A stretch of 53,864 nt of DNA from Streptomyces sp. RP5T. GTDB lineage: Bacteria; Actinomycetota; Actinomycetes; Streptomycetales; Streptomycetaceae. A program made the position numbers and the translations under genes. Below, in pieces: positions 1 to 53,864 of the stretch (positions within the stretch are counted from its first letter, which is position 1; each line of letters starts with the position of its first letter). The DNA is taken from positions 1 through 53,864 of the forward strand of contig NZ_RSAJ01000002.1 of assembly GCF_003933965.1 (NCBI RefSeq), read 5' to 3'. Under the pieces are notes generated by a model. The model was given only the letters and a program-made list of their open reading frames with translations. It ran no database searches and was not told where the DNA came from.

Positions 1-684
1 ATCGGGGCCAGGTCCGACGCGGGCGGCACCCTGGGGCGCGTCCTGACCGCCGGAAGAGGGGCGGGCGGCCTCGGCGTCGGCCCCGTCGACCTCGGGGGCA
101 GCGGGCTCGTCCGGGATGTCGGCGCTGGCGGAGTCGCCCGGCTCGGCGGCGGTTCCGGTGCCTGTGGCCGGGGCCTCGGGGCCGGCGGAGTCGTCCGGCT
201 CGGTGGCAGCGGCGTTGGTGTCGGTGTCGGCGGCCGGGATGTCGGTTGTGTCGGCGTCGGTGGAGGGGCGTGATTGACCGAGGCCCGCGGGCTCGGGGGC
301 GCTGGACTCGCCCGAGGTGTCAGGGCTGGCTGAGCCGTCCCATTCGGCGGCGGCGGTTCGGGTGACTGCGACCGGGCTGTCGTAGCTGGCCGAGTCGTCC
401 GGCTCGGTGGCAGCGGTTCCGGTGTCCGTGTCGGCGCCGGCGTCCGGGGTTTCGGTCGTGTCGGCGTCGGCGGTTGCCCCGGAACGCCCGGCCGTGACCC
501 CCTCGGCGTTCTCGGTCCCGGCGTGCCGGCCGCCCCCCGTGCGGCTCGTCACCTGATCGCCCGTCCCGGCACCCGGCTCCTTCGCGGCACCCGCGTCACC
601 GGCACCGTGCGCCTCCGCAGCGCGCGCGTCCCCGCCGCCGGGGGCTTCGCCGGGGTCGTTGTTGTCGGGTCGCTCGGTGTTCAC
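1..684 (-). CDS. Low-complexity, probably disordered N-terminal region of an unknown protein (3' end outside window)
   Basis: An open frame runs leftward from a GTG at 684 to the window edge without a stop (228 codons seen). An AGAAGGAGC ribosome-binding site lies about 8 bases upstream of the GTG; the nearby ATG at 689 stops after two codons. The translation is almost entirely Ala, Asp, Glu, Gly, Pro, Ser and Thr, with near-repeats such as ATEPDDSA and short Asp-Thr-Asp runs, and no transmembrane segment or catalytic motif in the visible part. It looks like a disordered acidic N-terminal extension of a larger protein, of the sort seen ahead of membrane or surface domains in Streptomyces. I cannot name the family because the folded part is outside the window. 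Confidence 0.7.
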   Translation of the reverse strand, partial: MNTERPDNNDPGEAPGGGDARAAEAHGAGDAGAAKEPGAGTGDQVTSRTGGGRHAGTENAEGVTAGRSGATADADTTETPDAGADTDTGTAATEPDDSASYDSPVAVTRTAAAEWDGSASPDTSGESSAPEPAGLGQSRPSTDADTTDIPAADTDTNAAATEPDDSAGPEAPATGTGTAAEPGDSASADIPDEPAAPEVDGADAEAARPSSGGQDAPQGAARVGPGPD

Positions 685-881
685 CGCATCGCTCCTTCTG
701 CTGCGCACGTGTCCCTCGACCCTGACCCGGCCCTGTCAAAAAGGTCGGCAAACGGGTCGTATCCCGCATCCCCTTTCCGGGGGACGGCGATGGGACGCAG
801 CGGGGGAGCGCGCGGTTCCCTCGAACGCGCCGACGCACGCGCCGTGACGCACACGCGGGCGCGTGAGGCAGCCGCGTGAAC

Positions 882-1091
882 TCAGTCGCCGTACTCCGAC
901 ATCGCCTCCAGCAGTCGCGCGGACCCCTCGGGAACCGTCACACCGTGGATGAGGGAGGGAGAGACCGGAACGGCGACGATCCGGTCCGGGACCGCCCAGT
1001 GCGGAGCCATCCGGGCACAGTCGCCCCGCAGCGAGGCGAGGTCCCCGTCCAGGTCGGCCGGGGCGGACGCGTACAGCTCAAGGTTCGTCAT
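882..1091 (-). CDS. Small conserved-looking hypothetical protein (69 aa)
   Basis: The frame starts with ATG at 1091 and encodes 69 residues beginning MTNLELYASAPADL and ending LLEAMSEYGD. It has no membrane segment or recognisable motif. The Streptomyces pattern of GC at third positions supports real coding, but no strong ribosome-binding site precedes the ATG, so translation may be leaderless. It lies on the same strand as the disordered protein that follows and diverges from the adenosine kinase gene. Function unknown. Confidence 0.55.
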   Translation of the reverse strand: MTNLELYASAPADLDGDLASLRGDCARMAPHWAVPDRIVAVPVSPSLIHGVTVPEGSARLLEAMSEYGD

Positions 1092-1130
1092 GACGGAACC
1101 GTATGCACGCCGGAGCCCGCGAAGAAAGAT

Positions 1131-1149
1131 CTACTATCGGGTAGTTTTT
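1131..1149. promoter_or_regulatory. Small inverted repeat in the divergent hypothetical/adoK promoter region
   Basis: CTAC (1131-1134) and GTAG (1141-1144) flank TATCGG and are followed by TTTTT. It lies between the divergent small gene and adoK. It could be a weak operator or a short hairpin; the stem is only four base pairs. Confidence 0.25.
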
Positions 1150-1242
1150 CCCGCTTGACCGTGCCGTCGGTCGCCTCGCAGTACTCCATACGGACCCGAT
1201 AGCGTTAACCGTCAATACACCCTTCTCCTGGAGAGCCTCGCC

Positions 1243-2217
1243 GTGCGCATCGCAGTCACCGGCTCCATCGCCACCGACCACCTCATGACGTTCCCCGGCC
1301 GCTTTGCCGACCAGCTCGTCGCGGACCAGCTGCACACGGTCTCGCTCTCCTTCCTGGTCGACAACCTCGACGTACGCAGGGGAGGTGTCGGCGCGAACAT
1401 CGCCTTCGGCATGGGCCAGCTCGGCACGAACCCGATCCTCGTCGGCGCCGCGGGCTTCGACTTCGACGAGTACCGCTCCTGGCTGGACCGGCACGGCGTC
1501 GACACCGACTCCGTCCGGATCTCCGAGACCCTGCACACCGCCCGCTTCGTGTGCACCACCGACGCCGACCACAACCAGATCGGCTCCTTCTACACGGGCG
1601 CGATGAGCGAGGCCCGCCAGATCGAGCTCAAGACGGTCGCCGACCGCGTGGACGGCCTCGACCTCGTCCTCATCGGCGCCGACGACCCCGAGGCGATGCT
1701 CCGCCACACCGAGGAGTGCCGGTCCCGGAACATCCCGTTCGCCGCGGACTTCTCCCAGCAGATCGCCCGGATGAACGGCGACGAGATCCGGATCCTGCTG
1801 GAGGGCGCCACCTACCTCTTCTCCAACGAGTACGAGAAGGGCCTCATCGAGTCCAAGACGGGCTGGTCCGACGAGGAGATCCTCGCGAAGGTCGGCCACC
1901 GGGTCACCACGCTCGGCGCGCAGGGCGTGCGGATCGACCGGGTCGGCGAGGAGCCGATCGTCGTCGGCTGCCCGGAGGAGGAGCGCAAGGCCGACCCCAC
2001 CGGCGTCGGTGACGCGTTCCGCGCCGGGTTCCTGTCGGGGCTCGCCTGGGGTGTCTCCCTGGAGCGGGCGGCCCAGGTGGGCTGCATGCTGGCCACGCTC
2101 GTCATCGAGACCGTGGGGACGCAGGAGTACCGGCTGCGGCGCGGCCACTTCATGGAGCGGTTCACCAAGGCGTACGGCGACGAGGCGGCCGACGAGGTCC
2201 ACACCCACCTCAAGTGA
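1243..2217 (+). CDS. adoK: Adenosine kinase, PfkB/ribokinase family
   Basis: This 324-residue sugar/nucleoside kinase should phosphorylate adenosine to AMP with ATP (purine salvage, cytosol). The N-terminus MRIAVTGSIATDHLM, the segment RGGVGANIAFGMGQLG near residue 47 and the C-terminal DPTGVGDAFRAGF signature (residues 251-263, catalytic base D257) are PfkB-family motifs. By recall it resembles mycobacterial AdoK (Rv2202c) along its full length, including HTEECR and WSDEEIL-type segments, which favours adenosine over a generic carbohydrate. The GTG at 1243 is preceded by CTGGAGAG. The gene is transcribed alone; the next gene is convergent with a 16-base gap. Many genomes label this gene only 'carbohydrate kinase family protein'. 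Confidence 0.85.
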   Translation: MRIAVTGSIATDHLMTFPGRFADQLVADQLHTVSLSFLVDNLDVRRGGVGANIAFGMGQLGTNPILVGAAGFDFDEYRSWLDRHGVDTDSVRISETLHTARFVCTTDADHNQIGSFYTGAMSEARQIELKTVADRVDGLDLVLIGADDPEAMLRHTEECRSRNIPFAADFSQQIARMNGDEIRILLEGATYLFSNEYEKGLIESKTGWSDEEILAKVGHRVTTLGAQGVRIDRVGEEPIVVGCPEEERKADPTGVGDAFRAGFLSGLAWGVSLERAAQVGCMLATLVIETVGTQEYRLRRGHFMERFTKAYGDEAADEVHTHLK

Positions 2218-2233
2218 CCGGCCAGGGCCTGTC

Positions 2234-3610
2234 CTAGGAGACCCGGCGGACCACGTAGGCGAAACCCTGGTCCGCCGGCTCCTCGCCCACGTACTCCTGC
2301 TCCCGCATCTCGCACCACGCCGGGATGTCCAGGCGGGCCGCCTCGTCGTCCGACAGGACCCGGACGGTCCCGCCCACCGGCACGTCACCGATCACCTTCG
2401 CCAGTTCGATGACCGGGACCGGGCACCGCTTGCCCAGGGCGTCCACGACGAGGGAGTCCTCGTGGACCGTGGTCGCCGGTGCGGGGCCGCCCAGCTTCTC
2501 CCGTACCGCCGCCACCGCCCCCGGCAGCACCTCCAGGAACCGTTCGACCTCCTCGGAGACCGCCCCGAACGGCAACGACACCCGCACATTCCCCTCACTC
2601 AGCACTCCCATCGCCTTGAGCACATGGCTCGGCGTCAGCGTGCTGCTCGTGCAGGACGAACCGGAGGAGACGGAGAAACCCGCCCGGTCCAGTTCGTGCA
2701 GCAGTGTCTCCCCGTCGACATAGAGACAGGAGAAGGTGACGATCCCCGGCAGCCGCCGCTCGGGATCCCCGACCACCTCGACGTCCGCGACCAGCTCCGG
2801 AACCCGGGTCCGGATCCGTTCCGTCAGCGCCCGCAGCCGTACCGCCTCCTGGGCCGCCTCGGCCCGCACCGCCCGCAGCGAGGCTGCCGCCGCGACGATC
2901 GCCGGCAGGTTCTCGAAGCCCGGCGCCCGCCCCGACTCCCGCTCGTCGGCCGGTCCTTGGGGCGAGAACCGGACACCTTTCCGGACAGCGAGCAGGCCGA
3001 CCCCCGACGGGCCGCCCCATTTGTGCGCGCTCGCGGTCAGCACGGACCAGTCACCCCCGACCGGACCCCAAGCGAGTGACTGCGCCGCGTCCACCAGCAA
3101 CGGCACCCCGGCCGCCCGGCACACGTCGGCCACCTCGGCCACCGGCTGCACGGTCCCCACTTCGTGGTTGGCCGACTGAAGACACGCCAAAGCGGTGTCC
3201 TGCCGGAGCTGAGCCGCGTAGTCGGACACGTCCACGCGTCCCGAACGGCTGACACCCACCTGGGTGACGGTCCCCCCGGCCGCCTGGTGCGCGTCGGCGG
3301 CATGAAGCACCGAGGAGTGTTCGACGGCAGACACGATCAGGTGATGTCCGACGCGCCGCCGACCGGCCAGCACTCCCGCTGCTCCGCTGTGCACGGCTTG
3401 GGTACCGGACGAGGTGAAGACCAGTTCATCGGGGCGGCAGCCGACCGCCTCCGCGGCTGCCTCGCGGGCGGCGTCGAGCAGCAGCCGCGCTCGCCGCCCC
3501 TCCCGGTACAGACGGGACGCGTCGGCCCACCCGTCATCCAGAGAGGCCAACAGCGCCTGACGGGCAACGGGGTGAAGAGGTGCACCGGAAGCAGCGTCGA
3601 AGTAGGACAC
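2234..3610 (-). CDS. Cysteine desulfurase-like class V aminotransferase fused to a C-terminal TusA/SirA domain
   Basis: The 458-residue protein has two parts. Residues 1-365 are an IscS/NifS-type PLP enzyme: H149 (SANHEVG), D174 (LVDAAQS), Schiff-base K197 in SAHKWGGPSGVG, and a putative persulfide Cys C320 in SSGSSCTSSTLTPSH. Residues 385-458 form a TusA/SirA sulfur-relay domain with the family motif CPVP (C396). Known family chemistry is removal of sulfur from cysteine as a persulfide and its handover to TusA, so the fusion would combine donor and first acceptor in one chain. Start is GTG 3610 with AGGAGG upstream. It diverges from ctaC, so a role in sulfur supply for Fe-S or heme-copper assembly is possible but unproven. 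Confidence 0.85.
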   Translation of the reverse strand: MSYFDAASGAPLHPVARQALLASLDDGWADASRLYREGRRARLLLDAAREAAAEAVGCRPDELVFTSSGTQAVHSGAAGVLAGRRRVGHHLIVSAVEHSSVLHAADAHQAAGGTVTQVGVSRSGRVDVSDYAAQLRQDTALACLQSANHEVGTVQPVAEVADVCRAAGVPLLVDAAQSLAWGPVGGDWSVLTASAHKWGGPSGVGLLAVRKGVRFSPQGPADERESGRAPGFENLPAIVAAAASLRAVRAEAAQEAVRLRALTERIRTRVPELVADVEVVGDPERRLPGIVTFSCLYVDGETLLHELDRAGFSVSSGSSCTSSTLTPSHVLKAMGVLSEGNVRVSLPFGAVSEEVERFLEVLPGAVAAVREKLGGPAPATTVHEDSLVVDALGKRCPVPVIELAKVIGDVPVGGTVRVLSDDEAARLDIPAWCEMREQEYVGEEPADQGFAYVVRRVS

Positions 3611-3631
3611 ACGGCAACGCTAACCTCCTTG

Positions 3632-3678
3632 GGGGCGCGGGGAACTGCGCGATCAGCCACAAAGCACCCGCAGCCGCC
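3632..3678 (+). repeat. Dispersed Streptomyces intergenic repeat, copy 1
   Basis: Core GGGGCGCGGGGAACTGCGCG followed by a conserved tail (ATCAGCCACAAAGCACCCG, then CAGCCGCC). It matches five other copies in this window. It lies between the divergent aminotransferase and ctaC genes. Confidence 0.85.
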
Positions 3679-3856
3679 AATCCAGCTAAGCCACGGAGTG
3701 ACTAGGCACCCCTCCCGCTGAACCCCCGGAGGGCGTCGGCTAGGGTTTGGTCCGCATAAACATCCAAACCCCTGCCCGACGCAGGGCGGCGACCGACCAC
3801 CGAAGAAGGCAGGCCGCAGCCAATCCGCGCGGGCGAGACTCTCGGGAAGGCGCTAC

Positions 3857-4816
3857 GTGAGTCCCAACGGCTCCGACCGCTCGCCGCGGCGCCCGATGCG
3901 GCGGAAGCTGCTGCAGGCAATGACCGCGGGCCTGGTCCTGGCGACCGCCACCGGTTGCACATACAAGGACTTCCCCCGCCTTGGTATGCCCACCCCGACC
4001 ACGGAAGAGGCTCCGCGGATCCTCTCCCTGTGGCAGGGCTCCTGGGCTGCCGCGCTCGCCGTTGGCGTGCTGGTGTGGGGTCTGATCATCTGGAGCGCCA
4101 TCTTCCACCGGCGCAGCCGCACCAAGGTCGAGGTACCTCCGCAGACCCGGTACAACATGCCCATCGAGGCGCTGTACACCGTGGTTCCGCTGGTCATCGT
4201 CTCGGTCCTCTTCTACTTCACGGCCCGCGACGAGTCGAAGCTGCTCAGCCTCAAGAAGCAGCCCGACGTCACCGTCAACGTGGTGGGCTACCAGTGGAGC
4301 TGGGCCTTCAACTACATCACGCCCGTCGCGGGTTCCACCGGTGACGCGAAGACGGACAAGAACCTGGACGCGATCCCGTCCCGGTTCAAGAACGACTTCC
4401 CGGCGAACGCCGGCGGTGTCTACGACTTCGGGACGCCGGCCACGAGGAACCCGCAGACCGGCAACCCCGGTCCGACCCTCTGGCTCCCCAAGGGCAAGAC
4501 GGTCCGCTTCGTCCTCACCTCGCGTGACGTCATCCACTCGTTCTGGGTGGTGCCGTTCCTCATGAAGCAGGACGTCATCCCGGGCCACACCAACGCCTTC
4601 GAGGTGACCCCCAACAAGGAGGGCACCTTCCTCGGCAAGTGTGCCGAGCTCTGCGGCGTCGACCACTCCCGGATGCTGTTCAACGTGAAGGTCGTCTCCC
4701 CCGAGCGCTACGAGCAGCACCTCAAGGACCTCGCGAAGAAGGGGCAGACCGGTTACGTTCCCGCGGGCATCGAGCAGACCGCCCATGAGAAGGACCGGGA
4801 GACGACGAACCTGTGA
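3857..4816 (+). CDS. ctaC: Cytochrome c oxidase subunit II (CuA subunit)
   Basis: Subunit II of the aa3-type terminal oxidase receives electrons at the CuA centre and passes them to subunit I. The 319-residue protein has a lipoprotein signal ending ATATGC (lipid-modified C34), two membrane helices (about residues 57-80 and 98-118), and a periplasmic-side cupredoxin domain with the CuA ligands: H227 in [10 protein letters not shown], then C262, C266, H270 and M273 in [12 protein letters not shown]. Start is GTG 3857. It heads ctaC-ctaD-ctaF; its TGA overlaps the ctaD GTG. Upstream lie one copy of the dispersed repeat and the promoter region shared with the divergent desulfurase-like gene. Confidence 0.96.
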
Positions 4817-6555
4817 GCATCCTCAACGAACCCCAGGGTGCCGCGGCAGCAGGGTCCCACTACACGGACGAGCTGCCGGTCCGGCGCCAGAACCGCGGCA
4901 GCGTGGTCATCAAGTGGCTCACCACCACTGACCACAAGACGATCGGGACGCTGTACCTGGTCACGTCGTTCGCGTTCTTCCTGATCGGCGGCGTGATGGC
5001 GCTCTTCATGCGCGCCGAGCTGGCCCGTCCGGGCCTGCAGATCATGTCGAACGAGCAGTTCAACCAGGCGTTCACGATGCACGGCACGATCATGCTGCTG
5101 ATGTTCGCGACGCCGCTGTTCGCCGGCTTCACCAACTGGATCATGCCGCTGCAGATCGGCGCGCCCGACGTGGCGTTCCCGCGGCTGAACATGTTCGCCT
5201 ACTGGCTCTACCTGTTCGGCTCGACGATCGCGGTGGGCGGCTTCCTGACCCCGCAGGGCGCGGCCGACTTCGGCTGGTTCGCCTACTCCCCGCTGTCGGA
5301 CGCGGTCCGCTCGCCGGGCGTCGGCGCCGACCTGTGGATCATGGGTCTGGCCTTCTCCGGCTTCGGCACGATCCTCGGCGCGGTCAACTTCATCACCACG
5401 ATCATCTGCATGCGCGCGCCCGGCATGACCATGTTCCGCATGCCGATCTTCGTGTGGAACGTGCTGCTGACCGCGGTGCTGGTCCTGCTCGCCTTCCCCG
5501 TCCTCGCCGCCGCGCTGTTCGCGCTGGAGGCGGATCGGAAGTTCGGGGCACATGTCTTCGACGCGGCGAACGGCGGAGCGCTGCTGTGGCAACACCTCTT
5601 CTGGTTCTTCGGTCACCCAGAGGTGTACATCATCGCGCTGCCGTTCTTCGGCATCATCTCCGAGGTCATCCCGGTCTTCTCCCGCAAGCCGATGTTCGGC
5701 TACATGGGCCTGATCGCGGCGACCATCGCGATCGCGGGCCTGTCCGTGACGGTGTGGGCGCACCACATGTACGTCACCGGCGGTGTGCTCCTGCCGTTCT
5801 TCTCCTTCATGACGTTCCTCATCGCCGTGCCGACGGGCGTGAAGTTCTTCAACTGGATCGGAACGATGTGGAAGGGGTCCCTGAGTTTCGAGACCCCGAT
5901 GCTGTGGGCCACCGGCTTCCTGATCACCTTCACCTTCGGTGGTCTGACCGGTGTCATCCTGGCCTCGCCCCCGATGGACTTCCACGTCTCGGACTCGTAC
6001 TTCGTGGTGGCGCACTTCCACTACGTCGTCTTCGGCACCGTCGTCTTCGCGATGTTCTCCGGCTTCCACTTCTGGTGGCCGAAGTTCACCGGCAAGATGC
6101 TCGACGAGCGCCTCGGCAAGATCACGTTCTGGACGCTGTTCATCGGCTTCCACGGCACCTTCCTGGTCCAGCACTGGCTGGGCGCCGAGGGCATGCCGCG
6201 TCGTTACGCCGACTACCTGGCGGCCGACGGCTTCACCGCCCTGAACACGATCTCGACGATCAGCTCGTTCGTGCTCGGCCTGTCGATCCTGCCGTTCCTC
6301 TACAACGTGTGGAAGACGGCCAAGTACGGCAAGCCGGTCGGCGTGGACGACCCGTGGGGCTACGGCCGCTCGCTCGAGTGGGCGACCTCCTGCCCGCCGC
6401 CGCGGCACAACTTCCTCACCCTGCCGCGGATCCGCTCCGAATCCCCGGCGTTCGACCTGCACCACCCGGAGATCGCCGCTCTCGACCAGCTCGAGAACGC
6501 CGGTCACGGTGAGAAGGCTCTGGCCGGCAACGGCGGCAAGGAGGCCGGGAAGTGA
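4813..6555 (+). CDS. ctaD: Cytochrome c oxidase subunit I (heme a / heme a3-CuB)
   Basis: The 580-residue catalytic subunit reduces O2 to water and pumps protons. Visible signatures include [13 protein letters not shown] (heme a ligand), the CuB segment [15 protein letters not shown] with its cross-linkable Tyr, [10 protein letters not shown], and [11 protein letters not shown] with the heme a3 and heme a histidines. About twelve membrane helices are evident. GTG 4813 overlaps the ctaC stop and the 3' end overlaps ctaF, so the three are probably translationally coupled. In actinobacteria this oxidase forms a supercomplex with the bc1 complex encoded a few kilobases downstream. Confidence 0.97.
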
Positions 6556-6950
6556 AGATCCAGGGACGGATGTTCTTCTGGCTGAGCATCTTCATCCTCG
6601 CCATGGCGATCGTCTATGGCGTGTGGTCGAAGGAGCCGGCCGGTACCACCGCGCTCTTCCTGGCCTTCGGTCTGTCCATCATGATCGGCTTCTACCTGGG
6701 CTTCACGGCCAAGCGGGTGGACGCCGGCGCGCAGGACAACAAGGAGGCCGACGTCGCGGACGACGCCGGCGAGGTCGGGTTCTTCAGCCCGCACAGCTGG
6801 CAGCCGCTCGCCCTCGGCTTCGGCGGCGCCCTCGCCTTCCTGTCGGTCGCGATCGGCTGGTGGCTGCTGTACTTCTCGCTGCCGGTGATCCTGGTCGGCC
6901 TGTACGGCTGGGTCTTCGAGTACTACCGCGGTGAGAACCGCACGCAGTAG
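6552..6950 (+). CDS. ctaF: Actinobacterial cytochrome c oxidase subunit IV
   Basis: A 132-residue membrane protein with helices near residues 7-24 and 30-48 and a second pair near 85-125, including [26 protein letters not shown]. Size, topology and position directly after ctaD fit the small actinobacterial subunit IV, which stabilises the oxidase and is unrelated to mitochondrial subunit IV. The GTG at 6552 overlaps the ctaD stop (GTGA). A strong terminator follows, so it closes the first oxidase operon. Confidence 0.93.
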
Positions 6951-6967
6951 CACGAACCGAGCTCGAA

Positions 6968-7005
6968 AGGAGCCCGGACACTCCGTCAGGAGCGTCCGGG
7001 CTCCT
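6968..7005 (+). terminator. Intrinsic-type terminator after ctaCDF
   Basis: AGGAGCCCGGACACTCC and GGAGCGTCCGGGCTCCT pair with one mismatch around a GTCA loop, 17 bases after the ctaF stop. The T tract is short (GCTTTTGC), as is common in Streptomyces. Confidence 0.85.
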
Positions 7006-7081
7006 GCTTTTGCCGCAATCGGCATCCCTCGTACGAGTCACTCGGCGTGCCGTTCTTGACGCGGCTTCCTAGCGTGAAGTC

Positions 7082-8344
7082 ATGAACCACTCACCGCGTA
7101 CCCGCACCGTCGTCAGCTGCACCCTGCTGGTGATCGCCCTCGGCGCGAGCGCCATCTCCTGCGGGTCCGACGGGAACCCGTTGGCGGCCAAGCCCTTCGA
7201 CGCGGCGGACCAGATCGCCTTCAACACGCCCACGGGCGACGGCGAGAAGGCCGACCCGGACAAGCCGCTCGAGGTCACCGCCGAGGACGACGACGGCCGC
7301 ATCACCGACGTGACCGCCACGGACGCCACGGGCCGCCGTGTGGCGGGCGAACTCTCCGCCGACGGCACCCGATGGCACAGCACCACCCCGCTGGCCGCAA
7401 ACGCCCATTACACGGTCCGGGTGAGCACCGAGGACGAGGACGGGGCCCCGGGCCGCAAGGTCCTCGACTTCGACACCAGCAAACCGCTGGGCAAGACGCG
7501 CCTGAACGTCACCTTCGGCCCCAAGTCGGGCACCTACGGTGTCGGCCAGCCCGTCACCGCCAAGCTGGACCGGCCCGTCAAGGACAAGGCGCAGCGGGCC
7601 GTCGTCGAGCGTGCCCTCAGGGTCGACTCCACGCCCGCCGTACCGGGCGCCTGGCACTGGGTGGACGACAAGGAACTCCACTACCGGCCCCGGGAGTACT
7701 GGCCCGCCCACGCCACGATCCGGGTCCGCAGCGACCTGGAGGGCATCAAGATCGGCGACCGGCTCTGGGGCGGCAAGGGCAAGCCCCTGAAGCTGACCAC
7801 CGGCGACCGGATCATCGCCGTGACGGACGCCTCGTCACACTCGATGACGGTCTACCGGAACGACGAGGTCATCAAGGAACTCCCGGTCACCACCGGCAAG
7901 CCCGGCTTCGACACCCGCAACGGCGTCAAGGTCGTGCTCGGCAAGGAGTACTTCGTACGTATGCGCGGCACCAGCATCGGGATCGCCGAGGGCTCCTCCG
8001 AGTCGTACGACCTGCCGGTCTACTACGCCACCCGCGTCACCTGGAGCGGCGAGTACGTGCACGCCGCCCCCTGGTCGGTCGGCTCCCAGGGCTACGCCAA
8101 CGTCAGCCACGGCTGCACCGGCATGAGCACGTCCAACGCGGAGTGGTTCTTCAACACCGTCCACGAGGGCGACGTGGTGAAGGTCGTCAACTCCGAGGGC
8201 GACACCATGGAGCCCTTCGGCAACGGCTTCGGAGACTGGAACCTGGACTGGAAGAAGTGGCGCGAGGGCAGCGCCCTGGTGGCAGGCACCCCGGACGCCC
8301 CCAGCGCGGCACAACAGGCACGCCTGAGGCCGGAGAGCGTCTAG
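7082..8344 (+). CDS. Lipoprotein L,D-transpeptidase (Ig-like domains + YkuD domain)
   Basis: A 420-residue predicted exported lipoprotein: signal segment near residues 10-25 ending SAISC, then two Ig-like domains (about 40-240), then a YkuD catalytic domain. The active-site motif is YANVSHGCTGMS, with the catalytic Cys following SHG; the upstream EYVHAAPWS provides the other conserved His. Such enzymes form 3-3 cross-links in peptidoglycan, and the Ig-Ig-YkuD architecture is that of mycobacterial LdtMt2-type proteins. Start is ATG 7082. It lies between ctaCDF and ctaE as its own unit, flanked by a terminator and a convergent gene, so it is probably not part of the respiratory operons. Confidence 0.92.
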   Translation: MNHSPRTRTVVSCTLLVIALGASAISCGSDGNPLAAKPFDAADQIAFNTPTGDGEKADPDKPLEVTAEDDDGRITDVTATDATGRRVAGELSADGTRWHSTTPLAANAHYTVRVSTEDEDGAPGRKVLDFDTSKPLGKTRLNVTFGPKSGTYGVGQPVTAKLDRPVKDKAQRAVVERALRVDSTPAVPGAWHWVDDKELHYRPREYWPAHATIRVRSDLEGIKIGDRLWGGKGKPLKLTTGDRIIAVTDASSHSMTVYRNDEVIKELPVTTGKPGFDTRNGVKVVLGKEYFVRMRGTSIGIAEGSSESYDLPVYYATRVTWSGEYVHAAPWSVGSQGYANVSHGCTGMSTSNAEWFFNTVHEGDVVKVVNSEGDTMEPFGNGFGDWNLDWKKWREGSALVAGTPDAPSAAQQARLRPESV

Positions 8345-8356
8345 AGAGCCCCTTCA

Positions 8357-8403
8357 GGGGCGCGGGGAACTGCGCGACGAGCCACAACGAGCCCGCAGCC
8401 GCC
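8357..8403 (+). repeat. Dispersed Streptomyces intergenic repeat, copy 2
   Basis: Same core (GGGGCGCGGGGAACTGCGCG) and tail (GAGCCACAACGAGCCCGCAG) as copy 1. It sits between the convergent transpeptidase and receiver genes. Confidence 0.85.
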
Positions 8404-8426
8404 ATCGAACCCCGCACCCCGGGCTC

Positions 8427-8828
8427 TCAGGCGCTCAGGGCCTTCCGTGACCGCAGCAAGGAAGCCAGCGCCGCCGCGAACTCCACCGGATCCACCGGAT
8501 GGGTCACCGCGCCCTCGGCCCGGCTCCACGTGGCCAGCCACGCGTCCTGCGGCCGCCCGATCAGCAGCAGCACCGGCGGGCAGTCGAACACCTCGTCCTT
8601 GATCTGCCGGCACAGGCCCATGCCGCCCATCGGCACGGCCTCCCCGTCCAGCACACAGACGTCGATCCCGCCCTTGTCCAGCTCCTTCAGCACCGCGGCG
8701 GGCGTGGCGCACTCCAGGAACTCGACCAACGGGACGTCCGGGGCCGGCCGCCGGCCGGCGGCGAGCCGCACCTGCTCGCGGGTGTTGGAATCGTCGCTGT
8801 AGACCAGCACCGTGGCGGTCGGCTGCAT
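8427..8828 (-). CDS. Stand-alone, partly degenerate response-regulator receiver domain
   Basis: The 133-residue protein has a CheY-like layout: VLVYSDD near residues 7-13 supplies the acidic pair, and DVCVLDGEAVPMGG carries the likely phospho-acceptor D61. The usual Lys of the KP motif is replaced (THPVDP near residue 110), so normal phosphorylation-driven switching may be lost. There is no output domain and no adjacent kinase. Start is ATG 8828. The gene diverges from ctaE with 145 bases between them, and its conserved-looking location beside oxidase genes suggests, without proof, a link to respiration. Alternatives are a phosphate sink or a protein-binding pseudo-receiver. Confidence 0.8.
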   Translation of the reverse strand: MQPTATVLVYSDDSNTREQVRLAAGRRPAPDVPLVEFLECATPAAVLKELDKGGIDVCVLDGEAVPMGGMGLCRQIKDEVFDCPPVLLLIGRPQDAWLATWSRAEGAVTHPVDPVEFAAALASLLRSRKALSA

Positions 8829-8962
8829 TGTTCCTCCGTGACGTCAGCGTCGTAAGGACAGGCCCGTTGGGCCGGATGCTACTCCCTTGAACACCACGTC
8901 AACACCGGTACGGACCGGCAAGACACTCCGAACGGCACCCCCCGGGGTGAGGGCGGGATAAG

Positions 8963-8983
8963 CGACCGACATAATGTCGGTCG
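8963..8983 (+). promoter_or_regulatory. Perfect palindrome overlapping the ctaE start codon
   Basis: CGACCGACAT and ATGTCGGTCG are exact reverse complements around a single A; the ATG of ctaE is the first triplet of the right arm. It could be an operator or an mRNA hairpin hiding the start. Confidence 0.6.
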
Positions 8984-9594
8984 TGGCGACAGCAACGACA
9001 GAGACAACCGGGCACGCGCACCCGTCGGTCAACCGACCGAACCTCACCAGCGTCGGAACCATCATCTGGCTGAGTTCCGAGCTGATGTTCTTCGCGGCCC
9101 TCTTCGCGATGTACTTCACCCTGCGATCGGTGACGGGTCCCGATCACTGGAAGGAAATGGCGTCCAGCCTGAACTTCCCGTTCTCGGCGACGAACACCAC
9201 GATCCTGGTGCTCTCCTCGCTCACCTGCCAGCTCGGCGTCTTCGCCGCCGAGCGCGGTGACGTGAAGAAGCTCCGGGGCTGGTTCATCATCACCTTCATC
9301 ATGGGCGCGATCTTCATCGGCGGTCAGATCTACGAGTACACGGAGCTGGTGAAGAAGGACGGGCTCTCGCTCTCCTCCGACCCGTACGGCTCGGTGTTCT
9401 ACCTGACCACCGGCTTCCACGGCATGCACGTGACGGGCGGCCTCATCGCGTTCCTGTTCGTTCTCGGGCGCACCTACGCGGCCAAGAGGTTCACCCACGA
9501 GCAGGCGACCGCGGCCATCGTCGTGTCCTACTACTGGCACTTCGTCGACGTGGTCTGGATCGGCCTCTTCGCCACGATCTACATGATCAAGTAG
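8974..9594 (+). CDS. ctaE: Cytochrome c oxidase subunit III
   Basis: A 206-residue, five-helix membrane protein of the aa3 oxidase. Diagnostic segments are [22 protein letters not shown] near residues 27-48, [15 protein letters not shown] near 147-161 and [15 protein letters not shown] near the end, all typical of CyoC/CtaE. Subunit III carries no redox centre; it stabilises the oxidase and may guide oxygen entry. ATG 8974 gives [16 protein letters not shown]; a GTG at 8983 is an alternative. It precedes qcrCAB, the usual actinobacterial order, with a 60-base gap, so it is probably cotranscribed with the bc1 genes. The start region lies in a perfect palindrome. Confidence 0.95.
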
Positions 9595-9654
9595 CCGGGC
9601 CCGCTCCCGACACCGCAAGCATCGACGCAGAAGATCCTGACACCGGGGTAATCC

Positions 9655-10464
9655 GTGAAAAAGCTCTCCGCACGACGACGCCACCCGCTGGCGGCGCTCG
9701 TCGTCCTACTCCTCGCGCTGGCATGCACCGGGGGGCTGTACGCCGTGTTCGCCCCCGCGGACAAGGCGAAGGCAGACGAAACCGCCCAGTCCCTGGCCAT
9801 CGACGAGGGCAAGAAGCTCTTCGCCGTAGGCTGTGCCAGCTGCCACGGCACCGGCGGTCAGGGGTCCTCCGACGGTCCGAGCCTCGTGGGCGTGGGCGCC
9901 GCGGCCGTCGACTTCCAGGTCGGCACCGGCCGTATGCCGGCCCAGCAGCCGGGTGCGCAGGTTCCGCGCAAGAAGGTCATCTACACGCAGGCCGAGATCG
10001 ACCAGCTGGCCGCGTACGTCTCCTCGCTGGGCGCGGGTCCGAACATCCCGACCGAGGCGCAGTACGGCCCCGACGGTGCCGACATCGCCAAGGGCGGCGA
10101 GCTGTTCCGTGACAACTGCACCCAGTGCCACAACTTCACCGGCAAGGGTGGCGCGCTGACGCACGGCAAGTTCGCGCCGAGCCTTGAGGGCGTCGACCCG
10201 AAGCACATCTACGAGGCCATGCAGACCGGCCCGCAGAACATGCCGTCGTTCCCCGACACCACGATGTCGGAGCAGAACAAGAAGGACATCATCGCGTACC
10301 TGAACGCGGTCAACGGCGACGACACCGTGAGCCCCGGCGGCCTTGAGCTGGGCGGTCTCGGCCCGGTCTCCGAAGGCCTGTTCGCCTGGATCTTCGGCCT
10401 CGGCGCGCTGATCGCGGTCGCCGTCTGGGTCGCCGCTCGGACCGCAAAGGCCAAGAAGTCATGA
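9655..10464 (+). CDS. qcrC: Diheme cytochrome c subunit of the bc1 complex
   Basis: This 269-residue protein has an N-terminal membrane/signal helix (about residues 10-30), two heme c motifs, CASCH (C60-H64) and CTQCH (C155-H159), and a C-terminal anchor helix near 245-263. In actinobacteria a membrane-bound diheme QcrC replaces soluble cytochrome c and carries electrons from the Rieske protein directly to CuA of CtaC. Start is GTG 9655. The 3' end overlaps qcrA by four bases (ATGA). Confidence 0.96.
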   Translation: MKKLSARRRHPLAALVVLLLALACTGGLYAVFAPADKAKADETAQSLAIDEGKKLFAVGCASCHGTGGQGSSDGPSLVGVGAAAVDFQVGTGRMPAQQPGAQVPRKKVIYTQAEIDQLAAYVSSLGAGPNIPTEAQYGPDGADIAKGGELFRDNCTQCHNFTGKGGALTHGKFAPSLEGVDPKHIYEAMQTGPQNMPSFPDTTMSEQNKKDIIAYLNAVNGDDTVSPGGLELGGLGPVSEGLFAWIFGLGALIAVAVWVAARTAKAKKS

Positions 10465-11516
10465 GTAGCCAAGACATTCCAGAAGAGAACCTGCCCGCAG
10501 AGCAGGACGCGCACGGCGCGGTCAGTGTCGCGGACGAGAAGAACCCGTTCGCGGACCCCGGCCTCCCGCCGCACGAGCACCGGGTGCAGGACATCGACGA
10601 GCGGGCCGCCAAGCGGTCCGAGCGCACGGTGGCCATGCTGTTCACGGTCTCGATGCTGTCGACGGTCGGCTTCATCGCCTCGTACGTGGGTATCCCCCAC
10701 GACAAGTCGATCTACGTCTTCCCGATCGGCCACATCAACGCGCTGAACTTCGCGCTGGGCCTGACCCTCGGTCTCGCTCTCTTCGCGATCGGCGCGGGCG
10801 CGGTCCACTGGGCCCGCACCCTGATGTCCGACGAGGAGGTCGCCGACGAGCGTCACCCGATCGAGGCGTCCCCCGAGGTCCGCGCGAAGGTCCACGCGGA
10901 CTTCAAGCAGGGTGCCAAGGAGTCGGCGCTCGGCCGCCGCAAGCTGATCCGCAACACGATGTTCGGCGCGCTGGCCCTGTTCCCGCTCTCCGGCGTCGTG
11001 CTGCTGCGCGACCTCGGTCCGCTGCCCGGCACCAAGCTCCGCCACACCATGTGGCGCAAGGGCCTCCAGCTCGTCAACATGAACACCAACGAGCCGCTGC
11101 GCCCCTCCGACGTCCAGGTCGGCTCGCTGACCTTCGCCAAGCCCGAGGGCCTGGAGGAGCACGACGAGGAGTTCCAGACCGAGATCGCCAAGGCCGCCCT
11201 GATGATCGTCCGCATCCAGCCGGACAACATCAAGGACAAGCGCGAGCTCGAGTGGTCGTACGAGGGAATCGTCGCGTACTCGAAGATCTGCACCCACGTC
11301 GGTTGCCCGATCTCCCTGTACGAGCAGCAGACGCACCACGTGCTCTGCCCCTGCCACCAGTCCACCTTCGACCTCTCCGACGGTGCCCGGGTGATCTTCG
11401 GCCCCGCCGGCCACGCCCTGCCGCAGCTGCGCATCGGCGTGAACGACCAGGGCTACCTCGAAGCGCTCGGCGACTTCGACGAGCCTGTCGGTCCTGCATT
11501 CTGGGAGCGCGGATGA
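10461..11516 (+). CDS. qcrA: Rieske iron-sulfur subunit of the bc1 complex
   Basis: The 351-residue actinobacterial Rieske protein has an extended N-terminus with three membrane helices (about 55-75, 85-115 and 165-185) and a C-terminal [2Fe-2S] domain with CTHVGC (residues 277-282) and CPCHQS (about 296-301), containing the two Cys and two His ligands. It transfers electrons from quinol to QcrC. Both ends overlap neighbours by four bases (ATGA), showing a tightly coupled qcrC-qcrA-qcrB operon. Confidence 0.96.
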   Translation: MSSQDIPEENLPAEQDAHGAVSVADEKNPFADPGLPPHEHRVQDIDERAAKRSERTVAMLFTVSMLSTVGFIASYVGIPHDKSIYVFPIGHINALNFALGLTLGLALFAIGAGAVHWARTLMSDEEVADERHPIEASPEVRAKVHADFKQGAKESALGRRKLIRNTMFGALALFPLSGVVLLRDLGPLPGTKLRHTMWRKGLQLVNMNTNEPLRPSDVQVGSLTFAKPEGLEEHDEEFQTEIAKAALMIVRIQPDNIKDKRELEWSYEGIVAYSKICTHVGCPISLYEQQTHHVLCPCHQSTFDLSDGARVIFGPAGHALPQLRIGVNDQGYLEALGDFDEPVGPAFWERG

Positions 11517-13150
11517 GCACTAACGAGTCCTCCGAGTCCCGCGCACGCGGGAAGGCGCCGGCCGGCGAGCGCGTCGCCGACTGGGCCGACGGCCGGCTGG
11601 GGATCTACTCCCTGGCCAAGTCCAACATGCGCAAGATCTTCCCCGACCACTGGTCGTTCATGCTGGGTGAGGTCTGCCTCTACAGCTTCATCATCATCAT
11701 CCTCACGGGTGTGTACCTGACGCTGTTCTTCCACCCGTCGATGAACGAGGTGGAGTACCACGGCAGTTACGTCCCGCTGCAGGGACAGCTGATGTCCGAG
11801 GCGTTCAACTCGACCATGCACATCTCCTTCGATGTGCGCGGTGGTCTGCTGATCCGGCAGATCCACCACTGGGCGGCGCTGATCTTCCTCGCCGGCATGT
11901 TCGTGCACATGATGCGTGTCTTCTTCACGGGCGCCTTCCGCAAGCCGCGTGAGGTCAACTGGCTGTTCGGCTTCCTGCTGTTCGTCCTCGGCATGTTCAC
12001 CGGCTTCACCGGTTACTCGCTCCCGGACGACCTGCTCTCCGGCACCGGTGTCCGCTTCATGGAGGGCGCGATCCTGTCCGTGCCGATCGTCGGCACGTAC
12101 CTGTCGTTCTTCCTGTTCGGCGGGGAGTTCCCGGGCGGCGACTTCGTGGCCCGCTTCTACTCGATCCACGTCCTGCTGCTGCCGGGCATCATGCTCGGCC
12201 TGCTGGTGGCGCACCTGATCCTGGTCTTCTACCACAAGCACACGCAGTTCGCGGGCCCCGGCAAGACCAACAACAACGTCGTCGGCATGCCACTGCTGCC
12301 GGTCTACATGGCCAAGGCCGGAGGCTTCTTCTTCCTGGTCTTCGGTGTCATCGCGGCCATCGCGGCGATCGCCTCGATCAACCCGATCTGGGCACTCGGC
12401 CCCTACCGTCCCGACCAGGTGTCCACGGGCGCCCAGCCGGACTGGTACATGGGCTTCTCCGAGGGCCTGATCCGTGTCATGCCGGGCTGGGAGATCAACT
12501 TCTGGGGTCACACGCTCGTCCTGGGCGTGTTCATCCCGCTGGTGATCTTCCCGCTGGTCCTGGTCGCGATCGCGGTCTACCCGTTCATCGAGTCCTGGGT
12601 CACCGGCGACAAGCGCGAGCACCACATCCTGGACCGCCCGCGCAACGCCCCGACGCGTACGGCCTTCGGCGTCGCGTGGATCACCTGGTACTTCGTGCTG
12701 CTGATCGGTGGTGGAAACGACCTCTGGGCCACCCACTTCCACCTGTCGATCAACGCGATCACCTGGTTCGTGCGGGTCGCGTTCTTCGTCGCCCCGGTCC
12801 TGGCGTTCGTCGCCACCAAGCGGATCTGCCTGGGCCTCCAGCGCCGCGACAAGGACAAGGTGCTGCACGGCCGCGAGTCCGGCATCATCAAGCGCCTGCC
12901 GCACGGTGAGTTCATCGAGGTGCACGAGCCGCTCAGCCAGGAGCAGCTGCACACGCTCACGGCTCACGAGCAGTACGAGCCGGCCGCGATCGGCGCCACG
13001 GTCGACGAGAACGGCGTCGAGCGCAAGGTGAAGACCTCCGAGAAGCTGCGTGCCAAGCTGAGCGAGGCGTACTACGGCGAGGAGTCCCAGATCCCCAAGC
13101 CGACCGTCGAGGAGTACAAGGAGATCACGAGCGGCCACGGCCACCACTGA
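11513..13150 (+). CDS. qcrB: Cytochrome b subunit of the bc1 complex
   Basis: The 545-residue protein is the quinol-oxidising membrane subunit carrying the b hemes. ATG 11513 overlaps the qcrA stop and gives MSTNESSESRARGKAPAGER; the frame is open further upstream, but that stretch is inside qcrA. Signatures include the His-bearing helices (STMHISFDVRGGLLIRQIHHWAA), the Qo loop around GYSLPDDLLSGTG, and PDWYMGFSEG, close to the PEWY motif. The long hydrophilic C-terminal tail from about residue 440 is typical of actinobacterial QcrB and helps tie the bc1-aa3 supercomplex together. A strong terminator follows. Confidence 0.96.
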   Translation: MSTNESSESRARGKAPAGERVADWADGRLGIYSLAKSNMRKIFPDHWSFMLGEVCLYSFIIIILTGVYLTLFFHPSMNEVEYHGSYVPLQGQLMSEAFNSTMHISFDVRGGLLIRQIHHWAALIFLAGMFVHMMRVFFTGAFRKPREVNWLFGFLLFVLGMFTGFTGYSLPDDLLSGTGVRFMEGAILSVPIVGTYLSFFLFGGEFPGGDFVARFYSIHVLLLPGIMLGLLVAHLILVFYHKHTQFAGPGKTNNNVVGMPLLPVYMAKAGGFFFLVFGVIAAIAAIASINPIWALGPYRPDQVSTGAQPDWYMGFSEGLIRVMPGWEINFWGHTLVLGVFIPLVIFPLVLVAIAVYPFIESWVTGDKREHHILDRPRNAPTRTAFGVAWITWYFVLLIGGGNDLWATHFHLSINAITWFVRVAFFVAPVLAFVATKRICLGLQRRDKDKVLHGRESGIIKRLPHGEFIEVHEPLSQEQLHTLTAHEQYEPAAIGATVDENGVERKVKTSEKLRAKLSEAYYGEESQIPKPTVEEYKEITSGHGHH

Positions 13151-13186
13151 TCCCTGCTTGTCGCTGCGCTCGCCACGGCGCGGTTG

Positions 13187-13221
13187 AAAGGACCCCGTCC
13201 GACTCCCGGACGGGGTCCTTT
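13187..13221 (+). terminator. Intrinsic-type terminator after qcrCAB
   Basis: AAAGGACCCCGTCCG and CGGACGGGGTCCTTT form a perfect 15-base-pair stem around ACTCC, 36 bases after the qcrB stop. Confidence 0.92.
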
Positions 13222-13230
13222 GCCGTGCGG

Positions 13231-13254
13231 TGCGGGTGCGGGTGCGGGTGCGGG
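13231..13254 (+). repeat. Hexamer tandem repeat (TGCGGG x4)
   Basis: Four perfect TGCGGG units, flanked by one partial unit on each side, just after the qcrB terminator. Such hexamers are prone to slippage; no function is evident. Confidence 0.8.
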
Positions 13255-13272
13255 TTCGGTGGGGCGGGCGTC

Positions 13273-13294
13273 TCGCGCAGTTCCCCGCGCCCCC
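13273..13294 (-). repeat. Dispersed Streptomyces intergenic repeat, copy 3 (core only)
   Basis: Reverse-oriented copy of the GGGGCGCGGGGAACTGCGCG core, between the qcrB terminator and trpD. The tail found in other copies is not clear here. Confidence 0.75.
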
Positions 13295-13375
13295 GAGATG
13301 CCTGCGGCGGCCCGTTGCGGTCCGTGGGCTGGATAGGGTGTGAGCACACTTTTCTTCGACATCTGGAGCGGCCCC

Positions 13376-14440
13376 ATGAGCGCTGTGACCCCCGCTGGAG
13401 GCGACACCGCGGCGGGCCGTTCCTGGCCCGAGGTGCTGAACGCCCTGCTCTACGGCCGTGACCAGAGCGCCGACGCCACGGCGTGGGCGATGGACCGGAT
13501 CATGCAGGGCGAGGCGACCGACGCGCAGATCGCCGGCTTCGTGGTCGCCCTCCGGGCCAAGGGCGAGACGGTCGAGGAGATCAACGGGCTCGTGCGGGCG
13601 ATGTACGCGCACGCCAATGTGATCGAGGTCCCCGGCCGGACCGTGGACATCGTCGGCACCGGCGGCGACGGTGCCAAGACCGTCAACATCTCCACCATGT
13701 CGGCGATCGTCGTGGCCGGCACCGGCGCCACGGTCGTCAAGCACGGCAACCGGGCCGCCTCCTCGGCGTCGGGTGCCTCGGACGTCCTGGAGAAGCTCGG
13801 CGTCAACCTGGAGCTGACCCCGCGGCGGGTGGCCGAGGTGGCCGGGGAAGCCGGGATCACGTTCTGCTTCGCGATCAAGTTCCACCCGGCACTGCGGCAC
13901 GCGGGCGCGGCCCGCGGTCAGCTGGGCATCCGCACGGTGTTCAACATCCTCGGCCCGCTCACCAACCCCGCCCGGGTCCGCTCCCAGGCGGTCGGCGTCG
14001 CGGACCCGCGCATGGCCCCGGTCGTCGCTGGCGTCTTCGCCGAGCGCGGCAACTCCTCCCTCGTTTTCCGCGGTGACGACGGCCTCGACGAGCTGACGAC
14101 CACCGCGACCTCCCGCGTCTGGGTCGTCCGTGACGGCAAGGTCGCCGAGGAGAGCTTCGACCCCCGGGACGTCGGCATCGACCTGGTGCCCGTGGAGGCC
14201 CTGCGGGGCGGTGACCCGGCGTACAACGCGGAGGTCGCCCGCCACCTGCTGGACGGCGAGAAGGGCCCGGTCCGTGACGCCGTGCTCCTGAACTCGGCGG
14301 CCGCCCTGGTGGCCCTGGACCCGGGGACGGGGACGCTGGCCGAGCAGTTGCGGGCCGGGATGGACAAGGCCGCGGAGGCGATCGACTCGGGCGCGGCGAA
14401 GCGGACGCTGGAGCGCTGGGTGGCCGCGAGCAACGCCTGA
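13376..14440 (+). CDS. trpD: Anthranilate phosphoribosyltransferase
   Basis: A 354-residue enzyme that joins anthranilate to PRPP in tryptophan synthesis. Family motifs are [20 protein letters not shown] (PRPP loop), [16 protein letters not shown], and [23 protein letters not shown] 13376 has GGAGCGG upstream; a GTG at 13340 would add 12 residues but has worse spacing. The gene stands alone, away from trpEG near 44 kb. The active-site motifs are intact, so it is probably functional in tryptophan supply rather than a TrpD2-type paralogue. Confidence 0.92.
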
Positions 14441-14516
14441 CGGTGGCCCGGGTGTCGTCCCGCGATCCGGACACGGGTTGCGGGACGACGATCATTTCAC
14501 GTAATTTCTTCGACCA

Positions 14517-14628
14517 GGTCATGAGTGACAGTCATGAGGCCCCGGCCGACTGTCCGGCAACCCTCCGTCCGTGGCGGGGTGCCCCGGGTGAAGACCAGGC
14601 CGTAGGCAGCGAGGTCTGCGGCAAGCGC
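14517..14628 (+). ncRNA. SAM-IV riboswitch
   Basis: The leader starts GGTCATGAGTGACAGTCATG and keeps SAM-I/SAM-IV hallmarks: P1 pairing of GGTC (14517-14520) with GACC (14593-14596), the internal CCGGCAACCCTCC segment, GGCGGGGTGCCCCGGGTGAA, and the SAM-IV-specific 3' hairpin in which CCGTAGGC pairs with GTCTGCGG, ending GGCAAGCGC. From memory it matches the Streptomyces SAM-IV class. It should bind S-adenosylmethionine and control the class V aminotransferase gene starting at 14756. Confidence 0.9.
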
Positions 14629-14652
14629 GGATCCCTCACGAACCAGGGATCC
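14629..14652 (+). promoter_or_regulatory. Possible expression-platform hairpin of the SAM-IV leader
   Basis: GGATCCCT (14629-14636) and AGGGATCC (14645-14652) form a perfect 8-base-pair stem immediately after the aptamer. There is no U tract, so it may mask or expose the downstream leader ORF or act as a pause or terminator element. Confidence 0.55.
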
Positions 14653-14673
14653 TGGTCGTTCGAGGAGTCTTCC

Positions 14674-14694
14674 GTGAGCAAGCGAATGCGATAG
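14674..14694 (+). CDS. Six-residue leader ORF (MSKRMR) behind the SAM-IV aptamer
   Basis: GTG at 14674 reads MSKRMR and stops with TAG at 14692-14694. A GAGGAG ribosome-binding site lies 8 bases upstream, better than many real genes in this window. Both Arg codons are CGA, unusual for this GC-rich genome. It lies 61 bases before the aminotransferase ATG. It may be a leader peptide that couples riboswitch state to downstream translation. Confidence 0.5.
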   Translation: MSKRMR

Positions 14695-14755
14695 GGCGCC
14701 GAGCCCCCATCTCCGCACACCCCTCTCACCTTTCTCTTTTGCCCGGGAGTTCCCC

Positions 14756-16117
14756 ATGTCTGTCTCCACCGCTGCCTCCGTCCGGACCATTTGTGCCCCG
14801 CTGCCCGTTCTGGGCCGTGATGTCACCGTCCCGCTCGTGACCGGCGGCGAAGTCACCTACGCGGCGCTCGACTACGCGGCCAGCGCCCCCGCCCTCCAGC
14901 GCGTCTGGGACGACGTGGCGGCCTACGCGCCCTACTACGGCAGCGTGCACCGCGGCGCCGGTTACCTCTCCCAGCTGTCGACCGACCTGTTCGAGAACGC
15001 CCGCAGGACGGTCACGGAGTTCCTCGACTGCCGCGAGGACGACCAACTGGTCTTCACCCGCTCGACCACCGACTCGCTCAACCTCCTCGCCGCCGCGCTC
15101 CCCGCCGACTGCCAGGTCTTCGTCTTCGAGACCGAGCACCACGCGAGCCTGCTGCCCTGGCAGGACGCCCGGGTCAGCTACCTCGACGCCCCCCGCACCC
15201 CGGGCCAGGCCGTCGCGACCCTGGAGAAGGCCCTCGCCGACCGGGACCCCCACGGCCCGGCCCTGGTGTGCGTCACCGGCGCCTCCAACGTCACCGGTGA
15301 GCTGTGGCCCGTACGAGAGCTCGCGGCGGCCGCCCACTCCCACGGTGCCCGCATCGTGCTCGACGCGGCCCAGCTCGCCCCGCACCACCCGGTGAGCGTC
15401 CGCGACCTCGACGTCGACTGGGTCGCCTTCTCCGGCCACAAGCTGTACGCCCCCTTCGGCTGCGGGGTCCTGGCCGGCCGTGCCGACTGGCTCCGGGCCG
15501 CCGACCCCTACCTCGCGGGCGGCGGCGCCAGCCGCAAGGTCACCCGGCGCCCGGACGGGGGAGTGGACGTGGAGTGGCACGAGAGCGCCGCGCGGCACGA
15601 GGCGGGCTCCCCGAACGTCATCGGCGCCTACTCCATCGCCTCGGCCTGCAAGGCGCTGACGGAAGCCGGCTTCGACACCCTCGTGGCCCGCGAGCAGCAC
15701 CTGATCGAGAAGGTCCGCGAAGGTCTCGCCGAGGTCCCCGAGGTCCGTGTTCTGTCCCTGTTCGGCGACGACGCCCCCCGCGTCGGCGTGCTCTCCTTCG
15801 TCGTCGAGGGCTGGAACAGCTCCCACTTCGCCGCCGCCCTGTCCGCCGAGTACGGCATCGGCGTCCGCGACGGCCTCTTCTGCGCCCACCCCCTCGTGCG
15901 CACCCTCCTCGGCAGCGACCCGCAGTCCCAGGGCGAGTGCGGTGCCCCCGAGGCCGCGCCCGGCGAGAAGTCCCTCAACGCGATCCGGGTGAGCTTCGGC
16001 GCGGGCACCCCGGACGAGCACGTGGAGCGGTTCGTGAACGCCGTGAAGGAACTGGTCGCGGACGGTGCGAAGTGGACGTACCGCACCGAGGACGGCCGCT
16101 GCGTCCCGGCCGTCTGA
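14756..16117 (+). CDS. Class V aminotransferase / cysteine desulfurase-like enzyme under SAM control
   Basis: The 453-residue PLP protein has the class V fold: ARR-TEFLDC near residues 82-95, the sugar-phosphate-loop region TRSTTDSLNLLAAALP, IVLDAAQLAPHH with the cofactor Asp, and Schiff-base Lys in WVAFSGHKLYAPFGCG. C-terminal GEKSLNAIRVSFGAGTPDEH closes the fold. It lacks the IscS-type SSGSAC loop, so it resembles group II or other class V members rather than IscS. The SAM-IV riboswitch upstream indicates a sulfur-amino-acid function; a cysteine or methionine cycle reaction is plausible, but the substrate cannot be read from sequence. GGGAG precedes the ATG. Confidence 0.88.
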   Translation: MSVSTAASVRTICAPLPVLGRDVTVPLVTGGEVTYAALDYAASAPALQRVWDDVAAYAPYYGSVHRGAGYLSQLSTDLFENARRTVTEFLDCREDDQLVFTRSTTDSLNLLAAALPADCQVFVFETEHHASLLPWQDARVSYLDAPRTPGQAVATLEKALADRDPHGPALVCVTGASNVTGELWPVRELAAAAHSHGARIVLDAAQLAPHHPVSVRDLDVDWVAFSGHKLYAPFGCGVLAGRADWLRAADPYLAGGGASRKVTRRPDGGVDVEWHESAARHEAGSPNVIGAYSIASACKALTEAGFDTLVAREQHLIEKVREGLAEVPEVRVLSLFGDDAPRVGVLSFVVEGWNSSHFAAALSAEYGIGVRDGLFCAHPLVRTLLGSDPQSQGECGAPEAAPGEKSLNAIRVSFGAGTPDEHVERFVNAVKELVADGAKWTYRTEDGRCVPAV

Positions 16118-16186
16118 CATACGGCCGTCCGGCGCGCGTATACGCTCCCCCTCAGCAGCCGTACGGGAAGCAGGGGGAGCAACGGG

Positions 16187-18322
16187 GTGCAGGAGCTGCG
16201 CGAGACGGACCCGCGGACCATCGGGCCCTACGAGGTCCTGGGCAGACTCGGGTCCGGCGGCATGGGCGAGGTGTACCTCGCCGAGGCGCGCGGCGGGCTG
16301 CGGCTGGCCGTGAAGGTCGTACGGGCCGAGCACGCCGAGGACCGCACCTTCCGGGCCCGGTTCCGCAACGAGGTGCGGGCCGCGCAGACCGTCGGAGGGG
16401 CGGGCACGTACACCGCGCGGGTCGTGGACGCGGACACCGGGGCGGCCCGGCCCTGGATGGCCACCGAGTTCGTGCCGGGCCCCAACCTGCGGGACGCGGT
16501 GCTCGCCGGGGGACCGCTGCCCGGGGACGCGGTGCGGCTGCTGGCGGCCGCGCTCGCCGAGGCGCTCGCCGCGATCCACGCCAAGGGGCTGGTGCACCGG
16601 GACCTCAAGCCCTCCAACATCCTGCTCGCGCCGGACGGCCCGCGGGTCATCGACTTCGGGATCGTCCGGGCCCTGGAGGGCACCGCCCTGACCCGGACCG
16701 GCGTCGTCGTCGGATCGGTCGGCTACCTCTCGCCCGAGCAGATCCGCAACGGCGCCCAGGTGGTGCCGGCCAGTGACGTCTTCTCCCTGGGCGCGGTCCT
16801 CGCCTACGCCTCCGGCGGCAGGGAACCCTTCGGCGAGGGGCAGGATTCGGTCGTTCTGCTGCGGATCCTGACCGGTGACGTGGACCTGTCCGCCGTACCG
16901 GAGGAACAGCTGGCGCTGGTGGAGTCGTGCCTGCGGGACGATCCCGGCGCGCGGCCCACGCCGGCGGAGCTGGTCGCGGCCGCGGGACACACCGCGGGGT
17001 CGCTGCGCGAGGGGCTGCGGCCCGGGTGGTACGCGCCCGGGACCGTGCGGGAGTCCGAGGCGGCCCGGAGCGGCGCGCGCTGGGTCCCCGGGCACGACTC
17101 GGGGGAGCGGGGCAGCCGGGTCGAGTACGTGGCGCCCGTGACCGCCGCGGACCTCCCCGCGGTCACCCATACGACACCGGACCCCGCCCCGCCGTCCCGG
17201 CGCAGGCTGCTGCGGGCCGTGGCGGGCGGTGCCGGGGTCGTGGCGGCCGGCGGCGCGGGCGGGTGGCTGTGGCTGCGGGACACGCCGGACGGGACGGCGA
17301 GGGCGGGGTCCCCGGCGGCCACGCCCGCGACGGGCTGGCAGTACAAGGTCCAGGGACTCGGCGGCCGGCGCGGCCCCTGTGCTGCTCTCCCGCCCGACGG
17401 CACCCGGGTGTATGTCGGCGGCACGGACCGCGCGTTGCACGCGCTGGACCTGGACGGACGGCCCCTGTGGCGCACCCCGCTCGGGGCCGAGGTGATGTCC
17501 CCGCTCGCCACCGCCGACGGCGTGTACTGCCTGCTGGAGGACGGCCAGGAGGGCGCCTCCGGGCTGTGCGCGCTCGGCCGGGACGGAAAGGTCCGCTGGA
17601 CCAGGTCCTTCGCCGCGAACAGCCAGTTCCCGGTCGCCGCGGCCGGGCTGGTCCTGGTGTCCTACGGCGACGGCTCGGACGCGGGCGGGGTGCGGGCCTA
17701 CGCCCCCGACGGCAGCGTGCGCTGGTCCACGCCGACCGGCCCGGCACCCACCTGCGAGCCCCTGGTGGCGGACGGCGTGGTGTACGTCGGCACCTTCGGG
17801 GACCAGGTCCAGGCCCTGGACGCGAAGAGCGGCAAACGGCTCTGGGCGACGTCGGCGGGCCTCGACGCCGGGCGCCCGGCGCTGGTCGGGAACACGCTGA
17901 TCGTCGGTTCGGGCGGCGAGCGGATGCTGCACGGCATCGGCCGCACGGGCCGGCCGCTGTGGCACTCGGCCAACGACAGGGTCTACGGCGGCCGCTACCT
18001 CACCTGCGTGCCCTTCGGCGGCCTGGGCGTCTGCGCCTCCGACTACGAACTGCTCGCCCTGGACCCCGCCGACGGATCGACGGTGTGGTCCTTCCGGTTC
18101 AGCGACGAGGGGAACCAGTACAGCGACCCCACGGTCTTCGGCGACACCGTCCTCGTCCGCCACGGCTCGACGCTCTACGGCATCGACCGCAAGGGGAAGC
18201 AGGCCTGGCGGCGTCGGGTCGAGGGCGGCGCCTCCATCGGCACCCAGAGCCCGGTCGTCCGGGACGGCCGCGTGTACGCCGCGAACGCCGACGGCATCAC
18301 GGTCCTCGCGCTCGGCTCCTAG
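16187..18322 (+). CDS. Membrane Ser/Thr protein kinase with PQQ/beta-propeller sensor domain (AfsK-like)
   Basis: The 711-residue protein starts with a Hanks-type kinase domain (about residues 12-270): glycine loop GSGGMGEVY, ATP-binding K43 in LAVKVV, catalytic D139 in HRDLKPSN, and DFGIVRALEG. A single membrane helix follows RRRLLR near residues 338-362. Residues 380-711 hold repeated PQQ-type blades such as YVGGTDRALHALDLDGRPLW and YVGTFGDQVQALDAKSGKRLW, predicted outside the cell. The layout is that of Streptomyces AfsK-family kinases. GTG 16187 has GGGGAG upstream. The ligand sensed and the phosphorylation targets are unknown. Confidence 0.93.
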   Translation: MQELRETDPRTIGPYEVLGRLGSGGMGEVYLAEARGGLRLAVKVVRAEHAEDRTFRARFRNEVRAAQTVGGAGTYTARVVDADTGAARPWMATEFVPGPNLRDAVLAGGPLPGDAVRLLAAALAEALAAIHAKGLVHRDLKPSNILLAPDGPRVIDFGIVRALEGTALTRTGVVVGSVGYLSPEQIRNGAQVVPASDVFSLGAVLAYASGGREPFGEGQDSVVLLRILTGDVDLSAVPEEQLALVESCLRDDPGARPTPAELVAAAGHTAGSLREGLRPGWYAPGTVRESEAARSGARWVPGHDSGERGSRVEYVAPVTAADLPAVTHTTPDPAPPSRRRLLRAVAGGAGVVAAGGAGGWLWLRDTPDGTARAGSPAATPATGWQYKVQGLGGRRGPCAALPPDGTRVYVGGTDRALHALDLDGRPLWRTPLGAEVMSPLATADGVYCLLEDGQEGASGLCALGRDGKVRWTRSFAANSQFPVAAAGLVLVSYGDGSDAGGVRAYAPDGSVRWSTPTGPAPTCEPLVADGVVYVGTFGDQVQALDAKSGKRLWATSAGLDAGRPALVGNTLIVGSGGERMLHGIGRTGRPLWHSANDRVYGGRYLTCVPFGGLGVCASDYELLALDPADGSTVWSFRFSDEGNQYSDPTVFGDTVLVRHGSTLYGIDRKGKQAWRRRVEGGASIGTQSPVVRDGRVYAANADGITVLALGS

Positions 18323-18385
18323 GGCGGGCGGCGGGACTTTCGCAACACGCCCTGGCCCTCGGGGCCCGTCAGCCGGGGAGCCCGG

Positions 18386-18667
18386 TCAGCTGTCGAGACC
18401 GATCGCGAACGCGGCCTCCAGGTCGTGCTGGGAGTACGTGCGGAAGGCCACGTGGGTGTCCGTCGCCTCGACGCCGGGGATCTTGCTGATGCTGCCGGGG
18501 ATGACCTCCGCGAGGTCCTCGTGCTGCTTGACCCGGACCATGGCGATCAGGTCGTACGTGCCCGTCACGGAGAAGACCTCGCTCACGGACTCCAGCGCGG
18601 CGATCCGCTCCGCGATCTCGGGGATCCGGTCCACGCTGGTCTTGATGAGGACGATCGCGGTGATCAC
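18386..18667 (-). CDS. Lrp/AsnC effector-binding (RAM) domain protein
   Basis: A 93-residue protein consisting only of the RAM ligand-binding domain of Lrp/AsnC regulators, without the DNA-binding helix-turn-helix: ITAIVLIKTSVDRIPEIAER, then VSEVFSVTGTYDLIAMVRVK and the typical GVEATDTHVAF. Stand-alone RAM proteins bind amino acids or modulate full-length Lrp proteins. Its ATG overlaps the stop of the rhomboid gene upstream on the same strand by four bases, so the two are coupled. Confidence 0.88.
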   Translation of the reverse strand: MITAIVLIKTSVDRIPEIAERIAALESVSEVFSVTGTYDLIAMVRVKQHEDLAEVIPGSISKIPGVEATDTHVAFRTYSQHDLEAAFAIGLDS

Positions 18668-19404
18668 GGCTGGTTCTCTCCCTCGGGGGCCGGAGCTGGG
18701 GCGGCCCTCACTCTAGTCGTACGGCCGAAACGCACCCAGGCGAAGAGCAGGCCCAGGCCGAAGCCCACCAGGTGGGCCAGATAGGCCACCCCGGGGCCGT
18801 CGGAGGCGCGGCCCGCCGCGAGCCATTGCAGCGCCGCCCAGAAGGGCAGGACGACCCAGGCGGGGAAGCGCAGCGGCAGGAAGAAGAGGAAGGGCAGGAG
18901 ACTGGTCACCCGGGCCCGGGGGAACAGGAAGAGAAACGCGCCGAGGACCGCCGAGATCGCCCCGGACGCCCCGACCAGGGACTGCCCGGAGTCGGCGTTG
19001 GCGGCCGCGTAGCCCAGCAGGGCGAGGTAGCCGCAGCCGACGTAGAAGAGGAGGAACTGCACCCGGCCCATGCGTTCCTCGGTCATCACCCCGAAGACGT
19101 AGAGGAACAGCATGTTGCCCAGCAGGTGCACCCAGCTCCCGTGCACGAACAGCGCGGTGGCCGGGGTGAGCGCGGCACCGGGCGAGCCCTCGAAGAGCTC
19201 GGCGGGGACCACGCCCCAGCGGCGGAAGTACGCCCGCTGGGCGGCCAGGGCCGCGTCCCCGGAGCCGTAGGCCGGGTCGAGGCCCGAGGCGGGGCCGATC
19301 ACGAAGACCAGACAGCACAGGGCGATCAGTCCGTAGGTGACCGGAGCCGGCCCCCGGAGCGCGCCGCGTGCTCCACCGAGTGTCACCCTCCAGTTGCGGA
19401 TCAT
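18664..19404 (-). CDS. Rhomboid-family intramembrane serine protease
   Basis: About 246 residues from the ATG at 19404 (MIRNWRVTLGG); another ATG at 19434 would add ten residues. Rhomboid signatures are HGSWVHLLGNMLFLYVFG, catalytic Ser in LVGASGAISAVLGA, and the partner His in VAYLAHLVGFGLGLLF. Six or more membrane helices are evident. Rhomboids cleave transmembrane substrates; none is known here. The 3' end overlaps the downstream AsnC-domain gene. Confidence 0.92.
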   Translation of the reverse strand: MIRNWRVTLGGARGALRGPAPVTYGLIALCCLVFVIGPASGLDPAYGSGDAALAAQRAYFRRWGVVPAELFEGSPGAALTPATALFVHGSWVHLLGNMLFLYVFGVMTEERMGRVQFLLFYVGCGYLALLGYAAANADSGQSLVGASGAISAVLGAFLFLFPRARVTSLLPFLFFLPLRFPAWVVLPFWAALQWLAAGRASDGPGVAYLAHLVGFGLGLLFAWVRFGRTTRVRAAPAPAPEGENQP

Positions 19405-19575
19405 GAACACAGAGCATGACGTAACGGGACGCAAGCGAACAGAGCGCCTCGCCGCCGGACGGGTCCGGTGGACGCCCGAGCGGCCAGTACCCGCCAGGCC
19501 GTAGGGTTACGAGCCACACGCACCGGGACGCCGGTGTGTCACTGACAATGGCTAGCAGGAAAGAGCACAGTCACG

Positions 19576-19815
19576 ATGACGGTTCCCCTCCCGACCGCCT
19601 CGACGCGGTGGCGCTGCACCCTCTGCGGCAACCTCACGCGCTTCGATGTGACCCGCTCGTCGAAGGTCGTCGAGTACGTCCACCTCGACCTGGCGGGAGA
19701 GCCGAAGGTCGAGGAGCGCGAGGTGGTCAGTGAGACCATCGAGTCGGTGCGGTGTCGCTGGTGCAACGCCGTGGACCAGGTGGAACTCGTGGACAGGCCG
19801 GGCGCCGGCTCCTGA
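19576..19815 (+). CDS. Small zinc-ribbon protein (79 aa)
   Basis: The protein has two CxxC pairs, WRCTLCGN near residues 12-18 and VRCRWCNA near 58-64, about 43 residues apart, which should bind one zinc. The remainder is acidic and charged. No enzyme domain is visible. ATG 19576 is used; no strong ribosome-binding site is seen. It precedes the coiled-coil/NYN gene by 35 bases on the same strand, suggesting cotranscription and a nucleic-acid-related role, but this is inference. Confidence 0.8.
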   Translation: MTVPLPTASTRWRCTLCGNLTRFDVTRSSKVVEYVHLDLAGEPKVEEREVVSETIESVRCRWCNAVDQVELVDRPGAGS

Positions 19816-19850
19816 CAGGGCCGGCCCCGCACAGTGATGGGGTGTGACGG

Positions 19851-21194
19851 ATGGTGGAGACACAAGGCGGGGAGCCGGGCGACGGCGCCGCCGAGGTCCT
19901 CGACCGTCCGCTGCCCGACGGTGTGCGGCGCAGGGTCGTGCACATCGTCTCGGAGGGGTTCGGCGGACTGACCGTCGCCGAACTGCCCGCACAGCTGCGC
20001 CAGTACGCGCGCTTCGCGCCGAACCGGCGGGCCAAGTTCGCGGGCAACGCGATGGCGGCCGCGCTGGAGACCGATCCGCTCTTCCGTCAGCGCATCGGGG
20101 AGAAGTTCAGAGAGGCCCAGCCGGAACTGGCCGGCGCCCTCGACTCCGGTTCGCCGCCCCCGGCCGCGGACCCGCTCGACGTGGCGGCCGCGGCCTATGT
20201 GCTGCGCCCCACCGGCTGGGTCAAGCTGGTCACCGCGGCCGGCGAGGAGGCCCAGCGCGCGGACGCGGAGCGGGCCGACGAGGAGAACCGCGCCGAGCTG
20301 GAGCGGCTGCGCGAGGAGCTCACGGCCGCCCGCGAGCACACGCGCACCGAGACCGAGCGGCTGCGCACCGAGCTGGAGTCCGCCAAGAAGGAAGCCGAAT
20401 CGCTTCACCGCAAGCTGCGTGCGGCACTCAGTGACGTCAAGCGCGGCGAGGCGGCGCTGCGCAAGCTGCAGGGCGAGATGGAGTCCGTACGCGCCGAGGG
20501 CCAGGCCCAGGTGTCCGCCGCCGAGAGCGAGTCCCGGCGCCTGAAGGCACGCCTCGGGGAGGCGGAGGCCGCGCTGGAGGCCACGCGCAGAGCGGCACGG
20601 GAGGGGCGTAGTGTCGAGGACATGCGCGTGCGTCTGCTTCTGGACACCGTTCTGGACGCGGCCCAGGGACTGCGCCGGGAACTGGCCCTGCCGCCGGTCT
20701 CCGTGCGGCCCGCCGAGACCGTGGACGCGGTCGAACCGGGCCGCATGACACCGAAGGACATCGCCGCGCGGGCCCTGTCCGACAGCGACCCGGCGATCCT
20801 GGACCAGCTGCTCGCCCTGCCCCAGGCGCACTTGGTGGTCGACGGCTACAACGTCACCAAGACCGGCTATCCCCAGATGCCGCTGGAGAAGCAGCGCCTG
20901 CGGCTCCTCGGACAGCTCTCGCAGCTCGCCGCGCAGACCGGGGCGGAGGTGACCTGTGTCTTCGACGGGGCCGAGCTCGCCGCGCCGGTGCTGCTCGCGC
21001 CGCCGCGCGGGGTGCGGGTGCTGTTCTCCAAGGCGGGTGTCACCGCCGACGAGTTGATCCGCCAGCTGGTGCGCGCCGAGCCGCCCGGGCGGCCGGTGAT
21101 CGTCGCCTCGACCGACCGCGAGGTCGCCGACGGCATCGCCAAGGCGGGGGCGCGACCGGTCGCTTCGGCGGTGCTGCTGAAGCGGCTGTCCTAA
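19851..21194 (+). CDS. Coiled-coil protein with C-terminal YacP-like NYN (PIN-fold) RNase domain
   Basis: The 447-residue protein has an N-terminal alpha-helical region, a long Glu/Arg/Ala coiled coil (about residues 130-260), and a C-terminal NYN domain (about 322-447). The NYN part shows AHLVVDGYNVTKTGYP, VTCVFDGAELA, GVTADELIRQL and VIVASTDREVADG, the acidic residues expected for a PIN-like, metal-dependent ribonuclease. YacP/Rae1 of Bacillus cleaves mRNA on the ribosome; the coiled coil here is an actinobacterial addition. Start is ATG 19851. Confidence 0.88.
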   Translation: MVETQGGEPGDGAAEVLDRPLPDGVRRRVVHIVSEGFGGLTVAELPAQLRQYARFAPNRRAKFAGNAMAAALETDPLFRQRIGEKFREAQPELAGALDSGSPPPAADPLDVAAAAYVLRPTGWVKLVTAAGEEAQRADAERADEENRAELERLREELTAAREHTRTETERLRTELESAKKEAESLHRKLRAALSDVKRGEAALRKLQGEMESVRAEGQAQVSAAESESRRLKARLGEAEAALEATRRAAREGRSVEDMRVRLLLDTVLDAAQGLRRELALPPVSVRPAETVDAVEPGRMTPKDIAARALSDSDPAILDQLLALPQAHLVVDGYNVTKTGYPQMPLEKQRLRLLGQLSQLAAQTGAEVTCVFDGAELAAPVLLAPPRGVRVLFSKAGVTADELIRQLVRAEPPGRPVIVASTDREVADGIAKAGARPVASAVLLKRLS

Positions 21195-21322
21195 ACCTCG
21201 AAGTTAGCGGTTTAACGCCCGAATTAGCCGTATCATCACGCAACGTAGTGTCAAGCCCGCCTCACTGCACGTGAGTTATGTGCAAAGAATGCACGCTGTG
21301 ACGAGATTTTGCTCCTGAGGAT

Positions 21323-21352
21323 TTGAACTGATCACGGGAAGGTCACTAGGGT
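21323..21352 (+). promoter_or_regulatory. Candidate promoter for the first NlpC/P60 gene
   Basis: TTGAAC (21323-21328) and TAGGGT (21347-21352) are spaced by 18 bases and lie about 50 bases before the GTG at 21405. They fit a vegetative HrdB-type promoter. Confidence 0.55.
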
Positions 21353-21404
21353 CTGGCCTCGAACCTCCGAGCGGGTGATCACTCAAAAGAAGGAGTTCAC
21401 CTCC

Positions 21405-22439
21405 GTGGCGTCCCACCGTCGACCCAAGCAGCCGAGCCGTACGCGCGTGACCGTGCTCACGACCGCAGCGGCTGCCGCCGTGGCCCTCAGTGCCAATGCC
21501 GCCAACGCCGCGCCGAGCGAGAAGCCGAGCAAGGACGAGGTCAAGGCGAAGGTCGACGCCCTCTACGAGCAGGCCGAGCAGGCCACCGAGAAGCTCAACG
21601 GGGCCAAGGAGAAGCAGGAGAAGCTCCAGAAGGAGATCTCCACCATCCAGGACAACGTGGCCCGCGGCCAGGACGACCTGAACGAACTCCGTGACTCCAT
21701 AGGCATGGCGGCCGCCGCGCAGTACCGCACCGGCTCCATCGACTCCTCGCTCCAGCTCTTCCTGTCGTCGAACCCGGACGACTACCTGGACAAGGCCTCC
21801 ACCGCGGACCAGCTCAGCTCCCAGCAGGTCGAGGCGCTGAAGAAGATCCAGGAGAAGCAGCGCGAGCTGGCCCAGGACCGCGCCGAGGCCACCGAGAAGC
21901 TCCAGGACCTCGCCAGCACCCGCGCCGAACTGGCCAAGCAGAAGAAGGCCGTTCAGGGCAAGCTCGCCGAGGCGCAGAAGCTCCTCAACTCGCTCACCGC
22001 CGCCGAGAAGGCCGCCCTCGCCGCAGCCGACGCCCGCGCCAGCCGCTCCGCCAGCGAGCGCGTGGACCTCGGCAACACCGGCCCCGCCTCCGGCCGAGCC
22101 CTCGCCGCCTTCCAGGCCGCCCAGAGCAAGATCGGCTCGCCGTACGTCTACGGCGCCACCGGCCCCTCCTCCTTCGACTGCTCGGGCCTGACCTCCTGGG
22201 CCTTCGCGCAGGCCGGCGTCACCATCCCGCGCACCTCGCAGGCCCAGGCCAACGCCGGTACCCGTATCTACTCGCAGAGCGACCTCAAGGTCGGCGACCT
22301 GGTCATCTTCTACGGCGACCAGCACCACGTCGGCTTCTACGCCGGCAACGGCCAGGTCCTCCACGCCCCCCGCACCGGCACGGTCGTGCGCTACGAGTCG
22401 ATCAACAACATGCCGTTCCAGTTCGGCGTACGGATCTGA
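21405..22439 (+). CDS. Secreted NlpC/P60 peptidoglycan endopeptidase (RipA-like), copy A
   Basis: The 344-residue protein has a signal peptide cleaved after ANAANA (about residue 38), a long coiled coil (about 45-200) like the autoinhibitory region of RipA-type enzymes, and a C-terminal NlpC/P60 domain. Catalytic residues are Cys in SSFDCSGLTSWAFAQ, His in DQHHVGFYAGNGQ and the following His near VLHAPRTG. It cleaves peptide bonds in wall stem peptides during growth or division. GTG 21405 is chosen because AAGGAG lies about 10 bases upstream. A closely related copy follows directly, separated by 186 bases with no other gene. Confidence 0.93.
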   Translation: MASHRRPKQPSRTRVTVLTTAAAAAVALSANAANAAPSEKPSKDEVKAKVDALYEQAEQATEKLNGAKEKQEKLQKEISTIQDNVARGQDDLNELRDSIGMAAAAQYRTGSIDSSLQLFLSSNPDDYLDKASTADQLSSQQVEALKKIQEKQRELAQDRAEATEKLQDLASTRAELAKQKKAVQGKLAEAQKLLNSLTAAEKAALAAADARASRSASERVDLGNTGPASGRALAAFQAAQSKIGSPYVYGATGPSSFDCSGLTSWAFAQAGVTIPRTSQAQANAGTRIYSQSDLKVGDLVIFYGDQHHVGFYAGNGQVLHAPRTGTVVRYESINNMPFQFGVRI

Positions 22440-22625
22440 CACCCCACGACCCGCCCCCCGTTCGGGCGAATCGCGACAACCTCATCTGATTCCACGCCCC
22501 GCCCATGACCTGCGTCTGAGGCGGGGCGCCCGGTTGTGCATCCCTTGAGGTCTTTGGTCAGGTCCCGTTCCCGGGGCTACTGTCTGCCGCGTTCTCGTCC
22601 GCCAACGGAAGGAGCGCGGCTTCCC

Positions 22626-23642
22626 GTGGGGTCCCATCGCCGCCTTGCCCAGACGTCCGGGTTCAACCGGGGCGCCGGTGCCGCCCTGTGCGCGCTGTCC
22701 GCGGCGGCAGCCGCACTCGGCGCCGTACCGGCCGTCGCCGCTCCGTCCGCCGACACCAGGGCCGAGGTGGACCGCCTCTACGAGCAGGCCGAGCGGGCCA
22801 CCGAGGCCTACAACAAGGCCGACGACCGCGCCGACGCGCTGCGCGAGGAGGTCGGCACCGCGCAGGACACCATCGCCCGGCATCAGGAGCGCATCAACTC
22901 CCTGCGGGAGAAGCTCGGTTCACTGGCCGGGGCCCAGTACCGCGCCGGCGGCCTCGATCCGTCCCTCGCGCTGCTGTTCTCCGACGACCCGGACGAGTAC
23001 CTCGACAAGGCGGCCGCTCTGGACCGCATCAACGCCCACCAGGCGGGCGAGCTCAGGGGCCTTCAGGAGGCCATGCGCGAACTCGCCCAGGAGCGCAGCG
23101 AGGCGGCCCGGAAGCTCGGCGAACTGGAGAGGAGCCGCAAGGCCGTCGCCTCCCACAAGCGGACCGTCGAGAAGAAGCTCGCCCGGGCGCGCGAGCTGCT
23201 CAACTCCCTGCCGTCCGACGAGCGGGCCGCCTACGACCGGGCCTCGCGCTCCGGCCGTGCCGAGATGCCCGACCTCTCGGGAGCCGTGGCGCCCTCGGGC
23301 CGGGCGGCCGCCGCCGTGGCCGCCGCGCAGTCCGCGGTCGGCAAGCCGTACGTGTGGGGTGCCAACGGGCCGGGCGCCTTCGACTGTTCGGGCCTGATGC
23401 AGTGGTCGTACGCCCAGGCCGGCGTCTCCCTCCCGCGCACCTCGCAGGCCCAGCGGTACGCCGGCCGCCAGGTGCCGCTCTCCCAGGCGCGGCCCGGTGA
23501 CCTGGTCACCTACCGGGGGGACGCCAGCCATGTCGGCATGTACGTCGGCAACGGCCAGGTCGTGCACGCCCCCTACCCCGGTGCCCCGGTGCGCTACGAC
23601 CCGGTGGGCATGATGCCGGGGGCGACGGTCACGCGCCCCTGA
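22626..23642 (+). CDS. Secreted NlpC/P60 peptidoglycan endopeptidase, copy B (tandem paralogue)
   Basis: The 338-residue paralogue has the same layout as its neighbour: signal peptide ending VPAVAA, coiled coil with the shared segment RAEVDRLYEQAERATEAYNK, and C-terminal NlpC/P60 domain with Cys in GAFDCSGLMQWSYAQ and His in DASHVGMYVGNGQVVHA. GTG 22626 has GAAGGAGCG upstream and gives a start (MGSHRRL) parallel to copy A (MASHRRP). The shared order and motifs show tandem duplication; divergence in the coiled coil suggests an old event and possible division of labour. Confidence 0.92.
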   Translation: MGSHRRLAQTSGFNRGAGAALCALSAAAAALGAVPAVAAPSADTRAEVDRLYEQAERATEAYNKADDRADALREEVGTAQDTIARHQERINSLREKLGSLAGAQYRAGGLDPSLALLFSDDPDEYLDKAAALDRINAHQAGELRGLQEAMRELAQERSEAARKLGELERSRKAVASHKRTVEKKLARARELLNSLPSDERAAYDRASRSGRAEMPDLSGAVAPSGRAAAAVAAAQSAVGKPYVWGANGPGAFDCSGLMQWSYAQAGVSLPRTSQAQRYAGRQVPLSQARPGDLVTYRGDASHVGMYVGNGQVVHAPYPGAPVRYDPVGMMPGATVTRP

Positions 23643-23675
23643 CCGACGGCCGCGATGCCCGTACGATCGGGAAAC

Positions 23676-24869
23676 ATGGCTGGTCGACGGCGGGTGCCGA
23701 AACGCGGTGCGGTGGTGCTGTGCCTGCTGCTCGCCTCGCTGGTGTCCTGCGGCGGGCGGCCGACGGCCACCGACGCCGCCGAGGCCGACGTGCAGCACGT
23801 CCTCGACCTGCGGGCGGCGGCCGTCCTGGACCGGGACGGAGCGGCGGTGGCCGAGACGGGTACCGCGGACTGGTTCGAGGACGTGAGCGCGGTGCCGCTC
23901 GCCTCCTGGGCCTACAGGGTCACCGCCGTCCACCGCACCGGCGCCGGTGCCACCGCCGACGCCGAACTGCGGTACCAGGTCCAGGGTTACGACCAGGCCC
24001 CCGTCACCGTCGCCCGCACGCTGGACCTCTCCCTCGACGCGGCCGGCCACTGGTACGTGAAGGACGAGAAGCCCGCGAAGAAGGCCCCGCAGCAGCTGTG
24101 GGACCAGGGCGAGGTGACCGTCGTCCGCGGGAAGCACAGCATCGTCCTCGGTGTCGGCCAGTCCGGCGAGCGGCTGCACTCCTTCGCGGACCTCGCCGAC
24201 GACGCCGTGCCCGCCGTGTCCGACGCCTGGGGCACCGGATGGTCCCGGCACGTCGTCGTGCTCGTACCGAGGTCCCTGGACGGCATGGCGGGGCTGCTCG
24301 GCTCGCCCGCCTCCTCGTACCGCGGGATCGCGGCCGTCACCACCGGCGAGACCGGGGCCCCGGCGCGGGCACCCGCGGACCGGATCATCGTCAACCCCGA
24401 CGCGTACGGCCTGCTCGGCAACCTCGGCCGACAGGTCGTGCTCACCCACGAGACCACCCATGTGGCCACCCGCGCCGACACCACCGCCGCGACCCCGCTG
24501 TGGCTGTCGGAGGGCTATGCCGACTGGGTCGGCTACCGGGGCACCGGGCGCACCCCGGCCGAGGTCGCGCCGGAGCTGGGGGAGGCGGTGTCGGCGGGCC
24601 GGGTGCCGGCGGCCCTGCCGTCCGACGCGGACTTCGGCTTCGGCGGCACCGCGTCCGGCCTCGCGATGTCCTACGAGGGCGGCTGGCTGGCCTGCCGTCT
24701 GATCGCGGACCGCTGGGGCGAGGCGAAGCTGGGTGAGTTCTACCGCGCGGTGGGCACGCACGAGAAGCGCCCGGGAGCGGTGGAGAAGTCCATGGCGGAC
24801 GTCCTCGGCACCGACCTGAGGACCTTCACCGCCCAGTGGCGGCAGTACCTGCGAGATCAGCTGGCCTGA
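23676..24869 (+). CDS. Lipoprotein zinc metallopeptidase of the HExxH (peptidase MA-like) type
   Basis: About 397 residues from ATG 23676 (MAGRRRVPKRG); an ATG at 23655 is possible. TACGAT (23661-23666) lies at -10 distance from a start near the ATG, so the mRNA may be leaderless. A lipoprotein signal ends LASLVSC. After an N-terminal NTF2-like or linker region, residues 258-262 form HETTH and E279 in LSEGYADW is the third zinc ligand, the gluzincin pattern. Many genomes call it hypothetical. The substrate is unknown; a role in wall or secreted-protein processing is suggested by the preceding endopeptidases. The last 13 bases overlap the convergent gene. Confidence 0.82.
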   Translation: MAGRRRVPKRGAVVLCLLLASLVSCGGRPTATDAAEADVQHVLDLRAAAVLDRDGAAVAETGTADWFEDVSAVPLASWAYRVTAVHRTGAGATADAELRYQVQGYDQAPVTVARTLDLSLDAAGHWYVKDEKPAKKAPQQLWDQGEVTVVRGKHSIVLGVGQSGERLHSFADLADDAVPAVSDAWGTGWSRHVVVLVPRSLDGMAGLLGSPASSYRGIAAVTTGETGAPARAPADRIIVNPDAYGLLGNLGRQVVLTHETTHVATRADTTAATPLWLSEGYADWVGYRGTGRTPAEVAPELGEAVSAGRVPAALPSDADFGFGGTASGLAMSYEGGWLACRLIADRWGEAKLGEFYRAVGTHEKRPGAVEKSMADVLGTDLRTFTAQWRQYLRDQLA

Positions 24870-26131
24870 GCCGACGGCTCCCGGGGCTCAGGAGGACGCC
24901 GGGTCTCCCGGGCCGGCTCGGGTTCCTGATCCTCCGGCACCGGGGGCGCGGGGGTGCGTTTCGGGACCGTCGCTCGCCACAGGGTGCGCATGCCGAGGGC
25001 CGTGGCGAGGACGAGCAGGCCGTTGCGGACGAGCAGGAGGGTGATGCCGAGGGGGGTGCTGCCCACGACGTCCGCGAACCAGATCGGGAACTCCAGGACC
25101 GTCACGAAGCACGCCACCAGCACCAGGACGGCCGGCACGCCCATCCGGCTCGCGCGAAAGCACAGACAGGCCGCCGCGAGGCCGACCAGCCACACCATGT
25201 ACTGCGGGCTGATCACCCGGCTGGTGGTGGTGAACATCAGCACCGCCACCAGCGCCGCGTCGGCCGCCGTGTGCGTCTCGAACCGGGTGGCCGACAGCCG
25301 CCACAGCAGCAGCAGTCCGAAGGCCATGCCGGTCAGCGCGAGCGCGGCCGTGCTGACGGTGGTCACCCAGGGGCCGAGGAACTCCACCGAGCCGTAGTTC
25401 AGCAGCACCTGGCCGTCCCAGCCGTGGTGACGGGCGATGTGGAAGACCAGCGAGCCCAGCGACTCCACCTCGGTGCCCCGCTCCCGCTGGAAGGTCAGGA
25501 AGGCGAAGGCCCCGGGCATCGCCACCGCGAACAGCCCGGCGACGACGAGCACGGTCAGGGCCGCCGAGGCCCACACGCCGCGTCTGCGGATGCCGACCAG
25601 GATCAGCGCCGGCCACACCTTCAGCAGCGCCCCGAAGCCCACCAGGGCCCCCGCCACGCGAGGGTGCCGGGCGGCCGCGAGGACGGCGGCGACCGCCACC
25701 GCGGTCACCATCACGTCGTAGCGGGAGTAGACGGTCGGGCCGAGCAGCGGTACGCCCGCCACCCACACCCAGGCCCCCCGCAGCCGCCGCCCGTCGCGCA
25801 GGCCCGCGTACAGCAGCAGGAGCAGGACGGCCAGGTCCGCCGCGAAGGCCATGAGGAAGAAGGCCTGCGTGTACTCCAGGAAGGGCAGCAGCGCGGGGGA
25901 GAGGATCGCGAGGGCCGCGGCGGGCGGATACTGCCAGGTCACGTCGGACTGCGGGAACGTTCCGGTGCGCAGGACGTCGTACCAGCCCTGGTAGATCACC
26001 GACACGTCACTCGTGACGTCCGGGCCGGGGAAGACGTACACCCGGAAGACCCACAGCAGGAGCAGCAGTCTGGTCACGCCCCAGGTCAGCAGCAGCCCGG
26101 TCAGGGACCACCGCACGGCCTTCGTCTCCAC
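24857..26131 (-). CDS. Polytopic GT87-like (polyprenyl-phosphate mannose-dependent) glycosyltransferase
   Basis: The 424-residue protein has about ten membrane helices. An aspartate-bearing early loop (FPGPDVTSDVSVIYQGWYDVL, FPQSDVTWQYPPAAALAIL) and the helix SPQYMVWLVGLAAA match DUF2029/GT87 membrane enzymes such as mycobacterial PimE-type alpha-1,2-mannosyltransferases, which use polyprenyl-phosphate mannose at the outer membrane face. The C-terminal tail is Pro/Arg rich. It diverges from a PimB'-like gene, which supports a role in phosphatidylinositol mannoside or glycan assembly. The acceptor is not readable from sequence. Confidence 0.82.
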   Translation of the reverse strand: METKAVRWSLTGLLLTWGVTRLLLLLWVFRVYVFPGPDVTSDVSVIYQGWYDVLRTGTFPQSDVTWQYPPAAALAILSPALLPFLEYTQAFFLMAFAADLAVLLLLLYAGLRDGRRLRGAWVWVAGVPLLGPTVYSRYDVMVTAVAVAAVLAAARHPRVAGALVGFGALLKVWPALILVGIRRRGVWASAALTVLVVAGLFAVAMPGAFAFLTFQRERGTEVESLGSLVFHIARHHGWDGQVLLNYGSVEFLGPWVTTVSTAALALTGMAFGLLLLWRLSATRFETHTAADAALVAVLMFTTTSRVISPQYMVWLVGLAAACLCFRASRMGVPAVLVLVACFVTVLEFPIWFADVVGSTPLGITLLLVRNGLLVLATALGMRTLWRATVPKRTPAPPVPEDQEPEPARETRRPPEPREPSAQAS

Positions 26132-26251
26132 GTGATCCCCTGCCGTTCTCTACCGGTCTTGAGGGGAACATGATGTCCCGCTCTCCTGTGAGGGTGCCAC
26201 AAACGTGGCCGCGCCCGGCTGTGAGCAGCCGGTTCGGTAGGGTCTGCGGCG

Positions 26252-27394
26252 ATGCACAAGACCCTGATCGTGACGAACGACTTCCCGCCCCGCCCGGGGG
26301 GCATCCAGGCGTTCCTGCACAACATGGCGCTGCGGCTCGACCCCGAGCGCCTGGTCGTCTACGCCTCCACCTGGAAGCGGGGCCGGGAGGGCGTCGAGGC
26401 GACCGCGGCCTTCGACGCCGAGCAGCCCTTCACCGTCGTACGGGACTCCACGACCATGCTGCTGCCGACGCCGGGGGCGACCCGGAGGGCCGTCGCTCTG
26501 CTGCGGGAGCACGGCTGTACGTCGGTGTGGTTCGGGGCGGCCGCGCCGCTCGGCCTGATGGCGCCCGCGCTCCGGAGGGCCGGCGCCGAACGGCTGGTGG
26601 CGACCACCCACGGGCACGAGGCCGGTTGGGCCCAGCTGCCCGCCGCACGGCAGCTGCTGGGCCGGATCGGGGAGTCCACGGACACGATCACCTACCTCGG
26701 GGAGTACACGCGGTCGCGGATCGCCGCCGCGCTGACGCCCCGGGCGGCCGCGAGGATGGTGCAGCTGCCGCCCGGCGTCGACGAGAAGACCTTCCACCCC
26801 GGGTCGGGCGGCGACGCCGTGCGGGCGCGGCTGGGACTGACGGACCGGCCGGTGGTCGTGTGCGTGTCCCGGCTCGTGCCGCGCAAGGGGCAGGACACCC
26901 TCATCCTCGCCATGCCGCGCATCCTGGCCGCGGAGCCCGACGCCGTTCTGCTCGTGGTCGGTGGCGGGCCCTACGAGAAGGACCTGCGCCGGCTCGCCCA
27001 CGAGACCGGCGTCGCCGGTTCCGTGCGCTTCACCGGGGCCGTGCCCTGGGCCGAGCTGCCCGCGCACTACGGCGCCGGGGACGTGTTCGCGATGCCGTGC
27101 CGGACCCGCCGGGGCGGGCTCGACGTCGAGGGTCTCGGGATCGTCTACCTGGAGGCCTCGGCCACCGGGCTCCCGGTGGTCGCGGGTGACTCCGGGGGCG
27201 CCCCCGACGCCGTGCTCGACGGCGAGACCGGGTGGGTCGTGCGGGGCGGTTCCCCGGAGGAGGCCGCCGAGCGGATCACCGTCCTCCTCGGTGACGCGGA
27301 ACTGCGGAGGCGCATGGGGGAGCGGGGGCGGGAGTGGGTCGAGGAGAAGTGGCGGTGGGACTTGTTGGCGGAAAAGTTGAAGACGCTGCTATAG
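26252..27394 (+). CDS. pimB: GT4 glycosyltransferase, PimB'-like phosphatidylinositol mannosyltransferase
   Basis: The 380-residue GT-B enzyme has IVTNDFPPRPGGIQAFLHNM at the N-terminus (donor/acceptor loop), VCVSRLVPRKGQDTLI, GGGPYEKDLRRLA, and the C-terminal DVEGLGIVYLEASATGLPVV with the GT4 Glu residues. By recall it resembles mycobacterial PimB' (Rv2188c), which adds the second mannose to phosphatidylinositol monomannoside. It faces a GT87-type gene across a 120-base divergent region. Start is ATG 26252, eight bases after TAGGGT, so the transcript may be nearly leaderless. Other GT4 acceptors remain possible. Confidence 0.82.
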   Translation: MHKTLIVTNDFPPRPGGIQAFLHNMALRLDPERLVVYASTWKRGREGVEATAAFDAEQPFTVVRDSTTMLLPTPGATRRAVALLREHGCTSVWFGAAAPLGLMAPALRRAGAERLVATTHGHEAGWAQLPAARQLLGRIGESTDTITYLGEYTRSRIAAALTPRAAARMVQLPPGVDEKTFHPGSGGDAVRARLGLTDRPVVVCVSRLVPRKGQDTLILAMPRILAAEPDAVLLVVGGGPYEKDLRRLAHETGVAGSVRFTGAVPWAELPAHYGAGDVFAMPCRTRRGGLDVEGLGIVYLEASATGLPVVAGDSGGAPDAVLDGETGWVVRGGSPEEAAERITVLLGDAELRRRMGERGREWVEEKWRWDLLAEKLKTLL

Positions 27395-27408
27395 CCGGAG
27401 CCGGATAA

Positions 27409-29058
<1,650 letters not shown>

Positions 29059-29074
29059 CGATCCGTCAGGAGGC

Positions 29075-30874
29075 TTACTGCTTCGCGTAGATCGCCTCGA
29101 TCTCGGCCGCGTAGTCCTTCGCCACCACATTGCGCTTCAGCTTCAGCGACGGCGTGAGGTGGCCCGTCTCCTCCGTGAACTGGGAGGACAGAATGCGGAA
29201 CTTCCGCACCGATTCCGCCTTCGACACCGCGGCGTTGCCGTCGTCGACCGCGGCCTGGATCGCCGCGTTCAGGTCCGCGTCCCCGGCCAGCGACGCCGCG
29301 GTGGAACCCGCCGGCTTGCCGTGCTCCTCGGCCCAACGGCCCAGGAACTCCTCGTCGATGGTGACCAGCGCGCCCACGAACGGCCGCCCGTCGCCCACCA
29401 CCATGCACTCCGCGACCAGCGCGTGCGCCCGGATGCGGTCCTCGATCACGGCCGGGGCGACGTTCTTGCCGCCCGCGGTGACGATGATCTCCTTCTTGCG
29501 GCCGGTGATCCTGAGGTAGCCGTCCTCGTCGAGGGTGCCGATGTCACCGGTGTGGAACCAGCCGTCGGTGAGCGCCTCGGCGGTCGCGGCCTCGTTGTTC
29601 CAGTAGCCCTTGAACAGGTGCTCGCCGTGCAGCAGCACCTCGCCGTCGTCCGCGATCCGGATCACCGAGCCCGGCAGCGGCTGCCCGACCGTGCCGATCT
29701 TCGTGCGGTCCCAGGGGTTGAACGCGGTCGCGGCACAGGACTCGGTCAGGCCGTAGCCCTCCAGGACCGTGAAGCCGATGCCGCGGAAGAAGTGCCCGAG
29801 CCGCTCGCCCAGCGGGGCACCGCCGGAGATGGCGTACTCGCCCCGGCCGCCGAGGACCGCCCGCAGCTTGCTGTAGACCAGCTTGTCGAAGGTCTTGTAC
29901 TTGATCTTCAGTCCGAGCGACGGGCCCGACGGGGTGTCAAGCGCCTTGCTGTAGGCGATCGCCGTGTCGGCGGCCTTGTCGAAGATCTTGCCCTTGCCGT
30001 CCGCCTGCGCCTTGGCGCGCGCCGAGTTGTAGACCTTCTCGAAGACACGGGGGACGCCGAGGATCAGCGTCGGCCGGAAGGAGGCCAGTTCGTCGGTGAG
30101 CTGCTTGATGTCCGGGACCATGCCCAGCTTGATCGGCGCCATCATCGGCGCGATCTGCACCAGCCGGCCGAAGACGTGCGCGAGCGGCAGGAACAGCAGG
30201 ACCGAGCACTCGCCGGTGCGGAACAGCGGGCGCAGCCGCTCCACGATGTTGCCGCACTCCGCGAAGAAGCTGCGGTGGGTGAGCACACAGCCCTTGGGGC
30301 GGCCGGTGGTGCCGGAGGTGTAGACGATCGTCGCCGCGTCGTCGGCCTTCGCCAGCGAGCTGCGCTCCTCGACGGCCGCGTCGCTGATGTCCTTGCCCGC
30401 GCGGCCCAGTTCCTCGATGCCGCCGCCCTCGATCTGCCAGACGTGCTTGAGCGCGGGCAGGTTCTCGCGCACCGACTCGACGGCCGCGCTGTGCGAGTCC
30501 AGCTCCACGACGCACGCGGTCGCGCCCGAGTCGGACAGGATCCACTGGATCTGCTCCGGCGAGCTCGTCTCGTACACCGGCACGGTCACCGCGCCCGCGC
30601 ACCAGATCGCGAAGTCGAGCAGCGTCCACTCGTAGCGCGTGCGGGACATCAGACCGACCCGGTCGCCCGGCTGGACACCGGAGGCGATGAGCCCCTTGGC
30701 GGCGGCGTGCACCTCGGCGAGGAACGCCGTGGCCGTCACGTCCTGCCACTGGCCTCCCACCTTGCGGGCGATGACGGCGACGTCGGGATGCTGCGCGGCG
30801 TTTCTACGGACGATGTCGGTGAGATTGCCGTCCGCAGGGACCTCGTACAAAGCCGGAAGGCTGAACTCGCGCAA
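29075..30874 (-). CDS. fadD: Long-chain fatty acid-CoA ligase (AMP-forming)
   Basis: The 599-residue adenylate-forming enzyme activates fatty acids to acyl-CoA via acyl-AMP. It has the AMP loop TIVYTSGTTGRPKGCVLTH, the GYGLTESCA motif, HTGDIGTLDEDGYLRITGRKKE, and the C-terminal Lys in LTPSLKLKRNVV. Length and sequence fit the FadD15/FACL group. ATG 30874 starts it. The 292-base upstream region, shared with a divergent phosphoesterase gene, contains a palindrome that may be an operator. Confidence 0.94.
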   Translation of the reverse strand: MREFSLPALYEVPADGNLTDIVRRNAAQHPDVAVIARKVGGQWQDVTATAFLAEVHAAAKGLIASGVQPGDRVGLMSRTRYEWTLLDFAIWCAGAVTVPVYETSSPEQIQWILSDSGATACVVELDSHSAAVESVRENLPALKHVWQIEGGGIEELGRAGKDISDAAVEERSSLAKADDAATIVYTSGTTGRPKGCVLTHRSFFAECGNIVERLRPLFRTGECSVLLFLPLAHVFGRLVQIAPMMAPIKLGMVPDIKQLTDELASFRPTLILGVPRVFEKVYNSARAKAQADGKGKIFDKAADTAIAYSKALDTPSGPSLGLKIKYKTFDKLVYSKLRAVLGGRGEYAISGGAPLGERLGHFFRGIGFTVLEGYGLTESCAATAFNPWDRTKIGTVGQPLPGSVIRIADDGEVLLHGEHLFKGYWNNEAATAEALTDGWFHTGDIGTLDEDGYLRITGRKKEIIVTAGGKNVAPAVIEDRIRAHALVAECMVVGDGRPFVGALVTIDEEFLGRWAEEHGKPAGSTAASLAGDADLNAAIQAAVDDGNAAVSKAESVRKFRILSSQFTEETGHLTPSLKLKRNVVAKDYAAEIEAIYAKQ

Positions 30875-31092
30875 GACTGCTGCTCCTCATAGGGCGCCGG
30901 CGCCACGACGTTGTGTGATGCGACGGTCGGTCCAAGGCTCGGGCAGGTGCTCAGGGATTCGTCGTCGAATGCTGAGCACGACTGGACTGCCCGGACGTTA
31001 CCCGCCGGTATGGCTTCTTCGACAGGGGGGTCCGGCGAGATGTTCGCTGCGTCACACGGATTGGGGTTCTTCGCGCACAGTAGTCCACCTGC

Positions 31093-31110
31093 TTACTGAC
31101 TGGCCAGTAA
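31093..31110. promoter_or_regulatory. Palindromic operator candidate between fadD and the phosphoesterase gene
   Basis: TTACTG (31093-31098) and CAGTAA (31105-31110) are inverted, and the inner ACTGGCCAGT (31099-31108) is itself a perfect palindrome. The site lies 219 bases upstream of fadD and about 57 bases upstream of the phosphoesterase ATG. It resembles a TetR-family operator in size, but the regulator is unknown. No gene is seen in the rest of 30875-31166. Confidence 0.45.
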
Positions 31111-31166
31111 CCGCAGGTCCGGTCGGCACTGTTCACGTATGCCCCACAGGCCTACTCTTGATCGTC

Positions 31167-31964
31167 ATGGCACCCACACCGGCCGGAAACCGGAAGACCC
31201 GCGTACACGTGGTCAGCGACGTGCACGGCAACGCCCGTGACCTGGCCAGAGCCGGCGAGGGTGCCGACGCCCTGATCTGCCTGGGTGACCTGGTCCTGTT
31301 CCTCGACTACGCCGACCACTCGCGCGGCATCTTCCCCGACCTGTTCGGGGTCGAGAACGCCGACCGCATCGTGGAACTGCGCACCGCCCGCCGCTTCGAG
31401 GAGGCCCGCGACCTCGGCGCCAGGCTGTGGGGCGGCATCGGTGCCGACCGGGGCTCGGTGATCGAGACCGCGGTGCGCAAGCAGTACGCCGAGATGTTCG
31501 CCGCCTTCCCGACACCGACGTACGCGACCTACGGCAATGTCGACATGCCGCCGCTGTGGCCGGAGTACGCCGGACCCGGTACGACCGTGCTCGACGGCGA
31601 GCGGGCGGAGATCGGCGGCTGGACGTTCGGCTTCGTCGGGGGCGGTCTGCGGACCCCCATGCGGACGCCGTACGAGATCAGCGACGAGGAGTACGCGGCG
31701 AAGATCGAGGCGGTCGGCGAGGTGGACGTGCTGTGCACGCACATCCCGCCGGAGGTGCCGGAACTGGTCTACGACACGGTGGCGCGGCGGTTCGAGCGGG
31801 GCAGCCGGGCGCTGCTGGCCGCGATCCGCCGCACCCGTCCGCGGTACTCCCTGTTCGGCCACGTCCATCAGCCCCTGGTCCGCCGGATGCGGATCGGTGC
31901 GACGGAGTGCGTGAACGTCGGGCACTTCGCCGGCAGCGGCAAGCCGTGGGCGCTGGAATGGTGA
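31167..31964 (+). CDS. Calcineurin-like metallophosphoesterase
   Basis: The 265-residue protein from ATG 31167 has the metallophosphoesterase blocks: VVSDVHGNARDL (D-x-H), ICLGDLVLF (GD), ATYGNVDMPP (GN-D), VLCTHIPPEVPEL (H) and SLFGHVHQPLVRR (GH-x-H), ending CVNVGHF. These ligate two metals for phosphoester hydrolysis. The open frame extends far upstream but without a plausible start. A TACTCT hexamer nine bases before the ATG may give a near-leaderless mRNA. The substrate is unknown. Confidence 0.9.
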   Translation: MAPTPAGNRKTRVHVVSDVHGNARDLARAGEGADALICLGDLVLFLDYADHSRGIFPDLFGVENADRIVELRTARRFEEARDLGARLWGGIGADRGSVIETAVRKQYAEMFAAFPTPTYATYGNVDMPPLWPEYAGPGTTVLDGERAEIGGWTFGFVGGGLRTPMRTPYEISDEEYAAKIEAVGEVDVLCTHIPPEVPELVYDTVARRFERGSRALLAAIRRTRPRYSLFGHVHQPLVRRMRIGATECVNVGHFAGSGKPWALEW

Positions 31965-32055
31965 GTCCGTCCGCGCGGTAGCCTTCACGCTGCACAGACG
32001 TGCGTACGCGTGCGTCACCCTTCCTCACCGGACCGTATCTGGAGGAGCCACGGCG

Positions 32056-32496
32056 ATGGCGGAACACACCAGTTCGAGCATCACGATCGACGCTGCGCCG
32101 GCCGACGTCATGGCCGTGATCGCCGACTTCGCCCGCTATCCGGACTGGACGGGCGAGGTGAAGCAGGCGGAGGTGCTCTCCACGGACGCGTCCGGCCGCG
32201 CCGAGCAGGTCCGGCTGGTCATGGACGCGGGCGCCATCAAGGACGACCAGGTCCTCGGCTACACGTGGACCGGCCAGAACGAGGTCTCCTGGACGCTGGT
32301 CAAGTCCCAGATGCTGCGTCAGCTCGACGGCTCGTACGTGCTGAAGCCGGCCGGGGCGGGGGCGACCGAGGTCACGTACCTGCTGACGGTCGACGTCAAG
32401 ATCCCGATGCTGGGGATGATCAAGCGCAAGGCGGAGAAGGTCATCATCGACCGGGCGCTGGCCGGTCTGAAGAAGCGGGTCGAGTCGGGGCGGTAG
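32056..32496 (+). CDS. SRPBCC-fold (START/polyketide cyclase-like) protein
   Basis: A 146-residue single-domain protein. The pattern ITIDAAPADVMAVIADFARYPDWTG is the typical N-terminus of SRPBCC ligand-binding proteins, followed by strands and a long C-terminal helix ending KKRVESGR. GGAGGAG lies 10 bases before ATG 32056. These proteins hold hydrophobic ligands or act as cyclases; proximity to lipid genes fits, but no ligand can be inferred. Confidence 0.88.
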   Translation: MAEHTSSSITIDAAPADVMAVIADFARYPDWTGEVKQAEVLSTDASGRAEQVRLVMDAGAIKDDQVLGYTWTGQNEVSWTLVKSQMLRQLDGSYVLKPAGAGATEVTYLLTVDVKIPMLGMIKRKAEKVIIDRALAGLKKRVESGR

Positions 32497-32516
32497 GGCT
32501 TCGCCGGTTCGCTGTC

Positions 32517-32560
32517 GGCTGCGGGCCGGTGGGGGTCGGTCGCGCAGTTCCCCGCGCCCC
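32517..32560 (-). repeat. Dispersed Streptomyces intergenic repeat, copy 4
   Basis: Reverse-oriented copy (core complement CGCGCAGTTCCCCGCGCCCC), facing copy 5 in inverted orientation 45 bases away. Confidence 0.85.
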
Positions 32561-32605
32561 TGGGTGGGTGCGGTCGCAGCCTGCCCAGCCGTACCCGCCT
32601 TTTCG

Positions 32606-32650
32606 GGGGCGCGGGGAACTGCGCGACCAGCCACGACGCACCCGCAGCCG
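32606..32650 (+). repeat. Dispersed Streptomyces intergenic repeat, copy 5
   Basis: Forward copy with the core GGGGCGCGGGGAACTGCGCG and tail ACCAGCCACGACGCACCCG. With copy 4 it forms an inverted pair that fills most of the 204-base gap between the SRPBCC and ArsA-like genes. Confidence 0.85.
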
Positions 32651-32700
32651 CGAGACGGCACATCGAGGCACCTCCTCTGCGTCCGTTACGGTTCACCCCT

Positions 32701-33858
32701 ATGCGCACCATCCTGATCACCGGTCCCGGCGGCAGCGGCCGTACCACCGTAGCCGCCGCCACCGCGCTCGCCGCCGCCCGCGAGGGAACCCGCACCCTCG
32801 TGCTGAGCGCCGACCGGACGGACACCCTGGGCACGGTCCTCGGCGTACCGACCGGCGCGACCCCCGCCCAGGTCGCGGAGAACCTCACCGCCTGGCGCCC
32901 CGACGCCACCGCCGGATTCCGCGACGACCTCGCCGCGTTCCAGGAACGCGCCTCCCACGTGCTCGACCTGCTCGGCGCCTCCCGGCTGGACCCCGAGGAG
33001 GTCACCCCCCTCCCCGGCGCCGAGGAACTCACGCTGCTGCGCGCCCTGCGCGACGCCGCGCTCTCCGAGCGCCACGAGCTGCTCGTGGTGGACCTGCCGC
33101 CCGTCCCGCAGGCCCTCGCCCTGCTCTCCCTGCCCGAGGAACTGCGCCGCTACCTGCGCCGGCTGCTGCCCGCCGAGCGCCAGGCGGCCGCCGGTCTGCG
33201 TCCCGTCCTCGGCCGGCTCGCCGGCGTCCCCATGCCCTCGGAGTGGCTGTACGAGACCGCCGCCCGCTGGGACACCGAACTCGGCGCGGTCCAGGCCGTC
33301 CTCGCCGACCGGGGGGCGGTGGTACGACTCGTCGCCGAACCCGGCCCCGCCGGCACCGACGCCGTGCATGCCGCGAGCCTGGCCCTCGCCCTGCGCGGCC
33401 TGCGCCCCGACATCCTGGTCGCCTCCCGCGTCGTACCGGAGGACTGGCCCGCCGGACTCGTGGCCCAGCAGCGCAAGGCCCTGGAGGAGTGGCAGGAGTC
33501 GTACGACGTCCGGAGCGTCCCGCATCTCGGCCACGACCCGCGCGGCGACGACGACCTCACCGCGCTCGCTGCCCCCGTGGTCAACGACACGACCTCCACC
33601 GTCGAGTGGCCCGTGGCCGACCAGCTTGCCGAGGACGGCGTCCTCGTCTGGCACATCCCGCTGCCCGGTGCCGTGCGCGACGAGCTGGACCTGATCCGGC
33701 GCGGCGACGAACTCGTGGTCAGCGCGGGGCAGTTCCGCCGGATCGTCCCGCTGCCCTCGGCCCTGCGCCGCTGCACCGTCGCCGGCGCCGCCCTGCGCGA
33801 GGGCGAGCTGCGGATCAGGTTCGCGCCGGACCCCGGTCTGTGGCCGCGCACCCCGTGA
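32701..33858 (+). CDS. ArsA/Get3-like ATPase homologue with altered P-loop
   Basis: The 385-residue protein has an ArsA-like deviant Walker A position at residues 8-16, but the sequence is GPGGSGRTT: both the signature Lys and the P-loop Lys of the family pattern GKGGVGKTT are replaced (Pro and Arg). Later segments such as ELLVVDLPPVPQALALL (Walker B-like) and VPHLGHDPRG are recognisably ArsA-like. ArsA/Get3 proteins are dimeric ATPases for anion export or tail-anchored protein insertion. The changes suggest weak or no hydrolysis. ATG 32701 follows TACGGT closely and may be leaderless. A DUF5304-like gene follows. Confidence 0.8.
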   Translation: MRTILITGPGGSGRTTVAAATALAAAREGTRTLVLSADRTDTLGTVLGVPTGATPAQVAENLTAWRPDATAGFRDDLAAFQERASHVLDLLGASRLDPEEVTPLPGAEELTLLRALRDAALSERHELLVVDLPPVPQALALLSLPEELRRYLRRLLPAERQAAAGLRPVLGRLAGVPMPSEWLYETAARWDTELGAVQAVLADRGAVVRLVAEPGPAGTDAVHAASLALALRGLRPDILVASRVVPEDWPAGLVAQQRKALEEWQESYDVRSVPHLGHDPRGDDDLTALAAPVVNDTTSTVEWPVADQLAEDGVLVWHIPLPGAVRDELDLIRRGDELVVSAGQFRRIVPLPSALRRCTVAGAALREGELRIRFAPDPGLWPRTP

Positions 33859-33915
33859 ACCGGGTACGCCCATTCGGGTAACGTCGGAGGGACGAACCGT
33901 AGTCAGGAGGTCGTC

Positions 33916-34398
33916 ATGAGCGAAGAGCTCCCCCCGTCCGACGCCGCGGACCGCGAGCCCGCGGACGCCGTGGACGAGGTACGGGCGACCGACGCCGACG
34001 CGTGGGCGACGGCGGTCGCGGAGGACCTCGCGGCGGAGAAGGCCCGCCGCCGCACCCAGTACGGCCCGCCCCCGGGCTCGGCCGCCGAGGAGCTGCGCAA
34101 ACTGGTCGACAACGTCGCCGAGAAACTGTCCGGCCTCCAGTCCCCCCTGCTCGGGGGCATCGCCGGGCCCGCGGCCCAGCAGGTGGTCAAGCAGGTCGTG
34201 CAGCAGGCCAAGGCCGCGGTCGAGCCGGTCATCGAGCGCAACCCGGACGTCTTCGACCACCTCGCCGCCGCCGGTGGCGAACTCCTCGCCGCCTACCGCT
34301 CCGCGGTCCAGGCGCAGGAACAGCGCTGGAGCCGGCGTGACGACACCCTGCGCGACAAGGGCGAGGACCCCGGTCCCGAGCGCATCGACTTGGACTGA
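33916..34398 (+). CDS. DUF5304-like helical protein
   Basis: A 160-residue protein, acidic at the N-terminus, with a mainly helical middle: AAEELRKLVDNVAEKLSGLQ, a Gly/Pro hinge (PLLGGIAGPAAQQ), then QVVKQVVQQAKAAVEPVIER and a region ending in many charged residues. I recognise the actinobacterial DUF5304 type; function unknown. AGGAGG lies 7 bases upstream of ATG 33916. The amphipathic helices could contact membrane or the ArsA-like partner upstream, which is inference. Confidence 0.75.
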   Translation: MSEELPPSDAADREPADAVDEVRATDADAWATAVAEDLAAEKARRRTQYGPPPGSAAEELRKLVDNVAEKLSGLQSPLLGGIAGPAAQQVVKQVVQQAKAAVEPVIERNPDVFDHLAAAGGELLAAYRSAVQAQEQRWSRRDDTLRDKGEDPGPERIDLD

Positions 34399-34465
34399 AA
34401 CCCCCTGACGGCAGGGCCTCGGGTACGGTTGGCCGTAGCGGGGCTCGACCGAAACTGAGGGATTC

Positions 34466-35419
34466 ATGGGACTCACCATCGGCGTCGACATCGGCGGCAC
34501 GAAGATCGCGGCCGGCGTGGTCGATGAGGAAGGCAACATCCTCTCGACACACAAGGTGCCGACTCCGGGCACGGCCGAGGGCATCGTGGACGCGATCGCC
34601 TCGGCGGTGGAGGGCGCGCGTGCCGGACACGACATCGTGGGCGTGGGCATCGGTGCGGCCGGATACGTCAACCGCCAGCGCTCGGAGGTCTACTTCGCCC
34701 CCAACATCCACTGGCGCAACGAACCGCTGAAGGAGAAGGTCGAGACCCGTGTCGGCCTTCCGGTCGTCGTGGAGAACGACGCCAACGCGGCCGCGTGGGG
34801 CGAGTACAAGTTCGGCGCGGGCAAGGGCCACCGCAACGTCATCTGCATCACGCTCGGCACCGGCCTCGGCGGCGGCATCATCATCGGCAACAAGCTGCGC
34901 CGCGGCCACTTCGGTGTCGCGGCCGAGTTCGGCCACATCCGCATGGTCCCGGACGGCCTGCTGTGCGGCTGCGGCTCGCAGGGCTGCTGGGAGCAGTACG
35001 CCTCGGGGCGCGCGCTGGTGAGGTACGCCAAGCAGCGCGCCAACGCCACCCCGGAGAACGCCGAGATCCTCCTCGGCCTCGGTGACGGCAGCCCCGACGG
35101 CATCGAGGGCAAGCACATCTCCATGGCCGCCCGGCAGGGCGACCCGGTCGCCGTCGACTCCTACCGCGAGCTCGCCCGCTGGGCCGGCGCGGGCCTCGCC
35201 GACCTGGCCTCCCTCTTCGACCCGTCCGCCTTCATCGTCGGCGGCGGCCTCTCCGACGAGGGCGAACTGGTCCTGGACCCGATCCGCAAGTCCTACAAGC
35301 GCTGGCTCGTGGGCGGCAACTGGCGCCCCGTGGCCGACGTCATCGCGGCCCAACTGGGCAACAAGGCGGGCCTGGTGGGCGCGGCGGACCTGGCGAGAGA
35401 GCCCGACCCGATCATGTAA
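34466..35419 (+). CDS. glkA: ROK-family glucokinase
   Basis: The 317-residue protein matches Streptomyces GlkA in length and motifs: DIGGTKIAAGVVDEEGN (ATP), ENDANAAAWGEYKFGAG (catalytic Asp), LGTGLGGGIIIGNKLRRGHFG, and the ROK zinc motif CGCGSQGCWEQYASG with its Cys residues. It phosphorylates glucose to glucose-6-phosphate. In S. coelicolor GlkA is also the central mediator of glucose repression, acting after transcription. ATG 34466 has CTGAGGG upstream. Confidence 0.95.
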   Translation: MGLTIGVDIGGTKIAAGVVDEEGNILSTHKVPTPGTAEGIVDAIASAVEGARAGHDIVGVGIGAAGYVNRQRSEVYFAPNIHWRNEPLKEKVETRVGLPVVVENDANAAAWGEYKFGAGKGHRNVICITLGTGLGGGIIIGNKLRRGHFGVAAEFGHIRMVPDGLLCGCGSQGCWEQYASGRALVRYAKQRANATPENAEILLGLGDGSPDGIEGKHISMAARQGDPVAVDSYRELARWAGAGLADLASLFDPSAFIVGGGLSDEGELVLDPIRKSYKRWLVGGNWRPVADVIAAQLGNKAGLVGAADLAREPDPIM

Positions 35420-35438
35420 CGGTGCCTTTTCCTTTTCA

Positions 35439-35485
35439 GGGGCGCGGGGAACCGCGCGACCAGCCACAACGAACCGGCGGTCGCG
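35439..35485 (+). repeat. Dispersed Streptomyces intergenic repeat, copy 6
   Basis: Forward copy with one change in the core (GGGGCGCGGGGAACCGCGCG) and a shuffled tail, between glkA and the next gene. Confidence 0.8.
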
Positions 35486-35528
35486 CACTCACCTCGCGCC
35501 CCTCTTCGGTGGGCGTAAATTGATCCAC

Positions 35529-36236
35529 ATGGTTCCGGTCAAAGTCCTGAGCTACAACATCCGCTCGATGCGAGACGACACAGCCGCACTGGCCCGGATC
35601 ATCACGGCCTGCGCACCGGATCTCGTACTGGTCCAGGAGGCCCCCCGCTTCTTCCGCTGGCGCAAGAAGCTGGCACGGCTCGCCTCGGCCTCGGATCTGG
35701 TCGTCCTCACCGGGGGTGGCACAGCCGCGGGACCAGCCATCCTCTGCAACCTGCGGGCCACGGTCGAACGCACGGAGGACGTGCTCCTCCCGCTCACTCC
35801 GGGACAGCACAGGCGAGGCTTCGCCACCGCCGTCGTCGACATCGCGGGGGCCCGCCTCGGCGTTCTGAGCTGTCACCTGTCCCTGCAGAAGGACGAGCGC
35901 CACGACCAGGCGGGCGCCCTCCTCGACCGCCTGGCCGGCATGGGCGTGGAGCACGCCGTGGCCGGGGGCGACCTCAACGAGGGCCCCACCGGCCGCGCCT
36001 TCAGGCGCGTCGCCACCGGCCTCCAGGACTGCTGGGCGACCAGTCCTCAGGGCGGCGAACACACCTGGACCCGCACCGAACCCCACCAGCGCATCGACGC
36101 GATCTTCGCCACGAAGGGCATCGAGGTGCTCGGCTGCGGAGTCCCCCTGGACCTTCCCGGGATCACGCGGACAGACCTGAGGGCGGCCACCGACCACCTT
36201 CCGGTCCTGGCCACCCTCGCCGTGCCCGCGAACTGA
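35529..36236 (+). CDS. Endonuclease/exonuclease/phosphatase (EEP) family protein
   Basis: The 235-residue protein has the EEP metal and catalytic pattern: VLSYNIRSMRDD (Asn), DLVLVQEAPRF (Glu), SCHLSLQKDERHDQ (His), VAGGDLNEGPTG (Asp, Asn), HQRIDAIFAT (Asp), and TDHLPVLATL (Asp-His). Such enzymes cut phosphodiester or phosphomonoester bonds in DNA, RNA, lipids or second messengers. ATG 35529 starts with SYN soon after; no signal peptide. It is alone downstream of glkA, and the target is unknown. Confidence 0.9.
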   Translation: MVPVKVLSYNIRSMRDDTAALARIITACAPDLVLVQEAPRFFRWRKKLARLASASDLVVLTGGGTAAGPAILCNLRATVERTEDVLLPLTPGQHRRGFATAVVDIAGARLGVLSCHLSLQKDERHDQAGALLDRLAGMGVEHAVAGGDLNEGPTGRAFRRVATGLQDCWATSPQGGEHTWTRTEPHQRIDAIFATKGIEVLGCGVPLDLPGITRTDLRAATDHLPVLATLAVPAN

Positions 36237-36242
36237 GCCGGA

Positions 36243-36845
36243 CTACACGACCGCGCCCCGGCCGGGGTTCTCGTCGTCCTCGTCGTCGGTCCGCATGCGC
36301 GTCACCAGCGTGACGAAGCCGCCGAGGAACCCGCCGATCCCGACCGTGGCCAGCCACCACGTCATCTCCCAGCCCAGCAGCACCGCGACCAGCAGCAGCA
36401 CGGGCCCGCCCAGCACCCCCAGCCAGGCGAACTTCGCCGTGGTGTCGGCCGCGGGCAGCGGTGGCGGCTCCGGCGGGACGAAGTGGCCCTCGTCGTCCTC
36501 CTCGAAGTCGTCCTCGGACGGCTCCGGCGCGCTGTAGTCGCGCGGCCCGACGCCGGGCGCGAAGGAGACGGAACCGCCCAGCGGCTTCGCCGGCTTCTCG
36601 TCCTTGTTCGGCCCGGTCTCGGTCTTCTGCGTCTTCTCCGTCGCCGTGGGCTCGTCGTTGGTCTCGGTCTCCAGGAGCGCGAGATCCTCGACCGACTTGA
36701 ACGGCTTCGTGCCCGGCGGGTCCTTCGGCTCCTCGCCGTACCCGGCGACGATGGCCGCCCACGCGGCCTCCTCGTCGAACGGGACGCCCTGCTCCTCCGG
36801 CTCGTGGCCCTCGCGGTCTTCGCGGTCGGAGTCGTGCTCAGCCAC
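36243..36845 (-). CDS. Acidic protein with C-terminal transmembrane segments (unknown function)
   Basis: About 200 residues from GTG 36845 (VAEHDSDREDREGHE): a long Glu/Asp/Pro-rich region, then two membrane helices near the C-terminus (FAWLGVLGGPVLLLVAVLLG and WWLATVGIGGFLGGFVTLVT). The start is chosen because it overlaps the esterase stop by eight bases, giving a two-gene unit; the frame stays open to 36929 with no good start. A cytoplasmic acidic tail on a small membrane hairpin suggests a scaffolding role, which is inference. Confidence 0.75.
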   Translation of the reverse strand: MAEHDSDREDREGHEPEEQGVPFDEEAAWAAIVAGYGEEPKDPPGTKPFKSVEDLALLETETNDEPTATEKTQKTETGPNKDEKPAKPLGGSVSFAPGVGPRDYSAPEPSEDDFEEDDEGHFVPPEPPPLPAADTTAKFAWLGVLGGPVLLLVAVLLGWEMTWWLATVGIGGFLGGFVTLVTRMRTDDEDDENPGRGAVV

Positions 36846-37617
36846 GGGCGGCCGTCCCTTCACTGCCGATGCCGGTGGTGTGCCGGCCGATGAACGCGAG
36901 GCTCTCGTCGAAAATCCGCTCCGCGTCATGGTCCAACGTCGCCACGTGGTAGCTCTGTTCCAGCACGATCTCGGTCACGTCCGTCGACGACACCCGGCTC
37001 AGCACGCGCGCGGAGTCGGTCGCCGGCACCACATGGTCCTGGGAGCTCCGCAGCACCAGCAGCGGCTGGGTGACCTGCGGCAGCTCGCCGTCGACCAGCC
37101 GGAAGAAGGTCCGCAGGGAGTGCGCCGCGTGCAGCGGCACCTTGTCGTACCCCAGCTCGACGCTGCCCTCCTTCTTGATGTCGCTGGCGATCCCGGGCGC
37201 CGTCCGCACGAAATGACGGGCCACCGGAAGGGCGTAGGGCGCGAGGCCGTGCATGCGGTTCGCCGGGTTGACGACCACGACACCGCGCACTGCGTCCCCG
37301 TGCTTGGCGGCCAGCCTGAGGGCCAGGGTGCCGCCCATGGACAGACCGGCCACGAACACGGAGGTGCAGCGCTCGGTCAGGGCGCGCAGCTCGCGGTCCA
37401 CCTCGGCGTACCAGTCCTGCCAGCCCGTGAGGGCCATGTCCTGCCAGCGCGTGCCGTGCCCGGGCAGCAGCGGCAGGGAGACCGTCAGGCCGTGCTCGGC
37501 GAGGTGCTGGGCCCAGGGCCGCAGTGACTGGGGGGAACCGGTGAAGCCGTGGCAGAGAAGGACACCGGCCTCCCCGCCCTCATGGCGGAACGGCTCGGCT
37601 CCGGGGAGGACCGGCAC
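36838..37617 (-). CDS. Alpha/beta-hydrolase esterase/lipase
   Basis: The 259-residue protein starts at GTG 37617 (VPVLPGAEPFRHEGG) with AGGAG upstream. It has the oxyanion segment LLCHGFTGSPQSLRPW, nucleophile Ser in FVAGLSMGGTLAL, catalytic Asp in SSQDHVVP and His in SYHVATLDHD. The lid-like RNA/serine-esterase type resembles Est30/monoacylglycerol lipases and SCO-type carboxylesterases. It is divergent from plsC, in line with lipid metabolism. Confidence 0.9.
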   Translation of the reverse strand: MPVLPGAEPFRHEGGEAGVLLCHGFTGSPQSLRPWAQHLAEHGLTVSLPLLPGHGTRWQDMALTGWQDWYAEVDRELRALTERCTSVFVAGLSMGGTLALRLAAKHGDAVRGVVVVNPANRMHGLAPYALPVARHFVRTAPGIASDIKKEGSVELGYDKVPLHAAHSLRTFFRLVDGELPQVTQPLLVLRSSQDHVVPATDSARVLSRVSSTDVTEIVLEQSYHVATLDHDAERIFDESLAFIGRHTTGIGSEGTAARG

Positions 37618-37761
37618 CTGGGTCTCCTGTTCATGAAAGAAGTGTGAGCAAGTCCGGGTGTGGTTCACCGTACGCGACCGCACTGACACCGACCAGGGCC
37701 GTCGGTCTGTTTGCCGAGGGCCCGGGTTAAGGTCTGTTCGACGAACACAGGAGGCACTCGG

Positions 37762-38541
37762 TTGTTGTACGGCACGATGAAGGTCGCCATCGGCGGGCCG
37801 CTGAAGGTCGCCTTCAGGCCCTGGGTGGAAGGCCTGGAGAACATTCCCGCCGAGGGGCCGGCCATCCTGGCGAGCAACCACCTGTCCTTCTCCGACTCGT
37901 TCTTCCTGCCCGCGGTCCTCGACCGCAAGGTCACCTTCATCGCGAAGGCCGAGTACTTCACCACGCCCGGCGTGAAGGGCCGCCTCACGGCCGCCTTCTT
38001 CAAGGGCGTGGGCCAGCTCCCCGTGGACCGCTCCGGCGCGCGCGGCGCGGGCGAGGCGGCCATCAGGAGCGGCCTCGACGTCCTGGAGCGCGGTGAGCTG
38101 TTCGGGATCTACCCCGAGGGCACGCGCTCGCCCGACGGGCGCCTGTACCGCGGCAAGCCCGGCGGCCTCGCGCGCGTGGCGCTCGCCAGCGGCGCCCCGG
38201 TGATCCCCGTCGCCATGATCGACACGGAGAAGATCCAGCCGCCCGGCAAGGTCCTGCCCAAGCTGATGCGGCCGGGCATCCGCATCGGCGCGCCCCTGGA
38301 CTTCAGCCGTTACCAGGGCATGGAGCACGACCGTTTCGTGCTGCGCGCGGTGACCGACGAGGTCATGTACGAGATCATGAAGCTCTCCGGCCAGGAGTAC
38401 GTCGACATCTACGCGACCGCGGCCAAGCGGCAGATCTCGGAGGCCGCCAAGGCGGAGAAGGCCGCCAGGGCGGCTGCCGTGAAGGCCGAGGCCGGCGGTA
38501 CGACGGCCGACGAGGACAAGCCCGGGGCCTCCGCGTCCTAG
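37762..38541 (+). CDS. 1-acyl-sn-glycerol-3-phosphate acyltransferase (PlsC-like)
   Basis: The 259-residue enzyme adds an acyl chain to lysophosphatidic acid. It has the H-x4-D motif in ASNHLSFSDSFFLP and the acceptor motif YPEGTRSPDGRLYRG, with KAEYFTTP between. The start is TTG 37762 (MLYGTMKVAIGG): AGGAGG (37749-37754) is 7 bases upstream, while the ATG at 37777 is too far. The C-terminus is an Ala/Lys/Glu-rich tail. Confidence 0.9.
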   Translation: MLYGTMKVAIGGPLKVAFRPWVEGLENIPAEGPAILASNHLSFSDSFFLPAVLDRKVTFIAKAEYFTTPGVKGRLTAAFFKGVGQLPVDRSGARGAGEAAIRSGLDVLERGELFGIYPEGTRSPDGRLYRGKPGGLARVALASGAPVIPVAMIDTEKIQPPGKVLPKLMRPGIRIGAPLDFSRYQGMEHDRFVLRAVTDEVMYEIMKLSGQEYVDIYATAAKRQISEAAKAEKAARAAAVKAEAGGTTADEDKPGASAS

Positions 38542-38581
38542 GATCCTGGGACACGGTGGTCCGGGCCCGGGGGTGGGGGAG

Positions 38582-39808
38582 ATGGCCAAGCAAGTACGCG
38601 TCATGCGCATGTCGGTCGAGCAGCCGCTGTGGCGTGCCCTGACCGGGTACCGGGTGCTCACCATGCTGTACGCGGTCGGGCTCTTCGCCAGTACGTACGA
38701 CGACTTCGACCGGCCCGGTATCGCCATCGCCTACTACGTCGTCCTGTGCGTCTGGACGCTGGCCACGCTGCCCCGCGTCCAGAACGCGGCCGCGTGCACC
38801 AAGCGCTTCCTCGCCGTCGACCTCGCGATCGCGCTCACCGGGATCGTGCTGACCCCGCTGGTCGTGAACCAGCACCACATCGACGGCGGCGGCCCCACCC
38901 TGCCGTCGATATGGACCGCCGGTTCCGTCCTCGCCTTCGCCATCAAGGGCGGCTGGCGCTGGGCCGCGCTCGCCTCCACGCCGGTCGCCGCCGCCAACCT
39001 GATCGAGCGCGGTCAGCCGGCCCGGGACACCGTCCACAACGTGATCCTCGTCTGGGTCGCCTCCCTCGCCATCGGCTACGTCGTCGAGGTCGCCCGCGCC
39101 TCCGAGCGCACCCTCGCCCGTGCTCTGGAGATCGAGGCGGCCACCCGGGAGCGCGAGCGGCTGGCCCGGGACATCCACGACAGCGTCCTGCAGGTGCTCG
39201 CCATGGTGCAGCGCCGCGGTGCGGTCCTCGGCGGCGAGGCGGCCGAGCTGGGCCGGATGGCCGGTGAGCAGGAGGTGGCGCTGCGCACCCTGGTCTCCGG
39301 CGGCCTGACCTCGGTCTCGCGGGTGTCGGCGGACGCGGCCCAGGGGGCGGTCGTCCACGTCGTCGACGAGGGGCCGGACGACGAGTCGGCCCGCGGGTCG
39401 CTCGACCTGCGCGCGCTGCTCGCCCCCTACGCCTCGGCGAAGGTCTCCCTCGTCGAGCCCGGCGCCCCCGTCCCGCTGCCCCCGGCGGCCGCCCGCGAGC
39501 TGGCCGCTGCCGTCGGGGCCGCCCTGGACAACGTCCACCGGCACGCCGGTGAGCACGCGCGTGCGTGGATCCTCGTCGAGGACGAGCCCGACGAGGTGAT
39601 CGTGACCGTACGGGACGACGGCCCCGGCATCCCCGAGGGCCGGCTCGCCCAGGCCGAGGGCGAGGGGCGGCTCGGGGTGGCCCTGTCGATCCGGGGCCGG
39701 CTGCGCGAGCTCGGCGGCAGCGCCGAGCTGATCTCGCCTCCGGGGCAGGGCACGGAGGTCGAGCTGAAGGTACCGAAGGTCTCACGGGGGAAGGCAGGAC
39801 AGCGATGA
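38582..39808 (+). CDS. macS: MacS-type sensor histidine kinase
   Basis: About 408 residues with N-terminal helices (about residues 18-150, including FAIKGGWRWAALASTPVAAA) as the sensor, then a HisKA_3 helix with the H-box ARERLARDIHDSVLQVLAMV and a C-terminal HATPase (NVHRHAGEH, DDGPGIPEGRLAQ, GRLGVALSIRGRLRELGG). It should phosphorylate the response regulator encoded in overlap with its 3' end. GTG 38573 would add three residues. By gene order beside pfkA it matches S. coelicolor MacS (SCO2121), which with MacR controls membrane-protein genes, actinorhodin and morphology. Confidence 0.88.
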   Translation: MAKQVRVMRMSVEQPLWRALTGYRVLTMLYAVGLFASTYDDFDRPGIAIAYYVVLCVWTLATLPRVQNAAACTKRFLAVDLAIALTGIVLTPLVVNQHHIDGGGPTLPSIWTAGSVLAFAIKGGWRWAALASTPVAAANLIERGQPARDTVHNVILVWVASLAIGYVVEVARASERTLARALEIEAATRERERLARDIHDSVLQVLAMVQRRGAVLGGEAAELGRMAGEQEVALRTLVSGGLTSVSRVSADAAQGAVVHVVDEGPDDESARGSLDLRALLAPYASAKVSLVEPGAPVPLPPAAARELAAAVGAALDNVHRHAGEHARAWILVEDEPDEVIVTVRDDGPGIPEGRLAQAEGEGRLGVALSIRGRLRELGGSAELISPPGQGTEVELKVPKVSRGKAGQR

Positions 39809-40479
39809 ACGACAAGGACCCGATCAAGGTGATGGTGGTCGACGACCACCCCATGTGGCGCGACGCGGTCGCCCGGGACCTCGCGGAGTCCGGTTTCGAC
39901 GTGGTCGCCACCGCCGGCGACGGCGACCAGGCCGTACGCCGGGCCAAGGCGGCCGGCCCGGACGTGCTGGTGCTCGACCTGAACCTGCCGGTGAAGCCGG
40001 GCGTCCAGGTCTGCAAGGAGCTCGTCGGCCACAACCCGGCCCTGCGCGTGCTCGTCCTGTCGGCCAGCGGCGAGCACGCCGACGTCCTGGAGGCCGTGAA
40101 GTCGGGCGCGACCGGCTACCTGCTCAAGTCGGCCTCCACCGAGGAACTCCTGGACGCGGTCCGCCGGACGGCCGTCGGCGACCCGGTCTTCACCCCGGGC
40201 CTCGCCGGCCTGGTCCTCGGCGAGTACCGCCGCCTCGCCTCCGACCCCGCGCCCGCCTCCGACCCGGACCAGCCGAAGGTCCCGCAGCTCACCGAGCGCG
40301 AGACCGAGGTGCTGCGTCTGGTCGCCAAGGGCCTGAGCTACAAGCAGATCGCCGAGCGCCTGGTGATCTCCCACCGCACGGTTCAGAACCACGTCCAGAA
40401 CACCCTCGGCAAGCTGCAACTCCACAACAGGGTCGAACTCGTCCGCTACGCCATCGAACGAGGCCTCGACGACGAGTGA
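39805..40479 (+). CDS. macR: MacR-type response regulator (NarL/LuxR family)
   Basis: The 224-residue protein has a receiver domain (VMVVDDHPMWRD acidic pair, phospho-Asp in VLVLDLNLPVKPG, and the SASGE and LLKSAS switch positions) and a C-terminal LuxR helix-turn-helix (LTERETEVLRLVAKGLSYKQIAERL). ATG 39805 overlaps the macS stop by four bases, so kinase and regulator are coupled. It matches S. coelicolor MacR (SCO2120), from memory. Confidence 0.92.
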   Translation: MNDKDPIKVMVVDDHPMWRDAVARDLAESGFDVVATAGDGDQAVRRAKAAGPDVLVLDLNLPVKPGVQVCKELVGHNPALRVLVLSASGEHADVLEAVKSGATGYLLKSASTEELLDAVRRTAVGDPVFTPGLAGLVLGEYRRLASDPAPASDPDQPKVPQLTERETEVLRLVAKGLSYKQIAERLVISHRTVQNHVQNTLGKLQLHNRVELVRYAIERGLDDE

Positions 40480-40532
40480 GACGCCCGTCACACTGACCCT
40501 TCGTCAGGCACCTGCGGCGAAGGGAACTGTCC

Positions 40533-41561
40533 ATGCGCGTCGGAGTACTGACCGGAGGCGGCGACTGCCCCGGCCTCAACGCCGTCATCCGGGCCATCGT
40601 CCGCAAGGGCGTACAGGAGTACGGCTACGACTTCACCGGCTTCCGGGACGGCTGGCGGGGTCCACTGGAGGACGCCGCCGTCCCCCTGGACATCCCGGCC
40701 GTGCGCGGCATCCTGCCCCGCGGCGGCACCATCCTCGGCTCCTCGCGCACCAACCCGCTCAAGCAGGAGGACGGCATCCGCCGGATCCGGGAGAACCTGG
40801 CCGCGCGGGAGATCGAGGCGCTCATCGCGATCGGCGGCGAGGACACGCTCGGTGTCGCCGCCGAGCTCTCCGGCCGGCACGGCGTGCCCTGTGTCGGCGT
40901 ACCGAAGACCATCGACAACGACCTCTCCGCCACCGACTACACCTTCGGCTTCGACACCGCCGTCGGCATCGCCACCGAGGCCATCGACCGGCTGCACACC
41001 ACCGCCGAGTCCCACATGCGGGTCCTGGTCTGCGAGGTGATGGGCCGTCACGCCGGCTGGATCGCCCTGCACTCCGGCCTCGCGGGCGGCGCCAACGTCA
41101 TCCTCATCCCCGAGCAGCGCTTCGACGTCGACCAGGTGTGCGCCTGGATCACCTCACGCTTCAAGGCGTCGTACGCCCCGATCGTGGTCGTCGCCGAGGG
41201 CGCCATGCCGAAGGACGGCGACATGGTGCTCAAGGACGAGTCGCTCGACTCCTTCGGCCACGTGCGCCTGTCCGGGGTCGGCGAGTGGCTGGCCAAGCAG
41301 ATCGAGAAGCGCACCGGCAAGGAGGCCCGCACGACGGTCCTCGGGCACATCCAGCGCGGCGGCACCCCCAGCGCCTTCGACCGCTGGCTCGCCACCCGCT
41401 TCGGGCTGCACGCCATCGACGCCGTCCGCGACGGCGACTTCGGCAAGATGGTCGCCCTGCGCGGCACGGACATCGTGCGGGTGCCGATCGCGCAGGCCAC
41501 GGCTCGGCTCAAGACGGTCGACCCGAAGCTGTACGACGAGGTCGGCGTCTTCTTCGGGTGA
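40533..41561 (+). CDS. pfkA: 6-phosphofructokinase (group III, PPi/ATP question open)
   Basis: The 342-residue glycolytic kinase forms fructose-1,6-bisphosphate. Motifs are TGGGDCPGLNAVIRAIV, PRGGTILGSSRTNP, the catalytic TIDNDLSATD, and the GRHAGWIALHSGLA region. At positions that decide the phosphoryl donor, the sequence has D104 (GGEDT) and Lys in VPKTIDND; both are the residues usually associated with PPi-dependent enzymes, yet S. coelicolor PFK is described as ATP-dependent. ATG 40533 follows GCGAAGGGAACTG. Confidence 0.93.
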   Translation: MRVGVLTGGGDCPGLNAVIRAIVRKGVQEYGYDFTGFRDGWRGPLEDAAVPLDIPAVRGILPRGGTILGSSRTNPLKQEDGIRRIRENLAAREIEALIAIGGEDTLGVAAELSGRHGVPCVGVPKTIDNDLSATDYTFGFDTAVGIATEAIDRLHTTAESHMRVLVCEVMGRHAGWIALHSGLAGGANVILIPEQRFDVDQVCAWITSRFKASYAPIVVVAEGAMPKDGDMVLKDESLDSFGHVRLSGVGEWLAKQIEKRTGKEARTTVLGHIQRGGTPSAFDRWLATRFGLHAIDAVRDGDFGKMVALRGTDIVRVPIAQATARLKTVDPKLYDEVGVFFG

Positions 41562-41580
41562 GGCCGGCCCGGCACGGCGT

Positions 41581-41610
41581 GGTTGTGGGCCGTATATTCG
41601 GCCCACAACC
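41581..41610 (+). promoter_or_regulatory. Perfect 12-bp inverted repeat with TATATT loop upstream of the dehydrogenase gene
   Basis: GGTTGTGGGCCG (41581-41592) and CGGCCCACAACC (41599-41610) are exact reverse complements around TATATT. The site lies 20 bases after the pfkA stop and 23 bases before the next GTG. It could end pfkA transcription, or be an operator whose centre is a -10 element. Confidence 0.65.
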
Positions 41611-41632
41611 CACCAGAACGGGAGCCGTGTCC

Positions 41633-42628
41633 GTGGAGATCCTGGCGTTCGGTGTGCAGGCCGACGAGAAGCCCCTGGTCGAGAGCGCCTTCGCCGGGCA
41701 CCACGACGTCCGCTGCCTGGACGTCTTCCTCAACGAGGACACCGCCCCGATCGCGACCGGCTGCGAGACCGTCTCCACCAGCGTCAACGCCGAGCTGGGC
41801 GCCCGCGTCCTGGAGACCCTCGCGGCGGGCGGCACCCGGATGATCGCCCAGCGCTCCACCGGCTACAACAACATCGACCTCAAGGCGGCCGAGCGTCTCG
41901 GCATGACGGTCGCCCGGGTGTCGTACTACTCGCCGTACTCGGTCGCCGAGTTCGCCTGGACCCTCGCCATGGCGGTCAACCGCCGGGTCGTGCGCGCCTC
42001 CACGCGCACGCGTGACTTCGACTTCCGCCTCGACGGGCTGATGGGCCGCGACATGCACGGCCGTACCGCCGGCGTCCTCGGCACCGGCAAGATCGGCGAG
42101 GCCTTCGCCCGGATCGCCCACGGCTTCGGCATGCGGCTGCTGGGCTGGGACGTCGCCGAGAACCCCGCGTGCCGCGAACTCGGCATGACGTACGTCCCGA
42201 AGGAGCAGCTCCTCGCCGAGTCCGACCTGATCACCCTGCACGTCCCGCTGATGCCGCAGACCACACACCTCGTCGACGCCGACGCCCTGAAGACGATGAA
42301 GGACGACGCGATCCTGGTGAACACCAGCCGCGGCGGTCTCATCGACACCGCGGCCCTCGTCACCGAACTGCGCGCCGGCCGCTTCGCGGGCGTCGGCCTC
42401 GACGTCTACGAGGCGGAGGCGGGCCTGTTCTACGTCGACCGGTCCCTGGAGGCCATCGAGGACGACACCCTGGCCCGCCTGGTCACCTTCCCGAACGTCC
42501 TGGTCACCTCCCACCAGGCCTACTACACCGAGGACGCCGTCGGCCAGATCATCGACGCCACGGTGCGCAACGTCCTCGACTACGAGGCGGGCCGCCGCTC
42601 CGAGAACGTGCTGGTGCCCCGCAGCTGA
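41633..42628 (+). CDS. D-2-hydroxyacid dehydrogenase (D-lactate dehydrogenase-like)
   Basis: The 331-residue NAD-dependent enzyme reduces 2-keto acids to D-hydroxy acids. It has the dinucleotide loop GVLGTGKIGEAFARIA, catalytic Arg in NTSRGGLIDTAAL, Glu in GLDVYEAE, and His in VTSHQAYYTEDA, close to D-lactate dehydrogenase (LdhA). GTG 41633 (MEILAFGVQADE) is chosen over GTG 41627 because GGGAG is 8 bases upstream. The 3' end overlaps the convergent trpEG gene by 49 bases. Confidence 0.9.
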   Translation: MEILAFGVQADEKPLVESAFAGHHDVRCLDVFLNEDTAPIATGCETVSTSVNAELGARVLETLAAGGTRMIAQRSTGYNNIDLKAAERLGMTVARVSYYSPYSVAEFAWTLAMAVNRRVVRASTRTRDFDFRLDGLMGRDMHGRTAGVLGTGKIGEAFARIAHGFGMRLLGWDVAENPACRELGMTYVPKEQLLAESDLITLHVPLMPQTTHLVDADALKTMKDDAILVNTSRGGLIDTAALVTELRAGRFAGVGLDVYEAEAGLFYVDRSLEAIEDDTLARLVTFPNVLVTSHQAYYTEDAVGQIIDATVRNVLDYEAGRRSENVLVPRS

Positions 42629-44460
42629 GCCACCAGCTCCCGCACGACGGCGGCGCCGTTCAGCGTGAGGACCGACTCGGGGTGGAACTGCACCCCGGCG
42701 AAGCCGGGACCGCGCAGGGCGTGCACCTCGTGCGTGTCGCTCCGGCTCACCTGGATGCCGTGCGCGGCCAGCTCCCGGGCCTCCTCGTCGTCGCAGCGCG
42801 CCACGAAGCTGTTGTAGAAGCCGACGGTCTCCGGCCGCCCGAACAGGTCGACGGTCGTCTGCGCCCCCTGGTACGGCACCTCCTTGCGGACGATCCCCAG
42901 CCCCAGCTCGGCCGCGATCAGCTCGTGTCCGAGGCAGACGCCGAGCACACCGTGCCGGTGGGTGCGGACGACGTCGGCGGTCAGGGCGCGCAGGAACCGC
43001 ATCTTGGGGTCGTCGAGATCGGAGGGGTCGCCGGGCCCCGGGCCGAGCACGAGCGGTCCCTCGTGCGCGAGCACGGCGTCCGTGAGGCCGGGTTCGTCGT
43101 AGCGCCGCACGGTCACGTCCAGCCCGCCCGAGCGCAGCACATGGGCGAGCATCGAGGTGAAGGTGTCCTCGCCGTCGACCACGAGAGCGTGCCCTTCCAG
43201 CTTGCCCGACCGCTCCTGCATCCGCAGCCAGAAGGGGGCGAGGTTCGTGCGCCGCCCGTCGAGCGCGGCACGCACGCGTGGGTCGTCGGCAAGACTCACG
43301 CGCGCGTGCTCCGCACGGGGCCGGGACGGACGTGCACCGAGGGCGGCCAGCACCCCCGCCGCCTTCGCGTGGGTCTCCGCGACCTCGCCCGCCGGGTCCG
43401 AGCCGCGCACCAGGGTCGCGCCGACCGGGACCCGCAGCCGTCCCCCGGCGGAGATGTCCGCCGTGCGGATGAGGATGGGGGAGTCCAGGGTCTGCGCCCC
43501 GCCGGAGTCCCGGCCGAGCAGCGCCAGCGCGCCCGCGTAGTAGCCGCGCCCGCCGACCTCGTGCCGCTCGATGACCCGGCAGGCGTTCTGCACGGGCGAG
43601 CCGGTGACGGTGGCCGCGAACATGGTCTCCTTCAGGACCTCCCGCACGTCCAGCGAGGACTTCCCGCGCAGCTCGTACTCGGTGTGCGCGAGGTGGGCCA
43701 TCTCCTTGAGCCGGGGCCCGATGACGACCCCGCCCATGTCGCCGACGGTGCACATCATCTTGAGCTCCTCGTCGACGACCATCGACAGCTCCTCGATCTC
43801 CTTGCCGTCGGCGAGGAAGCCGAGCAGATGCTCCGGGGTGGGGCCCTCGGCGGGATAGCGGTACGTCCCGCTGATCGGGTTCATGACGACGGTGCCGCCG
43901 GACATCCGGACGTGCACCTCGGGGCTCGCGCCGACCAGGGTGCGCTCGCCGGTGTGCACGACGAAGGTCCAGTACGCGCCCCGCTCGCCCACCAGCAGCC
44001 GCCGGAACAGCGCGAGGGCGTCCGCGCGGGAGAAGCCCGGGATCTCGCCCTCGTAGGTCCGCCGGATCACGAAGTTGGCGCCCTCGCCGCGCCCGATCTC
44101 CTCGTGCAGCACGCGTCCGACGATCTCGGCGTACTCCTCGTCGGGGACGTCGAAGCCGCCGTTCACGACCCGGACCTCGTGCGAGGGGAGTTCCGCGAGG
44201 GCCTCGGCCAGGGGGAGCGTGCGGGTCCGTTCGGGGAGCAGCACGCTGAGCGGCGTCCCGTCGTCCCGTACGTCGAAGCCGCGCTCGCGGATCTGACGGA
44301 AGGGGACGAGCGCCAGGCCCTCGTCGGGGAGGTCGGCGAGGCGGTCGTAGGTGCGGACGGGACCGAGGAGCAGCTCCACGGTGTCCTCGTCACGGCCGGG
44401 GGTGCGGCGGCGGAGCAGGGCGAACGGGCGGTCGTCCGCCAGCAGCTGGGTCAGGTTCAT
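42580..44460 (-). CDS. trpE: Fused anthranilate synthase (TrpE-TrpG)
   Basis: The 626-residue protein, from ATG 44460 (MNLTQLLADDRPFALL), joins the chorismate-binding TrpE domain (about residues 50-430; MNPISGTYRYPAEG, HTEYELRGKSSLDVREVLKE, TVTGSPVQNACRVIERHE) to a glutamine-amidotransferase domain (about 445-626) with Cys in LGVCLGHE and the later His-x-Glu in GVQFHPES. It makes anthranilate from chorismate and glutamine. Control by a Trp-rich leader and attenuator upstream shows a role in tryptophan synthesis. The same architecture occurs in phenazine PhzE, but no phenazine genes are here. The last 49 bases overlap the convergent dehydrogenase gene. Confidence 0.92.
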   Translation of the reverse strand: MNLTQLLADDRPFALLRRRTPGRDEDTVELLLGPVRTYDRLADLPDEGLALVPFRQIRERGFDVRDDGTPLSVLLPERTRTLPLAEALAELPSHEVRVVNGGFDVPDEEYAEIVGRVLHEEIGRGEGANFVIRRTYEGEIPGFSRADALALFRRLLVGERGAYWTFVVHTGERTLVGASPEVHVRMSGGTVVMNPISGTYRYPAEGPTPEHLLGFLADGKEIEELSMVVDEELKMMCTVGDMGGVVIGPRLKEMAHLAHTEYELRGKSSLDVREVLKETMFAATVTGSPVQNACRVIERHEVGGRGYYAGALALLGRDSGGAQTLDSPILIRTADISAGGRLRVPVGATLVRGSDPAGEVAETHAKAAGVLAALGARPSRPRAEHARVSLADDPRVRAALDGRRTNLAPFWLRMQERSGKLEGHALVVDGEDTFTSMLAHVLRSGGLDVTVRRYDEPGLTDAVLAHEGPLVLGPGPGDPSDLDDPKMRFLRALTADVVRTHRHGVLGVCLGHELIAAELGLGIVRKEVPYQGAQTTVDLFGRPETVGFYNSFVARCDDEEARELAAHGIQVSRSDTHEVHALRGPGFAGVQFHPESVLTLNGAAVVRELVAQLRGTSTFSERRPAS

Positions 44461-44513
44461 GGTTCCTCGATGTCGACAGCTCGGTATCGGTGAGGAACGG
44501 CCCCGGAAACGCC

Positions 44514-44538
44514 GAAGGCCGCCCCTCGGGCGGCCTTC
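44514..44538 (-). terminator. trp attenuator terminator hairpin
   Basis: GAAGGCCGCCC and GGGCGGCCTTC form a perfect 11-base-pair stem with a 3-base loop between the leader peptide and trpEG. On the minus strand the hairpin is followed by GGCGTTTCC, a weak U-rich run. Confidence 0.9.
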
Positions 44539-44560
44539 GCGAAGTCTTGCGTACGCGCAG

Positions 44561-44617
44561 TCAGTGGGCCGCCGGATGAGCGGTCCACCACCAGTTCTGG
44601 GTCGAGTGCGCGAACAT
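44561..44617 (-). CDS. trpL: trp operon leader peptide (MFAHSTQNWWWTAHPAAH)
   Basis: A minus-strand ORF of 18 residues with three consecutive Trp codons, ATG at 44617 and TGA at 44561-44563, lies before the terminator hairpin and trpEG. When charged tRNA-Trp is scarce, ribosomes stall on the WWW codons and the terminator does not form. The ATG is 7 bases from a candidate -10, so the leader may itself be leaderless. The same type of attenuator is known for Streptomyces trpE. Confidence 0.93.
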   Translation of the reverse strand: MFAHSTQNWWWTAHPAAH

Positions 44618-44624
44618 GGGCCGC

Positions 44625-44630
44625 ACACTA
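44625..44630 (-). promoter_or_regulatory. Candidate -10 element for trpL-trpEG
   Basis: TAGTGT on the minus strand lies 7 bases upstream of the trpL ATG. No convincing -35 is visible at 17-18 bases. Confidence 0.4.
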
Positions 44631-44713
44631 CCCCATGTCCGAGGAGTGTTTCCGGTGTCTCACTTGATGGGCACGGCGCTGGAGCCATGACACGACCCCG
44701 TAATGTTGAGGCC

Positions 44714-46066
44714 GTGACCGTGAACGCTAAGACCAGCGCGAGCGCTGGCAACACCTGGCGAGACCTGCCCGCGGCGCAGCAGCCCGAGTACCCCGACACC
44801 GAGGCTCTGCGCGCAGTGATCGCGGACCTCGAGTCGTATCCGCCGCTCGTCTTCGCGGGCGAGTGCGACCAGCTGCGCGCCCGGTTGGCGGCCGTCGCCA
44901 AGGGAGAGGCGTTCCTCCTCCAGGGCGGCGACTGCGCCGAGGCCTTCGACGCCGTGTCCGCGGACCACATCCGCAACAAGCTCAAGACCCTGCTCCAGAT
45001 GGGCGCCGTGCTGACGTACGCCGCCTCGGTGCCGGTCGTGAAGGTCGGCCGCATCGCCGGCCAGTACTCCAAGCCGCGCTCCAAGGGCACCGAGACCCGC
45101 GACGGGGTGACGCTGCCGACCTACCGCGGCGACTCCGTCAACGGCTTCGAGTTCAACGAGACGGCCCGGATCCCGGACCCCGAGCGCCTGAAGCGGATGT
45201 ACAACGCCTCCGCCTCCACGCTCAACCTGGTGCGCGCCTTCACCACCGGCGGCTACGCCGACCTGCGCCAGGTGCATGCCTGGAACCAGGACTTCGTGAA
45301 GTCGTCCCCCTCCGGCCAGCGCTACGAGCAGCTCGCCCGGGAGATCGACCAGGCGCTGAACTTCATGCGGGCCTGCGGGACCGACCCGGAGGAGTTCAAG
45401 ACCGTCGAGTTCTACTCCTCGCACGAGGCGCTGCTGCTCGACTACGAGTCGGCGCTCACCCGCGTGGACTCGCGCACCGGACGGCTGTACGACGTCTCCG
45501 CGCACATGGTGTGGATCGGTGAGCGCACCCGGCAGCTGGACCACGCGCACATCGAGTTCGCCTCGCAGATCCGCAACCCGATCGGCATCAAGCTCGGTCC
45601 TACGACCACGGCCGAGGAGGCGCTGCAGTACATCGAGCGCCTGGACCCCGACCGTGAGCCCGGCCGGCTGACCTTCATCGTTCGCATGGGCGCCGACAAG
45701 GTGCGCGACAAGCTGCCCGAGCTGGTCGAGAAGGTCACCGCCTCCGGCGCGACCGTCGCCTGGATCACCGACCCGATGCACGGCAACACCTACGAGGCGG
45801 CCTCCGGCCACAAGACCCGCCGCTTCGACGACGTGCTCGACGAGGTCAAGGGCTTCTTCGAGGTCCACAAGGGCCTCGGCACCCATCCGGGTGGCATCCA
45901 CGTCGAGCTCACCGGTGACGACGTCACCGAGTGCGTGGGCGGCGGCGACGAGATCTTCGTCGACGACCTGCACCAGCGCTACGAGACGGCCTGCGACCCG
46001 CGGCTCAACCGCAGCCAGTCCCTCGACCTGGCGTTCCTCGTCGCCGAGATGTACCGCGACCAGTAG
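44714..46066 (+). CDS. aroH: Class II (plant-type) 3-deoxy-7-phosphoheptulonate synthase
   Basis: The 450-residue enzyme condenses phosphoenolpyruvate and erythrose-4-phosphate, the first step of the shikimate pathway. Signatures of class II DAHP synthase include FLLQGGDCAEAFD, VKVGRIAGQYSKPRS, the Arg/Lys-rich KLGPTTTAEEAL and ITDPMHGNTYEA metal ligands. GTG 44714 gives MTVNAKTSASAGNTWRD. TAATGT (44701-44706) lies 7 bases before the GTG, so the mRNA may be leaderless. It diverges from the trp leader, so aromatic precursor supply and tryptophan branch share a control region. A strong terminator follows. Confidence 0.94.
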   Translation: MTVNAKTSASAGNTWRDLPAAQQPEYPDTEALRAVIADLESYPPLVFAGECDQLRARLAAVAKGEAFLLQGGDCAEAFDAVSADHIRNKLKTLLQMGAVLTYAASVPVVKVGRIAGQYSKPRSKGTETRDGVTLPTYRGDSVNGFEFNETARIPDPERLKRMYNASASTLNLVRAFTTGGYADLRQVHAWNQDFVKSSPSGQRYEQLAREIDQALNFMRACGTDPEEFKTVEFYSSHEALLLDYESALTRVDSRTGRLYDVSAHMVWIGERTRQLDHAHIEFASQIRNPIGIKLGPTTTAEEALQYIERLDPDREPGRLTFIVRMGADKVRDKLPELVEKVTASGATVAWITDPMHGNTYEAASGHKTRRFDDVLDEVKGFFEVHKGLGTHPGGIHVELTGDDVTECVGGGDEIFVDDLHQRYETACDPRLNRSQSLDLAFLVAEMYRDQ

Positions 46067-46076
46067 GAACACGCTT

Positions 46077-46106
46077 GGGGCGCGGATCACATACGATCCG
46101 CGCCCC
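46077..46106 (+). terminator. Terminator after the DAHP synthase gene
   Basis: GGGGCGCGGATC and GATCCGCGCCCC form a perfect 12-base-pair stem around ACATAC, 10 bases after the stop, followed by TCTGCTCTTTT. Confidence 0.9.
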
Positions 46107-46141
46107 TCTGCTCTTTTGCGGGTTCCCCAGGCCGGGTAAGG

Positions 46142-46160
46142 TTAGGTTTGCCTCACCGAT
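46142..46160. promoter_or_regulatory. Iron box (DmdR/IdeR-type operator) upstream of bfd
   Basis: TTAGGTTTGCCTCACCGAT agrees with the actinobacterial iron box TTAGGTTAGGCTCACCTAA at 15 of 19 positions. It lies 47 bases upstream of the Bfd start, so Fe-loaded DmdR would repress the gene. Confidence 0.75.
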
Positions 46161-46207
46161 CAGTCGGGACGGCACGACCGATCAGTCCCGTCGGGAGGTG
46201 GAACCGC

Positions 46208-46432
46208 GTGTACGTGTGCAGTTGCTTCGGCGTCACCGAGCAGCAGGTGAAGAAGCACGTGGAGGGCGGCGCCTGCACCCCCCGCCAGATCGCGTCCGCC
46301 TGCAAGGCGGGGACGGACTGCGGATCGTGCGTACGGCGCATCCAGGCGATCCTCGGCCGTGGCGCGTGCCCCCGCCGTGACCTCGTCGAACAGGGCGGAT
46401 CCGTCCTGTCGGACCTGGACGAGGCGGCCTAG
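46208..46432 (+). CDS. bfd: Bacterioferritin-associated ferredoxin (BFD-like [2Fe-2S])
   Basis: A 74-residue protein from GTG 46208 (MYVCSCFGVTEQQVKKH) with GGAGG 10 bases upstream. It has CSC near residue 4 and a later C-x2-C (AGTDCGSCVRR), the BFD fold cluster ligands. BFD reduces the ferric core of bacterioferritin to release iron; the bfr gene is convergent with an 8-base gap. The iron box upstream indicates induction when iron is low. Confidence 0.88.
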   Translation: MYVCSCFGVTEQQVKKHVEGGACTPRQIASACKAGTDCGSCVRRIQAILGRGACPRRDLVEQGGSVLSDLDEAA

Positions 46433-46440
46433 GACGGGCC

Positions 46441-46920
46441 CTAGCTCTCCGGCTGCTCGATCAACTGCGCGATGTAGAGCGCCTCGCCGAGCTTGTCCAG
46501 AAGCTCCAGCTGCGTGTCCAGGTAGTCGATGTGGTGCTCCTCGTCCGCGAGGATCGACTCGAAGATGTTGGCCGAGGTGATGTCGCCCTTGGCTCGCATC
46601 ACCTCGATACCGCGCTTGAGGCGGTCGATGGCCTCGACCTCGACCTGCCGGTCGGCCTCGAACATCTCCTTGACGGTCTGGCCCACCCGCACGTGGAACA
46701 GCCGCTGGTAGTTCGGCAGCCCTTCCAGGAAGAGGATGCGGTCGGTGAGCACCTCGGCGTGCTTCATCTCGTCGAACGACTCGTGCCGCGTGTACTTCGC
46801 GAGCTTCGTCCAGCCGAAGTTCTCCTGCATCTTCGCGTGCAGGAAGTACTGGTTGATCGCGGTGAGCTCGCCCGTGAGCTGCTCGTTGAGGAATTCGATG
46901 ACCTCAGGGTCGCCCTGCAT
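46441..46920 (-). CDS. bfr: Bacterioferritin
   Basis: The 159-residue ferritin-like protein, from ATG 46920 (MQGDPEVIEFLNEQL) after GAAGGAG, keeps the diiron ligands E18, E51 and H54 and the later Glu/His pair in ILADEEHHIDYLD, plus heme ligand M52. It stores iron as a 24-mer. Divergent from the sulfite-oxidase-like gene and convergent with bfd. Confidence 0.95.
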   Translation of the reverse strand: MQGDPEVIEFLNEQLTGELTAINQYFLHAKMQENFGWTKLAKYTRHESFDEMKHAEVLTDRILFLEGLPNYQRLFHVRVGQTVKEMFEADRQVEVEAIDRLKRGIEVMRAKGDITSANIFESILADEEHHIDYLDTQLELLDKLGEALYIAQLIEQPES

Positions 46921-47004
46921 CGCAGAGGCTCCTTCCAACCGGGGGAACTGGCAGGCTGCGCCGCATCCTCGCACCGGGGAAGAAGATCGTCCAGTAAGTC
47001 TCCA

Positions 47005-47028
47005 CTTAGTAAGTAAGGGCATGCTTAG
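47005..47028. promoter_or_regulatory. Palindromic region upstream of bfr
   Basis: ACTTAGTAAGT (47005-47015) is a perfect palindrome, and TAAGTA at 47011 pairs imperfectly with TGCTTA (47023-47028). The element lies 85 bases before bfr. It does not match the iron box. Confidence 0.35.
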
Positions 47029-47096
47029 TCCACTTTGTGGTGCATTGCGGGGAGCCTGGTCAGGTGCATCCCCTCGGGTCTGTCAGGATGGAAGAC

Positions 47097-47729
47097 ATGG
47101 GTCAGCCGGTGGAGCGGGAGAGTGGGGATACGGCGCACTCCGAGCTTCCGCCGGGGCAGCGACTGCAGCGCGGCTGGCCCGTCACGCACTACGGGCCGGT
47201 GCCCAAGTTCCGGCCCGAGCGCTGGGAGTTCCGGGTCTTCGGCGCCACCGCGGACGACGAGAAGCACTGCTGGAACCACGAGGAGTTCACGGCGCTGCCG
47301 TACACCACCGTCGTGGGTGACCTGCACTGTGTGACGAAGTTCAGCATGCTCGGCGCCGAGTGGGGCGGCATTCCCGCCCGCACCATCCTGGAGATCGCCC
47401 CGCCCGCGCCGGCGGTCACCCATGTGATGGTCTGGGCCGAGTACGGCTTCAGCTCCAACCTCCGGCTCGCCGACTTCGCGTCCGAGCGCACGATCTTCGC
47501 CACCCACAAGGACGGGGAGCTGCTGACCGCGGAGCACGGCTTCCCGCTGCGCCTGGTCGTCCCTCATCTGTACGCCTGGAAGGGGCCCAAATGGGTCCGC
47601 GGCGTGGAGTACATGACCGCCGACCGGCGCGGGTTCTGGGAGGAACGCGGCTACCACAACGTCGGCGACCCCTGGAAGGAGCAGCGCTACTCCTACCAGG
47701 AGGAGCCGGGGGACGGGCCGGACCTCTGA
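47097..47729 (+). CDS. Sulfite-oxidase-like molybdopterin oxidoreductase
   Basis: About 210 residues from ATG 47097 (MGQPVERESGD); ATG 47088 is an alternative. The central segment VVGDLHCVTKFSML carries the conserved Cys that binds the molybdenum cofactor in the sulfite oxidase fold (YedY/YuiH-like), with HVMVWAEYGFSSNL, PLRLVVPHLYAWKGPKWVRG and the family-typical ending GYHNVGDPWKEQRY. No signal peptide or heme domain is present. The natural substrate is unknown. Confidence 0.85.
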   Translation: MGQPVERESGDTAHSELPPGQRLQRGWPVTHYGPVPKFRPERWEFRVFGATADDEKHCWNHEEFTALPYTTVVGDLHCVTKFSMLGAEWGGIPARTILEIAPPAPAVTHVMVWAEYGFSSNLRLADFASERTIFATHKDGELLTAEHGFPLRLVVPHLYAWKGPKWVRGVEYMTADRRGFWEERGYHNVGDPWKEQRYSYQEEPGDGPDL

Positions 47730-47732
47730 GTC

Positions 47733-48236
47733 TCAGTGGGCGTGGTGGTGCTGGTGGACCACGGCGTGTCCCTTGCCGCGGCCGATCATCCACTTGTTGA
47801 CCGGCACCGTGACGACGAACGCGATGGCCAGCGAGATCGCCAGTGAGGCCCAGAAGAGCAGGTCGGCGAGTTCCGCGTCCATGGCGTCCGGCCACAGGGC
47901 GATCACGCCGTTGTCGATCAGCTCCATCACGGCGATGGACAGGGTGTCGGCGGCCAGGGCCACCCGGAGCGCCGCCCGGAACCCCATGCCGGCCTTCAGG
48001 ACCCCGCGCAGCGTGAGCGAGTAGCCGAAGAAGAAGGCCAGGACGATCGCCAGCACGGTGGTGGGCACATTGCCCCAGCCCAGCGCGGTCCCGACGACCA
48101 TGCCGAGCACCTCACCGATGGCGCAGCCGGTGAGGCAGTGGAGGGTGGCCTGGGCGGCGGTGGACCAGGTGGCACCCGGCGGCGTGGCGTGGGTGTGCTC
48201 GGTGTGCTCGGTGTGTGTGGAGTGCTCGTTGACCAT
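47733..48236 (-). CDS. DUF4396-like membrane protein with His-rich termini
   Basis: The 167-residue protein has His-rich ends (HTEHTEHTHATPP near residue 8 and HAVVHQHHHAH at the end) and four membrane helices (LHCLTGCAIGEVLGMVVG, VLAIVLAFFFGYSLTL, and two later). Topology and sequence fit the DUF4396 family. The CsoR-type operator upstream implicates copper: the His clusters could bind copper at the membrane. ATG 48236 is used. Convergent with the sulfite-oxidase-like gene by a three-base gap. Confidence 0.82.
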   Translation of the reverse strand: MVNEHSTHTEHTEHTHATPPGATWSTAAQATLHCLTGCAIGEVLGMVVGTALGWGNVPTTVLAIVLAFFFGYSLTLRGVLKAGMGFRAALRVALAADTLSIAVMELIDNGVIALWPDAMDAELADLLFWASLAISLAIAFVVTVPVNKWMIGRGKGHAVVHQHHHAH

Positions 48237-48282
48237 GGCTGATCCCCGGTGTCCGGTGGCGAATCCTTCGACAGGGCTCAAC

Positions 48283-48311
48283 TGTATACCCCCCTGGGGT
48301 ATTCCTGTGAA
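48283..48311 (-). promoter_or_regulatory. Promoter with CsoR-type copper operator in the spacer
   Basis: Minus strand: TTCACA (-35, 48306-48311) and TATACA (-10, 48283-48288) with a 17-base spacer. The operator ATACCCCCCTGGGGTAT (48286-48302) has perfect 7-base arms, the pattern bound by actinobacterial CsoR. CsoR would repress the DUF4396-like gene until Cu(I) is present. Confidence 0.8.
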
Positions 48312-48438
48312 GGTTCGTGCCGCGTTCCGGTAACGGACAGCACATACCGTGCCCAGAGCGCTACGCTGAGGTCCCTCGAGGGGCGAACGGGGTTCCGCTT
48401 GCGGTCCGGTTCGGGGGAGCGCTACACGGGGGACGACG

Positions 48439-49137
48439 GTGGGGCTGTTCGGAGAGCGGCATACCTTTTTCGGGGGTCTCGGTCCGGCGGACCGAGAGGC
48501 GTTGTCGGGGCTCGGCACCCGGCACGAGTACCCACCGCACGACACCCTCCTCGCGGAGGGCGACCGCACCACGTTCGCGGTCGTCCTGCTCGGCGGCTGG
48601 TGCACGGTGTGGACACCGACCGAGCGCGGCGGCCGGCTCATCCTGGCCCTGCGGCGGGCCGGTGAGGTCGTGGGCGACATGGCGGCACTCGACGGCCGGC
48701 CCCGCAGCGCCTCGGTCAGCGCCCTCGGCCCGGTGACCGGTCTGGTCGTACCCGGCGAGCGGTTCCGGCGTTTCCTGGCCTCCCGGCCGCACGCCAACGC
48801 GCTGATGACGATGCAGCTCACCGAGCGGCTGCGCAGCGCGGACCACGAGCGCCGGGCCCTCGCCTCCATGACGGTGTTGCAGAGGCTCGCGGAACGCCTG
48901 GTGGAACTCGCCGACCACACCGGCCGGCTGGAGGACGAGGCCCTGACCATACGGCTCCCCCTCGCGCAGCACGAACTGGCCGCCTCCGTGGGCTCCACCC
49001 GCGAGGCCGTCGCCAAGGCCCTGCGCCTCTTACGCGAACAGGGCCTGGTCCGCACCGGACCCGGCACCCTCGCCGTGGCCGACCTGGATCCCCTCCGCCT
49101 GCTCGCCGCCGGACAGCCCCCTGGCACACAGACCTAA
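48439..49137 (+). CDS. Crp/Fnr-family transcription regulator with a cyclic-nucleotide-type cassette
   Basis: The 232-residue protein has an N-terminal cNMP-binding fold whose phosphate-binding cassette reads GEVVGDMAALDGRPRSASV: the RSA segment (R82-S83 of E. coli CRP) is kept and the CRP E72 position is Asp. A C-terminal winged helix-turn-helix (LAQHELAASVGSTREAVAKALRLL) follows. GTG 48439 has GGGGGACG upstream. The ligand is not known. It precedes the cyclase-like gene by 105 bases on the same strand, so it could sense that enzyme's product. Confidence 0.87.
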   Translation: MGLFGERHTFFGGLGPADREALSGLGTRHEYPPHDTLLAEGDRTTFAVVLLGGWCTVWTPTERGGRLILALRRAGEVVGDMAALDGRPRSASVSALGPVTGLVVPGERFRRFLASRPHANALMTMQLTERLRSADHERRALASMTVLQRLAERLVELADHTGRLEDEALTIRLPLAQHELAASVGSTREAVAKALRLLREQGLVRTGPGTLAVADLDPLRLLAAGQPPGTQT

Positions 49138-49182
49138 CAGCACCGGGTGCCGCGCTGTGTAAACGGCTACAGCGGTGACCGG

Positions 49183-49210
49183 CCGGCTCCGCGACCATCC
49201 GAGGAGCCGG
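49183..49210 (+). other. Inverted repeat between the Crp-like and cyclase-like genes
   Basis: CCGGCTCC (49183-49190) and GGAGCCGG (49203-49210) are perfect inverted repeats 12 bases apart, 45 bases after the regulator stop. It may terminate the upstream transcript or regulate the four-gene operon. Confidence 0.5.
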
Positions 49211-49242
49211 TGGTTCGACGGGACTGCAGGGAGGAGAGAACG

Positions 49243-49983
49243 ATGGAGGGGGAAGCCGCGTACGGCTTCATCGTCAACGTGGACGCGCAGGGCTCGGGCC
49301 TGTTGTCCGACACCGAGAAACCCGAGATGCGGCGCAGACTCTACGAGGTCACGAACGCCGCCTTCGAACAGGCCCGGATCCGCGCTCCCCGGCTCTACCA
49401 GGAGGACCGCGGCGACGGGATCCTCAGCGTCCTGGCGCCCGACGTGCCGCCCCGGCGGGTGGTGGGGGAGTGGCTGGAGTACCTCCACCAGAACCTCCGT
49501 CAGATCAACCGGGACCTCAACAAGCCCCTGCGGCTGCGTGCGGGGCTCCACATCGGGCCCGTCACGGCCGACGCGCACGGCCGCTCCGGACGGGCCGTCG
49601 ATCTGGCCTGCCGACTCGGTGACTGCGACACCGCCAAGGCGATCCTCAAGGCCGCCGAGGGCTCACCCCTGGTGGTGGCCGCCTCCGAGCGGCTGTACGA
49701 GGAGGTCGTGCTCGCGGGCGGGCGCTGGGTGGAGCCGGAGCGCTACCGACGTCACGAGGTGGAGCTGAAGGAGGGCCGCAGGGCCGCCTGGTTCACCGTG
49801 CCGGGGCTGTCCCAGCCACCCGACCCGGCGGCCGAGGCGAAGGACCTCCCGCCCGAGCCGCCGCAGCCCCAGGGCACCGGGGACAGTTTCGTCCAGAACA
49901 ACCACAACCACGGCAGCGGTCAGTTCATCGCGAACGGCAACGTCGACACGTTGCACATCAACCAGCACGGCGGTGACCGGTGA
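49243..49983 (+). CDS. Class III nucleotide-cyclase-like protein with C-terminal signalling motif
   Basis: A 246-residue protein from ATG 49243 (GGGAGGAG upstream). Residues 5-180 match a class III cyclase homology domain: metal Asp D14 in YGFIVNVDAQGSG, second Asp D58 in EDRGDGILSVL, then LRLRAGLHIGPVTAD, and GRAVDLACRLGD with R124. The Asn usual two residues before the Ala in this last motif is D120, so catalysis may be altered or absent. Pycsar cyclases are also class III and make cCMP or cUMP. After residue 190 comes a Pro-rich linker and a Gly/Asn motif (HNHGSGQFIANGNVDTLHI) shared with the next protein. The gene overlaps its neighbour by four bases (GTGA). Confidence 0.8.
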   Translation: MEGEAAYGFIVNVDAQGSGLLSDTEKPEMRRRLYEVTNAAFEQARIRAPRLYQEDRGDGILSVLAPDVPPRRVVGEWLEYLHQNLRQINRDLNKPLRLRAGLHIGPVTADAHGRSGRAVDLACRLGDCDTAKAILKAAEGSPLVVAASERLYEEVVLAGGRWVEPERYRRHEVELKEGRRAAWFTVPGLSQPPDPAAEAKDLPPEPPQPQGTGDSFVQNNHNHGSGQFIANGNVDTLHINQHGGDR

Positions 49984-52181
49984 ACGCACAGAGTCCTCAG
50001 CCGCCTCAGGGCAACCCGAAACCCCAGCAGCAACCGCCGCAGCAGAGAGCCGAGCCGGACAAGGCCGCCGGCTCCGACCAGGGGAACGGCCCGGAACAGC
50101 CCCAGTCCGACGTCATCGGGGGCGCCGCGGCCGACCCGCTCGGCGAGGAGGCGCTGCCCGGGGCCGCGGCCGCCGCCTCCCGGATCTACCGCTCCACCGT
50201 GTCCTCGCACGGCTCCGGCACCCTCATCAGCTCGGGGTCCGTGCAGACCATGAACTTCTACGGCGGACAGACGGCCGAGCGGCTGCTCGCCGGCCCCCTC
50301 CCCGAGGACGAACTGCGCAGGCTGCGCCGGGTCTTCCAGGAACCCGAGGACTACGACACCTACCGCGGGCAACTGCGCGGCGGACAGCTCCTGGTCCTGC
50401 TGGGCCGTCCCGGTACCGGTCGCTTCTACACCGCGCTGTCCCTGCTGGACGACCTGACCCGCGGCCAGGTCTCGCGGCTCGACCCGCGCACCGACCTGGA
50501 CAAGCTGGACGACGGCCAGATCGACGAGGGCCACGGCTACGTGCTGGAACCCGGCACCACCGGACTGCCCGACGAGACCGGCCTGGACCGGCTGTGCGAA
50601 CTGCTGCGCAAGAAGCAGGCGTACGCGGTGCTGCTGGCCACCCCCGAACCCGGGGACATGCTCTCCCGCAGCGGTCGCTACCACCGCGTCCACACCCCGG
50701 CCGCCCAGACCGCCGTACTCGAAGGTCACCTCGCCGACGAACTCGACGAGGCGGGCCCCGAGGCGTACGAGCGGGCCCGGGCCATGGCCCTCGATCCCGA
50801 GGTGGTGGAGGCGTGCGGCCTGAACGACCTGCTGCCCGCCGAGGCCGCCCACTTCGCGACCCTGCTGGCCCGCAACACCCGCGGCGAGCTCACCCACGAC
50901 GAACTGCTCGCCGCATGCCGGAGGTTCGCCGAGAGCCAGGCCGCCGAGTGGTTCGCCGGAGGTGTCCGCTCCGAGACCCCCGAGCGGTTACGGGACGCGG
51001 CCTACCGGATCGCCGTCGCCGTCCTGGACGGGGCCTCGCTCAGCGCCGTAGCCGAGGCCGCCGAGGTGCTCGCCTGGGAACTGGCCGTCACCGTCGATCC
51101 GGAGGCGACCCCCGGCCGCCCGCTGTTCAGCGACGGCGTCGACGCCCGGCTGGTCTCCGCCCGCGCGGTCGCCGAACTCGGCACGGAGGAGGTCGGTACC
51201 GAGGAGGTCCCGGTCCGCACCGTGCGCTTCGCGGGTGACGCCCTCGCTCCGGCCGTCCTCGGCCATCTCTGGCAGCACCGGCACAACGCGCGCGGGCCCG
51301 TGCTGCGTTGGCTGTCCGGACTGTGCGAGGACGACCGGCCCCAGGTCTGGGTGCGGGCCGCCGTCGCGGCCGGACAGCTGTGCCGCCTCGACCTGTCGCA
51401 CACCGTGCACGAACTGGTCCAGCCCATGGCACAGGCCAAGCAGGCCCGGCGCCGGCTCTTCGCCGCGACCGTGCTCGACGTGGCCCTGCGCTCCCCGGAC
51501 GTCGGCAGCGCGATCCGCGCCCTGGTCGCCTCCTGGGCCCGGCACGGCGACGAGCAGCTGCGCTGGACGGCGGGCGCCGTGCTCGGCAGGGGGCGGGCCA
51601 CGGTCACCCCGCGCGAGACGCTGGACCTGCTCGGCGGGATCGGCGTCTGGGACGAGGGCCGACTGCGGGCCGACGCGGCCGTCCAGGTGGCCCACTTCGC
51701 GGGCGCCCACCCCGACGGCCGGACGCCGAGCCGGATCCGGGCCTGGCTCTCCGACGAACGCCGGCCCCAGCAGGACCTCGGTCTGCAGAGCACGATCTTC
51801 CTGGCCTCCGTCACCGTGGTCGATCTCTGGAACCAGCACGGCGATCTGGAGGGCCACGGCGACTGGCCGCTGATGCTCGCCCTCGCCGCCGTACGGCCCG
51901 CGCAGGCCGTGGAACTCGCCGGGCTCCTGTGGACGGCCCTGCAGACGCCACGCTCCTACGAGGCAGCCGTCGACGCCCTGTCCGGCTGGCTGCGCGACTC
52001 GGCCGGCCGGCCCTGGGCCGAGTGGCTGGAGCGGTTCCTGCCGCTGCTCGTGCACAGCCAGGACGACCGGGACCGGCTGCTGGCACTGATCACGGAACTG
52101 ACCGAAGACCCCGACCAACCACTAGACGAACAGCAGGTCCGCCGCCTGTGGGGGGCGGTCCAGGGAGCGGGTACACCATGA
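49980..52181 (+). CDS. STAND-like protein with degenerate P-loop and C-terminal helical repeats
   Basis: The 733-residue protein from GTG 49980 has a Pro/Gln-rich N-terminus, the shared motif HGSGTLISSGSVQTMNFYGG (residues 77-96), then a P-loop-like fold (about 115-290) with LLVLLGRPGTGRFYTALSLL: the Walker A Lys is Arg (R148). A Walker B-like GYVLEPG follows. From about residue 390, HEAT/ARM-type helical pairs run to the end (for example PVLRWLSGLCEDDRPQVWVR). STAND NTPases act as threat sensors; the Arg change suggests weak or no hydrolysis. It overlaps both neighbours (GTGA, ATGA). Confidence 0.75.
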   Translation: MNAQSPQPPQGNPKPQQQPPQQRAEPDKAAGSDQGNGPEQPQSDVIGGAAADPLGEEALPGAAAAASRIYRSTVSSHGSGTLISSGSVQTMNFYGGQTAERLLAGPLPEDELRRLRRVFQEPEDYDTYRGQLRGGQLLVLLGRPGTGRFYTALSLLDDLTRGQVSRLDPRTDLDKLDDGQIDEGHGYVLEPGTTGLPDETGLDRLCELLRKKQAYAVLLATPEPGDMLSRSGRYHRVHTPAAQTAVLEGHLADELDEAGPEAYERARAMALDPEVVEACGLNDLLPAEAAHFATLLARNTRGELTHDELLAACRRFAESQAAEWFAGGVRSETPERLRDAAYRIAVAVLDGASLSAVAEAAEVLAWELAVTVDPEATPGRPLFSDGVDARLVSARAVAELGTEEVGTEEVPVRTVRFAGDALAPAVLGHLWQHRHNARGPVLRWLSGLCEDDRPQVWVRAAVAAGQLCRLDLSHTVHELVQPMAQAKQARRRLFAATVLDVALRSPDVGSAIRALVASWARHGDEQLRWTAGAVLGRGRATVTPRETLDLLGGIGVWDEGRLRADAAVQVAHFAGAHPDGRTPSRIRAWLSDERRPQQDLGLQSTIFLASVTVVDLWNQHGDLEGHGDWPLMLALAAVRPAQAVELAGLLWTALQTPRSYEAAVDALSGWLRDSAGRPWAEWLERFLPLLVHSQDDRDRLLALITELTEDPDQPLDEQQVRRLWGAVQGAGTP

Positions 52182-53254
52182 CGCACAACCAGTGGGGTCA
52201 GCAGTGGCCGCGCCAGGACGAGGAATTCGTCCTGCCGCACGACCTCAGAGGCCCCTTCGTACGCGAGTTCGCCCCACAGGCGGCCTACCGGCACCGCAAC
52301 AGCCAGGTGGCCTCGGTGCTCTACTACAAGAACGGCGGCTACAGCATCCTCACCGTGCGCGGCGCGGAGCACTTCAACAAGCCGCTGATGGCCAAGCCCA
52401 CCTCGGTGTGCTGGATCGCCCGCGGTCAGCACCAGGTCTCCTTCCAGCTCGAACTGCCCACCTACGGCGACCGGTCACGTTTCAAGGCGGGCGCCGACGT
52501 CAACTGGGAGGTGCGCGACTTCTACCTGGCCGCCGAGAAGCGGGTCGTCGACGTGGAGCGCATGCTCCGGCCGCCGCTGGAGGCCCGGTTGCGGGGGGTC
52601 AGCCGCCGCTACAGCCTGGACTCGGCGCAGCAGGTCGACGAGGCGATACAGGACGAGCTGGCCAGCGGCCGGTGGAACGACTTCGGAGCCGACCTCGGGC
52701 TGGTCACCCAGGTCTTCATCCGCATCGACCTCGGCCAGGCCGCCGCCGACCACCAGGCCCAGATGGTCGCGGTGGAGACGGGCAGCAAGGTCCAGGAGGC
52801 CATGGACATCGCCCACAAGGCGCGGATCGCCGCCAACCTCGACGACGCGCAGAAGCTGATCAGCGCGGGCGAGACCGTCCAGTACGCCACGATGCTGGCC
52901 CAGGACCCGAGCCGGGCGCACGAGATCCTCGGCGTGCTCCAGCAGCAGGCCCGCGAGCAGCGCCGGGGCGCCCTGGACTACCTGACCAACCTGATCAACC
53001 AGGGCGTGGTCCAGCGTCACCAGATCGACGACCAGGTCCAGGCCCTCATCGACTACAGCCGTACGGTCGCCGGCGGGGTCTTCCCCAACGGGCTTCCGCA
53101 GGCCCCGACCTCGCTGCTGATACCGCCGATGCCGCCCGCACCACCGCTGCCCCCGGCCGACGCACCGCCGGCCCCTCCCGTGCCGCCGACCGACTCCGTA
53201 CCCGGAGAGGGCACGGGCATGGAGTACGAACCGGGCTCCGGGGCCCGCGAGTGA
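52178..53254 (+). CDS. SPFH/stomatin-like protein without N-terminal membrane anchor
   Basis: The 358-residue protein from ATG 52178 has a middle region like SPFH/band-7 domains: ADVNWEVRDFYLAAEKRV, then VERMLRPPLEARLRGVSRRY and VDEAIQDELASGRWNDFGADLGL followed by a hydrophobic strand (VTQVFIRID), and a helical C-terminal part (about 210-300) typical of SPFH oligomers. It ends in a Pro-rich tail. There is no signal or membrane helix, so it would sit on the inner membrane face. It overlaps both neighbours by four bases (ATGA, GTGA). Confidence 0.7.
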   Translation: MTHNQWGQQWPRQDEEFVLPHDLRGPFVREFAPQAAYRHRNSQVASVLYYKNGGYSILTVRGAEHFNKPLMAKPTSVCWIARGQHQVSFQLELPTYGDRSRFKAGADVNWEVRDFYLAAEKRVVDVERMLRPPLEARLRGVSRRYSLDSAQQVDEAIQDELASGRWNDFGADLGLVTQVFIRIDLGQAAADHQAQMVAVETGSKVQEAMDIAHKARIAANLDDAQKLISAGETVQYATMLAQDPSRAHEILGVLQQQAREQRRGALDYLTNLINQGVVQRHQIDDQVQALIDYSRTVAGGVFPNGLPQAPTSLLIPPMPPAPPLPPADAPPAPPVPPTDSVPGEGTGMEYEPGSGARE

Positions 53255-53739
53255 CTCCGGAAGAACCGGATGCAGCGCACTACGTCGCCGAGCGGCTGCT
53301 GCTGACCGTGCGCGAGGACCTGGGCAGGGCGGACGTGAAGGCGTCCATCCTGCTCTCGGGGGCCGTGGCGGTACCGGCGCTGGCGCTCGGCAGAGGGATA
53401 CCGGCCGGGGCCACCGGGGTCTCCCTGGCGCTCCTCGCGGCCGGCGGGGCGCTCTGGGCGGCCGGCACACTCCTGCTTCTCGCGGTGGTGCTGCCCCGCA
53501 CCGGTACGGTCCGCTCGGTTCCGGGTCCGACGTACTACGCCGACGCGCTCCGTGGCACGGACCTGGAGACATTGCGCCGTGCCGCCGCGGAGGCCGGCGC
53601 CGACCGGGTGAGCTGGCTGCTGACCCAGTTCCAGGACGTCAGCGTCATCCTCTCGGCCAAGTACCGCTGGCTGCGTCGGTCGATGGCGCTGCTCGGGGCG
53701 GGGCTGCTGCTGGCGTTCCTGTCGCTCGCGATGAGCTGA
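53251..53739 (+). CDS. Pycsar-effector-like membrane protein (PycTM/DUF5706 type)
   Basis: The 162-residue protein from GTG 53251 has an N-terminal helix ending in the family-like RADVKASILLSGAVAVPALA (residues 26-45), a second helix (about 57-80, WAAGTLLLLAVVLP), a soluble loop, and a C-terminal segment VSVILSAKYRWLRRSMALLG leading into a last helix (about 141-160). This order and the A-D-x-K-A-S motif resemble PycTM, the membrane effector that Pycsar cCMP/cUMP signalling activates to damage the cell membrane. Four-base overlap with the SPFH gene. The match is by recall; no effect has been shown. Confidence 0.72.
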   Translation: MTPEEPDAAHYVAERLLLTVREDLGRADVKASILLSGAVAVPALALGRGIPAGATGVSLALLAAGGALWAAGTLLLLAVVLPRTGTVRSVPGPTYYADALRGTDLETLRRAAAEAGADRVSWLLTQFQDVSVILSAKYRWLRRSMALLGAGLLLAFLSLAMS

Positions 53740-53788
53740 AGCGGTCGTCCCGGCTCCCTCCACCGGCCCCGGCCGCCCCGGGTGGTGC

Positions 53789-53864
53789 TCAGCCGTCCCG
53801 GAGTTTCTTCAGTCGCTCCACGTCCGCCGCGTGGCCCTCCTTGCCGCCGGGGGTCTCGATGATC
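53789..53864 (-). CDS. nfo: Deoxyribonuclease IV (endonuclease IV), 3' end only
   Basis: The visible 24 residues read ETPGGKEGHAADVERLKKL and end before TGA at 53789-53791. This is the typical C-terminus of Nfo, an AP endonuclease of base-excision repair. Convergent with the Pycsar-like operon; the body of the gene is outside the window. Confidence 0.7.
   Translation of the reverse strand, partial: IIETPGGKEGHAADVERLKKLRDG

Follow-up and report, generated by a model that had tools for sequence, protein, structure and literature searches.

The closest described system to the locus studied here is the CsoR regulon of Streptomyces lividans, which, in the available portion of the report describing it (PMC3902906), comprises csoR, copZA1, and copZA2. 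According to that portion, CsoR coordinates Cu(I) through Cys, His, and Cys ligands, and its operator has the consensus ATATACCCCTNAGGGGTATAT, in which a TAC/GTA repeat at a 9-base distance is required. The three sites named there lie before csoR and the two copZA operons, and none lies before a DUF4396 gene. The available part of a second paper (PMC6414726) states that copper promotes differentiation and antibiotic production in Streptomyces. DUF4396 (PF14342) is a Pfam family of several subfamilies whose name gives no role. We found no published role for it in the literature searched, under either its name or its accession number; a single partially available source mentions it, among proteins flanking a heavy-metal gene cluster. 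Similarly, the literature on CsoR and copper regulons that we searched, in the portions available, describes no DUF4396 gene under CsoR, although the principal paper on the S. lividans regulon (JBC 2012, 10.1074/jbc.M112.352740) might mention one. The accessible parts of a Kineococcus radiotolerans copper proteome study (PMC2928746) and of a study of SigG1 in S. tsukubaensis (PMC7730460) contain nothing on DUF4396.

Here, we analyzed a stretch of 53,864 nucleotides (the window), which is one contig of the 9.59-Mb genome of Streptomyces sp. RP5T. Before its DUF4396 gene stands a 17-base palindrome (Table 1) whose arms, ATACCCC and GGGGTAT, are both perfect and enclose the center CCT, just as the first-pass annotation of this DNA had described; the start codon of the gene lies 49 bases beyond its end. 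The segment at 48287-48301 (TACCCCCCTGGGGTA) contains TAC and GTA as an inverted repeat with a spacing of 9 bases, together with G/C tracts, and so has the form of a type 2 operator. In this form, spacing, and tract composition, it resembles the S. lividans sites as given in the available portion of PMC3902906. The exact 17-base sequence occurs once in the window and in none of 100 dinucleotide shuffles, and the base composition of the window predicts 0.023 such 17-mers in 9.59 Mb. A chance origin of the operator, which we also considered, is ruled out by its conservation in Streptomyces, by the aligned sites, and by these shuffles.

The operator lies inside the promoter region. When 107 Streptomyces sites were aligned, a family promoter emerged (weak TTGAGG, N17, TACGGT) in which the operator forms the spacer, and on this predicted consensus its occupation could block transcription. 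The arms are nearly invariant in the alignment, whereas two of the three center bases vary; in the flanks, conservation extends to the −10 region and, to a moderate degree, to a GGA immediately preceding the site, but not to the rest. The first-pass annotation had placed the operator in the spacer of a clear −35/−10 pair, using a different pair of boxes (separated by N17), which are indeed present. Whichever pair is used, the operator occupies the spacer, but “clear” was too strong, as a consensus scan of the single sequence found no promoter in 47700-48500.

Table 1. Coordinates of the features discussed (window positions unless a locus handle precedes them)
Feature	Position	Strand	Basis or remark
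DUF4396 gene, 167 aa	47733..48236	-	Pfam match, alignment, AlphaFold2
CsoR-type (type 2) operator ATACCCCCCTGGGGTAT	48286..48302	none	7-base arms, TAC-X9-GTA spacing
-10 element TACAGT (family consensus TACGGT)	48281..48286	-	Alignment of 107 Streptomyces sites; overlaps last operator base
Weakly conserved -35 position, CACAGG (family consensus TTGAGG)	48304..48309	-	Alignment of 107 Streptomyces sites
Alternative box TTCACA	48311-48306		First-pass annotation
Alternative box TATACA	48288-48283		First-pass annotation
Divergent Crp-type regulator gene	48439-49137	+	
C terminus of 278-aa ORF, HGSGQFIANGNVDTLHINQ	~49890-49980	+	Resembles motif in following 733-aa ORF
N-terminal part of 733-aa ORF, HGSGTLISSGSVQTMNFYG	~50190-50270	+	Similar to C terminus of 278-aa ORF
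Sulfur cluster palindromes TACCCCCGGGGGTA and TACCCCCCGGGGTA	L018:12-60 and 10414		CstR-like cluster, contig C432
DUF4396-multicopper oxidase fusion, Rhodanobacter plasmid, 682 aa	L126:4773-6821		Among copper genes
DUF4396-multicopper oxidase fusion, Bradyrhizobium plasmid, 630 aa	L337:4773-6665		Among copper genes
Subfamily A DUF4396 fused to His-rich module	L097:4549-5943; L151:4998-6491		Actinobacterial
Csp-type (DUF326) gene adjoining DUF4396, S. clavifer plasmid	L341:5917-6989		
DUF4396 gene, Staphylococcus casei plasmid	L125:371-1024		Only annotated gene of 2.5-kb plasmid
CueR-linked DUF4396 loci	L130, L131, L142, L144, L170, L178, L185, L194		Among best 80 of 585 loci

Across the RP5T genome there are only three perfect TACCCC-N3-GGGGTA sites (each palindrome counted once), and they precede copA, copZ-copA, and the DUF4396 gene. 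Since composition alone predicts about one match of this 12-letter pattern per genome, it is the genes beside the sites that carry the weight. Seven sites have one mismatch, and only two of these keep both the TAC and GTA ends: one before copA, 47 bases from the perfect copA site, and one before csoR. The sites of the copper genes (copA, copZ-copA, and csoR) all have the 9-base spacing. At two mismatches there was no enrichment, either in the genome (161 sites versus 203 for a backward-read control) or in the window (1 observed versus 1.44 expected). As for the protein that might read these sites, the genome encodes one copper-type CsoR paralogue (C..H..C) and two CstR-like paralogues that lack the metal-binding His. 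The copper-type gene, on contig C550, has the residues C..HLRHC, that is, the Cys-His-Cys ligands of a Cu(I)-type CsoR, where the ligand spacing used for this call is our assumption; its product reached none of the NCBIfam copper-CsoR models (RicR, 134 bits versus a cutoff of 175). A CstR-like cluster on contig C432, whose genes appear from their sequences to encode a persulfide dioxygenase and rhodaneses, has three sites in which TAC and GTA are separated by X8, versus X9 at the copper sites. This difference in spacing could perhaps serve as a rule separating the CstR-like from the copper regulon. Given its X9 spacing and the copA and copZ-copA company of the matching sites, we read the site before the DUF4396 gene as a CsoR operator, and on these grounds it is almost certainly under CsoR control.

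The first-pass annotation had proposed a search for the operator before DUF4396 genes elsewhere, and this search proved to be informative. A DUF4396 match is present in 107 of 150 Streptomyces genomes. We studied 123 loci (including L001 and L020-L049), of which 119 belong to the HC-x-x-GC subfamily (here called subfamily A); four fragmentary or broken places (G112, G085:C121, the second piece of G142:C52, and G043) were left out. When at least 11 of the 12 arm bases were required no more than 400 bp upstream of the domain, 107/119 subfamily A genes had a site, which was perfect in 99. Two controls, 400 bp taken from within each gene and one mononucleotide shuffle per upstream region, both gave 0/119, with a best score of 9 of 12 arm bases in each. 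Among the 12 genes with no site within 400 bp, one stands beside copZ-copA and has its site farther upstream, 861 bp from the domain, four retain the oxidoreductase neighbor of the window, and one is near a DUF305 gene; on present evidence, eleven are true exceptions. None of three Streptomyces genes of other DUF4396 subfamilies is preceded by a site (a fourth entry being a fragment).

Beyond this genus, we sampled 396 genomes evenly across the phylum; 50 have a match, and 42 have one over the cutoff. Forty places were taken, 34 of which matched the Streptomyces profile, and 26 of these 34 are of subfamily A (one with Trp replacing the second Cys). An X9 site lies within 500 bp in 17 of the 26 subfamily A loci; among the nine lacking it, four (L083, L086, L087, and L100) have CopA and CsoR genes alongside, on the same strand. 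Again, none of the eight genes of other subfamilies in this sample has a site. We also scanned the GTDB with an Ensifer protein as the ranking query and took the best 80 of 585 loci as a sample only; going by the labels in the sequence records, 49 are actinobacterial (one from Streptomyces) and 31 are from other phyla. Some genomes are in both samples, and their counts are therefore not additive. Of the 49 actinobacterial loci among these best 80 of 585, 32 have the site, and in another 8 a copper-type gene lies no more than 5 kb away; the remaining 9 have neither, although two of them (L158 and L198) contain a site in another part of the locus. In the best 80 of 585 loci as a whole, 33/80 upstream regions have a site within a total of 31,754 bases, versus 13 sites in the 715,738 bases elsewhere (a figure that counts the domains, although they were themselves not scanned). 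In the samples studied, only the HCLTGCAIGE-type subfamily carries the CsoR site, and other subfamilies may differ in role. A second subfamily, marked by HC-AGD near the start of helix 1 (L327-L329, L093, L096, and L110), occurs in some actinobacteria without a CsoR site. One locus labeled as a Bifidobacterium breve MAG (L171) combines DUF4396 with a perfect actinobacterial-type CsoR site; its contig may be misbinned. In the phylum of a betaproteobacterial MAG, the Pfam model matched 24/299 genomes, 12/299 over the cutoff; eight of the weak matches were examined, presumably belong with MacB-type ABC permeases, MlaE-type proteins, and PepSY-type proteins, and were discarded as short membrane-helix matches.

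In the window itself, the DUF4396 gene has as neighbors a divergent gene for a Crp-type regulator and genes for a molybdopterin oxidoreductase and for a ferritin-like protein with a BFD-type ferredoxin, and Pfam analysis found no copper gene adjoining it; Streptomyces sp. uw30 (L183) has the same neighbors. Further along the window, the C terminus of a 278-aa ORF and the N-terminal part of the 733-aa ORF that follows carry similar short motifs, which we take to resemble those shared by an NLR-like protein and its effector in bacterial amyloid signaling. Copper genes are frequent neighbors of DUF4396 in other genomes. We counted as copper-type any relative of CopA, CsoR, HMA/CopZ, multicopper oxidase, cupredoxin, or CueR, excluding DUF305 and DUF411. 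Among the 31 loci of other phyla in the best 80 of 585, one has a site, 15 have copper-type neighbors, and 15 have neither; the first query set gave 7, and the count of 15 was reached after queries were added from L132, L140, and L185, which were chosen after Pfam had named them. Given a few copA genes per genome, rough arithmetic, used here in place of a control set, would place a chance copper neighbor at ca. 1% of loci. The arrangements include a one-strand CopA-CsoR-(CopZ)-DUF4396 order (L083, L086, L087, and L098-L100), copZ-DUF4396-copA in Ensifer canadensis, HMA-HMA-DUF4396-cupredoxin in Microvirga (L140), and, on a Kineococcus plasmid, a CsoR-type regulator, HMA, P-ATPase, and DUF4396, where the regulator gene is preceded by two perfect sites.

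In Proteobacteria, the same subfamily is paired with a different copper sensor. Eight of the best 80 of 585 loci (Table 1) contain genes that we call CueR-like by the motif C-x-GD-x4-CPI, which we assume to be diagnostic, and five of these eight also contain copA. The one regulator that was scored, that of L185, reached 163.4 bits with the NCBIfam CueR model (cutoff, 147.4); its gene is divergent to an HMA gene, which is followed by DUF4396. Thus, the CueR-copZ-copA modules of Proteobacteria share a DUF4396 of the same subfamily with actinobacteria, but they are under activator control, while the gene in the window is predicted to be under the repressor CsoR.

DUF4396 also travels on plasmids, of which tblastn returned 52 records, haloarchaea included. 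We opened 20 of these 52 loci, and 17 are annotated. A clear copper gene is present in 8/17 (Kineococcus, Caballeronia, Rhodanobacter, Halomarina, Bradyrhizobium, Chroococcidiopsis, S. longwoodensis, and S. clavifer), 2/17 are doubtful (L118, with a heavy-metal ATPase among other metal genes, and L336, with cytochrome oxidase only), and 7/17 have no copper gene, although one of these (L119) has a CsoR site. Of the 20 opened loci, 14 were scanned for the operator: a perfect site lies 161 to 184 bases before the DUF4396 match in 4/4 Streptomyces plasmid loci, a Kocuria plasmid has a site with 11 of 12 arm bases, and the non-actinobacterial plasmid loci gave 0/8. On one plasmid, from Staphylococcus casei (Table 1), DUF4396 is the sole annotated gene.

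Two plasmid-borne proteins, in Rhodanobacter and Bradyrhizobium, are fusions of DUF4396 with a multicopper oxidase, and the closest structures to the former in the PDB are a multicopper oxidase and a two-domain laccase. In two actinobacterial loci, subfamily A DUF4396 is instead fused to a His-rich module with conserved HxHP motifs and seven His residues that are invariant across L151 and eight aligned relatives. This module is predicted to consist of Ig-like domains, for which a fold search found no specific relative, and it probably lies outside the cell. Stand-alone relatives of the module occur near copA in several loci, and in the RP5T genome a relative of its first domain, matching no Pfam family at E ≤ 0.01, is divergent from copA, with two CsoR sites between them. 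Judging by gene order, our guess is that SCO1044 is a member of this module family. SCO1044 is listed as putatively CsoR repressed in the available part of PMC6414726. Another partner is the Csp-type (DUF326) copper-binding protein, whose gene adjoins DUF4396 on the S. clavifer plasmid. DUF326 is found in 27/150 Streptomyces genomes; it immediately adjoins a complete DUF4396 gene in four (G118, G136, G074, and G046), lies 2.2 kb from DUF4396 in a further one, and sits next to a broken DUF4396 remnant in another. While multicopper oxidases and Csp are encoded near DUF4396 or fused to it, DUF4396 itself has no Pfam match to either and is predicted to form a bundle of membrane helices.

That the gene encodes a DUF4396 protein, as first annotated, was confirmed by a full-length match to the Pfam model (E = 1.5e-44; 152.2 bits versus a cutoff of 27), the only such match in the genome. 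AlphaFold2 (mean pLDDT, 83.5) predicts helices at residues 24-52, 56-81, 86-114, and 126-162, between His-rich termini. Given the positive charges in the loop between helices 2 and 3 and after helix 4, both termini would be cytosolic. We aligned 79 proteins (the window protein and 78 loci from the best 80 of 585, the long proteins of L151 and L192 being omitted). In this sample, H33, C34, C38, E42, D97, T98, S100, M104, E105, and N109 are invariant (79/79), thus including an H33-C34-x3-C38 motif, and D108 is kept in 78/79. The first-pass annotation had noted His clusters at both ends of the protein. The C-terminal one held up, H157 and H161 being kept in 77/79, but the N-terminal one varies in size and is missing in 8/79 (same best 80 of 585), a count that depends on the chosen start codons. 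Judging from the helix ends of the model, H33, C34, and C38 would lie close to H157 and H161. The protein matches no other Pfam family at E ≤ 0.001 and no NCBIfam model at E ≤ 0.01, and among the copper transporter families of Pfam (P-type ATPase, CopD, Ctr, and RND) there was likewise no match. Fold searches of the model with Foldseek and VIA-align gave no clear relative: the best Foldseek hit in the PDB had an E value of 1.1, and the best fold alignment (Z, 9.3; rmsd, 3.9 over 130 residues) was to a bacterial dynamin, all others having Z ≤ 7.2. A sequence search of the PDB with the DUF4396 profile returned only four ABCG5 sequences (E, 0.03; profile positions 111-163).

The original reading, a copper operator driving a His-rich DUF4396 membrane protein, thus gains support from the conservation of the operator, the copper gene neighbors, the pairing with CueR-like genes, and the multicopper oxidase fusion, even though many loci, the window among them, have no copper gene nearby. 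The identity, spacing, and conservation of the operator, the copper context, the fusions, and the invariant residues were all computed directly. Because a copper switch precedes the gene and copper-handling genes are its frequent neighbors, DUF4396 most probably belongs, as a new component, to the machinery for removing excess copper. We consider it likely that the protein handles Cu(I) directly, while the chances that it exports copper or hands it off outward seem to us about even. Of the roles in storage, export, or sensing suggested at first, export or hand-off is favored, with no firm separation from the others.

We consider it probable that DUF4396 is a four-helix membrane protein which is derepressed by Cu(I) via CsoR, accepts Cu(I) from the cytosol, and either exports the ion or passes it on at the outer side; the scheme is one in which we infer CsoR binding, induction, Cu(I) binding, topology, and the direction of transport. 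Without copper, apo-CsoR would cover the promoter spacer and block transcription. A rise in cytosolic Cu(I) would release CsoR, and DUF4396 would then be made alongside CopZ and CopA. Cu(I) may be captured by the cytosolic His-rich tails together with two sets of residues at inner helix ends, H33-C34-x3-C38 (helix 1) and H157/H161 (helix 4), and the polar and soft ligands of helix 3 (D97, S100, M104, E105, and D108) may help it to cross. It would then be released outside or handed to an acceptor, such as a cupredoxin, a multicopper oxidase, or the His-rich Ig-like protein. The outward direction is favored because of the fusions to copper oxidases and to the His-rich module that is probably outside. 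Somewhat more tentatively, and with odds that we put a little short of even, DUF4396 may represent a new family of membrane Cu(I) transporters in bacteria and haloarchaea, one whose four-helix fold would be unrelated to that of the known copper pumps and which would have been recruited separately under CsoR in Actinomycetota and CueR in Proteobacteria, sometimes by fusion to the enzyme or protein that accepts the metal outside.

Two alternatives leave the copper link in place and change what the protein does with the metal. One possibility, which we consider unlikely but which has several points in its favor, is that DUF4396 is a CsoR-controlled membrane buffer or docking platform whose His tails bind Cu(I) and pass it to CopA with no transport. 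The His-rich tails themselves, the copZ-DUF4396-copA order in Ensifer and Sinorhizobium, and the Csp copper-binding protein gene beside DUF4396 would all suit such a platform; the invariant acidic and Met residues of helix 3 and the fusions to domains that are probably outside suggest instead a path through the membrane, and copA is missing from the 5-kb surroundings of DUF4396 in many of the best 80 of 585 loci. Alternatively, DUF4396 may feed copper to cuproenzymes (cytochrome oxidase and multicopper oxidase), with copper control matching supply to demand. It lies directly before coxB-ctaD in Caballeronia, ca. 2.6 to 4.7 kb from cytochrome oxidase genes in Rhizobium, ca. 5 kb from a cytochrome oxidase assembly gene in S. 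longwoodensis, and next to a copper oxidase in Chroococcidiopsis, and the multicopper oxidase fusions could be read in the same way. However, CsoR sites and CueR partners are marks of a response to excess copper, copA accompanies DUF4396 in most of the CueR-linked loci, and no coxB or ctaD relative was found among the best 80 of 585 loci at the thresholds used, and we think a supply role quite improbable.

Two further alternatives concern the site rather than the protein. Were it read by a CstR-like persulfide regulator, the DUF4396 gene would belong to sulfur rather than copper stress. The two CstR-like genes in the genome, the same G/C tracts in the sites of the CstR-like cluster, and a Streptomyces plasmid on which MBL-fold, rhodanese, and sulfite-exporter genes and a metal-sensitive regulator lie downstream of DUF4396 are all consistent with this, but the X8 spacing of that cluster, versus X9 at the copper genes and the DUF4396 gene, and the copper context of DUF4396 in other genomes make it extremely unlikely. 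The operator might otherwise serve mainly the divergent Crp-type regulator gene, whose start codon is 136 bp away, operators being symmetric. This, too, is very doubtful, as the conserved −10 element beside the site points to DUF4396, and the site is also found before DUF4396 where the neighbors differ, both on plasmids and in other actinobacteria.

The CsoR regulon and its operator type were known; what is new is DUF4396 as a predicted member of that regulon and, possibly, as a new kind of copper membrane protein. For a protein with no assigned role, wiring to two unrelated copper sensors together with fusion to multicopper oxidase is strong in silico evidence, and the invariant H-C-x3-C motif and helix 3 residues name the targets for mutation. 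With these results, the CsoR regulon of many Streptomyces species gains a predicted member, and a widespread family of unknown function gains its first testable role, in copper.
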